This document shows, piece by piece, positions 1-64,000 of a stretch of DNA of 64,000 bases. The notes below the pieces were generated by a model. That model was not told the origin of the DNA, did no database searches, and saw only the letters and a list, made by a program, of their open reading frames with translations. The stretch spans positions 1-64,000 of the forward strand of contig NZ_JBGUAW010000009.1 in NCBI RefSeq assembly GCF_041821045.1, in the 5' to 3' direction. Made by a program: the position numbers and the translations under genes. This stretch comes from Thiohalorhabdus sp. Cl-TMA (lineage in GTDB: Bacteria; Pseudomonadota; Gammaproteobacteria; Thiohalorhabdales; Thiohalorhabdaceae). Positions within the stretch are counted from its first letter, which is position 1; each line of letters starts with the position of its first letter.

Positions 1-2
1 TC

Positions 3-392
3 CAGGAGAGCCTGGCGCGGGTGCCGGCGGGCAAGGCGCTGGTGCTGCTGGACACCTGCCAGAGCGGCGCCTTCGCCAAGCTCAAGACCCGCGGCCTGGA
101 GGAGAAGGCCGCGCTGTCGCGGCTGGTGAAATCCACCGGCACGGCGACCCTGATGGCCTCGGCGGACACCCAGGTGGCGCTGGAGGGCTACCGGGGCCAC
201 GGCCTGTTCACCTGGACCCTGCTGGAGGCCCTGCAGGGGGACGGCTTCGGCGGCGACGACCGGCTCACGGTGAACGAGCTGGCGGGCTACGTGGAGGAGC
301 GGCTGCCGGAGGTGAGCTACGAGGAGTTCGGCTACGAGCAGGTGCCGCAGCGCAGCCTGCGGGGCATGAGCTTCCCCATCGGGGTGCGGTAG
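3..392 (+). CDS. Caspase-like (peptidase C14) protein, C-terminal part; 5' end outside window
   Basis: The reading frame is open from the first bases, so the gene begins upstream of the window; 129 codons plus stop are visible. The segment LLDTCQSG carries the nucleophilic Cys in the context expected of clan CD (caspase/metacaspase) proteases. Further on, GHGLFTWTLLEAL matches the helix typical of bacterial C14 proteases, followed by a short tail. Bacterial members often act as regulatory or stress-triggered proteases, and are frequently encoded with DUF4384/LPP20-type proteins, as here (next gene downstream, same strand). The catalytic His lies upstream and cannot be checked. Substrate unknown. 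Confidence 0.8.
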   Translation, partial: QESLARVPAGKALVLLDTCQSGAFAKLKTRGLEEKAALSRLVKSTGTATLMASADTQVALEGYRGHGLFTWTLLEALQGDGFGGDDRLTVNELAGYVEERLPEVSYEEFGYEQVPQRSLRGMSFPIGVR

Positions 393-678
393 GGCGCCCA
401 CGGGTCCGCGAGTGGACGCAGCCCTTGTGCCTTTGGACCCGTGGCCGCTTCGTCGGAATGCTTGGCGCTGATTTTGAAATGATGAGGGACGAGTGGGCAA
501 AAAGCGACAGGAAGAGGTCAATGAACCGGAAGATTGTCCCGGGGTCGTTCGGCCGGACACCAGGAGGTACCTGGCGAGGATTGATAGGGTGGGTGGCCAC
601 CACTACCGGATACCGTTTCTGCCCTTTCAAGAACAGGAAACCGCGGTTTCCGGGGGGAATCATGGAGCGCCAAGGCCT

Positions 679-2118
679 ATGAGCAATTGCCGGAAATCAC
701 CGATTCGCCTTCTCCTCATGGGTGCTCTAATAGGAGGTCTGCTTTCCCCTGGCCAAGCTCCCGCCGAGTCCCTCATGGGGGAGGGAAGGGGGAAAACGCG
801 GCAGGCTGCCTGCCGTAGCGCCCTGGCCGGGCTAGCGGAATCTCTGCAGGTGGAGGTGCGGGCCAGCCTGCGCGTGACCAAGAAGTCCTCCCGGGCCGGA
901 TCGGGCGGTAGCCGCGTTAGCACCTCCGCCCTTCAGGACATCCAGACCTCCACCAATCTTCCCCTGCTGGGGACGGAACAAAAGGCCCGGCGCAGCGGAG
1001 GGGAGCTCATCTGCACCGCCCGCCTGGAGCCCGGCCGGGCCCGGAGTCTTTACGGTGAGCGCCTGCGGGACCTGCGGAGCAAGGCAGGGGAGCTTGAAGC
1101 GGCACTGGAGGAGACCTCGCTGGGGAAGCAGCGCCATCGGCTACTGACCGAGCTGCTGGCCCTGGCGGATCGCTACGACCGCTTCGCGCTTGTTGCCCGC
1201 TTCCTGGGGTTGGAGGTGCCGTCCATGGGGGCCCGGTCGGCGGCCGAGCTACGCGTCGCCCTGGATGAGCTGGAGCGGGTGGCACCTTCCCTTGACCTGG
1301 CCGCCGAGCAGCTGGTCCAAGATCTTCCCGATGACACGATCCACCTTACCCCTCCTCACCCCGCGCAATCGGGAGAGGTAACCCCCTTTGCCCGCGCCCT
1401 GGAAAGCGCCATGGCGAAGCGCCTGCAAACTACTTCCGAGCCGACCTCCGCCGACTATCGCCTAAGGGGCGAATACCAGGTCACGGAGCAAGGGGTGTCG
1501 GTGGCCTATCGCCTAACCGACCGGAATCACGTCACCCGGGAGGTTCGGACCGCCCGGCTGGCCCCCGAGGCCTACGCCCACCTGCGGGTGGAACCGGAAA
1601 CGGTCAGCTTCGACCGTCTCCTCCATCAGGGTCTGGCCGTGGACGATGACTTCCGGGCCAGCCTGGCCACCAACCAGGGACGGGAGGACCTGCTGTTCCG
1701 AAAGGGTCAGGAGGTGGAGCTGCTCATCAAGCTCAACCGCCCCGGCTACTACTATCTCACCGGCCATACCATTCGCGACGGTCAGAGCTATTCCTATCTG
1801 GTGCCTCTGCAGGACGGCCGAGGCGATCGGCGGTTCGTTCGCTACATGAACGCGGAGGAGACCAACAAGTGGGTCAGTCTCGGCGCCTTCGAGGTGGCCC
1901 AGCCCTTCGGCGTGGAAAGTATGCAGATGATCGCCAGCAGCGAGGATCTGGTGGGAGAGCTTCCCGACTATACCTACGACAAAGCCAAAGGGCTCTACAT
2001 GCTTGGGGGGGATGCTTCCGAAGGCGTGACCAAGACCCGGGCCCTTAAGCCGAAAACTTCCGAAGCGGTGAAATCGGCGGAGGCGGTATTAATGTTCACC
2101 ACGGCCCCCAAACGCTAA
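679..2118 (+). CDS. Secreted DUF4384 domain protein with LPP20-like N-terminal region
   Basis: 479 residues from the ATG at 679. This start places a classical signal peptide (charged MSNCRKSPIR, hydrophobic core, APAES cleavage region) at the N terminus; the frame is open further upstream but that part looks non-coding. A six-codon mini-frame starting at 662 ends in an ATGA overlap with this start. Residues about 32-110 (GEGRGKTRQAACRSALAGLA) resemble LPP20-type periplasmic domains. The C-terminal third (VELLIKLNRPGYYYLTGH, then YMNAEETNKWVSLGAFEV) resembles DUF4384, a beta-sandwich commonly found next to or fused with caspase-like proteases. It probably acts in the periplasm with the upstream protease. 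Function unproven. Confidence 0.75.
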   Translation: MSNCRKSPIRLLLMGALIGGLLSPGQAPAESLMGEGRGKTRQAACRSALAGLAESLQVEVRASLRVTKKSSRAGSGGSRVSTSALQDIQTSTNLPLLGTEQKARRSGGELICTARLEPGRARSLYGERLRDLRSKAGELEAALEETSLGKQRHRLLTELLALADRYDRFALVARFLGLEVPSMGARSAAELRVALDELERVAPSLDLAAEQLVQDLPDDTIHLTPPHPAQSGEVTPFARALESAMAKRLQTTSEPTSADYRLRGEYQVTEQGVSVAYRLTDRNHVTREVRTARLAPEAYAHLRVEPETVSFDRLLHQGLAVDDDFRASLATNQGREDLLFRKGQEVELLIKLNRPGYYYLTGHTIRDGQSYSYLVPLQDGRGDRRFVRYMNAEETNKWVSLGAFEVAQPFGVESMQMIASSEDLVGELPDYTYDKAKGLYMLGGDASEGVTKTRALKPKTSEAVKSAEAVLMFTTAPKR

Positions 2119-2239
2119 CCGCGATCCTCGTCCGTTCAGTGGCCGTGTCGCCGGCAGCCTGGAAAATGCCGGGGGTGGCGGGTCGCGCGCTCGCTCCGGG
2201 ATGGGCTACGGCGGGCCCGCTGGGTGGTTTGGCCCATGG

Positions 2240-2485
2240 TCACCAGTACCACATCACCACCAGAGCCGTGATGGCCCAGCCGGCCAGCATGCCGATTATC
2301 GCGCCGATCAGGTAGCGCGCCCCGATCCGCGCCAGAATGCGGAGCAGGCGGCGGCGGAGGGCCTGACGGGCCCAGGCGGTGCGCCCCTCGGCGAGCGGCC
2401 CTCCCGACCACTCCCGGGCAACCAGCCGAATTTCCGAGTGGGGTAGGAGGTCCAGGACGTGGTCGGCCGGAAGGCGGAGTGGCAT
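2240..2485 (-). CDS. Small basic membrane protein, coupled to the cell-wall hydrolase
   Basis: 81 residues from the ATG at 2485; a GTG one codon earlier is also possible. The stop codon of the upstream hydrolase gene shares a base with this ATG (TGATG), a typical translational-coupling arrangement and the main reason for accepting the gene. The N-terminal half is soluble and Arg-rich (ARQALRRRLLRILARIG); the last 25 residues form one hydrophobic segment (LIGAIIGMLAGWAITALVVM) ending near the C terminus, giving a tail-anchored layout. I do not recognise a family. It could anchor or regulate the neighbouring hydrolase, which is only inference from position. Confidence 0.55.
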   Translation of the reverse strand: MPLRLPADHVLDLLPHSEIRLVAREWSGGPLAEGRTAWARQALRRRLLRILARIGARYLIGAIIGMLAGWAITALVVMWYW

Positions 2486-3069
2486 CACCGGCCCCGCCGA
2501 TAAAACAGGTGGGAGCCTATTCGGGCTGTTTGCGGGAACTCTTTTGCCCAGTCCGGGGAAACGTAGACCGCGTGATAGTGGTCCGCTCCGGCGGTAGGGT
2601 CCATGACCCGGCTGGTCTGGAGGGCCTCCACCAGCCGCTGGGCCCTGACCCAGGCCCGCCGGTTGGCGATTCCGGGGTAGTCCGTGGGGTCGTCGGATTC
2701 TCCGTCCGAATACCAGGAGAAGGCGGCCACCTCGTGGATCACCGCGCAGGCGTCGGAAGGATAGGCCGGCTGCCGCACCCGGTTCAGGGCCACCAGGGCG
2801 ACGCTCAGCTCCCCAAGCAGCGGCTCGCCCCGGGCCTCGAAAAAGACGGTGCGGGCGAGACAGCGGGATTCCCGCTCGGTGAGCAGAAAGGGGCCCATTC
2901 CCGGGGCCGTGGAGCTGGAGCCCGACACGGGCAGGCTGGGTCCGGCCAGGGACCCGAAGGTTTGGGGGGCAAGGTGGGCGCTTTCCCCGTAGATCGGAAA
3001 CGGCCCCAGATCCAGCCAGAAGATGGCCACCGCCAGCCCGGTGGCAATGCCGTTCAGCATGGCCCGCAT
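2485..3069 (-). CDS. Cell wall hydrolase, SleB/CwlJ-type (Hydrolase_2)
   Basis: 194 residues. The N terminus has a hydrophobic stretch (MLNGIATGLAVAIFWLDL) suggesting a signal peptide or anchor. From about residue 85 the sequence CLARTVFFEARGEP is the hallmark of SleB/CwlJ lytic enzymes, with the Glu of FEARGE as presumed catalytic residue; VALNRV and AVIHEVAAFSWYSDG continue the domain, and DHYHAVYVSPDWAK matches its C-terminal block. Outside spore formers such enzymes are thought to cut peptidoglycan glycan strands during remodelling. It precedes and overlaps a small membrane protein gene, and is transcribed away from the PEP-CTERM gene at 3482. Confidence 0.8.
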   Translation of the reverse strand: MRAMLNGIATGLAVAIFWLDLGPFPIYGESAHLAPQTFGSLAGPSLPVSGSSSTAPGMGPFLLTERESRCLARTVFFEARGEPLLGELSVALVALNRVRQPAYPSDACAVIHEVAAFSWYSDGESDDPTDYPGIANRRAWVRAQRLVEALQTSRVMDPTAGADHYHAVYVSPDWAKEFPQTARIGSHLFYRRGR

Positions 3070-3223
3070 GGTGCGCCTTTGTTTAGAAAAGCCAGGTGCG
3101 TGGTCCCCCCCCTACGACTTGGCGGAACGATGCTGAACGAAAAGAAAGTAAGTGAGCAACCCCTTCGAATTGGGCGCCGGTGCGAAAGGAAACCCGCGGA
3201 GGCCGGAAACCGCAGGCCGCTGT

Positions 3224-3238
3224 TGTAGAAAAAATTTA
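3224..3238 (+). promoter_or_regulatory. AT-rich motif shared by the two PEP-CTERM upstream regions (copy 1)
   Basis: TGTAGAAAAAATTTA lies about 180 bp upstream of the sigma-54-like promoter of the gene at 3482. It matches 14 of 15 bases with the copy at 10207-10221 upstream of the other PEP-CTERM gene, and resembles a related site at 3337-3350. The position suits an activator-binding upstream sequence for a sigma-54 enhancer-binding protein. The binding role is inferred. Confidence 0.45.
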
Positions 3239-3336
3239 CGCCCCGGGACCGTCCGGAGGCGCCCCAAATCGAGCCGCCGCCGTGGCGTGAAGCCTCTTAA
3301 CCGGGCGGACCGTGCTGGCGGCGGCGCCGGGAACTG

Positions 3337-3350
3337 TGTAGCAAAATTTA
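3337..3350 (+). promoter_or_regulatory. Second, variant copy of the shared AT-rich motif
   Basis: TGTAGCAAAATTTA, extending to an imperfect palindrome with the following ACA. It lies 65 bp upstream of the -24 element at 3416. It aligns with the copies at 3224 and 10207 with one substitution and one missing base. Proposed as an enhancer site; not proven. Confidence 0.4.
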
Positions 3351-3415
3351 ACAGCGGGCTCCGGCAGAACTGTTCGCCCGTTTTACAAGCCCGCAGGGCT
3401 CCGGGTGTCCATACA

Positions 3416-3430
3416 TGGCACACCCCTTGC
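3416..3430 (+). promoter_or_regulatory. Sigma-54 (RpoN) promoter of the PEP-CTERM gene
   Basis: TGGCAC-N5-TTGC, with the invariant GG and GC separated by exactly ten bases, closely matches the -24/-12 consensus. It sits 51 bp before the ATG at 3482 on the same strand. Sigma-54 transcription requires an enhancer-binding activator; candidate sites lie upstream at 3224 and 3337. Confidence 0.75.
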
Positions 3431-3481
3431 GAAGTCAGTACGGACAGGCAATTCAAGTTCCGGAAAATTAGGAGGATCGTT

Positions 3482-4285
3482 ATGCAACCGCCTGTGCGTG
3501 CTTTGCTCGGGGCTGCCGGTATGGCCGCCGGATTGGCGGTGTCCGCTTCCGCTGGCGCCGTCACGACCGAGACCTATAACGCGGACACTGATGCGGCGGC
3601 CACGGATTTCGCCGTGGAGGGATACAGCGCCCTGCCCTTCGTGGCCGAGGGACGGATCGGTGGCCCCGGAACCTTCGAGATGGACGTGGGCAGCGATACT
3701 TCCGGGGACTTCTCCACCGGCGAGCATGATTGGCCCATGGGGGATCCGGAGCCTTTCAGTCTCGCCTTCGACGGCACCACCGCCACCTGGTCCATCGGGG
3801 AAGGTGATAACGTCATCACTTCCATCATCGGTGCGGATAGCGTGTCCTATGACAGCTTCGGGGACCTGGAAGGCTTCAACAGCCTGCTCATCCGGGCCGC
3901 CACGCCGGGCTCGGGAACCGAGGTGGCCCTGACGGATATGGCCCTGTACGGGGCGGACGACATCAATGGCCCGCTGGATGCGAGCTCGATCAACGGCAAT
4001 GGTCTGCCGGACTTCATCAACAACTACGACAGCCACGCCGCCGATCCGGATCGGCTCGTGAAGTGGATGGGCATCTCCAACGATCTGGACCTGGCCGACG
4101 GCTTCTATCTGACCGGGGAGGTGGCCATGGATTGGCCCACCGGCAACAAGCCCTCCCAGTCCAATCTGGCCTTCCAGATCAAGGGAGCCAACCACACCAA
4201 CGAGGTGCCGGTCCCCGGCACGAGCGCGCTCCTGGCCGGAGGCCTGCTGGGCTTCTGGGGCTTCAGCCGTCGCCGGAAGGCGTAA
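3482..4285 (+). CDS. PEP-CTERM sorting-domain surface protein
   Basis: 267 residues from the ATG at 3482, chosen because GGAGG lies 6 bases upstream and the resulting N terminus is a clear signal peptide (MQPPVRALLGAAGMAAGLAV, then SASAGA). The mature part is acidic (Asp/Glu/Gly-rich), as for an exported beta-rich protein, without a recognisable enzyme motif. The C terminus has the tripartite exosortase signal: VPVPGTSALL, a hydrophobic helix (AGGLLGFWGF) and a basic SRRRKA end. Such proteins are processed by exosortase EpsH/XrtA systems and go to the surface or exopolysaccharide; no exosortase is in this window. A sigma-54 promoter precedes it and a terminator follows at 4343. Confidence 0.85.
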   Translation: MQPPVRALLGAAGMAAGLAVSASAGAVTTETYNADTDAAATDFAVEGYSALPFVAEGRIGGPGTFEMDVGSDTSGDFSTGEHDWPMGDPEPFSLAFDGTTATWSIGEGDNVITSIIGADSVSYDSFGDLEGFNSLLIRAATPGSGTEVALTDMALYGADDINGPLDASSINGNGLPDFINNYDSHAADPDRLVKWMGISNDLDLADGFYLTGEVAMDWPTGNKPSQSNLAFQIKGANHTNEVPVPGTSALLAGGLLGFWGFSRRRKA

Positions 4286-4342
4286 CCGGGAAAACGCGTA
4301 CGCGCTGCTGCCAAGGCCTCCTCCCTGATAGGGGGGTTCCCG

Positions 4343-4370
4343 GCGGGGTCCGCAAGGGCCCCGCTTTTTT
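4343..4370 (+). terminator. Rho-independent terminator after the PEP-CTERM gene
   Basis: GCGGGGTCC, loop GCAA, GGGCCCCGC, then TTTTTT. The stem has a single G-T pair. It lies 58 bp past the stop codon at 4285. Confidence 0.85.
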
Positions 4371-4506
4371 CGGGTTCTTCCCTCCTCCGTACGGACCAGC
4401 AGCATCCCAGAATCCCCGCCCTCCCGGCATAGTCCAACTGGAAAAACCGGTGGCGCTTCGGAGGGCGGTTCCGCGCCGCCGGCCGGCCAAGCAACGGAGG
4501 GCTGCA

Positions 4507-5169
4507 GTGGACCGCAAGCAGAGGATGATCGGGGAAATCGAGGAGGAGGTCCGTTCTACGGTGGGCTACACGGGCCGCGCCCGGCTGCGCACGGGAGTGC
4601 TGGAGGCCATGACCGCGGTGCCCAGGGAGGAGTTCGTGCCGCCGAACCTCCGGGAGCAGGCCTATGAGAATGTCCCCCTCCCCATCGGGCAGGGCCAGAC
4701 CATCTCCCAGCCTTTCATCGTGGCGTTGATGACCGACCTTCTGGAGCCGGAGCCCGGGCACCGGATCCTGGAGGTGGGCACCGGATGCGGGTACCAAGCG
4801 GCGGTTCTCGCCGAACTGGTACAGGAGGTCTACTCCGTGGAGGCGATTCCCGGTCTCGGAGAAGCCGCGAGGGAGCGCCTGAAACGTCTGGGGTATGGCA
4901 ATGTTTCGGTGCGCGTGGCCGATGGCAACCGGGGCTGGCCGGAAGCCGCGCCATTCGACGGGATCGTGGTGACCGCGGGGGCCCGCGAGGTCCCTGTCGC
5001 CCTGGTGGAACAGCTGGCACCGGGCGGCCGTCTGGTATTGCCTCTGGAGGGGCCCGATGCCGGACAGGACATCCAGGTCGTCACCAAGGACAGCGAGGGC
5101 GCACGCACCAGCCAGCCCATCCTTCCTGTCGCCTTCGTTCCCCTGATCCACCCCGGCGTGCCCGGCTGA
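4507..5169 (+). CDS. pcm: Protein-L-isoaspartate O-methyltransferase
   Basis: 220 residues from the GTG at 4507, with GGAGG at 4496-4500. The enzyme methylates isoaspartyl residues in aged proteins using S-adenosylmethionine, starting their repair. The family signature PIGQGQTISQP is present near residue 60, and the SAM-binding motif ILEVGTGCGYQAAVLAEL follows. Downstream, FDGIVVTAGA and PGGRLVLPLEG match motifs II and III. Length equals the usual 205-220. Monocistronic: preceded by a terminator and followed by a 278-bp gap. A second, divergent homologue is at 42636-43295. Confidence 0.92.
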   Translation: MDRKQRMIGEIEEEVRSTVGYTGRARLRTGVLEAMTAVPREEFVPPNLREQAYENVPLPIGQGQTISQPFIVALMTDLLEPEPGHRILEVGTGCGYQAAVLAELVQEVYSVEAIPGLGEAARERLKRLGYGNVSVRVADGNRGWPEAAPFDGIVVTAGAREVPVALVEQLAPGGRLVLPLEGPDAGQDIQVVTKDSEGARTSQPILPVAFVPLIHPGVPG

Positions 5170-5447
5170 AGCGGCCAGGGGCTTTTGGTAACGTTCAGGG
5201 GCCGGAGCCGGGCGGGCGCTGGTCCCCCAGTGAGGCTTTGACCCGGAAAGCTCCGGAATTCGGCAACGGGAAACCGGGACTCTGGAGCGTCCGGTTCGGG
5301 AAAATAATCCGGTATGCCTAGAGACCTGAAAGGTCATTTGCGCCATAATATGGGGCCCGCGTTTTCCGGTTGCGCCGGTCCCGCGTGATGGGCGCGCATC
5401 CGGCATGGAAACCACACCCAATCAGACAGGGAAGAGGAGCTCCCTCC

Positions 5448-7025
5448 GTGCCCAAGGTTTTAATCAGCGACAAGATGTCGCCGAAGGCGGAGTCCGTGTT
5501 TGCCGAGCACGGCATCGAGGTGGACGTGCAGACCGGGCTGAGCCCCGAGGAGCTGGCCGGGGTGATTGGCGCCTACGACGGGCTGGCGATCCGCTCGGCG
5601 AGCAAGGTCACGGCGGAGATCCTGGACGCGGCGCCCAACCTCAAGGTGGTGGGTCGGGCGGGGATCGGGGTGGACAACGTGGACATCCCGGCGGCCTCGC
5701 AGAGGGGCATCATCGTCATGAACACGCCCTTCGGCAACACGGTGACCACCGCCGAGCACGCCATTGCGCTGATGGTCTCGGCGGCGCGCAACGTGCCGCA
5801 GGCCACGGCGTCCATGAAGGCGGAGCGCTGGGAGAAGAGCCGGTGGGGCGGGGTGGAGCTCTACCAGAAGACCCTGGGCGTGATCGGCACCGGCAACATC
5901 GGCTCCCTGGTGATCCAGCGGGCGCACGGGCTCAAGATGCGGGTCATCGCCTACGACCCCTACATCTCCCAGGAGCGCGCCGACGACCTCGGGGTGGAGC
6001 TCGTGGAGCTCGAAGAGCTCTACCGGCGGGCGGACTTTATGACCATCCACACGCCGCTCACCAGCGCCACCCGGCACCTGATCAGCGACGCCGCCTTTGA
6101 CGCCATGAAGGACGGGGCGATCCTGGTGAACGCCGCGCGCGGCGGGGTGGTGGACGAGCAGGCGCTCGACCGGGCGCTCGAGGCGGGCAAGATCCGGGGC
6201 GCGGCGCTCGACGTGTTCGAGGAGGAGCCCGTGGAGGGCCATCCCCTGCTGCGCCACGACAACTTCATCTGCACCCCGCACCTGGGCGCCTCCACCGAGG
6301 AGGCGCAGGTGAACGTGGCGGTGCAGGTGGCGGAGCAGATCAGCGACTACCTGACGCGGGGCATCATCCAGAACGCGGTGAACATCCCCTCCGTGGAGGA
6401 GGAGGAGATGCCGCTGCTGCAGCCCTACCTGAACCTCGGCGAGCGGCTCGGCTCCATCCTCGGCCAGCTGGCGCAGGGCGGGCTGAAGCGGGTAGAGATC
6501 GAGTACGCCGGGGAGGTCTCGGCGCTCAACCAGCAGCCGATCACCACCACCATCCTGAAGGGGCTGCTCGACCCGATCCTGCCGGACTCGGTGAACCTGG
6601 TGAACGCGCCGCTGCTCGCCGAGGAGCGCGAGGTGAAGGTGAGCGAGACGCGCAAGAAGCAGGCGGACGAGTTCACCAGCCGCATCCGGGTGACGCTGGC
6701 CACCGAGAAGCGCACCTGGACCATCGACGGCACGCTCGTGCACGGCACGCCGCGGGTGGTGGAGTTCAACGGCGTGGAGCTGGAGCTGGTGCCGGACGGC
6801 CGCCTGCTGTACATGGCCAACCTGGACGAGCCGGGGCTCATCGGCCGCCTGGGCACCATCCTCGGTGAAGAAGGCGTCAATATCGCCGGGTTCAAGTACG
6901 GCCGCAAGGAGCCCCAGGGCGAAGCCTTCTCCTTCCTGGCCGTGGACAACCCGGTCCCGGCGCAGGCGCTCGACCGGATCAAGTCCCTGGCGAGCATCTA
7001 CGAGGTCTTCGAGATCTCCCTGTAG
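5448..7025 (+). CDS. serA: D-3-phosphoglycerate dehydrogenase, long form
   Basis: 525 residues from the GTG at 5448, with AGGAG at 5435-5439. Oxidises 3-phosphoglycerate to 3-phosphohydroxypyruvate with NAD, the first step of serine synthesis. The Rossmann motif GVIGTGNIG is near residue 147; the substrate/NAD Arg is in NAARGGVVD and the catalytic His in CTPHLGAST. Residues about 330-445 form the intervening (ASB) domain of long-form enzymes. The last 75 residues (DEPGLIGRLGTILGEEGVNIA) are an ACT domain, suggesting serine feedback. An AT-rich promoter-like stretch with CATAAT at 5344-5349 and the small inverted repeat GACCT/AGGTC at 5323-5335 precede the gene. Confidence 0.95.
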   Translation: MPKVLISDKMSPKAESVFAEHGIEVDVQTGLSPEELAGVIGAYDGLAIRSASKVTAEILDAAPNLKVVGRAGIGVDNVDIPAASQRGIIVMNTPFGNTVTTAEHAIALMVSAARNVPQATASMKAERWEKSRWGGVELYQKTLGVIGTGNIGSLVIQRAHGLKMRVIAYDPYISQERADDLGVELVELEELYRRADFMTIHTPLTSATRHLISDAAFDAMKDGAILVNAARGGVVDEQALDRALEAGKIRGAALDVFEEEPVEGHPLLRHDNFICTPHLGASTEEAQVNVAVQVAEQISDYLTRGIIQNAVNIPSVEEEEMPLLQPYLNLGERLGSILGQLAQGGLKRVEIEYAGEVSALNQQPITTTILKGLLDPILPDSVNLVNAPLLAEEREVKVSETRKKQADEFTSRIRVTLATEKRTWTIDGTLVHGTPRVVEFNGVELELVPDGRLLYMANLDEPGLIGRLGTILGEEGVNIAGFKYGRKEPQGEAFSFLAVDNPVPAQALDRIKSLASIYEVFEISL

Positions 7026-7033
7026 GGCTCCGC

Positions 7034-9073
7034 TCAGACCTCCTCCGTCCGCGACCGGTCCGCCAGGGCCTCGCGGAGTTTTTCGGGGGCGGTCTCGTAG
7101 TGATGGAACCGCATGGTCCAGCTCCCCTCGCCGCCGGTAAGGGATTTCAGGCGGGTGGCGAAATCCTCCAGCTCCGCCAGGGGGGCTTGGGCGGCAATGG
7201 TGACCTCGCCGCGGCTGTCGTATCCGGTATGGGTGATCCGCGCCCGGCGGGCGGCCAGCTCGCCGGAGAGATCGCCCATGGCCGCTCCCGGGACCTTCAC
7301 CTCCAGGTCCGCGATGGGCTCCAGGAGCACCGGCGCCGCCTTCCGGTAGGCTTCCAGGAAGGCCTTGCGTCCGGCGGTGACGAAGGCCACCTCCTTGGAG
7401 TCCACCGGGTGGTGCTTGCCGTCGGTTAGCGTGACGCGCAGGTCGCGTACCGGATAGCCCGCCACGGTTCCCGCCTCCAAGGCCTGGCGCACCCCCTTCT
7501 CCACCGCGGGAATGAACGGCGCGGGGATGGCGCCTCCGGTGATCCGGTCCACGAGCTCGAAGCCCGCTCCGCGTTCCAGGGGCTCCACCTCCAGCTCCAC
7601 CTCGCCGAACTGGCCGGCGCCTCCCGTCTGCTTCTTGTGCCGGTAGTGTCCGCTGGCCCGGACAGTCACCGTCTCCCGGTAGGGGATGCTGGGCGGCCGG
7701 GTATCAACCTCCATGTGATAGCGCTCGTCGAGCTTTTCCAGGGCCACGCGCAGGTGGAATTCGCCCAGGCCGCGCAGTACCGTTTCGTTGGCGTGCTTAT
7801 CCAGATCCAGGCGCAGGCCCGGGTCTTCCGCCACCAGCCGCTGCAGGACCTCCGCGATCTTCTGCTGATCGCCGCGGCGACGGGCCTTCAGGGCGAGGCC
7901 GACCAGGGGAGTGGGGTAGGCGATTCCCCCCGGCGCCATGTCGTCCTGCTCGTGGTCGGCATGCAGGACGGCATCCTGGAAAAGCTCCTCCACCTTGGCC
8001 ACGGCGCAGATATCCCCTGCCTCCGCTTCGTCGATCTCCTCGTGCTCCTTGCCCTGTACCCGTAGCAAGTGGGCCACCTTGACCGTCTTGCCTTCCGGCC
8101 CGATCAGCACCGGATCCCCCTTGCGCAGACGTCCCTGATGGATACGCACGAAGCCCAGGGTGCCGATGAACGGGTCGTGCTCCACCTTGAACACGTGGGC
8201 AAGCAGCGGCGCCTCCGGCGTGGCTTGCGGCCACAGGTCCCGGTCCCCGTCGGGGTCGTGGCGGAGGAAGGGATGGGGGTTGCCCTCAAGCGGATTGGGG
8301 GCGAGCCGGGCGAAGATCTCCAGTAGCTGGCCCACGCCCGCTCCGGTACGCGCGGAGGCGAAGCAGACCGGAATCAGGTGCCCTTCCCGCAAGGCCTGCT
8401 CGAATGGGGCATGGAGCGTCTGTTCGTCCATGTCCCCCTCCTCCAGATACCGTTCCATGGCGGTTTCGTCCACCTCCACCACCTGCTCCACCAGGGCGGC
8501 GTGCGCCTCCGAAACGGAGGAGAAATCGGTGGCGCCCTGGCGTTGTCCCAGAACGTCCACCACCTGTCGGGCGTGTCCCGACGGGAGGTCGAGAGGGAGA
8601 CACTCCTTGCCGTAGGTGGCGGTGAGCTCGTCGAATAGCTGGCCCAGGTGCGTGCCGTTGGCGTCGATCTTGTTGATTACCACCATGCACGGCATTCGCT
8701 CCGCGATGGCCCAATCCATCATGCGGCGGGTCATGGGCTCGATCCCGGTCTGGGCGTTGACGACCACCACCATGGTTTCGGCGGCGGTGAGCGCGGCCAG
8801 GGTCTGGGCCTGAAAGTCCGGATAGCCGGGGGTGTCGATCAGGTTGATCCAGCGGTCCAGGTGCGCGCACCCGGCCAGGCCCAGGTTCAAGGAGTGGCGA
8901 TACCTTCGTTCCAGGGGATCGAAGTCGGTGGTGGCGCTACCCCGCTCCACCTCACCGGCGGTGGTCTTGGCGCCGGATTCCTGAAGCAGGGCCTCTACCA
9001 GGCTGGTCTTTCCCGACCCGGCATGGCCCACTAATGCGATATTGCGGATTTCCGTCGTTTCATGGATGGCCAT
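7034..9073 (-). CDS. Elongation factor G-like GTPase (EF-G paralogue)
   Basis: 679 residues from the ATG at 9073, with GGAGG upstream. The frame extends 36 codons further, but without a ribosome-binding site. G1 GHAGSGKTS (residues 16-24), G3 DTPG (80-83) and G4 NKID (134-137) are intact, followed by domains II-V of the EF-G architecture (RGLGEFHLRVALEKL; KKQTGGAGQFGEVELEVEP). It belongs to the divergent EF-G-like group encoded alone rather than in the str operon with rpsL-rpsG-tuf. Members of that group may act in translocation or recycling under particular conditions; the exact role here is unknown. It converges on serA, leaving only 8 bp between the stops. Confidence 0.85.
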   Translation of the reverse strand: MAIHETTEIRNIALVGHAGSGKTSLVEALLQESGAKTTAGEVERGSATTDFDPLERRYRHSLNLGLAGCAHLDRWINLIDTPGYPDFQAQTLAALTAAETMVVVVNAQTGIEPMTRRMMDWAIAERMPCMVVINKIDANGTHLGQLFDELTATYGKECLPLDLPSGHARQVVDVLGQRQGATDFSSVSEAHAALVEQVVEVDETAMERYLEEGDMDEQTLHAPFEQALREGHLIPVCFASARTGAGVGQLLEIFARLAPNPLEGNPHPFLRHDPDGDRDLWPQATPEAPLLAHVFKVEHDPFIGTLGFVRIHQGRLRKGDPVLIGPEGKTVKVAHLLRVQGKEHEEIDEAEAGDICAVAKVEELFQDAVLHADHEQDDMAPGGIAYPTPLVGLALKARRRGDQQKIAEVLQRLVAEDPGLRLDLDKHANETVLRGLGEFHLRVALEKLDERYHMEVDTRPPSIPYRETVTVRASGHYRHKKQTGGAGQFGEVELEVEPLERGAGFELVDRITGGAIPAPFIPAVEKGVRQALEAGTVAGYPVRDLRVTLTDGKHHPVDSKEVAFVTAGRKAFLEAYRKAAPVLLEPIADLEVKVPGAAMGDLSGELAARRARITHTGYDSRGEVTIAAQAPLAELEDFATRLKSLTGGEGSWTMRFHHYETAPEKLREALADRSRTEEV

Positions 9074-9182
9074 GGCCCAGCCCTCCCGGAATGGCGGCCC
9101 TCCATTCCAAGGTAATCCCTGTCTGTTTTCACCGCCACAGGGAGGCGGATCGATGACCCGGTCCGCAGGGGCGCTACACAAG

Positions 9183-9210
9183 AAAGGCGCCGGCCCGGGC
9201 CGGCGCCTTT
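9183..9210. terminator. Perfect palindrome, terminator-like, between convergent or tandem units
   Basis: A 28-bp perfect GC-rich palindrome (AAAGGCGCCGG, CCCGGG centre, CCGGCGCCTTT) 22 bp past the stop of the minus-strand PEP-CTERM gene. T tracts on either side are short, so termination would be modest. It separates the PEP-CTERM gene from the EF-G-like gene. Confidence 0.6.
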
Positions 9211-9232
9211 CGGAGCGGTCACTACAGTGGCT

Positions 9233-10036
9233 TCAGGACTTTTTGAAGCGCCCGCCGCTGACGCCGGCCCCGAGCATGCCCATGGCCAGCAGCGCCAGGG
9301 TGCCGGGAGCCGGGATCGGCTCGCCATTGCCGTTGTCGCCATTGCCGTTGTCGCCGTTGCCGTTGTCGCCGTTGCCGTTATCGACGGCATCCGGCCGGGC
9401 GACATAATAGAGCGTGTTCTGGGAATCCCGATTGGCGAACCCGGTGTTCCAGAGCAATGTGGTATCCCCGGTGTACTCGTAGAAATCGTCCCCGTCGGTA
9501 TCGCTCAGATTGGCGCAGGTATCCGGGCCGTCGCCGTCCTTGAGGCAGAGGTCTCCCCATACCGGCGCGCGGTTGGAAGTGAATGAATAAACCGCCTGGG
9601 CCTGGTCGAACTTCACGCCCAGGTTCTCGAAATCCTCGGGCTGCTCTCCCGGATCCTGCCCCAGCATGTCGATGTACTCGGTGGCGGCGTTGGCCTCGGT
9701 GACGCAGTCGGCGTCGCTGTAGCAGTTGTCGGTTACATCGAGGGTGAAGTGGCTGATCTTGTCGAGCGCCGCTTCCGTTCCGGACCAGGTGTATTCGTAC
9801 TCCCAGCTGCTGTTGACCTGCGTGATGTCCCAGCTCAGGGTCATCCGCTCGTCCGCCGAATCCCCGCTCCAGCGATTGGATCCCTCCAGGCCGCCGATGT
9901 CGAAGTTATCCCGGACCCCGGTCAGGGGAGCGGATTCTCCATAGGCGGCAGCGTTGGCGTCGCCCGCGAGCAGAAACAGGCTTCCGAGGCCCACCAGTGG
10001 AAGCGCGGCTTTACCGAGCGTCGACAGGTTTTGCAT
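9233..10036 (-). CDS. PEP-CTERM-type surface protein with DNGNG repeat linker
   Basis: 267 residues from the ATG at 10036, preceded by GGAG 9 bases upstream. Signal peptide MQNLSTLGKAALPLVGLGSL ending at DANAAA. The mature part is very acidic, with four Cys (in DNCYSDADC and LCLKDGDGPDTC) probably forming disulfides. Near the C terminus lie four tandem DNGNG units, then the sorting signal IPAPGTLALLAMGMLGAG and a basic end (GRFKKS). The AP in place of EP in the motif is a known kind of variation. Probably exported, cleaved by an exosortase and attached to the surface or extracellular matrix. A sigma-54-like promoter lies 78 bp upstream. Confidence 0.82.
   Translation of the reverse strand: MQNLSTLGKAALPLVGLGSLFLLAGDANAAAYGESAPLTGVRDNFDIGGLEGSNRWSGDSADERMTLSWDITQVNSSWEYEYTWSGTEAALDKISHFTLDVTDNCYSDADCVTEANAATEYIDMLGQDPGEQPEDFENLGVKFDQAQAVYSFTSNRAPVWGDLCLKDGDGPDTCANLSDTDGDDFYEYTGDTTLLWNTGFANRDSQNTLYYVARPDAVDNGNGDNGNGDNGNGDNGNGEPIPAPGTLALLAMGMLGAGVSGGRFKKS
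9321..9380. repeat. Four tandem 15-bp repeats in the coding sequence
   Basis: Units TCGCCATTGCCGTTG, repeated with one or two substitutions, four times without spacer; on the coding (minus) strand each encodes DNGNG. They form the linker before the sorting helix. Repeat number could vary by slippage. Confidence 0.9.
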
Positions 10037-10113
10037 GGCGTTACTCCTGATTTGCCCCTCAGGGCTGAATGAAAAGGACATGGATCGTCCAGAGGGTTTC
10101 ATTCCTGTCGGGA

Positions 10114-10129
10114 GCAAGCGGCATGCCTA
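10114..10129 (-). promoter_or_regulatory. Sigma-54-like promoter of the second PEP-CTERM gene
   Basis: On the minus strand TAGGCAT-GCCGC-TTGC: GG and GC are ten bases apart as required, and the -12 element TTGC is perfect followed by T. The -24 element deviates at two outer positions from TGGCAC. It lies 77 bp before the ATG at 10036. Confidence 0.6.
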
Positions 10130-10206
10130 AATGTAAATATCTGAATTTGTGTTATTTTTCCTTTACCTGAAAAACAATCGACACCGGCTGTTAAGCCGTT
10201 CGACGG

Positions 10207-10221
10207 TGTAGAAAAACTTTA
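10207..10221 (+). promoter_or_regulatory. AT-rich motif shared by PEP-CTERM upstream regions (copy 3)
   Basis: TGTAGAAAAACTTTA, one mismatch from the copy at 3224-3238. It is about 80 bp upstream of the -24 element of the minus-strand gene, in opposite orientation to that gene, which enhancer sites tolerate. Role inferred. Confidence 0.45.
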
Positions 10222-10332
10222 TTTTCTTTCCGTAATTTTTCCAGTGCCGTGAGCGGGCGGAGGAATATCGGAGCGGCGAGCCCCTCGGAATGGCGGGGCT
10301 GTAAAAAATATTGAAAGCGTGGCGTCGAGCGC

Positions 10333-11265
10333 TCAGGAAGGGGGTGGTTGGGGAGGCGGCTCTTCCATTCCGGCGGCCAGTGCGCGCAGCCAGCGGATCT
10401 CTTCCCGCCAGCGCTCCGGTCCGCCGGGAGTTTCCAGGAACATGGGCGCACCACGCGTCCGGGGATCCCGCACCAGCCTTCGGAATGCCGAGGTGCCGAT
10501 GGCGCCCCGGCCCAGGTTGGCGTGCCGATCCTTGCGGGCCTCGAAGGGTACCGCCGAGTCGTTCACGTGGAAGGCGGCAAGCCGGTCCAGGCCCAGCTCC
10601 CGATCGAACGCCGCCCAGGTGGTCTCCCAGCCTTCGTCGGTGTGCAGGTCGTAGCCGGCGGCGAACGCGTGCGCGGTGTCCACGCACACGGCGAACCGCT
10701 CCGGCGCTTCCAGACGCGCCAGGATGGCCGCCAGCTCGGAAAAGCTCTTCCCCACCGTGGTGCCCTGGCCCGCCACGTTCTCCAGTACCAGGCGGACCCC
10801 GCCCTTTTCCGGATTCCGGGCGCACAAGGCGTTCAGTGCCTCGGCAATGCGCGCGACGCCCGTTTCGATACCCGCCTTCATATGGGCGCCCGGATGGAAA
10901 TTGAGCATGTCGATGCCCAGACGGTGGCAACGATCCAGCTCTGCTTCCATGGCGTGGAAGGATCGGGCGGCCTTCTCCGGATCCGGTGCCGCGAGGTTGA
11001 TGAGATAGGAGCCGTGGCTCATGACGGTCCGCAGCCCGGATTCGCCGCGGGCGCGGACGAAGGCGCCCGCCTCCGCGTCGTCCAGGGGCTTAGGCTCCCA
11101 TTGGCGCTGATTGCGGGTGAAGACCTGAATGCAGTCCGCGCCGATGTCCGTACCCCGATCCGGGGCCGTGTGGACGCCGCCCTGGGCGGAGACATGGGCA
11201 CCCGCCTGTATCGCGGTGGATTCCCGTTGTTCGTGCATTCGGGAAGCGGCTTTCTGCCTTTTCAT
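10333..11265 (-). CDS. nfo: Endonuclease IV (apurinic/apyrimidinic endonuclease)
   Basis: 310 residues from 11265; an internal ATG at 11238 is an alternative, and neither has a strong ribosome-binding site. Cleaves 5' to abasic sites in base excision repair, with a three-metal zinc centre in a TIM barrel. Motifs seen: GAHVSAQGG near the N terminus, NFHPGAH, LVLENVAGQG (metal Glu), CVDTAHAFAAGYD (metal Asp and His), FHVNDS and the His of DRHANLGRGAIG, and a C-terminal LETPGG with the last Glu ligand. The last 10 residues are a Pro-rich extension. Likely monocistronic. Confidence 0.93.
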   Translation of the reverse strand: MKRQKAASRMHEQRESTAIQAGAHVSAQGGVHTAPDRGTDIGADCIQVFTRNQRQWEPKPLDDAEAGAFVRARGESGLRTVMSHGSYLINLAAPDPEKAARSFHAMEAELDRCHRLGIDMLNFHPGAHMKAGIETGVARIAEALNALCARNPEKGGVRLVLENVAGQGTTVGKSFSELAAILARLEAPERFAVCVDTAHAFAAGYDLHTDEGWETTWAAFDRELGLDRLAAFHVNDSAVPFEARKDRHANLGRGAIGTSAFRRLVRDPRTRGAPMFLETPGGPERWREEIRWLRALAAGMEEPPPQPPPS

Positions 11266-11710
11266 TGGCGGCGATCAAGTTGTCGGCAGGAAGGCAACCG
11301 TAACCCGCGGAACCGCCGATGGAAAGCGCTCATCAGCGTATCCGCGGGCCGTGCGGGCGGAAGCCGCACATTGTGTGTGACGGAAATCGGGCCATTTCCA
11401 GGAGGTTAGCGCTTTCGACCGGTGGGGAGAGGCCGGTTCCTGGCCCTTGACCCGGATAAGTGGCTGTTCCCATGAATGAAGGAGTGCCCTATCCGTTTGC
11501 GGAGGAAAGAACGGGAATGTTGGAGCCGGCGAGGAAGGAAATAGGCCTGACTCGGGAACCGGATTGGGCATGATTCTTATGTTTGTGAGTGCTAACATTG
11601 CGGGCTTCCGCTTGGGGGGTATGAGCCCGAATGCCGTCGAGCCCCGGTCGCTAGTGGGCAGGAATTCCCAATGTGGTAGGCCAGGTTTGCGATTCTGAGA
11701 GGAGGGCGCC
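11266..11710. other. Intergenic region, no gene seen
   Basis: 445 bp between nfo (minus) and the GTPase gene (plus), divergent promoters expected. A TGCTAACAT stretch near 11590 could be a weak -10, and a ribosome-binding site (GAGAGGAGGG, 11697-11706) precedes the downstream start. I see no convincing gene, RNA or repeat. Confidence 0.5.
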
Positions 11711-13303
11711 GTGTTCCGTTCCCAGGCTTCAAATTACATCAAGCAGCAGCTTTCCAACCTGGAGCAGCATCTCCAGGAGGAGAACCCCATCCTGGTGGAT
11801 GTGGTCCGGAGCTTCCGCCGGCTCGACCGGGTAGGGTACCGAATGGGGCTCCTCGACCGCGACGAGTCCTATGCCATGTTCATCCCCTGGTGGCCCCTGA
11901 TCTCCGTGCTGGGCACATTCTCCGCGGGGAAATCCAGCTTCATCAATCAGTATCTGCAGTACCCCGTGCAGAGAACCGGGACCCAGGCCGTGGACGACAA
12001 GTTCTCGGTCCTCTGCTACGCCGGCGATGAGCAGGTGCGGGAGCTCCCCGGCATCTCCCTCAATTCCGACGCCCGGTTCCCCTTCTATCAGATGAGCGAG
12101 GAGCTGGATAAGGTGGCGCCGGGGGAGGGCGAGCTGCTCGATTCCTACCTGCGCCTGAAGACCTGTCCGGCGCCCGAGCTGCGCGGGCAGATACTGATCG
12201 ACTCCCCCGGATTCGACGCCGACGCGCAGCGTACCTCCACGCTCCGGATCACCGATTACATCATCGATCTGTCCGATCTGGTGCTGGTGTTCTTCGACGC
12301 CCGCCATCCCGAGCCCGGCGCCATGCAGGACACGCTCAGCCATCTGGTGGCGAACACCAACAGCCGCAGCGATTCCAGCAAGTTCCTCTACATCCTCAAC
12401 CAGATCGATACGGCCGCCGCCGAGGACAACCCGGAGGACGTGGTTTCCTCCTGGCAGCGGGCCCTGGCGCAGGAGGGGCTGACGGCCGGCCGTTTCTATA
12501 CCATCTACAACCCGGATTCCGCGGTGACCATCGAGGACGAGGCCAAAAAGCGGCGCTTCGAGTCCAAGCGGGACGCGGATCTGCAGGAAATCCACCAGCG
12601 TATGCGCCGCGTGGGCGTGGAGCGCGCCTACCGCATCATCGGCGATCTGGAGCGTACCGCCCGGGAGATCGAGGAAGAGCGGGTGCCGCAGTTGCGGCGG
12701 GCCCTGAAGCGGTGGGTCCAGGGGGTCTGGGTCACGGACGGCCTGTTGCTGCTGACCGCCCTGGTGCTGCTCGGCGGTGGCTCTGCCTGGATGGGCTACT
12801 GGAACGGTCTGCAGTTCCAGCCGCCCGAATGGCTGGCGGCGGTATTCGGTAGCGCGGTGGGCGCCATTTCGGCCTCGGTGGTCATTGTAGGGGGGCTCTT
12901 GTGGGCCCATTTTGGCGTGCGCCGTTGGATGGCCGGCAGGGTGACCCGCTGGATCGAGGCCACGTATCCCACTAGCCCGGTGCAGGAACAGCTGAAGCGG
13001 GCCTTCGCGCGGAGCACCCGGCCCTGGCGCAGCGCACTGACCACCAGTCCCGCCGGATGGGGACGCCCCGCCAGGAAGCGGCTGAAGGGCCTGATCGAAA
13101 CGGCGGACGGCTACGTGCAGCGGCTGAATGACCGGTTCGCCAGCCCCTCGGGGGAAGGGCAGGGCGCGCCCGCTCCGGGCACCAGCCCCTCGGGCCCGGG
13201 AGGTGGTCGCAGGGGCGAGGCCGCGGACGAGCAATCCGACGAAGAGCCGTCCCGGGAAGAGGTCCCGCTTGGGCGGCAGACTGCGGCCCGTACCGCGGAA
13301 TAG
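11711..13303 (+). CDS. Dynamin-like GTPase with two transmembrane helices
   Basis: 530 residues from the GTG at 11711, with a strong Shine-Dalgarno. The GTPase domain follows an N-terminal helical part: P-loop GTFSAGKSS (residues 68-76), switch II DSPGFD (164-169), G4 NQID (230-233). The arrangement resembles EHD/dynamin-type membrane-remodelling GTPases rather than translation or Era GTPases. A helical stretch (about 285-335, rich in Arg/Glu) leads to two hydrophobic segments (about 343-363 and 374-398), then a cytoplasmic Arg-rich part and a disordered Gly/Pro/Ser tail. Proteins of this kind may fuse, stabilise or repair membranes, and some bacterial dynamins act in phage tolerance; no specific role is shown here. 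It stands alone, with a terminator at 13353. Confidence 0.75.
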   Translation: MFRSQASNYIKQQLSNLEQHLQEENPILVDVVRSFRRLDRVGYRMGLLDRDESYAMFIPWWPLISVLGTFSAGKSSFINQYLQYPVQRTGTQAVDDKFSVLCYAGDEQVRELPGISLNSDARFPFYQMSEELDKVAPGEGELLDSYLRLKTCPAPELRGQILIDSPGFDADAQRTSTLRITDYIIDLSDLVLVFFDARHPEPGAMQDTLSHLVANTNSRSDSSKFLYILNQIDTAAAEDNPEDVVSSWQRALAQEGLTAGRFYTIYNPDSAVTIEDEAKKRRFESKRDADLQEIHQRMRRVGVERAYRIIGDLERTAREIEEERVPQLRRALKRWVQGVWVTDGLLLLTALVLLGGGSAWMGYWNGLQFQPPEWLAAVFGSAVGAISASVVIVGGLLWAHFGVRRWMAGRVTRWIEATYPTSPVQEQLKRAFARSTRPWRSALTTSPAGWGRPARKRLKGLIETADGYVQRLNDRFASPSGEGQGAPAPGTSPSGPGGGRRGEAADEQSDEEPSREEVPLGRQTAARTAE

Positions 13304-13352
13304 GCCACCCTCGGCCAAGGCGTTCCCCGCCCGTTTCCGCCGCTTTCCCCGG

Positions 13353-13380
13353 CCCCGGTCTCCGACCGGGGTCGGTTTTT
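13353..13380 (+). terminator. Rho-independent terminator
   Basis: CCCCGGTC, loop TCC, GACCGGGG, then TCGGTTTTT. It lies 50 bp past the GTPase gene and 68 bp before gloA, so the two are separate units. Confidence 0.85.
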
Positions 13381-13447
13381 GCGCGCCTGGTTTGGTATCC
13401 TTCCCGTCTTGCGCTCTCCCCGAGTCCCGAAGAAGCAGGAGGCATTC

Positions 13448-13831
13448 GTGCGCATCGCCCACACCATGCTCCGAGTGAAGTCCATGGACGACTCGCTCGA
13501 TTTCTACACGAACAAGCTCGGCCTCGAGCTGCGCACCCACAAGGAGCTGCCGGGGGCCGATGCCGACCTGGCCTTCGTACGCGACCCCAAGTCGGGCCAC
13601 GAGATCGAGCTCACCTATAACCATGACGGCCGGGACTACGACCTGGGCGACGCCTTCGGCCACATCGCCTTCTACGTGGAGAGCGTCGATGCCACCTATG
13701 AGGCGTGGCAGTCCCGCGGCGTGTCCTTCTCGCTAGCGCCCAAGACCATGAAAAACGGTACCCGGATCGCCTTCGCCGTGGATCCCACCGGCTATAAGAT
13801 CGAGCTGATCGAGGCGCCCGAAAAGGCATGA
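13448..13831 (+). CDS. gloA: Lactoylglutathione lyase (glyoxalase I)
   Basis: 127 residues from the GTG at 13448, with AGGAGG at 13437-13442. Converts the methylglyoxal-glutathione hemithioacetal to S-lactoylglutathione. The four metal ligands of the family fall at His5 (MRIAHTML), Glu54 (IELTYN), His72 (FGHIAF) and Glu119 (KIELIE), matching the spacing of the E. coli Ni-dependent enzyme. Length is just below the usual 130-135. Single gene, with the next gene 115 bp downstream. Confidence 0.93.
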   Translation: MRIAHTMLRVKSMDDSLDFYTNKLGLELRTHKELPGADADLAFVRDPKSGHEIELTYNHDGRDYDLGDAFGHIAFYVESVDATYEAWQSRGVSFSLAPKTMKNGTRIAFAVDPTGYKIELIEAPEKA

Positions 13832-13946
13832 GTGGATTTCCTTCCGTCTCGGGTAAACGCGCGTCAAGGGGAAGGGGCGGTCGTGCGCGCCCGGCCGGGA
13901 AGGCCGGTCCGCCGGTCGTTTCGGACAGCTCGGAGGGCAGGCACTG

Positions 13947-14384
13947 ATGGCCAAGCCGGATGTTCTGGAGCAGCCGCTTACCGAGGAGCAGATCGAATCG
14001 GAGCTGAAGCGGCGGCGCAGGAAGACCATCGTATTGCGCTCCCTGCTGGCCCTGGGGTTCATCGGACTGGGCCTGGCGGGAGGATTGCCCCTCTATGGCG
14101 GGGCACGCGAGCTGGTTCCGGTGGTCCTTCTGGGGGTCGGGGTGGCCGGCCTGTTCCTGGAGGGCGTGGCGGTCATGGACGACATGGGAAAGGGGGGAGC
14201 CCCGCGTGTCCGCGACCTCAAGCCGGCGAAGGTGGCGGAGCAGAAACGGGCCATGGACTGGGCCGAGCACCACGAGCCCGTCAAACAGACCCTCGACGGG
14301 ATCCTCCGGATCCGCCGCTGGGTGACCCGGGAGGAGTACCGGGCCATTGCCCGGTGGGTGAAAACGGATTTCCGGGGCGGATGA
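13947..14384 (+). CDS. Small membrane protein of unknown function
   Basis: 145 residues. An N-terminal acidic helix and an RRRRK patch are followed by two transmembrane helices (about residues 30-50, [17 protein letters not shown], and 57-75, [17 protein letters not shown]) and a soluble C-terminal half with many charged residues ending KTDFRGG. By the positive-inside rule both termini are cytoplasmic. No family recognised. It precedes argH by 67 bp on the same strand, so may be co-transcribed with it. Confidence 0.65.
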
Positions 14385-14451
14385 GGGGGCGGTGTTTCGC
14401 CCGCATGCGTCCCAGCACCACGAGCCACGACGTAGCCGGTTGGAGAGCACA

Positions 14452-15840
14452 TTGAGCGAGAAGCCCTGGAGCGGCGCTTTCACCCAGCCCACCGACGAGT
14501 TCGTGGAGGCCTTCACCGCCTCCATCGACTTCGACAGGCGGCTGGCCAGGCAGGATATCGCGGGCTCCAAGGCCCACGCGCGTATGCTGGGCCGACAGGG
14601 CATTCTGTCGGAGGCGGACGTGGAGGCCATCCTGAAGGGTCTGGAGGACGTGCGCGGCGAGATCGAGGCGGGGCAGTTCCCCTATTCGGTCAGCCTCGAG
14701 GACATCCACATGAACATCGAGGCCCGCCTCACCGAGCGCATTGGCGATGCGGGCAAGCGGCTCCATACCGGGCGCTCCCGCAACGACCAGGTGGCCACCG
14801 ATTTCCGGCTCTATGTCCGTGACGAGATCGACGCCATCCTGGCGGAGCTGGCCCGCTTCCGTGCTGCCCTGGCGGACACCGCCGAGCGGGAGGCGGACAC
14901 GGTTATGCCCGGTTTCACCCACCTGCAGGCGGCGCAGCCGGTTACCCTGGGCCACCACCTGCTCGCCTATTTCGAGATGGCGCACCGCGATGCCGGCCGC
15001 TTCCACGACGCCCGCAAGCGGGTGAATCGGTTGCCACTCGGCAGCGGCGCCCTGGCGGGAACCACCTTCCCCATCGACCGGGAATGGGTCGCGGGCGAGC
15101 TGGGCTTCGACGGCGTCACCGAGAACTCCCTGGATTCCGTCTCCGACCGGGACTTCGCCGTGGAGGCGGCGTCGGCCTGCTCGCTGGTGATGGCCCATCT
15201 GTCGCGCCTGGCGGAAGAGCTGGTGATGTGGGCCTCGCCGCAGTTCGGCTTCGCCACGCTGCCGCAGAGCTTTTGCACGGGAAGCTCCATTATGCCGCAG
15301 AAGATCAATCCGGACGTGCCGGAGCTGGTGCGTGGCAAGACGGGGCGGGTGAACGGCGACCTCATGAGCCTGCTCACGCTCATCAAGGGCCAGCCGCTCG
15401 CCTACAACAAGGACATGCAGGAGGACAAGGAGCCGCTGTTCGACGCCCTGGACACGGTACGCGGCTCCCTGAAGGTCATGGCCGATATGGTCCCGGGTAT
15501 CGAGTTCCACCGCGAGGCCCTGCGCAAGGCGGCCAGCGCCGGGTTCGCCACCGCCACCGACCTGGCCGATTACCTGGTCCGCAAGGGCCTGCCCTTCCGC
15601 GAGGCCCACGAGGTGGTTGGCAAGGCGGTGCGGCACTGCATCGACAACGGCCTGGAGCTGCCGGACATGGACTTGGCCACGCTGCAGGGCTTCTCGCATG
15701 TGATCGGCGCCGACGTCTACGAGGTGCTGACCCTGGAGGGCTCGGTGAGCGCCCGGGACCACGTCGGCGGCACCGCGCCGGCGCAGGTGCGTGCCGCCGT
15801 GCAGCGGGCCCGGCAGCGCATGGCGGAGGAAGGGACATGA
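14452..15840 (+). CDS. argH: Argininosuccinate lyase
   Basis: 462 residues from the TTG at 14452, chosen for GGAGAG five bases upstream and because [10 protein letters not shown] is the typical N terminus. Splits argininosuccinate to arginine and fumarate, the last step of arginine synthesis. Signature [15 protein letters not shown] near residue 277 carries the mobile catalytic loop Ser; [13 protein letters not shown] and [10 protein letters not shown] are the other conserved blocks. Overlaps the next gene (lptM) by ATGA. Confidence 0.94.
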
Positions 15841-15986
15841 CCGGCAGGATACCGCTCCTGGTGGCCGTCGCCCTCGTTGTCCTCGGCGGCTGCGGCCAGA
15901 AGGGCCCGCTCTATCGTCCCGAACCGGAAACGCAGCAGGAGCGCGCGGAGAGCGCCCCCGACGCTGCCGAGCAAACCGCGGACTGA
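15837..15986 (+). CDS. lptM: LPS-assembly lipoprotein LptM (YifL-like)
   Basis: 49 residues. Lipobox VVLGGC followed by the family signature GQKGPLYRP, then an acidic tail. Known members are outer-membrane lipoproteins that help LptD adopt its correct disulfides in the LPS export machine. The ATG overlaps the argH stop codon and the lysA start follows 14 bp after the stop, giving the common argH-lptM-lysA-dapF order. Too short to recognise without the lipobox and context, but both are clear. Confidence 0.85.
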
Positions 15987-16000
15987 ATCCGGAGACCGCC

Positions 16001-17269
16001 GTGCACCACTTTCATTACCGCGACGGCGTCCTGCACGCCGAGGATGTGCCGCTGCCCGCCATCGCCGAGTCGGTAGGCACGCCGTTCTACTGCTATTCCA
16101 GCGCCACACTGCGCCATCATTTCCAGGTATTCCAGGCCCCTTTCCGACATCGCGATCACCTCATCGCCTTCTCCGCCAAGGCCAACTCCAATCTGGCGGT
16201 ACTGCACCTGCTGGGCCGCGAGGGAAGTGGCCTGGATATCGTCTCGCGCGGCGAGATGGCTCGGGGGCTGGCCGCCGGCATACCGTCGGAGCGCATGGTG
16301 TTCTCCGGCGTAGGCAAGCGCCGCGACGAGCTGGAGGCGGCCCTGGACGCCGGGATCCTGGCCTTCAACGTGGAGTCCGTGGGCGAGCTTGAGCTGCTCG
16401 ACGCCGTGGCGGCCGCGCGTGGCCAGCCAGCGCCCGTGAGCCTGCGGGTGAACCCGGACGTGGATCCGCTCACCCATCCCTACATCGCCACCGGCCTGCG
16501 CGCCACCAAGTTCGGCGTATCCATCGGCGAGGCCCGCGATCTCTACGGACGCGCCGCGGCCATGCCGGGCATCGAGGTGGTGGGCGTGGACTGCCACATC
16601 GGCTCCCAGCTCACCTCCGTGGCGCCCTTCGTGGAGGCGCTGCAGCGGCTGCAGGCCCTCATGGTTGCGCTGGCCGAGGACGGCCACGCTATCCACCATC
16701 TGGACCTGGGCGGCGGTCTCGGCATTTCCTACCTGGACGAGGCGCCGCCCCACCCCGAGGATTTCGGCCGGGCCATCAACGAGCAGCTCGGCTACTGGCC
16801 GGGCAAGCTCATTTTCGAGCCGGGCCGGGTGATTGCAGGCAATGCCGGGATATTCGTCTCCGAGGTGCTCTATACCAAGGAGCAGCCGGACAAGCGGTTC
16901 GCCGTGGTGGACGGCGCCATGAACGACCTCATGCGGCCCGCCCTGTACGGAGCGGAGCAGGAGATCAAGCCCGTGCGCGAAGGAGGCGGCGATACGGAAG
17001 TAGTGGACGTGGTGGGCCCCATCTGCGAAACGGGCGATTTCCTGGGCAAGGACCGCCACCTGCCGAGGCTCGGGCGGGGTGACCAGCTCGCGGTGATGAG
17101 CGCCGGTGCCTACGGCGCCACCATGGCCTCCAATTACAACACCCGACCGCGCGCCCCGGAGGTGCTGGTGCATGGCGATCGCTTCGAGGTGGTGCGCCGC
17201 CGCGAAACCGTCGCGGAGCTCTACGCGCCGGAGCTCATTCCGGATGCGGACTGGTTCGAGGCCGGGTGA
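16001..17269 (+). CDS. lysA: Diaminopimelate decarboxylase
   Basis: 422 residues from the GTG at 16001, with GGAG at 15991. A PLP enzyme that decarboxylates meso-diaminopimelate to lysine. The PLP-binding Lys is in FSAKANSN; the conserved blocks DIVSRGE, HIGSQL, LDLGGGLGI and EPGRVIAGNAG follow, and the active-site Cys is in GPICETGDFLG. Usual length for the fold-III family (about 415). Between lptM and dapF, so it forms the lysine/cell-wall part of the cluster. Confidence 0.95.
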   Translation: MHHFHYRDGVLHAEDVPLPAIAESVGTPFYCYSSATLRHHFQVFQAPFRHRDHLIAFSAKANSNLAVLHLLGREGSGLDIVSRGEMARGLAAGIPSERMVFSGVGKRRDELEAALDAGILAFNVESVGELELLDAVAAARGQPAPVSLRVNPDVDPLTHPYIATGLRATKFGVSIGEARDLYGRAAAMPGIEVVGVDCHIGSQLTSVAPFVEALQRLQALMVALAEDGHAIHHLDLGGGLGISYLDEAPPHPEDFGRAINEQLGYWPGKLIFEPGRVIAGNAGIFVSEVLYTKEQPDKRFAVVDGAMNDLMRPALYGAEQEIKPVREGGGDTEVVDVVGPICETGDFLGKDRHLPRLGRGDQLAVMSAGAYGATMASNYNTRPRAPEVLVHGDRFEVVRRRETVAELYAPELIPDADWFEAG

Positions 17270-17281
17270 ACGGCGAAGGAA

Positions 17282-17435
17282 ACGCCGAGGTGCCGAGAAG
17301 CCAAGCAATCAATAGCACCAAATAATTCCATCAGTGGCTGCCCTCTATGGGAGGGGGTGGGCGCTGAACCGGTTCCGGCTGGGCTTACGCTGCAGCCGAT
17401 CCGGAAGGTTGTTTCTTGCTTGGCGTGCCTTGACG
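17282..17435. repeat. Intergenic inverted-repeat element, degenerate copy
   Basis: The left end ACGCCGAGGTGCCGAGAAG continuing to CCAAG (17282-17305) matches 21 of 24 bases with the element at 57252. A diverged inverse end (CTTGCTTGGCGTGCCTTG) lies near 17416-17433. It fills most of the lysA-dapF gap. Internal sequence is not alike between copies. Confidence 0.45.
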
Positions 17436-17487
17436 GTTGCGTTGTCCGTTCTGTTGCCTGCGGTTAGCGGGATCATGGGGGAGGGAT

Positions 17488-18351
17488 TTGAACCTCGAAT
17501 TCGCCAAGATGCACGGCCTGGGTAACGACTTCGTCGTCTTCGACGGGGTCCGCCAGGCCGTGGAGCTGACCCGGGAGCGAATCCGCGCCATCGCCGACCG
17601 GCGCTTCGGCATCGGTTGCGATCAGGTGCTGGTTCTGGAGCCCGCCGAGCGGTCCGGCGTGGATTTCGCCTACCGGATCTACAACGCCGACGGCGGCGAG
17701 GTGGAGCAGTGCGGCAACGGGGCGCGCTGCGTAGCGCTTTTCGCCCGGGAGGCCGGGCTGACGGACAAGGACCGGCTGCGCCTGGAGACCCTGGGGGGCG
17801 AGATCATGCCCCGGATCCTGCCGGACGGGCGGGTTACCGTGGATATGGGGGTGCCGCATCTGGAAGGTGCGGACATCCCCCTCTCCGAGCCCGGAGAATG
17901 GGTTCGGGCCCCCCTGGAGGTGGCGGGGGAGCGGCGGCGGATCACCGCCGTTTCCGTGGGCAACCCCCATTGCGTGCTCGAAGTGGAGGACGCCACGGCC
18001 GCGCCGCTTTCCACCCTGGGCCCGGTGCTGGAGCACCATCCGCTTTTCCCCAACCGTGCCAACGTGGAATTCGTGGAGGTGCGTTCCCCGGACCGGATCC
18101 GGGTGCGGGTATGGGAGCGCGGAGCCGGGGTCACCCTGGCTTGCGGCACCGGCGCCTGCGCCTCGGTGGTCGCCGCGCGTCTCTGGGACCGGGTCGGGCC
18201 CCGAGCCGAAGTGGAGCTGGACGGCGGGAACCTGACCATCGAATGGGCGGGTCCGGAAGAGCCGATCCTGATGACCGGGCCCGCCGTGATCACCTTCCGC
18301 GGAGTCCTGGGGCAGTGGCCGGCCTCCCGGCCGGCCACTGCGGGCCCGTAG
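17488..18351 (+). CDS. dapF: Diaminopimelate epimerase
   Basis: 287 residues from the TTG at 17488, chosen because GGGGAGGGA lies directly upstream and LEFAKMHGLGNDF is the usual N terminus. Interconverts LL- and meso-diaminopimelate with two active-site cysteines, here in EQCGNGARC and LACGTGACAS. Catalyses the step before lysA and supplies peptidoglycan precursor. The family usually ends just after the GPAVITF strand; here about 15 more residues (VLGQWPASRPATAGP) follow, encoded by a 12-bp inverted repeat, so the tail looks recently acquired. Confidence 0.94.
   Translation: MNLEFAKMHGLGNDFVVFDGVRQAVELTRERIRAIADRRFGIGCDQVLVLEPAERSGVDFAYRIYNADGGEVEQCGNGARCVALFAREAGLTDKDRLRLETLGGEIMPRILPDGRVTVDMGVPHLEGADIPLSEPGEWVRAPLEVAGERRRITAVSVGNPHCVLEVEDATAAPLSTLGPVLEHHPLFPNRANVEFVEVRSPDRIRVRVWERGAGVTLACGTGACASVVAARLWDRVGPRAEVELDGGNLTIEWAGPEEPILMTGPAVITFRGVLGQWPASRPATAGP
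18312..18341 (+). terminator. 12-bp hairpin at the dapF 3' end
   Basis: GCAGTGGCCGGC, loop CTCCCG, GCCGGCCACTGC. The stem is perfect and inside the last codons of dapF. No T tract follows, so it may be a transcript-stabilising or REP-like hairpin rather than a classical terminator. Confidence 0.5.
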
Positions 18352-18638
18352 TAGAGGGGTACCCTCCGCCTCTCTTCCGCTCCGTCACCACGAAGACACT
18401 CGTCCATGCCGTCCCGGGCCGGCGGCGATAACCCCGCGTGCGCAAGGGCCCGGTTCCCAACCTCCTTCAAGAGTGAATCGTTCCGGCGCTTCCTCCCCGC
18501 CGCGCCTTTTGCCTCGATCCCCCCGCGCATCTTCCGCTCCGATACGACGAAGGCTAGTAGCCGCCGCCATCCGTGAAAATGTGATAAATAGCGCATATAT
18601 ACGGGAATGGGTAGCCCTGTTGACAACCACTTTGGCGT

Positions 18639-18668
18639 TTGAAATTTAATTTTAAGAAAGGGCATAAT
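18639..18668 (+). promoter_or_regulatory. Sigma-70-like promoter of the fds operon
   Basis: TTGAAA (18639-18644) and CATAAT (18663-18668) with 18-bp spacing. A TTGACA at 18620-18625 is an alternative -35 for a less ideal -10. The sequence is in an AT-rich patch unlike its surroundings. Confidence 0.45.
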
Positions 18669-18685
18669 AGCGGTTGGCTGCCGAT

Positions 18686-18724
18686 ACATATGCAGCATTT
18701 AACATATGAATGCAAATACATATG
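18686..18724 (+). repeat. Three ACATATG direct repeats at 16-bp spacing
   Basis: ACATATG begins at 18686, 18702 and 18718, exactly 16 bp apart, just downstream of the predicted -10 and before the fdsG start at 18745. The even spacing and position suggest a cooperative regulator binding site. Not a CRISPR: units are too short and spacers too few. Confidence 0.6.
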
Positions 18725-18744
18725 ACAAGGTTGAGCATATTCCC

Positions 18745-19212
18745 ATGAGCAAGGACGAGACCGGCGACGCGCTGGAGATCGAGTCGATCTGCGCCCGCCA
18801 TGAACAGCGCGAGGGGCCGTTGTTGGCGATCCTGCACGAGGTGCAGGAAGGTCACGGCTATATTTCGAACGAGGCGGTCGGCCGGATCGCCCACTATCTC
18901 AACCTGACCCGCGCCGAAGTCTACGGCGTGGTGACCTTCTATCCCGATCTGCGGGAGGAGCCCCCGCGCCCGCACATGCTGAAGGTCTGCCGGGCGGAGG
19001 CCTGCCAGGCCGCCGGGGGGCGCGAGGTCTGGGCCACCGCCGAGGCCATGGCGGCCGACCCGGACTGTCAGGTGGAAGTCGAGCCGGTGTACTGCCTGGG
19101 CAACTGTCCCTGCGGTCCGGCCGTCCAGATGGACGAGCGGACGCTGGGCCGTTTCACCCCGGAAAAAGTGAGCGCCCTGATCGCCGGTGCCAGCGGAGGT
19201 TCGTCGTCATGA
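18745..19212 (+). CDS. fdsG: NAD-dependent formate dehydrogenase gamma subunit (NuoE-like)
   Basis: 155 residues from the ATG at 18745; an ATG at 18706 in the same frame lies inside the repeat and lacks a ribosome-binding site. Thioredoxin-like ferredoxin with one [2Fe-2S] cluster, ligands in CRAEAC and CLGNC, spaced as in NuoE. The helical N-terminal part (LLAILHEVQEGHGYIS, AEVYGVVTFYPD) is typical of FdsG/HoxE. Passes electrons between cluster chain and flavin in the soluble cytoplasmic FdsABG complex. First gene of the operon; overlaps fdsB by four bases. Confidence 0.9.
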   Translation: MSKDETGDALEIESICARHEQREGPLLAILHEVQEGHGYISNEAVGRIAHYLNLTRAEVYGVVTFYPDLREEPPRPHMLKVCRAEACQAAGGREVWATAEAMAADPDCQVEVEPVYCLGNCPCGPAVQMDERTLGRFTPEKVSALIAGASGGSSS

Positions 19213-20741
19213 ACGTTTGCGTTCCCTGTGACAGCACGGCCGTTTCCATCGGCGCCGACGAGGTAGCCGATGCCCTGACCCGCAATGATCCGGCCATTAC
19301 GGTTAAGCGTACCGGCTCCCGCGGCCTGTACTGGCTGGAGCCCATGGTGGAGGTGGAGCGGGACGGCCAGCGCATCGGCTACGGTCCGGTTACCGCCGGG
19401 GATATCCCGGGACTGCTGGACGCTCTGCGTAGCGGTGATACCGGACATCCCCTCTGTGTCGGCGACGTCGAGGCCTTGCTGGAGAGCCAGGGGCAGCGCC
19501 GGCTCACCCTGCGGCGTACAGGCGTGGTGGCCCCGGGCGAGTGGGCGGACTATGTCGCCAACGGCGGCACCGAGGGCCTGCGCAAGGCCCTAGACATGGA
19601 GCCCCAGTCCATCGTGGACGCCGTGAAGGAATCCGGCCTGCGCGGGCGGGGCGGCGCGGGCTTCCCCACCGGCATCAAATGGCAGACCGTCCACGACGCG
19701 GAGGCCACGCCCAAATACATCGTCTGCAACGCCGACGAGGGCGACAGCGGGACTTTCGCCGACCGCATGCTCATGGAGGGCGACCCCCTGGCGCTGCTGG
19801 AGGGCATGACCATCGCGGGCCTCGCCGTGGGGGCCGAGCAGGGCTACATCTACCTGCGCTCCGAATACCCGGATGCGCACCGGATGCTGGAGCGCGCCCT
19901 GGAGAGCGCCCGGACCAACGGCATGCTGGGGGACAGCGTGCTCGGATCCGGCAGGGCCTTTGACATCGAGGTGCGCATCGGTGCCGGGGCCTACATCTGC
20001 GGCGAGGAGACCTCCCTGCTGGAGAGCCTCGAGGGCAAGCGCGGCATGATCCGGTTCAAGCCGCCCCTGCCGGCCATTCAGGGCTTCCTCAGCCGGCCCA
20101 CGGTGGTGAACAACGTAATCACCCTGGGAACGGTTCCGACCATTCTCGCCGAGGGCGCCGAGGTCCACAGCTCGCTGGGCATGAACAAATCCCGCGGCAC
20201 GCTGACCATTCAGCTCTGCGGCAACGTGGCCCGGCCCGGCCTCTACGAGATCCCGTTCGGCGTCACCCTCGGGCACGTGATCAACGACCTCGGCGGCGGC
20301 TGCGCCAGCGGACGGCCCCCGAGGGCGGTGCAGGTGGGCGGCCCCCTCGGCGCCTATATGCCCGTGGAGCGTTTCGACACGCCCATGGCCTACGAGGAGT
20401 TCGGCGAGGCGGGCGGCATGATCGGCCACGGCGGCGTGGTGGTGTTCGACGACACCGTGGACATGGCCGCCCAGGCCCGCTTCGCGCTGGAGTTCTGCTC
20501 CATCGAATCCTGCGGAAAATGCACCCCTTGCCGCATCGGCTCGGTCCGCGGCCAGGAGGTCATCGACCGCATCACGGACGACGACGACCGGGAGGCCAAC
20601 ATCGCCCTGCTCCGCGAGCTCTGTGAAACGATGATCGAGGGCTCGCTCTGTGCGCACGGCGGCATGGCGCCGTATCCGGTGCTATCCGCGCTCAATCATT
20701 TCCCCGACGACTTCGAGCCCCGTACGACGGCCGCGGTCTAG
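19209..20741 (+). CDS. fdsB: NAD-dependent formate dehydrogenase beta subunit (NuoF-like)
   Basis: 510 residues, ATGA overlap with fdsG. An N-terminal thioredoxin-like part of about 100 residues precedes the NuoF-like domain. FMN/NADH binding: GLRGRGGAGFPTGIKW near residue 145, then CNADEGDSGTFADR, GAGAYICGEETSLLESLEG; the [4Fe-4S] ligands are in SCGKCTPCRIG with a fourth Cys about 40 residues on (GSLCAHGG). It carries the flavin that reduces NAD. Part of fdsGBA-fdhD-fdsD. Confidence 0.93.
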   Translation: MNVCVPCDSTAVSIGADEVADALTRNDPAITVKRTGSRGLYWLEPMVEVERDGQRIGYGPVTAGDIPGLLDALRSGDTGHPLCVGDVEALLESQGQRRLTLRRTGVVAPGEWADYVANGGTEGLRKALDMEPQSIVDAVKESGLRGRGGAGFPTGIKWQTVHDAEATPKYIVCNADEGDSGTFADRMLMEGDPLALLEGMTIAGLAVGAEQGYIYLRSEYPDAHRMLERALESARTNGMLGDSVLGSGRAFDIEVRIGAGAYICGEETSLLESLEGKRGMIRFKPPLPAIQGFLSRPTVVNNVITLGTVPTILAEGAEVHSSLGMNKSRGTLTIQLCGNVARPGLYEIPFGVTLGHVINDLGGGCASGRPPRAVQVGGPLGAYMPVERFDTPMAYEEFGEAGGMIGHGGVVVFDDTVDMAAQARFALEFCSIESCGKCTPCRIGSVRGQEVIDRITDDDDREANIALLRELCETMIEGSLCAHGGMAPYPVLSALNHFPDDFEPRTTAAV

Positions 20742-20763
20742 CGATATCCAATAGGAGATAGCC

Positions 20764-23625
20764 ATGGCGTCTCTAAAACCGATCGACTATGGAACCCCGG
20801 CGCGCCAGTCAGAGAGCCAGGTCACCCTGGAGATCGACGGACAGACGGTAACCGTGCCCGAGGGTACTTCGGTGATGCGCGCGGCCATGGAGGCCGGCAT
20901 CGATATTCCCAAGCTCTGCGCCTCCGACAGCCTGGAGCCCTACGGCTCCTGCCGGCTGTGCATGGTCGAGATCGAGGGCAAGGGCGGCTATCCCGCCTCC
21001 TGCACCCTGCCGGCTGCGCAGGATATGCAGGTGCGTACCCAGAGCGAAAAGCTGAACCAGCTGCGAAGCGGCGTGGTGGAGCTGTACCTGTCCGACCACC
21101 CGGGCGAGAGCGTGACCGGCGAGGGCTCCGGCGACGACGAGCTGCTCCAGGTCGCCGACAAGCTCGGCGTCAAGGAGGTCCGCTATCCCAGCGGCCGCAA
21201 CCACCAGGACGCCGAGGTGGACGTCTCCAACCCCTACTTCGCCTTCGATCCCACCCGCTGCATCGTGTGCTCGCGCTGCGTGCGCGCCTGCAACGAGGTG
21301 CAGGGCACCTTCGCCCTGACGGTGGACGGCCGGGGCTTCGGCTCCATGATCAGCGCCGGCACGGATCAGGACGATTTCCTGAATTCCGAATGCGTCTCCT
21401 GCGGTGCCTGCGTCCAAGCCTGCCCCACGGAGGCCCTGCTGGAGAAGGAAGTGGCCGAGCAGGGCGTTCCGGAGGAGTCGGTGGTCACCACCTGCGCCTA
21501 CTGCGGCGTGGGCTGCTCCTTCCAGGCCGAGCTGAAGGACGACCAGGTGGTCCGCATGGTTCCCTACAAATACGGCAAGGCCAACCACGGCCATTCATGC
21601 GTAAAGGGCCGCTTCGCCTGGGGATACACCAATCACCCCGACCGCATCACCGCACCCATGATCCGCGACAAGGTCACCGATCCCTGGCGCGAGGTCACCT
21701 GGGAGGAGGCCTACGACTTCGCCGTCAAGCGCATCCAGTCCATAAGCGATGCGCACGGCCACAGTGCCCTGGGCGCCATCACCTCCTCGCGCTGTACCAA
21801 CGAAGAGACCTATCTGGTCCAGAAGCTGGCGCGCGCGGTTTTCGGCACCAACAACGTCGACACTTGCGCCCGTGTCTGCCACTCCCCCACGGGCTACGGT
21901 CTCAAGACCGCCTTCGGCACCTCCGCCGGCACGCAGGGTTTCGACTCGGTGGAGGCCTCGGACGTGATCCTGGTGATCGGCGCCAACCCAACCGATGCCC
22001 ACCCCGTGTTCGGCTCCCAGATGAAACGGCGGCTGCGGGAAGGGGCGCGGCTGATCGTGGTGGACCCGCGCGCTATCGATCTGGTCCGCACGCCGCACGT
22101 CGAGGCCGACTACCACCTGCAGCTCAAGCCCGGCACCAACGTGCCGCTGGTGAACGCCCTGGCGCATACGGTGCTGGATGAGGGGCTCGAGGACGAGGCG
22201 TTCATCAAGGAACGGTGCGAGGTGGACGAGTACGCCGAGTGGAAGGAGTTCATCCTGCGGCCCGAGAATAGCCCCGAGGCCGTTGCCGATATCACCGGCG
22301 TCGATGCCGAGAGCATCCGGGCGGCCGCCCGGCTGTACGCTACCGGCGGCGAGGCGGCCATCTACTACGGCCTGGGCGTTACCGAGCACAGCCAGGGCTC
22401 CACCATGGTGATGGGTATGGCCAACCTCGCCATGGCCACGGGCAACATCGGGCGCAACGGCGTGGGCGTCAATCCCCTGCGCGGCCAGAACAATGTGCAG
22501 GGCTCCTGCGACATGGGCTCCTTCCCGCACGAGCTGCCGGGCTATCGCCACATCTCCGATCCCGGCGTGCGCGACATCTACGAGAAGGAGTGGGGCGTTT
22601 CCCTGGACAGCGATCCGGGAATGCGCATCCCCAACATGATCGACGCCGCCACCAACGGCACCTTCAAGGCGCTCTACGTGCAGGGCGAGGACATCCTGCA
22701 GTCCGACCCCAATATCAAGCACATCGCCTCCGGTCTGAGCGCCATGGAGTGCGTGATCGTCCAGGATCTGTTCCTGAACGAGACCGCCAGCTACGCGCAC
22801 GTCTTTCTGCCCGGCTCCACCTTCCTGGAAAAGGAGGGTACCTTCACCAACGCCGAGCGCCGCATCAACCGCGTGCGCAAGGTGGCGGAGCCGCCCGCCG
22901 GGAAGGCCGACTGGGAGATCACCCAGGATTTGGCGCAGGCGCTGGGCTATCCCATGAATTATTCCGATCCCAGCGGGATCATGGACGAGATCGCCCGCAC
23001 CACGCCCACCTTTACCGGCGTCAGCTTCGACAAGCTGGACCGTCTGGGCAGCGTGCAGTGGCCGTGCAACGAGCAGCATCCGGAGGGCACACCGGTCATG
23101 CACGTGGGCGACTTCGTGCGCGGCCGCGGGAAGTTCATGCTGACGCCTTATGTGGCCTCGGATGAGCGGGCCAACCGGAAATTCCCGCTGCTGCTCACCA
23201 CCGGGCGGATCCTCAGCCAGTACAACGTGGGGGCGCAGACGCGCCGCACCGGCAATAGCCTCTGGCACAGCGAAGATATCCTGGAGATCCACCCCTCCGA
23301 CGCCGAGGTGCGTGGCATTGCCGACGATACCCTGGTGGCCGTGGCCAGTCGCATGGGCGAGACCACCCTGCGCGCCAAGGTGAGCGAGCGGGTGATGCCG
23401 GGGGTGCTGCATACCACCTTCCACTTCCCCGAGACCGCAACCAACGTGATCACCACCGAGTACGCTGACTGGGCCACCGAATGCCCCGAGTACAAGGTGA
23501 CGGCGGTGGAGGTGCGGCCGTGCAACACCCTGTCCGAATGGCAGAAGCGCTATCTCGATACCCGGGAGCGCCAGCTGCGCATCGACGGCGAGCGTGTGCC
23601 GGAGGAATCTGGCGAGGAGGCCTGA
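20764..23625 (+). CDS. fdsA: Formate dehydrogenase alpha (catalytic molybdopterin) subunit
   Basis: 953 residues. Oxidises formate to CO2 at a bis-MGD molybdenum centre. N-terminal [2Fe-2S] ligands Cys52, 63, 66 and 80 are present. The next site, normally HP-x2-C-x2-C-x5-C, reads DHPGESVTGEGSGDDELL: His112 stays, but the three Cys are Ser116, Gly119 and Asp125. Two ferredoxin-type [4Fe-4S] motifs follow (CIVCSRCVRAC; CVSCGACVQAC), then the site near the active centre (CAYCGVGC, with HSCVKG). The Mo ligand is Cys372 in ARVCHSP, encoded by TGC, not selenocysteine. 22 bp after fdsB. Confidence 0.93.
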   Translation: MASLKPIDYGTPARQSESQVTLEIDGQTVTVPEGTSVMRAAMEAGIDIPKLCASDSLEPYGSCRLCMVEIEGKGGYPASCTLPAAQDMQVRTQSEKLNQLRSGVVELYLSDHPGESVTGEGSGDDELLQVADKLGVKEVRYPSGRNHQDAEVDVSNPYFAFDPTRCIVCSRCVRACNEVQGTFALTVDGRGFGSMISAGTDQDDFLNSECVSCGACVQACPTEALLEKEVAEQGVPEESVVTTCAYCGVGCSFQAELKDDQVVRMVPYKYGKANHGHSCVKGRFAWGYTNHPDRITAPMIRDKVTDPWREVTWEEAYDFAVKRIQSISDAHGHSALGAITSSRCTNEETYLVQKLARAVFGTNNVDTCARVCHSPTGYGLKTAFGTSAGTQGFDSVEASDVILVIGANPTDAHPVFGSQMKRRLREGARLIVVDPRAIDLVRTPHVEADYHLQLKPGTNVPLVNALAHTVLDEGLEDEAFIKERCEVDEYAEWKEFILRPENSPEAVADITGVDAESIRAAARLYATGGEAAIYYGLGVTEHSQGSTMVMGMANLAMATGNIGRNGVGVNPLRGQNNVQGSCDMGSFPHELPGYRHISDPGVRDIYEKEWGVSLDSDPGMRIPNMIDAATNGTFKALYVQGEDILQSDPNIKHIASGLSAMECVIVQDLFLNETASYAHVFLPGSTFLEKEGTFTNAERRINRVRKVAEPPAGKADWEITQDLAQALGYPMNYSDPSGIMDEIARTTPTFTGVSFDKLDRLGSVQWPCNEQHPEGTPVMHVGDFVRGRGKFMLTPYVASDERANRKFPLLLTTGRILSQYNVGAQTRRTGNSLWHSEDILEIHPSDAEVRGIADDTLVAVASRMGETTLRAKVSERVMPGVLHTTFHFPETATNVITTEYADWATECPEYKVTAVEVRPCNTLSEWQKRYLDTRERQLRIDGERVPEESGEEA

Positions 23626-23626
23626 A

Positions 23627-24490
23627 GTGCGACTCCAAGAGCCCGTCAATAAGCCGGCCCCGAAGGAGGCTTCCACCTTCGGGGTGGCGGGGCGGCTGGG
23701 GTTCCGGCGATGGACCGAAGACGGAGTCGAAAGCGATAGCCGGGCGTTTCCGGAAGAAGTGCCCATCGCCATGGTGGTCAACGACGACAACTATGCGGTC
23801 ATGCTCGGCTCGCCCGCGGATCTGACCGACTTCGCCTACGGATTCCTGCACACCGAAGGCGTCATTCGGGATGTCGCCGAGGTGGATTCCGTGGACACGT
23901 TCGTCCGCCCGGAAGGTCAGGTGGTGCAAGTGCGCCTGCTCGGCGCCATGCCGGCGCAGATGCGCCGCGAGCGGCGGATCGCCGGCGTCAGCAGCTGCGG
24001 GCTGTGCGGCGTGGAGAGTCTGCGGGAGGCCGTGCGGCCCATCGCACGGGTTCCTGATGGCCCCGTGCTCGACGGAGTGGCCATCACCCGGGCCATGGCG
24101 CAGCTCGGCGACAACCAGCCCTACAATGCGGTTACCGGTGCCATGCATGTAGCCGCGTTTGCCGAGGCGGGGGGAGACCTGCTGCGGGCCCGGGAGGACG
24201 TGGGGCGGCACAATGCCCTCGACAAGCTGATCGGGGCGCTGATGCGTGACGGAATCACTCCGGAATCCGGGTTCATGGTTACCTCGAGCCGGTGCAGCTA
24301 CGAGCTGGTGCAGAAGGCTGCGGCCTTCGGGGTCCGGCTGCTGTGTACCATCTCGGCACCGACGGCCCTGGCTGTCCGCCTGGCGCGGCAGGCCAACATC
24401 AGCCTGGTATCCCTGGTCCGCGGGGATTCGTTCATCGTGCTCGCGGGTAGCGAACGGATAGAAGGGACGGAGGCTTTAACCGATGGATGA
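23627..24490 (+). CDS. fdhD: Formate dehydrogenase accessory sulfurtransferase FdhD
   Basis: 287 residues from the GTG at 23627, with GGCGAGGAGG at 23611-23620. Transfers sulfur from the cysteine desulfurase to the molybdenum cofactor, making the sulfido ligand needed by formate dehydrogenases. The active-site Cys pair is Cys124 and Cys127 in SSCGLCG. REDVGRHNALDKLIG and TSSRCSYELVQKAA are the family's cofactor-binding blocks. It begins one base after the fdsA stop codon and overlaps fdsD. Confidence 0.93.
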   Translation: MRLQEPVNKPAPKEASTFGVAGRLGFRRWTEDGVESDSRAFPEEVPIAMVVNDDNYAVMLGSPADLTDFAYGFLHTEGVIRDVAEVDSVDTFVRPEGQVVQVRLLGAMPAQMRRERRIAGVSSCGLCGVESLREAVRPIARVPDGPVLDGVAITRAMAQLGDNQPYNAVTGAMHVAAFAEAGGDLLRAREDVGRHNALDKLIGALMRDGITPESGFMVTSSRCSYELVQKAAAFGVRLLCTISAPTALAVRLARQANISLVSLVRGDSFIVLAGSERIEGTEALTDG

Positions 24491-24716
24491 CACGAAGATG
24501 GTTCACCAAGCGAACCAGATCGCGGCCTATTTCGAGGTGTACCCGAAAGAGCGCGCCCGGCAGGGCGTTCTGGATCATATCCAGAAGTTCTGGCCCTCCG
24601 AGAAGCGTGCCGAGCTCGCCGCCTTCCGCAAGGGCGGGGGCGAGGGAATGCACCCGCTGGTGGAATGGGCCGCCGACCAGCTGGCCGAAGCGGCCGGGGA
24701 GCAGGTCCAGGGCTGA
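24483..24716 (+). CDS. fdsD: Formate dehydrogenase delta subunit
   Basis: 77 residues, overlapping fdhD by 8 bases. MVHQANQIAAYFEVYP and the FW motif (HIQKFWPSEKR) are characteristic of the FdsD family, small proteins of NAD-linked formate dehydrogenase operons, thought to help maturation or insertion of the cofactor. Last gene of the operon, followed by a strong terminator. Confidence 0.9.
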   Translation: MDDTKMVHQANQIAAYFEVYPKERARQGVLDHIQKFWPSEKRAELAAFRKGGGEGMHPLVEWAADQLAEAAGEQVQG

Positions 24717-24742
24717 ATCCGGTCCGGTCTCGCCGCATGGAA

Positions 24743-24771
24743 GGGGCAGCCCTCAGAGGCTGCCCTTTTTT
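24743..24771 (+). terminator. Rho-independent terminator of the fds operon
   Basis: GGGCAGCC, loop CTCAGA, GGCTGCCC, then TTTTTT. 27 bp past the fdsD stop. Confidence 0.9.
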
Positions 24772-24878
24772 CCGGGGAAAGTGGTTGCCAGCGGACCGCC
24801 GCTTTTGACTTCGATACCCGGATGGACGTATAATTTTCGGCTTTCGCGAGAGATGTCATCGGCACGGAGAGACGGTCA

Positions 24879-25190
24879 ATGTTCGCGGTCATCGAGACGG
24901 GTGGAAAACAGTACAAGGTAAAGCAGGGCGATACCATTCGGGTGGAGAAGCTGGATGGTGAGCCGGGCAACGATGTCACGATCGACCGCGTGCTGATGGT
25001 GGCGGACGGCAGTGACGTCAAGGTGGGCCAGCCCGTGGTGGACGGCGGCAGCGTCAAGGCCACCATCAAGGAGCACGGCCGGGGCGAGAAGATCCGTATT
25101 TTCAAGAAGAAGCGGCGCAAGGGCTACACCAAGCGCCAGGGCCACCGGCAGGACTACACCGAGCTGGAAATCACCGGCATCCAGTCCTGA
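24879..25190 (+). CDS. rplU: 50S ribosomal protein L21
   Basis: 103 residues, the standard length. MFAVIETGGKQYKV is the family N terminus and the basic block FKKKRRKGYTKRQGHRQ the rRNA-binding C terminus. First gene of the common rplU-rpmA-obgE order; rpmA follows 47 bp downstream. Confidence 0.98.
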   Translation: MFAVIETGGKQYKVKQGDTIRVEKLDGEPGNDVTIDRVLMVADGSDVKVGQPVVDGGSVKATIKEHGRGEKIRIFKKKRRKGYTKRQGHRQDYTELEITGIQS

Positions 25191-25237
25191 CGGTATACGG
25201 GCCCCGTGGTTCGGTAGAGCAAAACGGAGTGTGAGGC

Positions 25238-25495
25238 ATGGCGCATAAGAAGGCAGGCGGGAGTACCCGCAACGGTCGCGATTCCGAATCGAAACGCTTG
25301 GGCTTGAAGCGCTCCGGCGGTCAGGCCGTTAAGGCCGGCAACATCCTGGTCCGGCAGCGCGGAACCCGGTTCCATCCGGGTGCCAACGTGGGCCGGGGCA
25401 ATGACGATACCCTGTTCGCCAAGGCCGACGGCCGCGTGGTGTTCGAGCGGAAGGGCCCCAAGCAGCGCAAGTACGTGAGCGTCGTCAACCACTAG
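25238..25495 (+). CDS. rpmA: 50S ribosomal protein L27
   Basis: 85 residues. [19 protein letters not shown] is the typical N terminus that reaches the peptidyl transferase centre, with no processed extension of the Firmicutes type. Followed by a very strong terminator, so obgE-proB probably has its own promoter. Confidence 0.98.
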
Positions 25496-25521
25496 ACGCT
25501 CGCGTCCCGCAACGGGACCCG

Positions 25522-25577
25522 GCGGCCCCGCCACCGAAATCGGCCTCGGGCTATTCGGTGGCGGGGCCGCTGTCGTT
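25522..25577 (+). terminator. Rho-independent terminator, 17-bp perfect stem
   Basis: Left arm 25522-25538 and right arm 25554-25570 pair perfectly over 17 bases (GCGGCCCCGCCACCGAA and its complement), then GTCGTTTT. 26 bp past rpmA. Confidence 0.85.
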
Positions 25578-25701
25578 TTGGGGCGCCGCGTACTGCGCGC
25601 CATTGCCGTGCGGGCCCGATAGGCCCGCCAGGCACGGTGTTCCCGTCCGGAAAAGTCGTAGGCGTTAGCCCGGCTGCTGCCGCAGGTTCCCTGGGAGCTG
25701 A

Positions 25702-27835
<2,134 letters not shown>

Positions 27836-27979
27836 AGAAAGGCGGTCCGCATCGCCGGACGGATCGACGCCCGGCGGGACCGGCGCGGCAGGACGCACAA
27901 GGCCGGCGACCCGGTGGGGTCCTTCCCATGCCGCCCGGGTAAGGGCGGACGGGAGGGCCCCAGCGTACCCGTGCCTGCG

Positions 27980-28243
27980 TTAGGAGAGCTGCTGAACCTT
28001 GCGGGTCAGCCGGCTGACGGTGCGGGCGGCGGCGTTGCGGTGGATAACGCCCTTGCCGGCGATGTTGTCGATAATGGACACGGCCGGGGCGAGATTGGCC
28101 TCGGCGGTCTGCTTGTCGCCGTTGGCGACGGCCTTTTCCACCTTCTTGATGGCGGTACGCATGCGGGACTTGTGATGCTGGTTGCGCTGCCGGCGCTCTT
28201 CGTTCTGGCGCACGCGCTTGCGGGCTTGGGGCGTATTCGCCAC
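27980..28243 (-). CDS. rpsT: 30S ribosomal protein S20
   Basis: 87 residues, the usual length. MANTPQARKRVRQNEERR and RMRTAIKKVEKAV are the family blocks, ending HRNAAARTVSRLTRKV. Divergent from murJ as in many Gammaproteobacteria. Confidence 0.97.
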   Translation of the reverse strand: MANTPQARKRVRQNEERRQRNQHHKSRMRTAIKKVEKAVANGDKQTAEANLAPAVSIIDNIAGKGVIHRNAAARTVSRLTRKVQQLS

Positions 28244-28412
28244 GCTCGCTTCCTCCTGTCGGGCCTTCGGTATTCGCTGGGTCGTCGATCAATCTTTCCC
28301 CGGGTTCGGGGAAACGCGTATTATCCCTTGCTTTGCGTGCCCGTGTCAAAGCCTGGAAAGCTCCGCACGGGTCGGGCCATGACCAACCACCGCAGGCACT
28401 CCGGAGGCCCCC

Positions 28413-29987
28413 TTGGCCGGCTTGTTCCGTTCCACGGCGACCATCGGATCCATGACGCTGATCTCCCGCATCCTCGGCTTCGTCCGGGACATGGTGCTGG
28501 CGCGGGTATTCGGAGCGGGGATGGCCACCGATGCCTTCTTCGTCGCCTTCAAACTGCCCAACTTCTTCCGCCGCATGTTCGGCGAAGGGGCCTTCGCCAC
28601 CGCCTTCGTGCCGATCTTCACCGAATACCGGGAGCACCGGAGCGAGCACGAGCTGCGCGGGCTGCTGGCGGCGGTTTCCGGAGTCCTGGCCACGGTGGTT
28701 GCCGGGGTGACGCTGCTGGGCGTCCTTGGGGCGCCCTACCTGGTTTGGGTCCTGGCTCCCGGGTTCGGGGACCAGCCCGAGAAGCTCGCGCTCACCGCGG
28801 ACCTCCTGCGGATAACCTTCCCTTATCTCTTCTTCATCTCGCTGGTGGCCCTGGCGGGCGGGGTCCTCAACACCTTCAGCCGATTCGCCGCCCCCGCCTT
28901 CACCCCGGTGCTCCTGAACGTGGCAATGATCGTGGCGGCGGCGGTGGCGGCTCCCTATTTCGCGCAGCCCATTACGGCCCTGGCCTGGGGAGTGCTGGCG
29001 GGCGGGGTTTTGCAGTTTCTGTTCCAGTGGCCGTTCCTGCGCCGGATCGGCATGGCCCTGTGGCCGCGCTTCCGTCCAGGGCATGCCGGGGTGCGCCGGA
29101 TCGTGCGGCTAATGGGGCCGAGTATGCTGTCGGTGAGCGTGGCTCAGATCAGTATCCTCATCGATACCATCCTGGCCTCCCTGCTGGCGGGCGGCAGCGT
29201 CTCCTACCTCTACTACGCGGACCGGCTGGTGCAGTTCCCCCTGGGGCTGTTCGGTATCGCGCTGGGAACGGCGATCCTTCCCACCCTTTCCAGGCTGGTG
29301 AGCAACGGCCGCAGTCAGGAGTACGCGACCACCCTGGATCAGGCCCTGCGGACCATCCTAACCATCGGTATCCCGGCTACGGCGGGGCTGGTGCTGCTGG
29401 GGTATCCTATTATCGCCACGCTGTTCCAGTATGGAGAGTTCGGAGCCCACGCGACCGTACGCACCTACCAGGCGCTGGCGGCCTACGCCGCAGGGCTGGT
29501 GGGCTTCATCGGCGTGAAGGTTCTGGCGCCAGCCTATTACGCCCAGCAGGATACCCGAACACCGGTGCGGGTGGCCGTATGGGCGCTGACGGCGAATATC
29601 CTGCTCAACCTCGCGCTCATAGGCCCCTTGGCCCATGCGGGACTCGCCTTGGCCACCAGCCTAGCTTCTTTCCTGAACGCGGGGCTGCTGCTGCGGGTAT
29701 TGATGGCGCGCGGACTGTTTCGGCCCGAGCCAGGCTGGGCGCTGCATCTGGGCAAGGTGACGCTATCGGTGGCGGTCATGGCGCTGACCGCCTGGCTGGT
29801 GACGCCTCCCCAGGAGGTGTGGGACCGGGCGAGCGCCTGGATGCGCGCCCTGAATCTATTCCTGGTGGTGGGCATTACCGGGCTGACCTACCTGGTCGCC
29901 GCCTGGCTCCTGAACGTGGACGGCGTGCGCCGGGTGCCGCGTCTGCTCGCGGTGCGCCTTTTTGACGGTGGTAGGGGCGGGCGATAA
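28413..29987 (+). CDS. murJ: Lipid II flippase MurJ (MviN)
   Basis: 524 residues from the TTG at 28413, with CGGAGG at 28402-28407. Integral membrane protein of the MOP superfamily with 14 expected helices that flips lipid II across the inner membrane. Signature blocks: SRILGFVRDMVLARVFG, TDAFFVAFKLPNFFRRMFGEGAFATAFVP. ribF lies 123 bp downstream on the same strand. Confidence 0.95.
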   Translation: MAGLFRSTATIGSMTLISRILGFVRDMVLARVFGAGMATDAFFVAFKLPNFFRRMFGEGAFATAFVPIFTEYREHRSEHELRGLLAAVSGVLATVVAGVTLLGVLGAPYLVWVLAPGFGDQPEKLALTADLLRITFPYLFFISLVALAGGVLNTFSRFAAPAFTPVLLNVAMIVAAAVAAPYFAQPITALAWGVLAGGVLQFLFQWPFLRRIGMALWPRFRPGHAGVRRIVRLMGPSMLSVSVAQISILIDTILASLLAGGSVSYLYYADRLVQFPLGLFGIALGTAILPTLSRLVSNGRSQEYATTLDQALRTILTIGIPATAGLVLLGYPIIATLFQYGEFGAHATVRTYQALAAYAAGLVGFIGVKVLAPAYYAQQDTRTPVRVAVWALTANILLNLALIGPLAHAGLALATSLASFLNAGLLLRVLMARGLFRPEPGWALHLGKVTLSVAVMALTAWLVTPPQEVWDRASAWMRALNLFLVVGITGLTYLVAAWLLNVDGVRRVPRLLAVRLFDGGRGGR

Positions 29988-30110
29988 GGTTGTCCGTTTG
30001 TCCGTACCGGGGCCGACGCGTCCCGCTGTCGAGCCGTCCCCGCTCGGGGTCTGGTAGGTTGGAGATCGACAGGCCCTATTCATGGAACCGGATGGGTTGA
30101 AGGCCGAATC

Positions 30111-31046
30111 ATGGAGTTGATTCGCGGTACCCAAAGCCTCAAGCCGCATCATCGCCGCTGCGTGGCTACCATCGGCAATTTCGATGGTGTGCATCGGGGG
30201 CATGCGCGCCTGCTGGATCGGGCCAGGGAGCGGGCGGATGCCCTGGGAGTGCCCGCCTGTGTGGTCACCTTCGAGCCCCATTCCAAGGAGTTCTTCGCTC
30301 CGGAGCAGGCACCGGCCCGACTCACCGACCTGCGCGGCAAGGTGGCGGTACTGCGCGAGCATGGCGTGGACCGGGTGCTGGTCCTGCCCTTCAACCGGGC
30401 CCTGGCCTCCCTGAAGCCCGAGGCCTTCATGGACCGGGTGCTGGTGGATGGACTGGGGGTCCGCCACGTGGTGGTGGGGCACGACTTCGTCTTCGGCAAG
30501 GGTGCCAAGGGCTCCATCGCCGATCTGCGTCGGCACGGCGGGCAGCGCGGCTTCGCCGCCGAGGAGATCCCGGAGTACCGGGAGGATGGCCGGGCCGTTG
30601 GGTCCACGGCAATCCGGAAGGCGCTGGCCGAAGGAGATCTGGACGAGGCCGCGCGCCTGCTCGGGCGGCCCTACAGCCTGTGCGGCCGGGTGATCCACGG
30701 CGACCAGATCGGCCGCGATCTGGGCTTTCCCACTCTGAACCTCCATATGCACCATCGCCGGCTGCCCGTGGAAGGGGTGTTCGCCGGGCGGATTCACGGC
30801 GGGGGGCTGCACGGGCATCCGGCGGCGGTGAGTGTGGGGACACGACCCGCCATAAAGGGAATCGACGTGCGGGTGGAGGCCCACCTGCTGGATTTCCAAG
30901 GTGACCTGTACGGCGCTCGGGTGGAGCTGGTGTTCGAGCGCTTCCTGCGGGAGGAGTGGAATTTCCCGGATCTGGACAGCCTCAAGGCCCAGATCGACGC
31001 CGACGTCCGGGAAAGCCGCGAGCATTTTGGCCTACCCCTGGAATAG
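30111..31046 (+). CDS. ribF: Bifunctional riboflavin kinase / FAD synthetase
   Basis: 311 residues. N-terminal adenylyltransferase: TIGNFDGVHRGH (nucleotide-binding HxGH-like), TFEPH, VGHDFVFGKG and STAIRKAL. C-terminal kinase from about residue 185: GRVIHGDQIGRDLGFPTLN, then ELVFERFLREEWNF. Makes FMN and FAD. Gene order ribF-ileS-lspA is conserved. Confidence 0.95.
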   Translation: MELIRGTQSLKPHHRRCVATIGNFDGVHRGHARLLDRARERADALGVPACVVTFEPHSKEFFAPEQAPARLTDLRGKVAVLREHGVDRVLVLPFNRALASLKPEAFMDRVLVDGLGVRHVVVGHDFVFGKGAKGSIADLRRHGGQRGFAAEEIPEYREDGRAVGSTAIRKALAEGDLDEAARLLGRPYSLCGRVIHGDQIGRDLGFPTLNLHMHHRRLPVEGVFAGRIHGGGLHGHPAAVSVGTRPAIKGIDVRVEAHLLDFQGDLYGARVELVFERFLREEWNFPDLDSLKAQIDADVRESREHFGLPLE

Positions 31047-31259
31047 GCCCGACGAATCCCGTCTGAAATGATACCATTGGCCCCTTTCGGCCAAGCGGCG
31101 TAGGTTGCCGGCTCCGCGGCGGCCCGGACAGGCTCCCGGCGGAAGGTTCCGCCGGCGGGTGCCCGTGCCGCCGCCGCGTGCCATTGGTGCGCGCCATGCA
31201 GTCCCCGCCGCCGGGCCGATGAGCACCGTTCCCAATCGCCTCCGAACCCGGCAGCGACC

Positions 31260-34070
31260 ATGAGCTATAAAGAGACGCTGAACCTCCCCAAGACCGAATT
31301 CCCTATGCGCGCCGGCCTGCCCAAGCGGGAGCCGGAGCAGCTCGCCCGCTGGGAGGAGAACGACACCTACCGCAAGGTTCGCGATGCGGCCAGGGGCCGG
31401 CCCAAGTTCATCCTCCACGACGGACCGCCCTACGCCAACGGCCACATTCACATCGGCCACGCGGTGAACAAGGTTCTCAAGGACGTCATCTGCAAGTCGC
31501 GCCACCTGGCGGGCTTCGACGCCCCTTACGTGCCGGGCTGGGACTGCCACGGCCTGCCCATCGAGCAGAAGGTGGAGGAGCAGCTGGCGGAGGCCGGGGA
31601 GCAGGTCTCCGCCGCCGAGTTCCGGCGCCGCTGCCGGGAGTACGCCCAGACCTACATCGACGTCCAGCGCGACGAGTTCAAGCGCCTTGGCGTGGCCGGG
31701 GAATGGGAAGCCCCCTACGTCACCATGGACTACGCCTACGAGGCGCAGATCGTCCGCGAGCTGGGCAAGGTGCTGGAGGCGGGCAACATCTACCGTGGCG
31801 CCAAGCCGGTGCATTGGTGCGTACAGTGCGGCTCCGCCCTGGCCGAGGCGGAGGTGGAGTACCACGACCGCAGCGATCCGGCCATCGACGTTGCCTTCCC
31901 CGCGGCCGAAGGCCTGGAGGCCGCCTGCCCGGGCGCGGGCGATAACGTGGCCGCGGTGATCTGGACCACCACACCCTGGACACTGCCCGCCAACCGCGCG
32001 GTGGCGGTGCATCCGGACCTGGAATATGTGGTCATCGAGGGCGGCGACCGCCGCTACCTGGTGGCCCAGGAGCTGGCCGCCGATGTGGCCGAGCGCTGGG
32101 GCCTCGGCGAGCCCGAGGTTGTGGCCCGCTGCCGGGGTCGCGACCTGGAAGGCGTTCGCCTGTACCACCCCTTCCTGGAGGACCGTGCGGTTCCGCTGAT
32201 TCTCGGCGAGCACGTGACCATCGAGGCGGGCACGGGCTGCGTCCATACCGCCCCTGGTCACGGCCAGGACGACTACCAGGTGGGGCTGCGCTACGACCTG
32301 CCCGTGGATACCCGGGTGGATGAGGCAGGCCGTTTCAAGGAGGACACCCCCCACTTCGCCGGCCAGGAGGCCCTGAAGGCCAACAAGAACGTGGTGGCAC
32401 TGCTGGAAGAGCGCGGCATGCTGGTCCACAGGGAAGATCTGGCCCACAGCTACCCGCACTGTTGGCGCCACAAGATCCCGGTTCTGTTCCGCGCCACTCC
32501 CCAGTGGTTCATCAGCCTTTCGGAGAACGACCTGCGCGGCCGGGCCCTCGCCGCCATCGGAGAAACCGAGTGGGTCCCGGCGAGCGGCGAGCACCGCATC
32601 CATGGCATGGTGGAGAACCGTCCGGACTGGTGCATCAGCCGCCAGCGCCTGTGGGGCGTGCCGCTTACCCTGGTGGCCTGCGACGGCTGCGGCGAGCCCG
32701 TGGAGGACCCCGCGGTCATGGAGGCGGTGGCGGAGGCCGTGGAAGCCAGGGGGGTAGACGCCTGGTTCGACATGGATCTCGCCGAGGTGGTGGCCCCGGA
32801 CCGAGCCTGCGCCCACTGCGGGGGTGGCAGCTTCCACAAGGTGGAAGACATCCTCGACGTCTGGTTCGACTCCGGGGTTTCCCATGCAGCCGTTCTGGAG
32901 AAGCGCGACGACCTGCAATCCCCGGCCGACCTCTATCTGGAAGGATCCGACCAGCACCGCGGCTGGTTCCAGTCCTCCCTGATCGAGTCGGTGCTGACCC
33001 GCGGCCGCGCCCCGTACAAGGGCGTGCTCACCCACGGCTTCACCGTGGACGCCGAGGGCAAGAAGATGTCCAAGTCCGCGGGCAACGTGGTGGCCCCGCA
33101 GGACGTCATGGAGCGCCTCGGCGCCGACATCCTGCGCCTGTGGGTCTCCGCCCAGGACTACAGCGGCGACATCCGCATCTCCGACGAGATCCTGGACCAG
33201 CTCGCCGGGGCCTACCGCCGCATCCGCAACACCGCCCGTTTCATCCTCGGCAACCTGGCGGGCTTCGAGCCGGAGCGCGACGCCCTGGAGACCGATGACC
33301 TGCTGGAGATGGACCGCTGGATCCTGGCGGAGGCCGCTGAGGTGCAGCGGGACGTGGCGCGCGCCTACGAGGACTATGCCTTTCACCGTGTCTATACCCG
33401 GGTGCATCAGTTCTGCGCGGAGACCCTGTCCTCCTTCTACCTGGATATCCTCAAGGATCGGCTCTACACCATGCCCGCGGAATCCCGGGGCCGCCGCTCC
33501 GCGCAGACCGCCATGCACCATGTCCTGGAGGCCCTGGTGCGCTGGCTGGCGCCGGTGCTGTCTTTCACCGCCGAGGAGATATGGCGGCACATGGCCGGGG
33601 AACGGAGCGAGAGCGTGCTCCTGGAGACCTATTACGAGCTACCGGAGGTGAGGGAGCCGGAGACCCTGTGCACGCGCTGGGCGCGCATGCGCGCGGTCCG
33701 CACCGCCGTGGACGGGGTGTTGGAGCCCATGCGGGCGGACAAGACCATCGGCTCCGCCCTGGATGCCGAGGTGGATCTGTTCGCCGACGGGGAGCTCAAG
33801 GTCCTGCTGGACGCCTATGCGCCGGAGCTGCGCTTCATGCTGCTTACCTCGGAGGCCCGGGTGCGCTCCGCGGAGGAGGCCCCGAAGGACGCGGTCGCCG
33901 TCGAGGAGCCGGCCGGGCTGCGGCTGACCCCCCGGGTCAGTGAAGCGCCCAAGTGTGGACGCTGTTGGCACCGTCGGGAAACGGTGGGCACGCACGCCGA
34001 GCATCCCGACCTTTGCGACCGTTGCGTCGCCAACATTGACGGGGGCGGGGAGGAGCGGGAGGCCATCTAG
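31260..34070 (+). CDS. ileS: Isoleucyl-tRNA synthetase
   Basis: 936 residues, standard for the bacterial type. HIGH-like motif [21 protein letters not shown] near residue 600, the editing domain with [16 protein letters not shown] and [16 protein letters not shown], and the C-terminal zinc knuckle ([13 protein letters not shown]). Alternative start codons are absent and the ATG at 31260 gives the classical N terminus. No T-box leader, as expected outside Firmicutes. Confidence 0.97.
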
Positions 34071-34117
34071 GTCGCCATATCTCCCGCAACCGGATACGAA
34101 AACGAGAGGCGGTTCGG

Positions 34118-34606
34118 ATGGCTTGGCCTTGGGTCCTGGCGGCTGTCATTGTAGTGATTGATCAGGTAACCAAGAATCTCGTTCAGGCGGCCCTGGCGCC
34201 GGGAGAGGGGATCATTCTGATTCCCGATTTCCTCAATCTGGTGCATGCCCACAACCGGGGGGTGGCCTTCGGTATGCTGGACGGTGCCGGAGGATGGCAG
34301 GTGCCGTTGCTGGCGGTAGTGACCTTCGGGGTGATTATCGCGCTCGGGGTCTGGCTGTTCCGGCTGGGGCGCTCCGAGTGGGGGACCCGTTTGGCCCTGG
34401 GGCTGATCCTCGGAGGCGCGGTGGGCAATCTGATCGACCGGGTTTGGCTTGGTTACGTGGTGGACTTCGTCGATGTCCATTGGAAATCGGTGTACCACTA
34501 CCCTGCCTTCAACGTGGCGGATTCGGGCATTACCCTGGGCGCCATGGTGCTGGTGGGCGTGCTGATCCGCGAGGAGCTGGCGGTACGCCGCGACCGGGCC
34601 CGATAA
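34118..34606 (+). CDS. lspA: Lipoprotein signal peptidase II
   Basis: 162 residues with four transmembrane helices. The catalytic Asp pair is in GNLIDRVWLG and FNVADSGI; the conserved NRGVAFG block is present. Cleaves prolipoproteins such as LptM. 47 bp after ileS. The fkpB gene often found between lspA and ispH is absent here. Confidence 0.95.
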   Translation: MAWPWVLAAVIVVIDQVTKNLVQAALAPGEGIILIPDFLNLVHAHNRGVAFGMLDGAGGWQVPLLAVVTFGVIIALGVWLFRLGRSEWGTRLALGLILGGAVGNLIDRVWLGYVVDFVDVHWKSVYHYPAFNVADSGITLGAMVLVGVLIREELAVRRDRAR

Positions 34607-34649
34607 GTTAACGTACCCATTGGAGGTCGCACCTCCGAGGAGATAGTTC

Positions 34650-35573
34650 ATGGAAATCCTGCTCGCCAACCCCCGCGGTTTCTGCGCGGGGGTGGACCGC
34701 GCCATCGAGATCGTCGAGCGGGCTCTGGATAGCTTCGGCGCGCCGATCTACGTCCGGCACGAGGTGGTCCATAATCGTCAGGTAGTGGACGACCTGCGGG
34801 AGAAAGGGGCGGTATTCGTCGAGGAGGTGGACGAGATTCCCTCCGGGGAAACGGCTATCTTCAGCGCGCACGGGGTTTCCCAGGAGGTGCGCGAACGGGC
34901 CAAGGCTCGCGACCTCAAGGTCTTCGACGCCACCTGTCCGTTGGTAACCAAGGTGCATATCGAGGTGGTTCGGCACCACAAGGAGGGCCGCGAGGTGGTC
35001 CTCATCGGGCACGCTAATCACCCCGAGGTAGAGGGCACCATGGGACAAGTGGATGGCGGCATCCATCTGATCGCCACGGAGGAGGAAGCCGCCAAGCTGG
35101 ACGTGGCGGATCCGGACAACCTGGCCTACGTCACCCAGACCACCCTCTCCGTGGACGACACCGTTGGCGTGGTGCGGGCCCTGAAGGAGCGCTTCCCCAA
35201 TATCACCGGGCCGCGAGGCGACGACATCTGCTACGCCACCCAGAACCGCCAGGACGCTGTTAAGAAGCTGGCCGAGCAGGCCGAGCTGATCCTCGTGGTT
35301 GGCGCGCCCAACAGCTCTAACTCCAACCGCCTGGTGGAGGTGGCCTCCCGGCTCGGTGTCCCGGGGCACTTGGTCCAGAGTGCGGAAGACATCGATCCGG
35401 CATGGGTGGAGGGCCGCGATACCATCGGTGTGACCGCGGGTGCCTCGGCACCCGAGAGCCTAGTCCAGGGCGTGATCACCCGGCTACAGAACCTGGGCGG
35501 CGGCCAGCCACGCGACCTTGAGGGTCCCGAGGAAGGGGTGCATTTCCAGATTCCGGTGGCATTGAGAAGTTAG
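34650..35573 (+). CDS. ispH: 4-hydroxy-3-methylbut-2-enyl diphosphate reductase
   Basis: 307 residues. Last enzyme of the MEP isoprenoid pathway, making IPP and DMAPP with a [4Fe-4S] cluster. Cluster ligands are Cys12 (NPRGFCAGV), a Cys in [11 protein letters not shown] and one in [11 protein letters not shown]. The active-site Glu is in TTLSVD/TVGV context and the His residues in SAHGVS and [13 protein letters not shown]. Last gene of the housekeeping block. Confidence 0.95.
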
Positions 35574-35680
35574 CTTCCGACGGTTTTTGTCGACAAAAAG
35601 TCTCCCCGCCTGCCTCATTTTGTCCTTTTCCGGACATTGCAGCCCTCTCCAATAGCCAGCTAAACAGTACGGTCCGGTTC

Positions 35681-35712
35681 TTGCAGATCAGGAGATTAGT
35701 CATGATCTGCAA
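35681..35712. promoter_or_regulatory. 10-bp perfect inverted repeat upstream of the pilus operon
   Basis: TTGCAGATCA (35681-35690), 12-bp spacer, TGATCTGCAA (35703-35712), both arms complete. It lies 73 bp before the first gene. The dyad could bind a regulator or form a leader hairpin; no T tract follows. No known site class recognised. Confidence 0.55.
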
Positions 35713-35785
35713 GGGCCTGGACTGTCCTGTGAATGGCTGGCAGAGTCCTTCAACGCATGGCGAACGCTCTATAAAGGGGGCATAC

Positions 35786-36115
35786 ATGACGCGTTCTCTC
35801 CCACTTTCCCTCCTAGGCGGGTTTTTCCTGTTTTTTGCGCTTACGGCCCATGGCCTGACGGTGGAGGGCCCGGTTTCGCGCGCCACGGACAATGCAATCG
35901 TGGTGGACGGTACCCACTTCCTGGTGGATGGAGAGACCATGGTCGAGCTTGCCCCCGCCCAGCGGACCGAAGAGGGAGCCGGCCGGCGCCGGCCCTATGA
36001 TCCGGCGCATTTGGACGATGCGGCCAGCGTACGGGTTAAAGGTGTCGGGCGCCGTGCCGAAGTGATCCGCGTTTTGCCATATGAAGCGGACCCGCAAGGG
36101 GAACGGGGGGATTAA
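35786..36115 (+). CDS. Small exported protein, first gene of the minor-pilin operon
   Basis: 109 residues from the ATG at 35786. Signal peptide MTRSLPLSLLGGFFLFFALT with AHG cleavage region. The mature part has beta-type repeats of hydrophobic and Gly residues (AIVVDGTHFLVDGETMVEL; SVRVKGVGRRAEVIRVLP), like a small OB-fold or KOW-like domain. Size and position recall PilY2 of Pseudomonas, also small and encoded with pilY1, but I cannot claim homology from sequence. The stop TAA shares its last A with the pilY1 start (TAATG). Confidence 0.7.
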   Translation: MTRSLPLSLLGGFFLFFALTAHGLTVEGPVSRATDNAIVVDGTHFLVDGETMVELAPAQRTEEGAGRRRPYDPAHLDDAASVRVKGVGRRAEVIRVLPYEADPQGERGD

Positions 36116-39100
36116 TGGGATCCGTACTGAAGCGGCTGGCTATCGGTTGCGCCTCCGGGGCGGTTCTCGGGCTGCCGGTCCATGCCGTTGCCCAGAGCAT
36201 GAGCGATTATTGCTACGAGAATCCGGCCATCGGCACGTCCGTCAAGCCGAATATCATGCTGATGCTGGACAGCTCGGGCAGCATGGAATACATGGCCTAC
36301 AACAACGGCCCGGCCTATGACTCGAGCCGGACCTACTACGGATACGCGGACGTCGATGCCTGCTATACCGAACCGAACGATGGCACCAACACGCAGGATG
36401 ATTACGAGTTCGTTACCGGGTCTTCCCTGAGTGGATCCAATCTCCCGGAAAATCCCTCGGCCGCCGATTGCGGGGTGAGCGGCTCCTACTCCTACCTGAA
36501 GAGCGGCAATTATCTGAATTATCTGGAGATGGAACGGATCGACGTGGCCCGCAAGGCCCTCATGGGCGGAAAGACGAGCCCGCGCATCTCCAGCGGCAAG
36601 GACATCAATACCTACATTACCGAGGAGGGGGACACCTTCACACCGAGCGATGCCTCGGAAAACAAGAACCCCTCCGGGATCATCCAGGATGTGGCCAACG
36701 AGGCCAGGTGGGGCGTGGCGGTATTCGGCAAGAACGCCGACGGCGCCGAAGTGAAGGTGGATATCACCAAGAGCAATCTCACCGATACCTATACGGGCAT
36801 CGAAAACTGGGATCCTGGCGGAAATACCCCCCTGGCCGAGGCGCTTTGGTCGCTTTCCGGGTATTTTGCCCAGACCGGGGATCCGGGGGAAATGCCCGAC
36901 TCGATCAATGCCGGAAGTCAGGAAGGCCCCCGGTACGGCGGGGGCGATTATTCGGTGAACGACAACAGCGATCCCCTGAACTACGGCTCCGGGGGCTCCC
37001 CCGAGTATGCGTCATGCGCGGACAGCTTCGTGCTTTACGTAACCGATGGGGCGCCCACGGCGGATGAGGACACGCCATCCGATCTTCACTCCTACAATAG
37101 CAATCCGAGCACCGGCACCACCCACGACAGCGATATCGACCATTCGGGATATCTTGAAGACGTGGGCTTTTACGCCCGGGTGAACGACTTCCGCAGCTCC
37201 TCGGCGGGCTATAACGAGATCTCCGGCGACCAGAATCTGATCCTGTATCCCCTCTACGCCTTCGGGTCTGACGCCAGTGCCCGCGATCTGCTGAAAAAAT
37301 CCGCTGTGACCGGGGGCTTCGAGGACCTCGATGGTGACGGCGTACCCTATTACGACGACTCGGGCTGTAGCCTGGGCTCGGCGAACTCCGACAGCCGGTG
37401 TGCTGAATGGGACGAGGACGGCGACGGCGACCCGGACAATTATTTCGAGGCGCAGGACGGTTCGGAGCTGGAGAGCAAGCTGCGACAAGCCATCACCGCG
37501 ATCCTGGAGCGCGCTTCCAGCGGCTCCACCGTGGCCACCATCTCCACCCAGACCCGTAGCGGCGGGACCCTGCTCCAGGCCTATTACCTGCCTCAGAGCA
37601 CGGAGACCGGCAGCGCCGGTACGTACAATCTATCCTGGAAAGGGTATCTGCGCTCGTTATGGACGGATCCGGTCGGCAATCTGCGGAATGACGCCGGATC
37701 CAACGACGATCTTGTCCTGGATGAGGACAAGATCCTGCAGTTCTTCTTCGATACCGGAGACCAGCAGGTGAAGGCAACGTTGTTTCCGGATGACGGCAGC
37801 GTGTCCGGCTCCGTCGCTTCCGACAACGTGCCTGACACCTGCGACGCGGGATCCAGCGCGGTAACCACCAAGCCCAACGTGGATGTGGCACCCCTTTGGG
37901 AGGTTGGCGAGGAGCTTGCCGCGCGGGATCCCGGCGATACCACCGACGGCATCAACGCCAACACGGGCTCCAATACGCCCAACCGGGATATCTGGTTCAA
38001 CTACAACGGCGGGGATTCCAGTCTCAGTGCCTACGACAGCTCCAGAGGGATGACCCGCTTCGATGCGACTTCCGCGGTGGCGTCGGCGTTGGCTCCCTAT
38101 TGGGATCTCGGCGCTGGGGGAACACCGAATAGTGCCGAGGACCTGATCAAGTACCTGCGTGGCTATGACAACCCGAACGGCAACACTGCGGACTTCCGGC
38201 TGCGACAGGCGGAGAACGCCTCCAGCGAGACGGCGCAGGATGTATGGAAGCTGGGGGCGGTGGTGACCTCCACGCCAAGGGTGCTCCGGGACCAGCCGGT
38301 ATCCCGGTATGCCGATGGTCAGGAGACCTACAATGCGTTCAGCAACTCCTCGGCGGTAACCGATCGCGAGTCCATGGTATTCGTGGGCGCCAACGACGGA
38401 ATGCTGCATGCCTTCTACACTGGAGAGGTAACCGAGGGCAGCGGCAGTACCCAGGCAACATTGAACGGCTCGAACATAGGCGAGGAGGCCTGGGCTTTCA
38501 TTCCGGAGAACGCGCTCCCCTATCTGCGCTGGTACCACCGTATGGACTCCAAGTGCATGGTGCCCACCGTGGACTACCGGGTGCAGCTCGTGGACGCCGC
38601 CATCGGCGCACCCGCTGACGGGGATGTATCCGGAACCAGTCAGCCCTCGGACGGCAGCGATTGGCGCACGCTTCTGGTGGGTACCATGGGCTTCGGCGGC
38701 CAGGAAATCAGCTGCGGGGATATCGATGGAGACGGGAGCGGAGGGGATCTGCGCAGCTCGTCCCTGTTCGTGCTGGATATTACCAACCCGCAGGATCCCG
38801 CCTTCCTCTGGGAGCAGCGCCTTCCGGATAGCTCCCTGACCCTGACCTATCCATCCGTGGTGCGACGGGCCAGCGATAACGGCGATAACGGCAATTGGTA
38901 TCTGGTTCTGGGGAGCGGACCCATGGATCCGGAGGCGACCAGCTTCGCCGCCACCCCCAAGCTGTTCGTTTATGACCTCCGGACCGGCGGCAAGGAAGGG
39001 GAGATCGACCTAACCAGCTCCGCGAAATTCAAGAACGGTAACAATGTCGGCAACAATGCGGACGTCGCGGTGGGTGAGCCGCTTTCCCTGGATCCGGACC

Positions 39101-40098
39101 AGGACGACCTCACGGACAGTGTCTACTTCGGGACCTATGGAGCCGCCGGCTCGGGTCTGGGAAGCTTGTATCGGCTGCATACCCAGGACAATGCGAATCC
39201 CGCTAACTGGATGGTGAGCCGGGCCGCCGGCTTCAGCGGCGGCGGGCGTGCGGTATTCGCCGCCCCGGGTGTGGCGCGGGACAGTCGCGGAAACGTGTGG
39301 GTCTACGGTGGAACCGGACGTTTCCTCGGCCCCGACGACAAGACGAACAACGCCGATCCCCAGTACCTGTTCGGCTATATTGATGACTGCTGGGGGGACG
39401 GAGTATCCGATTCCGCCACCTGCGGAACCGGGGTTACCGTGGAAAACGACCTGGTGCGGGTGGACGAGATCCAGGTTACCGGAACGGCCTCCCAGTACGA
39501 ATGCCGCTGCGGAGGGACCTACTTCGGTGAGGCCACGGAGAGCGGGGGAACCTATTCCTGCCCCTCCGGAGCCGATCTGGTGGTGACCGGTACCGATAGC
39601 GAGAGCTATAGCGGTGGCACCTGCGGAGGTACCCTTACCTGTAGCGGGAGTGGTGATACCGCCTTCGAGAAAATCCGGGCCGGTATCGAGAGCGAAGGGG
39701 GCTGGTATAGGGCGCTTACCGGGGAAATGCGGATCTTCAGTCAGCCCACGGTGCAGAGCGGCCTGGTGAACGCCCTCGGATTCACGCCCGATACCGATAT
39801 CTGTGGCTTCGGGGGGACGAGCCAGTTCATCGCCGTGGATTACCGTACCGGCACCCCGCCCGCTCGTCCGGTGTTCCTTAGCTCAGAGGGCTTCAACCCA
39901 GAGGGCAACAACGAGATTTCCGCCGGAATCAGCCTGGGCAAGGGGGTGCCGCCCCTGGGAGAAGGCTTCGCTGCCATGCCGGGCTCGGGGGAAGGGGAAG
40001 TGAAAGCCCTGACCCAGACCAGTACGGGGCAGGTCAGCAGCACCAGCCAGCAAGGGCAGCAGATGCGTTCGGGGATTCTCTTTGTCCGGGAGCCGTGA
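36115..40098 (+). CDS. pilY1: Type IV pilus tip adhesin / biogenesis factor PilY1
   Basis: 1327 residues. Signal peptide in residues 1-27 (LGLPVHAVAQS). A von Willebrand A domain follows: MIDAS DSSGS at 52-56, Thr in GGNTPLAE, Asp in YVTDGAP. The C-terminal half is the PilY1 beta-propeller (MVFVGANDGMLHAFY; LLVGTMGFGGQEISC), with several Asp-rich loops that may bind calcium (DEDGDGDPD, GDIDGDGSGG). A late Cys-rich segment (CRCGGTYF, TCGGTLTC) is unusual. Exposed at the pilus tip, it primes pilus assembly, adhesion and surface sensing. First large gene of the operon, overlapping nothing but directly coupled to the fimU-like gene. Confidence 0.93.
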   Translation: MGSVLKRLAIGCASGAVLGLPVHAVAQSMSDYCYENPAIGTSVKPNIMLMLDSSGSMEYMAYNNGPAYDSSRTYYGYADVDACYTEPNDGTNTQDDYEFVTGSSLSGSNLPENPSAADCGVSGSYSYLKSGNYLNYLEMERIDVARKALMGGKTSPRISSGKDINTYITEEGDTFTPSDASENKNPSGIIQDVANEARWGVAVFGKNADGAEVKVDITKSNLTDTYTGIENWDPGGNTPLAEALWSLSGYFAQTGDPGEMPDSINAGSQEGPRYGGGDYSVNDNSDPLNYGSGGSPEYASCADSFVLYVTDGAPTADEDTPSDLHSYNSNPSTGTTHDSDIDHSGYLEDVGFYARVNDFRSSSAGYNEISGDQNLILYPLYAFGSDASARDLLKKSAVTGGFEDLDGDGVPYYDDSGCSLGSANSDSRCAEWDEDGDGDPDNYFEAQDGSELESKLRQAITAILERASSGSTVATISTQTRSGGTLLQAYYLPQSTETGSAGTYNLSWKGYLRSLWTDPVGNLRNDAGSNDDLVLDEDKILQFFFDTGDQQVKATLFPDDGSVSGSVASDNVPDTCDAGSSAVTTKPNVDVAPLWEVGEELAARDPGDTTDGINANTGSNTPNRDIWFNYNGGDSSLSAYDSSRGMTRFDATSAVASALAPYWDLGAGGTPNSAEDLIKYLRGYDNPNGNTADFRLRQAENASSETAQDVWKLGAVVTSTPRVLRDQPVSRYADGQETYNAFSNSSAVTDRESMVFVGANDGMLHAFYTGEVTEGSGSTQATLNGSNIGEEAWAFIPENALPYLRWYHRMDSKCMVPTVDYRVQLVDAAIGAPADGDVSGTSQPSDGSDWRTLLVGTMGFGGQEISCGDIDGDGSGGDLRSSSLFVLDITNPQDPAFLWEQRLPDSSLTLTYPSVVRRASDNGDNGNWYLVLGSGPMDPEATSFAATPKLFVYDLRTGGKEGEIDLTSSAKFKNGNNVGNNADVAVGEPLSLDPDQDDLTDSVYFGTYGAAGSGLGSLYRLHTQDNANPANWMVSRAAGFSGGGRAVFAAPGVARDSRGNVWVYGGTGRFLGPDDKTNNADPQYLFGYIDDCWGDGVSDSATCGTGVTVENDLVRVDEIQVTGTASQYECRCGGTYFGEATESGGTYSCPSGADLVVTGTDSESYSGGTCGGTLTCSGSGDTAFEKIRAGIESEGGWYRALTGEMRIFSQPTVQSGLVNALGFTPDTDICGFGGTSQFIAVDYRTGTPPARPVFLSSEGFNPEGNNEISAGISLGKGVPPLGEGFAAMPGSGEGEVKALTQTSTGQVSSTSQQGQQMRSGILFVREP

Positions 40099-40099
40099 G

Positions 40100-40627
40100 G
40101 TGACTTCTCGGGGGGAGGGGGGCATGACCCTTATGGAGATGGTGGTGGGGCTGGCCATCTTCGCCATTTTGGCCGGCATCGCCTGGCCCAGCTATACCGG
40201 CTGGCAGGAGCGGGAGGGGTTGAGCAGTGCTTTCATGCAGGTGAAAGCCGCATTGTCCCGCGCTCGGGCCAGCTCCGTACAGCAAGGACTCTATTGGGGG
40301 CGAGTGACCTACAACGGCAATACCTGCCAGAGGCTCTGGTTCGGGGTCCAGTTCAACCCGGGAAATGCCACGCTGGACCATCAATATTACTGCGAATCGC
40401 CTCCGGGGGATCAGGTCATGGATGCGGGAGAAATCCGGACCCTCCGGACCACGGACCTGGCGAGAGAGGTGGCCGTTACCCTGTCCACCACATTGCCCAA
40501 CGACCGGGTATTTTTCCGGAAGGCAGGGACCGCCAGCAATTTCAATATCAACCAGAGCGTTACCTTGGGGGCTGGTGGAGAGAACGAGGTGGTGACGCTC
40601 CTTCCCACGGGGCGGATCGGTGAATAG
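40100..40627 (+). CDS. Minor pilin, FimT/FimU (GspH) type
   Basis: 175 residues from the GTG at 40100, with GGGAG at 40088-40092; a TTG at 40082 is in the same frame. The short leader (MTSRGEGG) ends at the prepilin peptidase site GG/MTLMEM with Glu at +5, then the pilin N-terminal helix (VVGLAIFAILAGIAWP). The globular part (SRARASSVQQG, LPTGRIGE) is GspH-like. One of the minor pilins that form the tip complex with PilV, W, X and Y1. Confidence 0.88.
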   Translation: MTSRGEGGMTLMEMVVGLAIFAILAGIAWPSYTGWQEREGLSSAFMQVKAALSRARASSVQQGLYWGRVTYNGNTCQRLWFGVQFNPGNATLDHQYYCESPPGDQVMDAGEIRTLRTTDLAREVAVTLSTTLPNDRVFFRKAGTASNFNINQSVTLGAGGENEVVTLLPTGRIGE

Positions 40628-41117
40628 GCTGCGGCGGGTGCGGGAAACCGGCGAAGGGGGCTTCACCCTCATGGAAGCCCTGGTGGCGCTGACCATCTTC
40701 GCCATAGGAACGCTCATGATTGTCCCTACCATGTTTACCTGGGTCCGTGCCAACAGTGTCAGCCTTCAGCGGGATGAGGCGGTGCGCATACTGCAATCCC
40801 AGGTTGCGCATTTGAGCCAGATGAGCGTGGATCAGGCCCCCTGGACCGATATCAGCAATACCGCGTCCAATTATTCGCAGGCCCGGGACCTTCTGGATGG
40901 CATGTCGGAGTCCGCGTTGACGGATCTTGGCACTGCGTCCGGGTTCTCCACGCCGGTGTCCACTCCCAGCGTCGGCATGACCGCCTCCGTTTCCTACGGT
41001 GTGGTGGGAATCGTGGATGCCGGCGGCAACACCCTGAGCCAGGTGATGCGCTTGCGGATTACCTGGGACGGGCCGGCCGGGAGCCAGTTGGCTGAAGAGC
41101 GGTTGGTGGAGCGATGA
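40620..41117 (+). CDS. pilV: Type IV pilus minor pilin PilV
   Basis: 165 residues from the GTG at 40620, overlapping the upstream gene by 8 bases. Leader MNRLRRVRETGEGG then FTLMEALVALTIFAIG with Glu +5. Position between FimU-like and PilW genes identifies it as PilV, needed for pilus priming. The sequence ends RLRITWDGPAGSQLAEERLV, a typical C-terminal strand. Confidence 0.88.
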   Translation: MNRLRRVRETGEGGFTLMEALVALTIFAIGTLMIVPTMFTWVRANSVSLQRDEAVRILQSQVAHLSQMSVDQAPWTDISNTASNYSQARDLLDGMSESALTDLGTASGFSTPVSTPSVGMTASVSYGVVGIVDAGGNTLSQVMRLRITWDGPAGSQLAEERLVER

Positions 41118-42061
41118 GCGTGTATCGAGTGGTGGCCGTCTCCGCACGGAGCACATCCAGGGGATTCTCCCTGGTGGAGCTGCTGGTGGCCATGGTGGTG
41201 GTGGGGATCTTCCTGGGCGCGGTCTTTGGAACCTTCATCAACTTCCTGACAGAGAGCGGCGAGCAGGCCACACTCAGCAAGCGCAGCTTCGATACCCGGC
41301 TGGGACTGGATCAGGTGCGCAGCGATCTCCAGAAGATCGGCTTCGGGGTAGCGGATCCGCAGCTACCTGCAACAGTAACCGGGGATAACCAGAGCCTGAC
41401 TTTTCGGTCCACAGCGGTGCATAGCCAGGGGGCAATGGCAGGGATTCAGGGCGTGCTCTATGAGAGCGGAGGCACCCTGACCGCAAACGATTGGCTGGGT
41501 AGCAATATTGCCGGCACGCAGCCGGGTGTGGTCATGACACCCGACCGGGAATTGCTCCAGACCGTCCAGCTCCAGAATGTCACTGTTTCTCCGCGAAATC
41601 TTTTCTTCCCTGCACCAAACGCCACGACCAGCGGGTATTATTACGAGCGTACCTATTATCTAGGAGGCGGCGGGACGGGTGCCGGCTGCGCCGACAGCAA
41701 CGTCAGCAACCTGCTATTCCAAGACGCATCCCCCAATGGCATGGGACCCGTCTCGGTCATTGATTGCGTTCTGGACCTACGGTTCCAGTACGGCTTCGAG
41801 CTCAGTTCGGGGGGAATCGGTTTCTCCTCGGACCCCTCCTCTCCCCCGGCGGGTCCCGAAGACGACTTTCCGGATGTGATCAAGGTGGGAATGATCATCC
41901 AGGTGGGGCATGGTTACCGCAATCAGACCCCCACTCCCGGTCCCTTGAATTACGACGACCCCGACCTGCAGCTCGGAACACCGATCAGTTTGAGCTCGGC
42001 GCAGCAACGGTACCGCTGGCAAATCGTCGAATGGAGCGCCCCCTTGGAAAACATGCCATGA
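41114..42061 (+). CDS. pilW: Type IV pilus minor pilin PilW
   Basis: 315 residues, ATGA overlap with pilV. Prepilin site SRG/FSLVELLVAMVVVG with Glu +5. The mature part is large (about 295 residues), as usual for PilW, and has two Cys (GCADSN and VIDCVLD) likely bonded. Ends near the coupled pilX start. Part of the pilus tip priming complex. Confidence 0.88.
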   Translation: MSVYRVVAVSARSTSRGFSLVELLVAMVVVGIFLGAVFGTFINFLTESGEQATLSKRSFDTRLGLDQVRSDLQKIGFGVADPQLPATVTGDNQSLTFRSTAVHSQGAMAGIQGVLYESGGTLTANDWLGSNIAGTQPGVVMTPDRELLQTVQLQNVTVSPRNLFFPAPNATTSGYYYERTYYLGGGGTGAGCADSNVSNLLFQDASPNGMGPVSVIDCVLDLRFQYGFELSSGGIGFSSDPSSPPAGPEDDFPDVIKVGMIIQVGHGYRNQTPTPGPLNYDDPDLQLGTPISLSSAQQRYRWQIVEWSAPLENMP

Positions 42062-42627
42062 CCATGCAGGACGAGAGAGGAGTTGCCCTGATCACCGTTT
42101 TGGTGGTCCTGGGGTCCATGGCCCTGCTCATGTCCGGGGTGTATACGCTGGTGAGCGATAGTACGCGATCAGCGGTAGACCAGACGCGCTATCAGGCGGC
42201 CCGGGGCTCTGGAGAAAGTGGTATGGGACAGTTATCTTCCTTGATCAGTCGGGTAGCGGTTCCCAACTTCAAACCGTCCGCCCCCGCGGGATATGGAGTG
42301 CAGTGGAACAGCCGCCAGGATTTCGGCGATTACATTCGGGGTCAGCTGGACCGTGCCAGCGCGGCGGGGGCACCCGCGCCATGCGAGCAGGACGATCCGG
42401 ATATCGAATATACGGTAGATACGCAGGGGGGTACGCTCAGTGTGGCGGCTTGTCTCCGGCGAATCTCGGCAGGGGCCATTTCCGGAACCAGCGGGGGGAT
42501 GATCTTTGCCCGGACGTCAAAGGGAACGGCAGATAGCGAGAGCCTGATGGAAGCTACAGTATGGGTAACGGGACCTGACGGCGAGGTACACAGTCAGCGT
42601 CAGGCGACTCTGCGCGCTTTCTATTAG
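42058..42627 (+). CDS. pilX: Type IV pilus minor pilin PilX
   Basis: 189 residues from the ATG at 42058, ATGA overlap with pilW. N-terminal MTMQDERGVALITVLVVLG has the PilX form of the transmembrane helix, which lacks Glu +5. Two Cys (APCEQDDP, VAACLRR) lie in the globular part. Last gene of the operon; convergent with the Pcm-like gene only 8 bp downstream. No pilE-type gene follows, unlike in Pseudomonas. Confidence 0.85.
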   Translation: MTMQDERGVALITVLVVLGSMALLMSGVYTLVSDSTRSAVDQTRYQAARGSGESGMGQLSSLISRVAVPNFKPSAPAGYGVQWNSRQDFGDYIRGQLDRASAAGAPAPCEQDDPDIEYTVDTQGGTLSVAACLRRISAGAISGTSGGMIFARTSKGTADSESLMEATVWVTGPDGEVHSQRQATLRAFY

Positions 42628-42635
42628 CTGCCCCG

Positions 42636-43295
42636 CTAAAAGACGAATTCCTTCTTCTTCTCCACGCCGCGCAGGTGGGGAATCCCTTCCAGCTCGAACA
42701 GGCTGTCCTCCCGGAAGGCATCAGCGCCGAGGCGGGTGATGCGGTAGGCCTCCTGTACCGGCGGATCACTGTCGAGGATGCAGACCAGGCGTCCCCCGAT
42801 ATTGAGCTGTTCCTTGATGTCGTCGGGGAGGTAGGGCATGGCGCCCGTCACCAGGACGGCGTCATAGGGCGCTTGGCGCTCCCAGCCCTTCGAGCCGTCT
42901 CCCACCTCCACGTGGACGTTGTCATATTCGCGGCTCGCGAGACGCTGCTCCGCCTCCACCTTGAAGCCCGGAGTCACCTCCACGCTCCATACTTCACCGG
43001 CCAGCTCGGCAAGCAGGGCCGTCACATAGCCGCTGCCGGTGCCTACTTCCAGCACCTTGTCACCGGCATTCAGGCGCAGCTCCTGCAGCAGGCGGGCCTC
43101 CACCAGCGGGGAGAGCATGTACTCTCCGATGCCGAGCGGAATCTGGTAGTCGATGTAGGCCCACTCCCGGGACTCTTCCGGCACGAATTCATGACGGGGT
43201 ATCCGATCCAGGGTGGTGAGGATACGGTCATCCAGCACCTCCCAGGTACGGACCTGAGACTCGATCATGTTATGGCGTGCCTTATCGAAGTCCAT
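42636..43295 (-). CDS. Pcm-like protein-L-isoaspartate methyltransferase family protein
   Basis: 219 residues. SAM-binding motif KVLEVGTGSGYVTALLAEL near residue 79 and PLGIGEYMLSPLVEAR in place of the canonical PIGQGQTIS. It belongs to a divergent Pcm branch of Proteobacteria, often near tolC; the altered substrate-binding block suggests a different substrate from the pcm at 4507. N terminus MDFDKARHNMIESQVRTWEV is characteristic of this branch. Confidence 0.85.
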   Translation of the reverse strand: MDFDKARHNMIESQVRTWEVLDDRILTTLDRIPRHEFVPEESREWAYIDYQIPLGIGEYMLSPLVEARLLQELRLNAGDKVLEVGTGSGYVTALLAELAGEVWSVEVTPGFKVEAEQRLASREYDNVHVEVGDGSKGWERQAPYDAVLVTGAMPYLPDDIKEQLNIGGRLVCILDSDPPVQEAYRITRLGADAFREDSLFELEGIPHLRGVEKKKEFVF

Positions 43296-43486
43296 TCACT
43301 TGCACCTTTTCGCGCGCGGAAAACCGGACCGGCTTTACGGCTGAAGGAACTGTCCGCTTCCGGAGGATGGGGTCCGGGGGAATCGGCAAAGCTTCGCGAT
43401 TAAACCACTCCCTTGAACAGAGTGTCAACGCGCGTCGTGTCCAAGGTGCTGTCCGGCGAATCGGCGTAGGAGCCGATATGTTGCGA

Positions 43487-44374
43487 TCACCATCCCGCGC
43501 GGAGCTCTGGCAGGGAGCGGCCGAGCATGGATTCCAGGGACGCGATCTGAGGTGCATAGAGGTTTTTCAAGAACTGCAGCGCCCGGTGGTCGGGCTCGGG
43601 CTTCGTGCCCGGCTTTAGCAGGACGTTATTCCACAGCCACCAGCGGGCCTTGCGGGGGATGGCTGATCGAAGCGCCAGATGCAATGGTCGGAAGCGCAGG
43701 AGCTTCCAGGCCCATTCGGTGCGTGGATCGATATACGGGTTATAGGCGTGGCTCTGGTCGAGCTCATCCAGCGGCCCGGGACTCAAGCCAAGAAACGTAA
43801 CCACCTCCTTGGCAAGCTTGCTGGGATTGGCTTGCAGCTCGCTGAATAGGAAAACGCCGATCTGCTCACGTTCGAAATAGTTGAGGTAACGGGATAATTG
43901 CGTTGCATATAATCCCAGGTCGATATACAGGCTCGAGGTCCACCAGCCTCTGGACTCCGTATTCCAGTCCTGCAGCAAGGCCTCATAGAAAGTCAGATTC
44001 TGCACCCCATTCCGGACATCCATCATGTAATGGGAGAAGGCTCTTTCTACGGGATTGCGGAGAAGGACCACGATTCGGGCATCGGGTACCGTTTCGTGGA
44101 TTTCCCGGGGAGCGTAAGGATCAAAAAGGTACGAGGGCGAGGACTCCCCGACAACGGGAAATCCCTCTGTTCCTTCGAACAGTCCCAGGTACTCCCGATA
44201 ACGCTGTTTCTGGTCTATATCGTAGCCCCCTAGCTGTTGAGAGAAGCCCGAGAAGAAGTGTGGTTCTTTCACGGGAGACATGAAGGCCTGGGGGTGCTGC
44301 CCGAGGTAGGTGTGCAGAGAGGTGGTGCCGCTTTTGGCCGCCCCTACTATGAATGTATTGGGCCATCGGGTCAT
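43487..44374 (-). CDS. PAPS-dependent sulfotransferase
   Basis: 295 residues. The 5'-phosphosulfate loop VGAAKSGTTSLHTYL (residues 10-24) and the 3'-phosphate motif RIVVLLRNPVERAFSHY (about 97-113) are both intact, as in heparan-sulfate N-deacetylase/sulfotransferase-type enzymes. Probably sulfates a carbohydrate, such as an exopolysaccharide or lipid head group, from 3'-phosphoadenosine-5'-phosphosulfate. No glycosyltransferases lie nearby. Codon use and the AT-rich upstream flank differ from the neighbours, suggesting gain by transfer. Confidence 0.88.
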   Translation of the reverse strand: MTRWPNTFIVGAAKSGTTSLHTYLGQHPQAFMSPVKEPHFFSGFSQQLGGYDIDQKQRYREYLGLFEGTEGFPVVGESSPSYLFDPYAPREIHETVPDARIVVLLRNPVERAFSHYMMDVRNGVQNLTFYEALLQDWNTESRGWWTSSLYIDLGLYATQLSRYLNYFEREQIGVFLFSELQANPSKLAKEVVTFLGLSPGPLDELDQSHAYNPYIDPRTEWAWKLLRFRPLHLALRSAIPRKARWWLWNNVLLKPGTKPEPDHRALQFLKNLYAPQIASLESMLGRSLPELRAGW

Positions 44375-44812
44375 GACTCTACCTGGATCAGGTTGATGTA
44401 GCTTTCAATCCCGCTTCTGGTCATTTTTTTGATACGTAACTTGCTTTTCCTTGTTATTACTTTTCATATTATTAGTCCGAGAATTCTTGTTTTTATTTTC
44501 TTGGAGCCATAAATAAACATTGCTTTCCGGAGCTTTTTTCTGTCAATGCTCCTCGTTCTGGAGGTGGCCGTTCCGAGATTGAATTGCATGGCGGGGTGTT
44601 CGTTTCTGGTTTCAATGGTGCCAGCGGAAGGGGGTCGTGCTGTGGGAACATCCGCTCCTTGCAGGGACCATCTGCATTGACCGGGAACCCTGGCGACAGG
44701 CGATGACGCGCTTCCATGAGCGCCGCGCCCCCCGCAAAGAAGGGATAGGGTTGTGCATTCCGGTGCGGCTACCGAAGGAGGGGGTTCGTGCAGAAAGGGG
44801 CGAAGTCAACGT
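44375..44812. other. Intergenic region with an AT-rich patch
   Basis: About 440 bp upstream of the sulfotransferase. Bases 44415-44530 are strikingly AT-rich (long T and ATT runs) in this GC-rich genome, the rest is ordinary. No convincing gene, repeat or promoter recognised. It ends at the tRNA-Phe terminator. Confidence 0.55.
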
Positions 44813-44853
44813 AAAAAGCCCCATCCCGGCTGGCGCCGTGGGGATGGGGCTTT
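44813..44853 (-). terminator. Terminator after tRNA-Phe
   Basis: On the minus strand AAAGCCCCATCC, loop, GGATGGGGCTTTTT, with T run. 40 bp past the tRNA 3' end. Confidence 0.8.
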
Positions 44854-44892
44854 CGGAGTGCATCGGTGCCCATTGAGGCTGGGCTGCGGGGA

Positions 44893-44968
44893 TGGTGCCC
44901 GGGGGCGGAATCGAACCACCGACACGAGGCTTTTCAGGCCACTGCTCTACCGACTGAGCTACCCGGGC
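44893..44968 (-). tRNA. tRNA-Phe (GAA)
   Basis: 76 nt including encoded CCA. Acceptor GCCCGGG, D arm TAGCTCAGTCGGTAGAGCA, anticodon loop CTGAAAA with anticodon GAA, and T arm GGTTCGATTCC are all in place. Closely follows the E. coli tRNA-Phe pattern. Confidence 0.95.
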
Positions 44969-45004
44969 AAGGGGTCCAAATTCAAACGTGTTCAGGCCTG
45001 GAAG

Positions 45005-46045
45005 TCAAGAAGTACTTTTCAGCCAGGGCGCGACGGCGGAAGGAAGTCCCAGGCGGTCCCGATCCTCCTGGCGGGCCCAGGTTCGTTCACTGTCCGCAAG
45101 AGTCGCCCCGTCTACCCATTGCAGCCGTAATGGGTGCAGCTCGAGGTGGAAGTGGGTGAAGGTGTGCCGGAAGACCGGAAGCTCGTCCAGTCGCCGGAGC
45201 TGGCTTCCCAGCCGTTCTTCCAGCATTGCACAGGCCTCCGCGGCGGTATACCCGTCCTTTTCCAGTAAGGGCGGGCACCAGAGCCCCCCCCAGAACCCCG
45301 TGGGGGGCCGCCGTTCCAGGAGCAGGCCCCGGTCGGATTCCACCAGGGCGAACCACGCTTCGCGGACGGGCTTCTCCTTGCGCGGGGCGCGCGCGGGCAG
45401 TTCCTCCACCATGCCCTCGGCATAGGCGCGGCAGTGGACCTGAACCGGGCAGACGCCGCATTTCGGCTTGCGGAGCGTGCACACGGTTGCGCCGAGGTCC
45501 TGGATGGCCTGGTTGTAGTCGCCGGCCTCCCGGGAAGGGGTGCGCTCCCGGGCGTGCTCCCAGAGCCGGCGCTCCACCGGCGAGCGGCCAGGGAAATCCG
45601 TTTCCAGCAGCACCCGCGCCAGTACCCGCTTTACATTGGCCTCGAGAATGGGAAGCGGATGGTCGAGGGCGCAGGAAAGGATGGCCCCGGCGGTGGAGGG
45701 TCCGATCCCGGGGAGGTTCACAACGGCCGAGAGCTCCTCGGGGAAGACGCCGCCGTGCTCGTCGCGTATCCGGCGCGCGGCGGCGTGGAGGTTCCGGGCC
45801 CGGGTGTAATAGCCCAGGCCGGACCAAAGGGCCAGTACCTCGTCCTCTTCGGCATCGGCGAGATGGCGGATGGTCGGGAACCGCTCCAGGAACCGGCGGT
45901 AGTAGGGAAGGACCGTCTCCACCCGGGTCTGCTGCAGCATGATCTCCGATATCCAGACCGGATAGGGATCGTCGAGGCCGCGCCAGGGCAGGGTTCGTCC
46001 ATGGCGCCGGAACCAGTCGAGGAGATCCTTGGCGAAGGGATGCAT
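45005..46045 (-). CDS. mutY: A/G-specific adenine glycosylase MutY
   Basis: 346 residues from the ATG at 46045; the frame is open further upstream but that part is tRNA-Gly and terminator. Removes adenine opposite 8-oxoguanine. Glu34 in SEIMLQQT (proton donor), the helix-hairpin-helix LPGIGPSTAG, and the [4Fe-4S] loop C-x6-C-x2-C-x5-C (CTLRKPKCGVCPVQVHC) are present. The C-terminal NUDIX-like domain has FWGGLWC and FTHFHLEL. The residue matching catalytic Asp138 of E. coli is Glu135 here (PILEANVKRVL instead of PILDGNVKRVL), and the next Gly is Ala. Confidence 0.92.
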   Translation of the reverse strand: MHPFAKDLLDWFRRHGRTLPWRGLDDPYPVWISEIMLQQTRVETVLPYYRRFLERFPTIRHLADAEEDEVLALWSGLGYYTRARNLHAAARRIRDEHGGVFPEELSAVVNLPGIGPSTAGAILSCALDHPLPILEANVKRVLARVLLETDFPGRSPVERRLWEHARERTPSREAGDYNQAIQDLGATVCTLRKPKCGVCPVQVHCRAYAEGMVEELPARAPRKEKPVREAWFALVESDRGLLLERRPPTGFWGGLWCPPLLEKDGYTAAEACAMLEERLGSQLRRLDELPVFRHTFTHFHLELHPLRLQWVDGATLADSERTWARQEDRDRLGLPSAVAPWLKSTS

Positions 46046-46070
46046 GAGCGGTCTGGGCGGTTGGGGCCGT

Positions 46071-46096
46071 AAAAAAAGCGGCCGGGTGGCCGCTTG
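46071..46096 (-). terminator. Terminator after tRNA-Gly
   Basis: On the minus strand AAGCGGCC, loop ACCC, GGCCGCTT, then a run of T. It separates tRNA-Gly from mutY, though the mutY start lies only 25 bp further. Confidence 0.8.
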
Positions 46097-46108
46097 AAGG
46101 TCTGGAAC

Positions 46109-46182
46109 TGGAGCGGGTGATGGGAATCGAACCCACATCACCAGCTTGGGAAGCTGGGGTTCTACCATTGAACTACACCCGC
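46109..46182 (-). tRNA. tRNA-Gly (CCC)
   Basis: 74 nt including encoded CCA. Acceptor GCGGGTG, D arm TAGTTCAATGGTAGAAC, anticodon stem CCAGC/GCTGG with loop TTCCCAA (anticodon CCC), T arm GGGTTCGATTCCC. Pattern of E. coli glyU. Confidence 0.95.
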
Positions 46183-46336
46183 ATCCGGCCAACGGGGGCG
46201 TTCGCACCGTCCCCCGCAGACAGCATCAATGTACCATGCTGCGTGCCATACGCAACCGGGTGAAAGCTGCCGGGAAGGGCAACGGTCTGATATCCTTTGG
46301 GGTGCCGAGGAACCTCGGGCCGGCCTTCCCGGCCCC

Positions 46337-46363
46337 GAGTGCCCGCCGCGAGGTCGGGCACTC
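46337..46363 (+). other. Leader hairpin upstream of thiS
   Basis: GAGTGCCCG and CGGGCACTC form a 9-bp perfect stem with a 9-base loop, 42 bp before thiS. No T run follows. The TPP-riboswitch core (CTGAGA and the ACC box) was not found near it. Confidence 0.4.
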
Positions 46364-46404
46364 GTGACCTGATTCGATTGCCCCGTCGGCATGGGAGTGG
46401 ATGA

Positions 46405-46653
46405 ATGGAAATCTGGGTGAACGGGGAGGCATGGTCCGTACAGTCGGGGAGCACCCTCCGGGGGCTCATCGACGAGCTGGGCTTTGACCCCAAGGGCGTG
46501 GCCGTGGAGGTCAACCGGGAGGTGGTCCCCCGCAGTATCCATGCCGAGCATCTCCTTCAGGAAGGGGATCGGGTGGAGGTGGTACGCGCCATCGGTGGCG
46601 GCACCCGCCAGCCCTTCCCTTTGAACCGAATCCCCGAGCGGAAAGCGCCATGA
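46405..46653 (+). CDS. thiS: Sulfur carrier protein ThiS with C-terminal extension
   Basis: 82 residues. The ubiquitin-like fold is clear: [10 protein letters not shown], a central helix, [22 protein letters not shown]. In ThiS the C-terminal Gly is adenylated by ThiF and turned into thiocarboxylate for thiazole synthesis. Here the Gly triplet at 64-66 is followed by 16 more residues ([16 protein letters not shown]) before the stop. Either a protease removes the tail, or a different route is used. The gene overlaps thiG by four bases, so the tail is not an annotation artefact; no nearby frameshift gives a stop at the Gly residues. Confidence 0.85.
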
Positions 46654-47435
46654 CGCAGAGCAATGATCCCCTGGTTATCGCCGGCCGGGAGTTTTCTTCC
46701 CGTCTCCTGGTGGGTACCGGCAAGTACGCGGATCTCGACCAGACCAAGGCGGCGGTGGAGGCCAGCGGCTCCGAGATCATCACGGTAGCCGTGCGTCGAA
46801 CCAATATCGGTCAGCAGGCGGACGAGGCCAATCTGCTCGACTACCTGGATCCGACCCGCTACACCATCCTCCCCAATACGGCGGGCTGCTATACGGCGGA
46901 GGATGCCGTGCGTACCTGCCGTCTGGCCCGGGAGCTGGGCGGCTGGACCCTGGTAAAGCTCGAGGTGCTCGGCGACGAAAAGACTCTGTACCCCGATCTA
47001 TGGGAAACCGCCAGGGCGGCGGAGACGCTCATCGAGGAAGGCTTCCAGGTGATGGTCTACACCATGGACGATCCCATCGCCTGCAAGCGCTTCGAGGAGA
47101 TGGGCTGCGCCGCCGTAATGCCCCTGGCGGCCCCCATCGGCTCCGGCCTGGGCATACAGAACAAATACAACCTGCGCATCATTCTGGAACAGGCCAACGT
47201 GCCGATCCTGGTGGACGCCGGGGTGGGGACGGCCTCGGATGTGGCGGTGGCGCTGGAGCTGGGCTGCGACGGCGTTCTGCTCAATACGGCCATCGCCGAG
47301 GCCGCAGACCCGGTACGGATGGCCACCGCTATGCGGCAAGGCGTGGAAGCGGGGCGTAATGCCTACCTGGCGGGCCGCATGGCCAAGCGGCTGTACGGGT
47401 CCGCCTCCTCGCCGCTGGACGGCACCTTTTTCTAG
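46650..47435 (+). CDS. thiG: Thiazole synthase
   Basis: 261 residues. Forms the thiazole phosphate moiety from deoxyxylulose phosphate, glycine-derived imine and the ThiS thiocarboxylate. Catalytic Lys103 in [32 protein letters not shown] and [19 protein letters not shown] are phosphate-binding blocks of the TIM barrel. Partner of the overlapping thiS. thiF, thiH or thiO are not in the window. Confidence 0.96.
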
Positions 47436-47511
47436 CCCGGGAACCGGCAGCGCCGTTGGATGGGGAAGTGGGAGCGGGTCCGCGGCGAGGAGGGCCACCG
47501 CAGTACGGCGG

Positions 47512-47808
47512 TCAGTGGGTGAAGCCGTTGTTGGAGGAGGGGGATTGCTCCTCCGCGCGCTGGACTTCCGCCTGGAGATATTCCCAGATCCCGCCGATCT
47601 CCGCGGCGATATTACCCGCCCGGGCGAGACGTCCCGCGGCCTCGTAGATGACCCGAGCGTCGTCGTCCCATTGCCGCTCGTTCTGCGTCTGGATGAGCGG
47701 CTCCAGGATCTCCTCCACCAGGAAGCGGAGATCGTCGGTGAGCCCGCCCAGGTCCTCTTCAGCACGCTTGGCCCATTCGGCTGCCGTGGGACGGTCATTC
47801 TCGGCCAT
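47512..47808 (-). CDS. Small acidic protein of unknown function
   Basis: 98 residues, mainly helical by composition (AAEWAKRAEEDLGGLTDDL; LARAGNIAAEIGGIWEYLQ), acidic, without a signal peptide. It runs antisense between thiG and hemF, divergent from hemF. I do not recognise a family; accepted for its compact, well-organised coding pattern and lack of competing frames. Confidence 0.5.
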   Translation of the reverse strand: MAENDRPTAAEWAKRAEEDLGGLTDDLRFLVEEILEPLIQTQNERQWDDDARVIYEAAGRLARAGNIAAEIGGIWEYLQAEVQRAEEQSPSSNNGFTH

Positions 47809-47810
47809 AG

Positions 47811-48863
<1,053 letters not shown>

Positions 48864-48873
48864 TGTCCCGTCG

Positions 48874-49152
48874 CTACGAGCTTTCTTCCGGCGGAACGTA
48901 ACCCTCCGGCATCTCGGCGCCTTCGCCGAAGAAGAACTCCTCCATCTGGGCCTGCAGGTACTTCTGGGCCTGGGGATCCATCAGGTTCAGCCGCATCTCG
49001 TTCACCAGCATGGTCTGGCGCTGCACCCACTGTTGCCAGGCCTCCTTGGAGACATGGTTGTAGATGCGCTGGCCCAGCTCGCCGGGCATAGGGGGGCGAT
49101 CCAGGCCCTCGGCCTCCCGGCCCAGATATACGCAATGCACCGTGCGCGCCAT
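48874..49152 (-). CDS. yggX: Fe(2+)-trafficking protein YggX
   Basis: 92 residues, the standard length. [17 protein letters not shown] with the conserved Cys, then [17 protein letters not shown] and [13 protein letters not shown]. Linked to iron trafficking and protection of Fe-S proteins from oxidation. In E. coli it follows mutY; here mutY lies 2.8 kb away on the same strand. Confidence 0.96.
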
Positions 49153-49396
49153 GATCCGGCTCCTTCCGTTTTATTGCTCTTGGTGATTCTCGCAGTCGAT
49201 CACCCGGGCTCGATCGGGCGGCAACCATAAGGCGAAACCTGGCACCCCCGCAAGCAGGGGAAGGATGCTTCCGTCGATACCGGGGCGCATCCGCTACCTA
49301 TTGGTGCCTGCCGCCCGGACGGGCTCCGTGTCCGCATACCGCCGTATGCGTTAGCATATCCGCTTTTTCTCGATCAGAAATCTAGGGAGTGCCTGC

Positions 49397-50329
49397 ATGA
49401 GCCAGGCAGCCATAAGCATCCAAGGAATCCGCAAGAGCTTCGGTAAGCTCCAGGCCCTGAAAGGCATCGATCTGGAGATACAGCGGGGCGAATTCTTCGG
49501 CCTGCTCGGGCCGAACGGGGCGGGCAAATCCACCCTGATCAGTACCATCGCGGGCCTGGTGGTGCCCGACGGCGGAAAGGTGGAGGTGCTCGGGAACGAT
49601 ACCGTGAAGAATTACCGGCATGCACGCCGGAATATCGGCGTGGTGCCCCAGGAGGTGGTCTACGACCCCTTCTTTACCGTGGAAGAGGTGATCCGCAATC
49701 AGGCGGGCTATTTCGGCGTGCGTGACATGGGCGGCTGGCTGGATGAGCTCCTGGACGCCCTGGAGCTCGACGACAAGCGGGACGCCAACATGCGCCAGCT
49801 CTCCGGCGGTATGAAGCGCCGGGTCCTGATCGCGCAGGCCCTCGCCCACCGGCCACCCATCGCCATTCTCGACGAGCCTACCGCCGGCGTGGACGTGGAG
49901 CTGCGCCGCAGCCTCTGGGAGTTCACCCGGCGCCTGAACGGCGAAGGCATGACCGTAGTGCTCACCACCCATTACCTGGAGGAGGCGGAGGAGCTCTGCG
50001 ACCGCATCGCCATCATCCACAACGGCGCGGTCCAGGCCCTGGACACCAAGGACGCCTTGCTGGCCCGGGACACCACCCGGTCGCTGTGCGTCACCCTGGA
50101 GGACGCCGCGGCGCGGATCCCCGAGACCCTGACACCTTTCCTCGCCGACCGGGACGGCGAAGAGGTGCACCTGCGGTTCAACAAGGAGGAGCACAGCCCC
50201 GTGGAGCTGCTCAACCGCTTCCAGGAGGCCGGGGTGGCGGTGAAGGACCTCCATACCTTCAGCCCCTCCCTGGAGGACATCTTCCGGAGCCTCACCGGCG
50301 AGCACCTCAGCACCGAGGAGGTCTCCTGA
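49397..50329 (+). CDS. ABC-2 type exporter, ATP-binding protein (YadG-like)
   Basis: 310 residues with GGGAG before the ATG at 49397. Walker A GPNGAGKST, signature LSGGMKRRVLIAQAL, Walker B AILDEPTAGVD, and the H-loop TTHYLEEAEELCDR are complete. The C-terminal 80 residues match the extension of drug/polysaccharide ABC-2 ATPases. Its stop and the permease start share one base (TGATG), so the two are one unit. Substrate unknown. Confidence 0.93.
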   Translation: MSQAAISIQGIRKSFGKLQALKGIDLEIQRGEFFGLLGPNGAGKSTLISTIAGLVVPDGGKVEVLGNDTVKNYRHARRNIGVVPQEVVYDPFFTVEEVIRNQAGYFGVRDMGGWLDELLDALELDDKRDANMRQLSGGMKRRVLIAQALAHRPPIAILDEPTAGVDVELRRSLWEFTRRLNGEGMTVVLTTHYLEEAEELCDRIAIIHNGAVQALDTKDALLARDTTRSLCVTLEDAAARIPETLTPFLADRDGEEVHLRFNKEEHSPVELLNRFQEAGVAVKDLHTFSPSLEDIFRSLTGEHLSTEEVS

Positions 50330-51096
50330 TGGAATTCAACGTTATGGGCTTCTACACCCTGCTGCGCAAGGAGGTGATGCGCTTCTGGAAGGTGGGAGTT
50401 CAGACGGTATTCTCGCCCATGGTGACCACCCTCCTGTACCTGCTGATCTTCAGCTATGTGCTGGAGGACCGGGTGAACGTCTACGCTGGGGTCTCCTACA
50501 CGGAGTTCCTGGTTCCCGGCCTGATGATGATGTCCATGATCCAGAACGCCTTCGCCAACAGCTCCTCCAGCCTCATCCAGTCCAAGGTCACCGGCAACAT
50601 GGTGTTTATCCTGCTGCCGCCCCTGTCGAGCCTGGAGTTCTACCTGGCCTTCGTCCTGGCCGCTTCCCTGCGTGGCATCCTGGTGGGCCTCAGCGTTTAC
50701 GTGGTGGCGCTGGCCTTCGTGGATCTGCCGCTGAACAATGTGGGCGCCATCCTCCTGTTCGGCGTGCTGGCCAGCGCGGTGATGGGGGCCTTCGGGGTCA
50801 TCGCTGGCATCTGGGCGGAGAAGTTCGACCAGATCGCCGCATTCACCAACTTCTTCGTGATGCCGCTGTCCTTCCTGTCGGGGGTCTTCTACTCCATCAA
50901 CGACCTGCCCGGCTTCTGGCGGACCGTGTCGCACCTGAATCCGTTCTTCTACATGATCGACGGCTTCCGGGCGGGCTTCATCGGCCACTCGGACGTCTCG
51001 CTCGCCTTCAGCGTCTCCTTCGTTCTGGGCTTCCTGGTGCTGCTTTCGACCCTGGCCCTGCGGATGCTGGTCACCGGCTACAAGATGCGGGGCTAA
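50329..51096 (+). CDS. ABC-2 type exporter permease (YadH-like)
   Basis: 255 residues from the ATG at 50329; the frame is open further upstream only as a shadow of the ATPase gene. Six expected membrane helices (FSPMVTTLLYLLIFSYVL; FGVLASAVMGAFGVIAGI; PLSFLSGVFYSIN). The block TEFLVPGLMMMSMI is typical of the ABC-2 family. Works with the ATPase at 49397 as a homodimer. Confidence 0.92.
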   Translation: MEFNVMGFYTLLRKEVMRFWKVGVQTVFSPMVTTLLYLLIFSYVLEDRVNVYAGVSYTEFLVPGLMMMSMIQNAFANSSSSLIQSKVTGNMVFILLPPLSSLEFYLAFVLAASLRGILVGLSVYVVALAFVDLPLNNVGAILLFGVLASAVMGAFGVIAGIWAEKFDQIAAFTNFFVMPLSFLSGVFYSINDLPGFWRTVSHLNPFFYMIDGFRAGFIGHSDVSLAFSVSFVLGFLVLLSTLALRMLVTGYKMRG

Positions 51097-51102
51097 AAGG
51101 CG

Positions 51103-51308
51103 CGTAACCGCCAAGGACGCCGGGGGAAGTAAACGGATGCCCGGGGGAGCTGGGCTTCTGCGGAACAGGGTGGGAGGCGAACCAGACGCTAGTGTCTTGA
51201 TTAGGGGCGGCCGTCACGGCCGCTCCTGCATGTTGGAAGAGCCCTTTGCCGGCCAGTAGGCTTCGCCGTTCCTGGCGCGCCTGGCGGTTCCGGAGCCTTG
51301 GCGTTTTT
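51103..51308. repeat. Intergenic inverted-repeat element with internal REP-like hairpin
   Basis: The left end AACCGCCAAGGACGCCGG (51105-51122) and the inverse right end GAGCCTTGGCGTTTTTGC (51291-51308) resemble the ends of the element at 57252-57387. It fills the gap between the exporter permease (plus) and the four-helix protein gene (minus). The hairpin at 51203-51227 lies inside. Confidence 0.45.
51203..51227. repeat. REP-like palindrome
   Basis: AGGGGCGGCCGTCACGGCCG followed by CTCCT: stem AG(G/C)GGCGGCCGT/ACGGCCGCTCCT around a short loop. This form (GGAGCGGCC...GGCCGC) is typical of extragenic palindromes in gammaproteobacteria. Confidence 0.65.
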
Positions 51309-51315
51309 GCTCTGT

Positions 51316-51831
51316 TCAGGCTTCTTCGGAGGTGGTCCGGATCCGGTAGCCGCCGCGCCGGTTGGCGACCAGGGACCACAGGGTAATACCCATGACCCAC
51401 AGCAGGCTGAGCTCCAGCCCCAGGAAGGTGACGACCTTCAGGTAGGCGAATTCGGGGGCGGCGAACCGCACCAGCCAGCCAGCTCCCTCGTTGCCCACCG
51501 CGAGGACGAAGGGCAGCCAGATGCCGAAGTGCTTGGCGCGATCGGAGAGGGGAGCGAACAGCATCAGGTGAACCAGGGTAATCAGCAGGATACCCATGGC
51601 GAAGAGGTGGAAATGGGCCACCTCTAGCATGCCGTCGTAGCTGCGTGGCCGGCTGAATTCCTCGGGATTGCCCAGGTAGTAGTGCACCACGGAGTCGTAG
51701 GTGAGGCCCATGTTGAGGAAGTACATGGCGCCGTTGCTGATCCAGTGCAGGAAGATGTAGCCGAGGAACAGCAGGATGACGGTGCGCAGGAAAGGGTTCT
51801 TGCGCTGCTCGCCGGTGACGGTGAAGCGCAT
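51316..51831 (-). CDS. Four-helix membrane protein with intramembrane histidines
   Basis: 171 residues. Four hydrophobic helices at about 15-40, 70-92, 102-122 and 132-156. His29 in helix 1 and His73, His75 and His88 in helix 2, plus Glu70 and His50, form a pattern that could bind heme or metal; there is no CXXCH motif. The helix core AHFHLFAMG is notable. The gene is the last of a three-gene minus-strand unit after porin and FMN-binding protein genes (2-bp gap to the latter). No family recognised with confidence; a quinone- or heme-linked partner of the flavoprotein is a guess. Confidence 0.75.
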   Translation of the reverse strand: MRFTVTGEQRKNPFLRTVILLFLGYIFLHWISNGAMYFLNMGLTYDSVVHYYLGNPEEFSRPRSYDGMLEVAHFHLFAMGILLITLVHLMLFAPLSDRAKHFGIWLPFVLAVGNEGAGWLVRFAAPEFAYLKVVTFLGLELSLLWVMGITLWSLVANRRGGYRIRTTSEEA

Positions 51832-51833
51832 GG

Positions 51834-52400
51834 TCAGCCGCCCTCCGCCAGCTTCACCCGGTAGACCGCCAGGACCCGGCGGACCCCGTCCGTGAGGGTG
51901 CGGGAGGAAAGGGAAGCGCCGCTCATGCCCTGGATCTCCCGTCCGAGGGCCGTATGGGGCTCCAGGCCGTGGCCCTCGAACTGGGCGAGCCAGCGCCCGC
52001 TGGGCCGGTACTCCGGCGGCTCTTTCCAGGCGAGCACCCGCAGCTCCCGGACCTTCCCCTCGGGGGATAGCACCACCATGAAGGTGGCCGGCTTGGAGCG
52101 CACCGTACGGGTATCGATGAAGGCGTAGCCGGTAATCGCGTCGCCGGCCATGCCCTTGTAGACCGTGAAGAGCTGGCTTTTGAGCTCGGCCCGCGCTTTC
52201 TGCTGGACCTCCTGCCGTTCCGCATCGGACAGGAACAGCACTTCCTTTTCCACCCGTTCCGCCTTACCCAGCCCTGCGGCTAGGGCTTCGTCCTTGGTCA
52301 TCAGGACCTCGGCTCGCCCGATGGCTGGGCCCGCCAGCAACAGCGCCAGGATCAGGGCCAGGGTGGTAGATGGCCGGAGCAGCTTCGCTTGCTGCAACAT
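51834..52400 (-). CDS. Exported FMN-binding domain protein
   Basis: 188 residues from the ATG at 52400, giving a signal peptide (STTLALILALLLAGPAIG, RAE). An upstream start at 52454 is less likely. The C-terminal domain is of the NqrC/RnfG type: GYAFIDTRTV, then the covalent-flavin motif SGAS at 160-163 followed by LSSRTLTDGV. FMN is usually attached to Ser/Thr of this motif by ApbE in the periplasm, which is not encoded here. It would carry electrons outside the cytoplasm, next to a His-rich membrane protein and a porin in one operon. Confidence 0.85.
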   Translation of the reverse strand: MLQQAKLLRPSTTLALILALLLAGPAIGRAEVLMTKDEALAAGLGKAERVEKEVLFLSDAERQEVQQKARAELKSQLFTVYKGMAGDAITGYAFIDTRTVRSKPATFMVVLSPEGKVRELRVLAWKEPPEYRPSGRWLAQFEGHGLEPHTALGREIQGMSGASLSSRTLTDGVRRVLAVYRVKLAEGG

Positions 52401-52474
52401 GACGACGGGTCCTCCCAATAGGCGCACGCCCGGCGATGCCGGGCGTGCTCGCATTGCCCGCTATGCGGCCGGGC

Positions 52475-53779
52475 TCAGAAGTTGTAGCCGATACCCACCA
52501 GGTACTCGGTCTGGTTGTTCTCGCCGGCGCCGTCCTGATCAGACTCGCTGTCGAACATCTTGACCTCGGCCTTCACCACCACGTTGGGGTGCGGCATGTA
52601 GTGCAGGCCCGCCTCGGTGATGACGCGATCCTGGGCCGGATCCTCCGGATAGCCCGAGGGCACGTCGGAGTTGGTGTCCAGGTCGGTGTAGCGCACCCAA
52701 GGATACAGGGACTGCTCGGGAAGCTCGGCGATGTGCGGCATGATGTCGTAGCCGGCCTCAGCATACCAGCCGGTCATGGTGTCGCTCACGCCGCTGCCGA
52801 GCGAATCGGAGAGTGCCTGGGTGTCGTCGATCTGGGCCTGGGCGAACATCCCGCGCAGCCACCAGCCGTGGCGCTTGTACTGGACGTGGGCCTCGTAGAG
52901 GTCCATGTGCACATCGGGCGTACCCAAAGAGTTGTTAGTTCCGTTCTCGAACAGCTCCTGCTCGTGGCCCATGTCGCCGGTCCAGAAGGAGCCGCCCAGG
53001 ATCACGCCCGAAAGCGGCTTCCAGTCCAGACGGCCGGTGACGGCCAGGTCGTCGGCCTGGGCCTCGGCGCCCTTCTGGCGCACGCCCCGGATGTCGCCTT
53101 GGTCGATGGTGGACTGGCCGGTTCCATCAATGGCGTTGAAGCTGTTCTGCACGTAGAGCCGGTACTCCAGGGTCTCGGTGAGGTTGCCCCACAGGCCCAC
53201 GCCGTTCTCCCGGGAGGTGGTGGGGATGATGCGCTTCTCCACCTCGGGGCGGATGTTGCCGAAGTACGTCGGCGGCTCGTGGATCTCGTTCACCAGGCCC
53301 AGCGGCGAGAGCATCATGCCGGCGCGGATGTTGGCCTTCTCGTGGAGCAGGAAGTCCAGGTAGGCGAATTCCACGTAGATCTCTTCGACGTGCTCGATCT
53401 CGATCTCCGTGTTCAGGAGGATCCAGTCGTTGAAGCGGTAGCCGAAGTAGAAGATCTGCCGGTAGAAGTCGGTCTCGTCGGCGCCGTCAATGGAGGAATT
53501 CTTGTAGAAGCCGTGCCCGTAGCCGCCGATGGAGAGGCCCTGATCCACCTGGTAGATCTTGGCGCCGGCGGGGCCCACGCCGTAGGCGGGCTGATAGTCG
53601 TACTCCTCCGAGACCAGGCCTTCGCGCCGGCGGCCTTCCAGCTCCTCGGAGAGGATGTCGACCTTCTGCTCCAGCTCCTCGAGGCGCTGTTCAGTGTCGT
53701 TCGGCGTCTGTGCCTGGGCCGGCAGCGCCAGGCCCGTAGCAGCCAGTGCCGCAGTCAGTAAGGCTGGTGCCTTGTGCAT
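52475..53779 (-). CDS. Outer-membrane porin-like protein with N-terminal coiled coil
   Basis: 434 residues. Signal peptide MHKAPALLTAALAATGLA ending AQA; GGAG precedes the ATG. A short coiled coil (TEQRLEELEQKVDILSEELE) comes first, then alternating hydrophobic and polar strands to a C-terminal aromatic end (YLVGIGYNF) recognised by the BAM machinery. Strands are acidic and aromatic (IFYFGYRFNDWILLNTEIEIE). Similar to phosphate-selective or general porins with an N-terminal coiled coil. First gene of the unit with the FMN-binding protein and the four-helix protein; Fur-like sites lie upstream. Confidence 0.82.
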   Translation of the reverse strand: MHKAPALLTAALAATGLALPAQAQTPNDTEQRLEELEQKVDILSEELEGRRREGLVSEEYDYQPAYGVGPAGAKIYQVDQGLSIGGYGHGFYKNSSIDGADETDFYRQIFYFGYRFNDWILLNTEIEIEHVEEIYVEFAYLDFLLHEKANIRAGMMLSPLGLVNEIHEPPTYFGNIRPEVEKRIIPTTSRENGVGLWGNLTETLEYRLYVQNSFNAIDGTGQSTIDQGDIRGVRQKGAEAQADDLAVTGRLDWKPLSGVILGGSFWTGDMGHEQELFENGTNNSLGTPDVHMDLYEAHVQYKRHGWWLRGMFAQAQIDDTQALSDSLGSGVSDTMTGWYAEAGYDIMPHIAELPEQSLYPWVRYTDLDTNSDVPSGYPEDPAQDRVITEAGLHYMPHPNVVVKAEVKMFDSESDQDGAGENNQTEYLVGIGYNF

Positions 53780-54635
53780 GGAAGGTTCTCCTTTGTGGGT
53801 TTGAATGAGAACGCTTACTATTAATTATCAAAAGGGAACTCTACGCCACCCGATGCGCCGAGGTCAATAAAAATGAGAATAGTTCTCGGAGTGGCCTTTT
53901 CGGCGGCCTTCATCGGCAATCCGGTCCCTGGATCGATTACGAAAAATTGAAACGATCAGCCACCAGCACCGGGGATTCTCCAATCCGCCAACGGTATTTC
54001 GGTCCCCGAAGATGGCCGTATGGCCGCGACTACCATCGATATTTTCCTTTCGGGCTCGCTAGGATGCCCGCGTGACTGCATGCCGGTATTCGGTGGTATG
54101 CCTTGAAAGGTAGATTTATGGGCATCACCACTTCCTACCCAAAGAAGGTGCCGGTTTTTCCGTGAAATCCCGGAAGCGCCCGCTGCTTCCGGGCCGCGGG
54201 CTCCGCGTTTCGGAGGCGTGGCGCGCACTCGTGCCCTTCCGCGCATCCGAGGGTGCTAGCGGAGGTCGGGCATTCCGCGGGAATGCGCTCCGTGGCGCTT
54301 GCGGACGGCTCGTTCCCGGAGACGTCGGTTATTGGCTCTTCGCGTGCCGGCTCGGCTGTATTTTCAGGGGACGATCTGCTGCCAGGGGCGAATACGGCGG
54401 GGGTCGCACGGATTCGGTGCCGGGTGCGCGGCAGAACGGGTACCTGGCCCAGGGGCGGGGGCCGCGTGTTGACGGTTCCGGGGCAGGAGCCCGCGCCGGT
54501 CTCGGATTGCGGCGGGGCGCTCGGCTCGGAGGCCCACGATAGGCGTCCGCCGAAAGAGCGTTGCGCGGGCTCGCCCGCACAATGACAGCCTAAGGTGCGA
54601 TAGATGGAAAGAGCGCCGGGGGAGTGGGCTGGCTG
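53780..54635. other. Intergenic region with Fur-like site; otherwise featureless
   Basis: 856 bp. Bases 53804-53890 hold the operator region of the porin gene. A hairpin (CCCGGAAGC, GCTTCCGGG) sits at 54169-54192 and a smaller one (GCGGG, CCCGC) at 54565-54578. Reading frames of 96-126 codons here have Arg/Gly-rich, atypical composition and no start context; I found no convincing gene. Confidence 0.5.
53874..53888 (-). promoter_or_regulatory. Possible Fur box upstream of the porin operon
   Basis: TGAGAAT-A-GTTCTCG matches the 7-1-7 iron box at 10 of 14 positions, with a perfect GAGAA/TTCTC core. Another Fur-like half-site (ATTATCA) lies at 53824-53830. About 95 bp before the porin start. Weaker than the site at 54973. 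Confidence 0.45.
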
Positions 54636-54929
54636 CTAATTGTGGGACAGGGAGGGCACCAAGCGTCGCCAACGGCGGCGCTCCACTTGACCGCTAGGGT
54701 GGGCCAGATCCTGCCAGCAAGCGAGCTGCTGGTTGTAGAACGCCCGGTATTCCGGCAGCTCGGCCACCAGCGGGTGCTTGAGCAGCATGGTCAGGTGATC
54801 GACCACGGCCTGGGCGGTGCCGGGGTCCGGGCTGCGGGCGTACCGGGTCATCAGGAACTGCAGGCTCAGATCGAGGTTGTCCAGGCCGAGGGCAATGCCC
54901 CCGCGTCCGGCATCGGTGCGCTCCTTCAT
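54636..54929 (-). CDS. Small protein of unknown function downstream of a Fur box
   Basis: 97 residues, cytoplasmic, with a helical central region (LQFLMTRYARSP; VVDHLTMLLKHPLVAELPE; YNQQLACWQDLA) and an Arg-rich C terminus. I do not recognise a domain. A strong Fur box at 54973-54991 lies 44 bp before the ATG, which suggests iron-responsive expression. No partner in operon. Confidence 0.6.
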   Translation of the reverse strand: MKERTDAGRGGIALGLDNLDLSLQFLMTRYARSPDPGTAQAVVDHLTMLLKHPLVAELPEYRAFYNQQLACWQDLAHPSGQVERRRWRRLVPSLSHN

Positions 54930-54972
54930 GGGCTGCTCCTCGGGGTGGAAGGCGGAATGGGAAGCGCTTTAT

Positions 54973-54991
54973 GTAAATGATAATTATTTAC
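54973..54991. promoter_or_regulatory. Fur box
   Basis: GTAAATGATAATTATTTAC matches 14 of 19 positions of the consensus GATAATGATAATCATTATC, and is nearly a perfect palindrome. It sits between the minus-strand gene at 54929 and bolA (plus, starting at 55189), so could serve either, but is much closer to the former. Confidence 0.75.
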
Positions 54992-55188
54992 ATTTAAATG
55001 CTGATGGGTATCCCTGTCAACCAGCACCGTCCCCAGGCTGACCTGATCGAGCAATTAGGCAGGCGGAGCCCTTTCCAGATGAAGACCAGGATTTCGGATA
55101 AGTGGGCGGTAATATAGGCTTTCCTGTTCAAGTCCGAATCGGGTAACATTGACCAATTCCGACAAAATGACTCAAGGAATGGGACTCG

Positions 55189-55443
55189 ATGGACTCGGAA
55201 ACGGTGAAAGCAAAGATCCAGGCCGAGATGCCGGAGGCCCAGATCGTCGTGCAGGGCGAGGGGGATCGTTTCGGCGTGCTGGTGGTGGCCCAGGAATTCG
55301 AGAACATGCCCAGGGTCAAACAGCACCGGAAGGTCTATTCCGCCCTGGGCGAAGAGCTCAAGGGCGAATTGCACGCCCTGGAAGTGAAGACATTTACCCC
55401 GGAGCAGTACCGGGCCATGGTCGAGGCCAACAATCCCGGCTAG
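55189..55443 (+). CDS. BolA family protein (IbaG-like)
   Basis: 84 residues. Matches the BolA/IbaG domain: a N-terminal helix (TVKAKIQAEMPEAQIVVQGEGDRF would be strand 1-2), the Cys/His-ligand region around RVKQHRKVYSAL, and ELHALEVKTFTPEQY. In Proteobacteria BolA proteins pair with monothiol glutaredoxins to bind a shared [2Fe-2S] cluster. The grxD gene follows 30 bp downstream. The helix-turn-helix-like DNA contact is conserved. Confidence 0.85.
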   Translation: MDSETVKAKIQAEMPEAQIVVQGEGDRFGVLVVAQEFENMPRVKQHRKVYSALGEELKGELHALEVKTFTPEQYRAMVEANNPG

Positions 55444-55473
55444 GCATGGATCGGGAAGGAGGAGCAGAAGGCA

Positions 55474-55782
55474 ATGGATACCGCGGTCAACGAAAAAATC
55501 GAAGGCTTCGTGAACGGCCACAAGGTGGTGCTGTTCATGAAGGGCACCAAGGACTTCCCGCAGTGCGGCTTTTCCGGCCGTGCCGTGCAGATCCTGCAGA
55601 ACCTGGGTGTGGACTTCCAGGACGTCAACGTGCTGGAGGACGGCAACATCCGGGAGGGCATCAAGGAGTACTCCGACTGGCCCACCATCCCGCAGCTCTA
55701 CATCGATGGTGAATTCGTCGGCGGCAGTGACCTGATGCTGGAGATGTACCAGAACGGTGAGCTGGAAGGGATGCTGAAGTAG
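55474..55782 (+). CDS. grxD: Monothiol glutaredoxin Grx4
   Basis: 102 residues. The monothiol active site CGFS is in FPQCGFSGRAVQ. WPTIPQLYIDGEFVGGSD holds the glutathione-binding cis-Pro and Gly-Gly. Carries [2Fe-2S] clusters and hands them to acceptors with BolA-type partners, here in the same unit. Preceded by an RBS and followed by a GC-rich hairpin near 55820. Confidence 0.95.
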   Translation: MDTAVNEKIEGFVNGHKVVLFMKGTKDFPQCGFSGRAVQILQNLGVDFQDVNVLEDGNIREGIKEYSDWPTIPQLYIDGEFVGGSDLMLEMYQNGELEGMLK

Positions 55783-55920
55783 GCCTTCCGGCGACTCGCG
55801 AGCACCATCGCGCTCTCTTCGGCCGCCCTCCGGGGCGGTCGACTTGTTTCGCCCCGGGCGCCCTGGCTGCTTACACCGGGTATGTGGTTTAATTAGCCCT
55901 TTGCACGAATTGGGACCTAA

Positions 55921-57231
<1,311 letters not shown>

Positions 57232-57251
57232 AGAGCGAAGAGACCGAAAAT

Positions 57252-57387
57252 ACGCCAAGGCGCCAAGAAGCCAAGAACGAAAAAAACGGCAACTGAAGTC
57301 TATAATCGGGAAGGTGGCTCCGATTGGCTCCGGCCTTAATTGTTAGGCTGGGAATGGATTTTTTCTGGGTGTCTTGGCTTCTTGGCG
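57252..57387. repeat. Intergenic inverted-repeat element, best copy
   Basis: Left end ACGCCAAGGCGCCAAGAAG (57252-) with CGCCAAGAAGCCAAG at 57261-57275; the exact inverse CTTGGCTTCTTGGCG is at 57373-57387. Both ends are flanked by A-rich or T-rich runs, giving about 40 bp of imperfect inverted repeat around a 100-bp core without reading frame. It lies between murA and hisG. Related copies at 17282 and 51103. Confidence 0.65.
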
Positions 57388-57423
57388 TTTTCTGAATTCC
57401 GTTTAAGCGAAAGAGCTTCCCCC

Positions 57424-58080
57424 ATGCTCGAATCCAAGCTGACCATCGCCCTGTCCAAGGGCCGGATCCTGGATGACACGCTCCCCTTGCTGGAGCGGGT
57501 GGGCATCCGGCCCAGCGAGGACCCCGATGCCTCCCGGAAGCTGGTGGTGGGCACCAACCGCCCCGGGGTGGAGCTGGTCATCGTGCGGGCCACCGATGTC
57601 CCCACCTACGTGGAGTTCGGGGCCGCCGACGTGGGCGTGGCCGGCCGGGACGTGCTGATGGAGCAGGGCGCTGATCTCTACGAGCCCCTGGACCTGGGGA
57701 TCGGGCAGTGCCGCATGGTGGTGGCCGAGCCGGAGGGGCTTGCCGCCGAGGACGATCCCAGCCGGTGGGATCGGGTCCGCATCGCCACCAAGTACCCGAA
57801 TATCACCAAGGACTTTTTCGCCCGTCAGGGCGTTCAGGCCCAGATCATCAAGCTCTACGGCTCCATGGAGCTGGCGCCGCTGGTGGGGCTGGCCGACCGC
57901 ATCGTCGATCTCGTCAGCACGGGGCGGACCCTGAAGGAGAACGGCCTGGTGGAGGTGGAGACCCTGTTCAGCATCTCCAGCCGGCTGGTGGTGAACAAGG
58001 CCTCTCTGAAGCTGAAGCACCCGCAGGTTTCCGACCTGATCGACAGCCTGTCCGAGGCCCTGGAGGACAAGGCCTCCTGA
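57424..58080 (+). CDS. hisG: ATP phosphoribosyltransferase, short form
   Basis: 218 residues from the ATG at 57424. First step of histidine synthesis. The length and lack of a C-terminal regulatory domain mark the short form, which needs HisZ (a HisS paralogue) as regulatory partner; hisZ is not in the window. [26 protein letters not shown] and [14 protein letters not shown] (PRPP-binding) are clear. 167 bp separate it from hisD. Confidence 0.95.
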
Positions 58081-58247
58081 GCGCTCCGGGCCGGCGCGGA
58101 TTCCGGGTCTAGGGCCGACCTTTTTAGGAAGCATCCGGGCCGGGTGGCCCGGGATACCCATGCGAGCCGAATTGCCGGGGGTCGCTTCGGCCCCCGCCAT
58201 AGGCCGTACCCGCGTTCCCCCGCGGGATGCATATGCCGGAGCGAGTC

Positions 58248-59567
58248 ATGAATATCCGCCGACTGAACAGCACGGACAGCCGTTTCTCCCAGGATCTGAA
58301 CGCCCTGCTGGCCTGGGAGGAGGAGGCGGACCGCGAGGTGGAATCCACGGTCCGCACCATCCTCGACCGGGTGCGCGACGAGGGCGACGAGGCGGTGCTG
58401 CAATACACCCAGCAGTTCGACCGGGTGGAGCACACCACCATGGCCGCCCTGGAGATCAGCCGCGACCGCATGGAGGCGGCCCTGGAGCGCATCCCGGCCG
58501 AGCAGCGCGAGGCCCTGGAGGGTGCCGCCGCCCGGATCCGCGACTTCCACGCCCGGCAGAAGGACCGGGGCTGGTCCTACGTGGACGACTCCGGGACCCG
58601 GCTCGGCCAGAAGGTGACCCCCCTGGACAAGGTGGGCGTGTATATCCCCGGCGGCACCGCCGCCTATCCTTCCACGGTCCTGATGAACGTCATCCCGGCC
58701 AAGGTCGCCGGGGTGGGCGAGATCGTCATGACCGTGCCCACCCCGGGCGGAGAGGTGCACGACCTGGTGCTGGCCGCCGCCGCGGTGGCCGGCGTGGACC
58801 TGGCCTTCACCATCGGTGGCGCCCAGGCGGTGGGGGCGCTGGCCTACGGCACCGGGACCGTGCCGGGGGTGGACAAGATCGTGGGTCCCGGCAACCGCTA
58901 CGTGGCCACCGCCAAGCGGCTGGTGTTCGGCCGCGTGGGCATCGACATGATCGCCGGCCCCAGCGAGATCGTGGTGGTCAGCGATGGCGGGACCGACCCC
59001 GACTGGCTGGCCATGGATCTGCTCTCCCAGGCCGAGCACGACGAGCACGCGCAGGCGATCCTCATAACGCCCGACGCGCAGAGCCTGGAGAAGGTGGCCG
59101 ACAGCCTGCGCAGCCTGGTGGAGACCCTGAATCGTGCCGAGATCGCCCGCCGTTCCCTGGAGGGCCGGGGGGCGCTCATCCAGGTGGCCGACCTCAGGGA
59201 GGCGGTGCAGGTTGCCAACCGCATCGCCCCCGAGCACCTGGAGCTGTCCGTGGCCGAGCCCGACGCCCTGCTGGAGGAGGTGCGGCACGCCGGCGCGGTG
59301 TTCCTGGGAGCGCATACCGCCGAGGTGATGGGCGACTACGTGGCCGGACCCAATCACGTGCTGCCCACCGAGGGCACGGCCCGCTTCAGCTCGCCGCTCG
59401 GTGTCTACGATTTCCAGAAGCGCACCAGCCTGATCGGCTGCAGTGGCGATTCGGCGAAGGAGCTGGGACGCATGGCCTCGGTGCTCGCCCGCGCCGAGGG
59501 GCTCACCGCCCACGCCCACTCCGCGGACTACCGCGTGCGGGCCGGAAAGCAGGAGAAGGGAGAATGA
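58248..59567 (+). CDS. hisD: Histidinol dehydrogenase
   Basis: 439 residues from the ATG at 58248, with GGAG five bases upstream; an in-frame ATG at 58227 lacks one. Zn/NAD enzyme that oxidises histidinol to histidine in two steps. Zinc-site residues in [14 protein letters not shown] and the catalytic Glu-His in [10 protein letters not shown]. Overlaps hisB by four bases. Confidence 0.96.
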
Positions 59568-60157
59568 GCGCCCGTAGCGCCGAGGTTTTTCGTAGCACTG
59601 CAGAGACGGACATCCGGGTGGTCATCGACCTGGATGGCGCAGGACAGTGTGACTCCCGCACCGGCGTGCCTTTCCTCGATCACATGCTCGACCAGATCGC
59701 CCGCCACGGGTCCATGGACCTCACCGTGCGCGCCGAGGGGGACCTGGAGATCGATGCCCACCACACGGTGGAGGATGTGGGCATCACCCTCGGGCAGGCG
59801 CTCACGCAGGCGGTGGGCGATAAGCGCGGCATCTACCGCTACGGCCACGCCTATTGCCCGTTGGATGAATCCCTGTCCCGGGCGGTGGTGGACCTCTCCG
59901 GCCGGCCGGGCCTGGAATACCACCTGCTGTTCCAGCGCGGCTGGATCGGCGATTTCGATGTGGACCTGCTCAAGGAGTTCTTCCAGGGACTGGTGAACCA
60001 CGCCACCATGACCCTGCACCTGGACAACCTGCGCGGCCACAACGCCCACCACATCGCCGAGTCCGCCTTCAAGGCATTCGGCCGGGCGCTGCGCTTCGCC
60101 GTCGCCGAGGATCCCCGCTCCGGGGGCGCGGTTCCCTCCACCAAGGGCAGCCTGTGA
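59564..60157 (+). CDS. hisB: Imidazoleglycerol-phosphate dehydratase
   Basis: 197 residues, monofunctional (no histidinol-phosphatase domain). Manganese ligands in [22 protein letters not shown] and [16 protein letters not shown] overlap with hisD. Histidinol phosphatase must be elsewhere in the genome. Confidence 0.96.
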
Positions 60158-60828
60158 TGGCCAATCGCATCGCCGTTATCGACTACGGCATGGGCAATCT
60201 CCGTTCCGTGTCCAAGGCGCTGGAGCACGCCGGCGGCGACGTGACCATCGCCACCTCGCGGGCCGAGGTGGCGGCCGCCGACCGGGTGGTCTTCCCCGGT
60301 GTGGGGGCCATCCGTGACTGTGTTGCCGCCGTCGACGAGCAAGGGCTGCGCGAGGCGGTGGTGGAGGCCGCCGCCAGCAAGCCCTTCCTCGGCATCTGCC
60401 TGGGCATGCAGGCGCTCATGGAGACCTCCCTGGAGTACGGCGAGCACGCCGCCCTCGGCCTCCTGCCCGGACGGGTGGTGCCCTTCCCCGAGGAGGCCAT
60501 GGTGGATGGCGAGGGACACCGGCTGAAGATCCCGCACATGGGCTGGAACCGGGTCCACTTCATGGAGGCCGAGCATCCCCTGTGGGCCGGGATCGGCGAC
60601 GGCAGCCACTTCTACTTCGTCCACTCCTACATCGTGGAACCGGCCGGGCCCGAGCTCATCGCCGGAGCCACCATCTACGGCATCCAGTTTACCTCGGCGG
60701 TGGCCCGGGAGAACGTCTTCGCCACCCAGTTCCACCCGGAGAAGAGCTCCGGGCACGGTCTCCAGCTGCTGGCCAACTTCATCGCCTGGGACCCCGCACA
60801 CGCCAAGGAGGCGGGCCAATGCTGCTGA
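60157..60828 (+). CDS. hisH: Imidazole glycerol phosphate synthase, glutaminase subunit
   Basis: 223 residues from the ATG at 60157 (TGATG with the hisB stop; a GTG one codon earlier is possible). Class-I amidotransferase with nucleophile Cys81 ([11 protein letters not shown]) and the His-Glu pair in [10 protein letters not shown]. Makes ammonia for HisF. Overlaps hisA by 10 bases. Confidence 0.96.
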
Positions 60829-61556
60829 TCCCCGCCATCGACCTCAAGGACGGCGCCTGCGTGCGCCTGCGCCAGGGGGAGATGAGCGATTCCACGGTGT
60901 ACTCCGAAGACCCGTCCGCGACGGCGCGAAGGTGGCTGGAAGCCGGTGCCCGGCGCCTGCATATCGTCGACCTCAATGGTGCCTTCGCCGGGCGGCCGGA
61001 GAACGAGCCGGCCATCCGCGCCATCACCGAGGCGGCGGGGTCGGTGCCCGTGCAGCTCGGCGGCGGCATTCGCGACCTGGAGACCATCGAGGCCCACCTC
61101 AACGCCGGGATCAGCTACGTGATCCTGGGCACCGCGGCCGTGCGGAATCCCGGTTTCGTGCGCCAGGCCGCCACCGAGTTCCCCGGGCATGTCATGGTGG
61201 GCCTCGATGCCCGTGACGGAAAGGTGGCCGTGGAGGGCTGGTCCAAGGTGACCGGGCACGACGTGGCGGACTTGGCCAAGAAGTTCGAGGATTACGGCGT
61301 GGAGGCCATCGTCTACACGGACATTGGTCGGGATGGCATGCTTTCCGGGCCCAACGTGGGGGCCACCGCGGCGCTGGCCCGTTCGCTGCGGATTCCGGTC
61401 ATCGCCTCCGGTGGCATCCACACCCTGGAGGACATCCGGGCTTTGAAGGACGTGGAGGAGGAAGGGGTGAGCGGCGCCATAACCGGCCGGGCCATCTACG
61501 AGGGCACCCTGGACTTCGCCGAGGCGCGTGAGGTGGCGCAAGACCATGCTGGCTAA
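60819..61556 (+). CDS. hisA: ProFAR isomerase
   Basis: 245 residues from the ATG at 60819. Phosphoribosylformimino-aminoimidazole carboxamide ribotide isomerase, a TIM barrel with [27 protein letters not shown] and [14 protein letters not shown]. Catalytic Asp residues at the start of strands 1 and 5 are present. Stop lies inside hisF. Confidence 0.96.
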
Positions 61557-62304
61557 GCGCGTGATCCCCTGCTTGGACGTGGACGCCGGCCGGGTGGTGA
61601 AGGGCGTGCGCTTCACCGAGATCCGCGACGCCGGCGATCCCGTGGAGATCGCCCGCCGCTACGACGAGGCCGGTGCGGACGAGCTGGTGTTCCTGGATAT
61701 CACCGCCAGCCACGAGGGGCGCGATACCATCGTCGAGGTGGTGGAGCAGGTGGCCGCACAGGTGTTCATTCCCCTCACCGTGGGCGGCGGCGTGCGCACC
61801 AGCGACGACGTGAAGCGGCTGCTGCGGGCGGGCGCCGACAAGGTGGCCATCAACACCGCCGCGGTGAAGGATCCGGAGGTGGTTACCCAGGCTGCTCAGC
61901 GGTTCGGATCGCAATGCATCGTGGTGGCCGTCGACGCCAAGCGGGTTGGTGAGGGCGAGTGGCACGTGTTTACCCACGGCGGGCGGACGGATACGGGTAT
62001 CGACGCCGTCGCCTGGGCCCGGGAGGTGACCGAGCGCGGCGCCGGTGAGATCCTGCTCACCAGCATGGATCGGGACGGCACCAAGGACGGCTTCGACCTG
62101 GCTCTGACCCGCACGGTGGCCGACTCCGTCGCGGTCCCGGTGATTGCCTCCGGGGGCGTGGGAAATCTGGACCACCTGGTGGAGGGGGTGCGCGACGGTG
62201 GCGCGGACGCGGTCCTTGCGGCCTCCATCTTCCACTTCGGCGAGCACTCGGTGGCGGAGGCCAAAGCGGCCCTGGCCGCCGCGGGGATCGAGGTGCGGCA
62301 ATGA
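61546..62304 (+). CDS. hisF: Imidazole glycerol phosphate synthase, cyclase subunit
   Basis: 252 residues from the ATG at 61546, the usual [20 protein letters not shown]. Catalytic Asp11 and the later Asp in [13 protein letters not shown] are present. Together with HisH makes imidazole glycerol phosphate and AICAR. Overlaps hisIE by four bases. Confidence 0.97.
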
Positions 62305-63023
62305 GCGCGGAGAATGACTGGCTCGACGCGGTCAAATGGGATGCCCAGGGCTTGGTGGTGGCCATCGCCCAGGAGATGCAGACGGGTGAGATCCTCATGC
62401 AGGCCTACATGAACCGGGAGGCGCTGGAGACCACCCTGCGCGACGGTTATGCAACCTATTGGTCCCGGTCCCGGTCCAAGCTGTGGCGGAAGGGGGAGAG
62501 CTCCGGGCATCTCCAGGCCGTGGAGGAAATCCGGCTGGACTGCGACAATGACACCGTGCTGCTTCGGGTGCGCCAGACCGGTCCGGCTTGCCACACCGGT
62601 CGGGCCAACTGTTTCTTCCAGCGCCTGGAGGACGGCGCCTGGGTGAAGACCGAGCCCGTTCCCCCCGCCCGGTCCGGGGAGTCGGCAAGCGCCGGCCGGG
62701 AGGTTCTGGACCGGGTCGCGGCCATCCTGGAGGAGCGCAAGACCGCGCCCGCGGAGGATTCCTACGTGGCCTCCCTCTACGCCAAGGGCCGCAATAAGAT
62801 CCTCGAGAAGGTCGGCGAGGAGGCCACCGAGGTCCTGCTGGCCGCCAAGGACGGCGAGAAGGATCGCGAGGCGCTGGTCTCGGAAACGGCGGACCTGTGG
62901 TTCCATTGCATGGTGATGCTCGCCGAGCAGGGGCTGAGTCCGGAAGCGGTGCTCGACGAGCTGGATCGCCGCTTCGGCACTTCCGGACACACGGAAAAGG
63001 CGGCCCGGGGCGGCGCCGGGTGA
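62301..63023 (+). CDS. hisIE: Bifunctional HisIE (PRA-cyclohydrolase/PRA-PH)
   Basis: 240 residues, both enzymes fused. HisI part: [23 protein letters not shown] would be the conserved YMN and WSRSR blocks, with zinc ligands in [17 protein letters not shown] and NCFF. HisE part from about residue 130: [36 protein letters not shown] with acidic metal residues. Somewhat longer than E. coli (203) because of a linker and a C-terminal tail. Catalyses steps 2 and 3 of the pathway; last of the his genes. Confidence 0.94.
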
Positions 63024-63069
63024 GCCGGCGGCCGCCTGCATTCGCAATCAAACCTAATGAGGAAGGGCC

Positions 63070-63312
63070 ATGTTTGGTGGATTCGGCATTCCCGAGCTGT
63101 TAATCGTCCTGGTCATCGTGCTGGTGTTCTTCGGCGCCGGGAAGCTGCCCGAGATCGGCAGCGCCCTGGGCAAGGGCATCCGCGGCTTCCGGCAGTCCAT
63201 GGACGACGGCGAGTCCAAGGACGAGAAGAAGGATCCGGATAGCCTGGAGCACGACAAGGGCGAGACCATCGAGGGCAGCACGGTGGGCCAGAAGGAAGAA
63301 GAGAAGAAATAG
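63070..63312 (+). CDS. tatA: Sec-independent translocase TatA
   Basis: 80 residues. One N-terminal transmembrane helix ([15 protein letters not shown]), the [11 protein letters not shown] hinge, an amphipathic helix ([11 protein letters not shown]) and an acidic tail. Forms the pore of the twin-arginine pathway, which exports folded cofactor proteins. 46 bp after hisIE, continuing the conserved his-tat order. Confidence 0.95.
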
Positions 63313-63380
63313 CCACCTCCCTTTATCCCGCGCCGGGGCCCATGGTCCCGGGGCGCGCCTTTTGAGGTTCCCTTCGGGCC

Positions 63381-63872
63381 ATGTTTGATATCGGCTTCAT
63401 CGAGATGCTGGTCATCGGCCTCATCCTCCTGCTGGTGGTGGGTCCCGAACGCCTCCCGGAGGTGGCCCGCACGGTGGGCGGCTGGGTCCATGAGGCCAAG
63501 AAATACCTGGACGGCATGAAGTCGGAGCTGGACCGGGACCTCAATCTGAGCGAGCTGCAGCGGGAAACCCGGGAGTCCTTCGAACGGACCCGAAGCTCCC
63601 TGGACGACCTCGACCGCGATACCCGCGAATCCACCGACCTTTCCCGGGCCCCCGCGGGGGACGCATCCGACTCCGCCGGGGACGGGGGGCAGGGGCCGGC
63701 GGACCGCTCCGTGGCGGCGGAGGATCCGGAGCCGTCCGCCGGGCAGCAGGGCAACGGAGCCCGCTCCGACCCGGAATCCGGGGAGGTGGCCGATGCGGAA
63801 CAGGAGGCCGCCGATGACATGGAGCGGGAGCTGAACCAGGACCAACCGCAGGACCAGCGGCACCGTGACTGA
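63381..63872 (+). CDS. tatB: Sec-independent translocase TatB
   Basis: 163 residues. Transmembrane helix (GFIEMLVIGLILLLVVGPE) and ERLPEVARTVGGW hinge, then an amphipathic helix and a long acidic disordered tail (Asp/Glu/Gln-rich), typical for a halophile-like proteome. Works with TatC as receptor of twin-arginine signal peptides. Overlaps tatC by 8 bases. Confidence 0.94.
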   Translation: MFDIGFIEMLVIGLILLLVVGPERLPEVARTVGGWVHEAKKYLDGMKSELDRDLNLSELQRETRESFERTRSSLDDLDRDTRESTDLSRAPAGDASDSAGDGGQGPADRSVAAEDPEPSAGQQGNGARSDPESGEVADAEQEAADDMERELNQDQPQDQRHRD

Positions 63873-64000
63873 CCCAAGCGAGAACTCGGATACCCTGGTC
63901 GGTCACCTCCTGGAGCTGAAGTCCCGGCTCACGCGGGCCCTGGCCGGCGTTCTGGTGGGCTTCCTGGCGGCCTATCCGTTCAAGGAACGGATCTTCGAAT
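63865..64000 (+). CDS. tatC: Sec-independent translocase TatC, N-terminal part
   Basis: 45 codons visible from the GTG at 63865; the rest is cut by the window end. HLLELKSRLTRALAG matches the conserved N-terminal HLxELRxR motif that contacts twin-arginine peptides, followed by the first transmembrane helix (VLVGFLAAYPF). Overlaps tatB by 8 bases. Confidence 0.92.
   Translation, partial: MTDPSENSDTLVGHLLELKSRLTRALAGVLVGFLAAYPFKERIFE

Follow-up and report, generated by a model that had tools for sequence, protein, structure and literature searches.

Predicted sigma-54 promoters with phased upstream motifs place two PEP-CTERM genes of Thiohalorhabdus sp. Cl-TMA in a probable PrsK/PrsR regulon

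Two PEP-CTERM genes in the window, by which we mean the whole 64,000-nucleotide stretch analyzed here (C9:1-64000 of a 3.74 Mb source genome, G000, in 45 contigs), are preceded by sites that we read, with a probability of roughly 90%, as sigma-54 promoters of a genome-wide exosortase/PEP-CTERM regulon under the control of PrsK/PrsR. Comparison of related promoters further makes it likely that a phase-locked short-loop enhancer operates across the Gammaproteobacteria, in which the PrsR dyad would stand only at ~52, 63, 74 or 85 bp from the promoter, often with an IHF site in between. That site would occur in two opposite orientations ~13 bp apart with one bend centre ~19-20 bp above the -24 element, and the module would also control genes of the DUF3135/DUF5658 type. 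The promoter elements and genes of the window, with position and strand, are as follows.

3224-3240, plus strand: distal copy of motif 1, TGTAGAAAAAATTTACG, 175 bp upstream of the sigma-54 site
3337-3353, plus strand: proximal motif 1 (predicted PrsR site), TGTAGCAAAATTTAACA, 62 bp upstream of the sigma-54 site
3416-3430, plus strand: sigma-54 -24/-12 site of the form TGGCAC-N5-TTGC, TGGCACACCCCTTGC, 51 bp upstream of the gene 1 ATG (3482)
3482-4285, plus strand: PEP-CTERM gene 1, 267 aa, with a choice-of-anchor W domain and a C-terminal VPVPGT...RRRKA
9233-10036, minus strand: PEP-CTERM gene 2, 267 aa, with C-terminal IPAPGTLALLAMGMLGAGVSGGRFKKS
10114-10128, minus strand: sigma-54-like site of the form AGGCAT-N5-TTGC, AGGCATGCCGCTTGC, 77 bp upstream of the gene 2 ATG (10036)
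10189-10205, minus strand: weak candidate for a proximal motif 1, CGTCGAACGGCTTAACA, 60 bp upstream of the sigma-54 site
10300-10316, minus strand: distal copy of motif 1, TTTCAATATTTTTTACA, 171 bp upstream of the sigma-54 site

A first, sequence-only reading had proposed a sigma-54 promoter before gene 1, and the promoter-type site is confirmed as an exact TGGCAC-N5-TTGC at the expected distance from the ATG; a pattern scan of the 64-kb window found TGGCACACCCCTTGC to be the sole match with zero mismatches. An AGGAGG-like ribosome site accompanies the ATG at 3482, and the product exceeds the family cut-offs of both TIGR02595 (20.1 bits as a protein and 24.5 bits in a genome search; cut-off 16) and NF041928 (112 bits; cut-off 45). 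The proximal motif 1 of gene 1, which terminates in TTAACA, one base from TTTACA, is the best match at 40-100 bp to a matrix trained on other families and its score was reached by 0 of 500 shuffles, and the distal copy scores 16.8 against a shuffled 95% level of 7.8 (shuffles here and below, for proximal and distal motif 1 and for IHF mismatch counts, retain base composition only). An extra TTTACA, 28 bp upstream of the sigma-54 site, is out of register. In a second genome of the same genus, G001, the ortholog of gene 1 (58% identity) carries TGGCATAGGCCTTGC 50 bp upstream of its start.

For gene 2, the distance of 77 bp given by the sequence-only reading stands, as does the GG-N10-GC spacing, which is retained at both window sites at distances of 51 and 77 bp to the starts; the site spans 10114-10128, however, and does not extend to 10129. 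In isolation AGGCATGCCGCTTGC is unremarkable, because it carries two mismatches to TGGCAC-N5-TTGC and matches with up to two mismatches are not above the shuffled expectation in the window (43 observed vs 62 expected). Assignment of gene 2 to the family is marginal at 16.3 bits against the TIGR02595 cut-off of 16 in the genome search, and as a protein it is absent from the TIGR02595 and PF07589 match lists of the profile search; its nearest full-length model is NF033947 (27 bits, under the cut-off of 60). The two genes had been described as unrelated in sequence, which holds overall but not near the C-terminus, where a weak match extends over 79 residues with 29% identity. The proximal motif 1 candidate is the best match at 40-100 bp, yet its score is equalled or exceeded in 67 of 500 shuffles; the distal copy (24.4 against a shuffled 95% level of 10.3) is the strongest candidate for a PrsR site at this gene. 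The G001 ortholog of gene 2 (57% identity) has an exact TGGCACGGGCCTTGC 72 bp upstream of its start.

A genome scan that the sequence-only reading had proposed, together with its suggestion of a common regulon, is borne out by sites at PEP-CTERM genes across the genome. TIGR02595 matches over the cut-off number 11, ten of them intact; the remaining one (L010/L175; C3:118540-118602), broken by frame changes and without an upstream sigma-54 site, was kept out of the set of ten. In all ten intact genes the best-scoring sense-strand site lies 40-111 bp upstream. A score of at least 12.5, under author-set weights, is reached on the sense strand upstream of 10/10 PEP-CTERM genes vs 2/70 background genes, and a score of at least 13.3 by 8/10 vs 0/70 (Mann-Whitney p 2e-7), the background being the other genes of the window and of 40 kb of contig C5, called with a crude script and scored in the same way. 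When the opposite strand of these 300-bp upstream regions is scored, a single gene of the ten, L004, attains 12.5 (its score is 13.3), and none of the ten does so in the first 300 bp inside the gene.

Position, not abundance, is the signal, because the pattern is well placed at PEP-CTERM genes and is not enriched genome-wide: with up to one mismatch it occurs 182 times, vs 199 for a reversed control. Exact TGGCAC-N5-TTGC occurs 15 times in the 3.74 Mb, four of these preceding PEP-CTERM genes, one of which is under the family cut-off. A gene under the TIGR02595 cut-off, L016, has an exact site whose distance is 19 or 64 bp according to which start is taken, and was retained separately as 'below cut-off' because of that site and a signal-peptide-like start; seven other own-genome matches under the cut-off (L012-L015 and L017-L019) are by look unrelated membrane proteins or short frames and were dropped. 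In G001, six of seven PEP-CTERM genes have a sigma-54 site at 43-164 bp, the seventh (L179) being without a convincing one. Elsewhere in the class, outside the genus, an upstream score of 12.5 is attained by 11 of the 22 PEP-CTERM genes whose start could be scored; two more genes had no start.

Exact sites in the source genome also precede, by inspection, a type IV pilin-like gene (L020) and a gene for a UreG-like GTPase (L021); type IV pilin and UreG-like GTPase genes are usual sigma-54 targets. Exact sites likewise precede L031, L032 and L033, which by inspection alone resemble genes for a selenium-binding-type, an OsmC-like and a DsrE-like protein.

In the promoters of the source genome itself, motif 1 seemed to stand at a few preferred distances from the sigma-54 site, the first sign of phasing, and spacing was therefore searched class-wide with the pattern TTTACA-N47-77-TGGCAY-N5-TTGC in 369 genomes of Gammaproteobacteria. 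The search returned 148 matches in 97 genomes vs 14 for a reversed control, which underrates chance because 36 of the 148 sit in long open frames. A PEP-CTERM gene lies downstream of 54 matches by a simple C-terminus rule, and 58 are in other non-coding DNA, where some may also belong to PEP-CTERM genes that were too long for the stretch examined. Looser sites were missed in the class sample because exact TTTACA and TGGCAY-N5-TTGC were required; the source genome yields only three matches to the exact TTTACA, which is too strict there because several promoters of the genus end motif 1 in TTAACA, TTTACG or TTTACC.

The 54 PEP-CTERM sites, from 30 families, fall at 49-53 bp (7 sites), 60-65 bp (27) and 71-76 bp (20), with none at 54-59 and none at 66-70 bp. 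Across periods their R peaks at 0.81, a value not attained in any of 2000 null sets, and it is 0.78 for a period of 11 bp; the 58 other non-coding matches are likewise phased (R 0.62), and phasing is absent from the 36 matches in open frames (R 0.18, equalled or exceeded by 1669 of 2000 null sets), which are not pure chance because the locus L324, described below, belongs to them. With one site per family (n=30), R at 11 bp has a mean of 0.80 and a lowest value of 0.72, against a null maximum of 0.55 in 20,000 draws, and when the window's genus is removed all 50 sites, in 29 families, are in register (R at 11 bp 0.80). Of the 97 genomes that gave a match, 77 were also scanned for spacers outside this span. 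Spacers of 78-108 bp yielded 32 matches, 10 of which cluster at 84-86 bp (p 6e-4), corresponding to the next turn; spacers of 16-46 bp yielded 18 matches without phasing. The best fit on the training set gives a period of 11.65, and 11 fits the outside data better; we claim no precise period.

The same registers recur in the genus of the window. A motif-1 matrix was built from 50 training sites, none from this genus, and its best match at 40-100 bp was taken in each of 18 promoters, 12 from G000 and 6 from G001, with L179 omitted. The best match falls in register in 18/18 (p 2e-9), a test in which about one third of all positions are allowed by chance and in which the 12 G000 promoters are not independent of the phasing idea, because the idea arose from G000. 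L324 is not independent either, because it was found by the pattern search itself; without it the count is 17/17 (p 6e-9), and G001 alone gives 6/6 (p 1e-3). Besides gene 2, the set holds four promoters whose best match is equalled or exceeded by 7 to 25 of 500 shuffles, and L009 has a TTTACA at 32 bp, outside the registers. A distal copy at 150-200 bp exceeds the shuffled 95% level in 10 of the 18. Three of the genus promoters (L002, L324 and L176) have in common a TTCACAC element 39 bp before the -24 element and 25 bp after motif 1.

Within the matched spacers a second element recurs, TAACTTATTGAT. The IHF consensus is WATCAANNNNTTR, and TAACTTATTGAT, which we take to be an IHF-like site, matches it when read on the minus strand, at a distance of 30-34 bp upstream of the T of TGG; other promoters carry the consensus on the plus strand, 17-21 bp upstream of that T. 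With up to one mismatch, one or other of the two places is occupied in 45 of 112 non-coding sites vs 0 of 36 coding sites, and with up to two mismatches in 75 of 112 vs 3 of 36. The stricter form is present in 23 of the 54 PEP-CTERM sites, in 20 of 30 families, and 0 of 300 permuted consensuses cluster as strongly as the IHF consensus at any place. The flank expected for IHF is A+T-rich in each orientation (n 31, p 6e-4; n 14, p 2e-3), where plus-strand sites were compared with the next segment upstream because the promoter occupies the other side. The crystal structure of IHF places the bend in the DNA close to the 5' end of the consensus; if this holds here, both orientations would share one bend centre.

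Six of the 18 genus promoters have a match with up to two mismatches in the two places (null mean 1.1, with 0 of 2000 null sets as many), and the source genome encodes the IHF alpha subunit (134.5 bits; cut-off 120). At the window promoters the site is absent or weak: in the two places, gene 1 lacks a match, its best having six mismatches, and gene 2 has a weak one with two. In many relatives, the IHF-like site is placed where a bend would help a short loop.

An unlikely alternative is that these regularities are by-products, the phasing arising from shared ancestry and the IHF-like element from A+T-rich DNA or from another nucleoid protein. Promoters are indeed common to related genomes, the spacers are rich in A+T, and the two places of the IHF-like site were identified from the very sites in which it was then counted. 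Moreover, a PEP-motif protein rises ~3-fold in Geobacter ihf mutants (PMC7962754, Table 2), opposite to IHF-assisted activation, and a simple helper role for IHF does not fit there because the protein rises without IHF. Against a by-product, phasing retains its strength over 30 families with a single site from each, the IHF-like site is confined to non-coding sites at the stricter threshold and is matched by none of the permuted consensuses, and the A+T-rich flank switches with orientation to the side that IHF would need.

The regulator genes that a PrsK/PrsR regulon would call for are present. The single rpoN gene (C2:101847-103274) scores 475 bits over a cut-off of 277, and prsK (787 bits; cut-off 300), prsR (725 bits; cut-off 502.6) and prsT (756 bits; cut-off 312) stand side by side on contig C5, in an XrtA/exopolysaccharide locus together with exosortase A. 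The sequence-only reading had suggested that such a regulator may act from elsewhere in the genome, and indeed C5 is another contig than that of the window, so that the PrsK and PrsR genes are encoded outside it. XrtA is the one exosortase gene of the genome, a single frame with an EpsI domain, and its locus set comprises TIGR03013, TIGR03007, TIGR03018, TIGR03015, TIGR03006, TIGR03087, TIGR03088 and TIGR03108, each over its cut-off.

From these genes and sites a mechanism may be proposed, in which the sensor kinase PrsK would phosphorylate PrsR, the NtrC-type activator encoded beside it in the C5 XrtA locus. We infer that PrsR binds motif 1, an imperfect dyad (TGTCRR-N5-TTTACA) ~53-76 bp upstream of the promoter, and that sigma-54 reads the site downstream; in this genus, PrsR would often also occupy the second motif 1 copy 150-200 bp upstream. 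Bound PrsR would contact the RNA polymerase-sigma54 complex via a short DNA loop, which would be the cause of the phasing by holding the activator on the polymerase-facing side of the helix.

It is distinctly improbable that the promoters are sigma-54-dependent and activated by one or more other enhancer-binding proteins. Counting PrsR itself, 17 open frames of the genome match its activator part, and a pair of Desulfovibrio activators, DVUA0057 among them, is predicted to share one motif (PMC4641369). In the source genome, however, a single PrsR exceeds the family cut-off, and motif 1 resembles the site that was tied to PrsR by phylogenetic profile, the distribution of PrsK, PrsR and PrsT matching that of the site (Haft et al., 2006; PMC1569441). 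Similarly, DAP-chip of the Desulfovibrio regulator DVUA0057 recovered its five predicted PEP-CTERM targets (PMC3333781). That the sites are chance matches and a housekeeping sigma factor reads the PEP-CTERM genes is hardly credible: degenerate matches are frequent in the window and show no genome-wide excess over the reversed pattern, but sites are enriched upstream of PEP-CTERM genes in the correct position and orientation, similar sites are found in G001, motif 1 falls in phased registers, and no sigma-70-like promoter was seen in the 340-400 bp scanned upstream of either window gene.

A PrsK/PrsR regulon with a spacing rule may extend beyond intact PEP-CTERM genes. In-register pairs of motif 1 and sigma-54 site lie upstream of DUF3135 proteins (L222, L228 and L253, with spacers of 62-64) and of DUF5658 membrane proteins (L227, L255 and L257, with spacers of 51, 64 and 65), in each case in three genomes of two families; L222, L253, L227 and L255 were assigned by Pfam, and L228 and L257 by likeness. 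Both kinds of gene are possible PrsR targets other than PEP-CTERM, the link being looser for DUF5658 because the chosen start is 164-298 bp past the site. In the source genome, a strong pair (L324; G000:C15:38686-38770) precedes the frame-broken remnant of a PEP-CTERM gene, one that is missing from the hits of the protein model. In another genome a pair (L325; G313:C52) lies some distance before a gene that, by inspection alone, resembles that of the PEP-CTERM-type exopolysaccharide glycosyltransferase; there, the regulon may include the eps locus itself.

By sequence, then, the two window genes would belong to a PrsK/PrsR and sigma-54 regulon of the kind linked to floc formation by the bacteria of activated sludge. 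The class comparison offers natural evidence that a short-range sigma-54 enhancer must hold its helical face. The spacing rule predicts that an insertion of 5 bp would kill activation, that one of 11 bp would be tolerated, and that IHF would matter where its site is present; it also helps to find members missed by the protein model, such as the decayed gene here and perhaps the DUF proteins.

Several described systems bear comparison with this one. For pepA of Aquincola tertiaricarbonis, a 2023 study mapped the transcription start and reported a TGGCAC -24 element, like that of gene 1, together with RpoN1 dependence and an enhancer-like upstream sequence; it concerns one gene in one species, in which transcription control by PrsK/PrsR is given as only probable (PMC9850573). 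In Zoogloea, PrsK/PrsR control is stated with reference to earlier work (PMC9012009). The LuxO-activated qrr enhancers of Vibrio have natural loop lengths that are likewise stepped by ~11 bp, with a different activator and in one genus (61 genes, loops of ~80-120 bp), whereas the PEP-CTERM set here spans 30 families (PMC4740811). IHF-assisted sigma-54 promoters have an IHF site between activator site and promoter (PMC7962754), the place of the IHF-like site in many of the relatives studied here; at the two window promoters such a site is absent or weak.

The closest likeness is to the system of Haft et al. (2006; PMC1569441), which describes a site type before 99 of 167 proteobacterial PEP-CTERM genes, in large upstream intergenic regions: motif 2, a sigma-54 site ~71 bp upstream of the start, and motif 1, of 17 nt with a TTTACA end and sometimes repeated, separated from it by a spacer of 62.8 bp (SD 10.6). 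The window promoters are alike in kind, and the feature thus belongs to a kind of promoter known, from that description, since 2006. Section 7 of that paper leaves phasing unmentioned, and our literature searches found no published description of helical phasing at PEP-CTERM promoters nor, in the text they returned, of an IHF-like site there. To the account of Haft et al. (PMC1569441), as far as its promoter description goes, we add the registers of the spacer, the IHF-like element in relatives and the distal motif 1 in 10 of 18 genus promoters.
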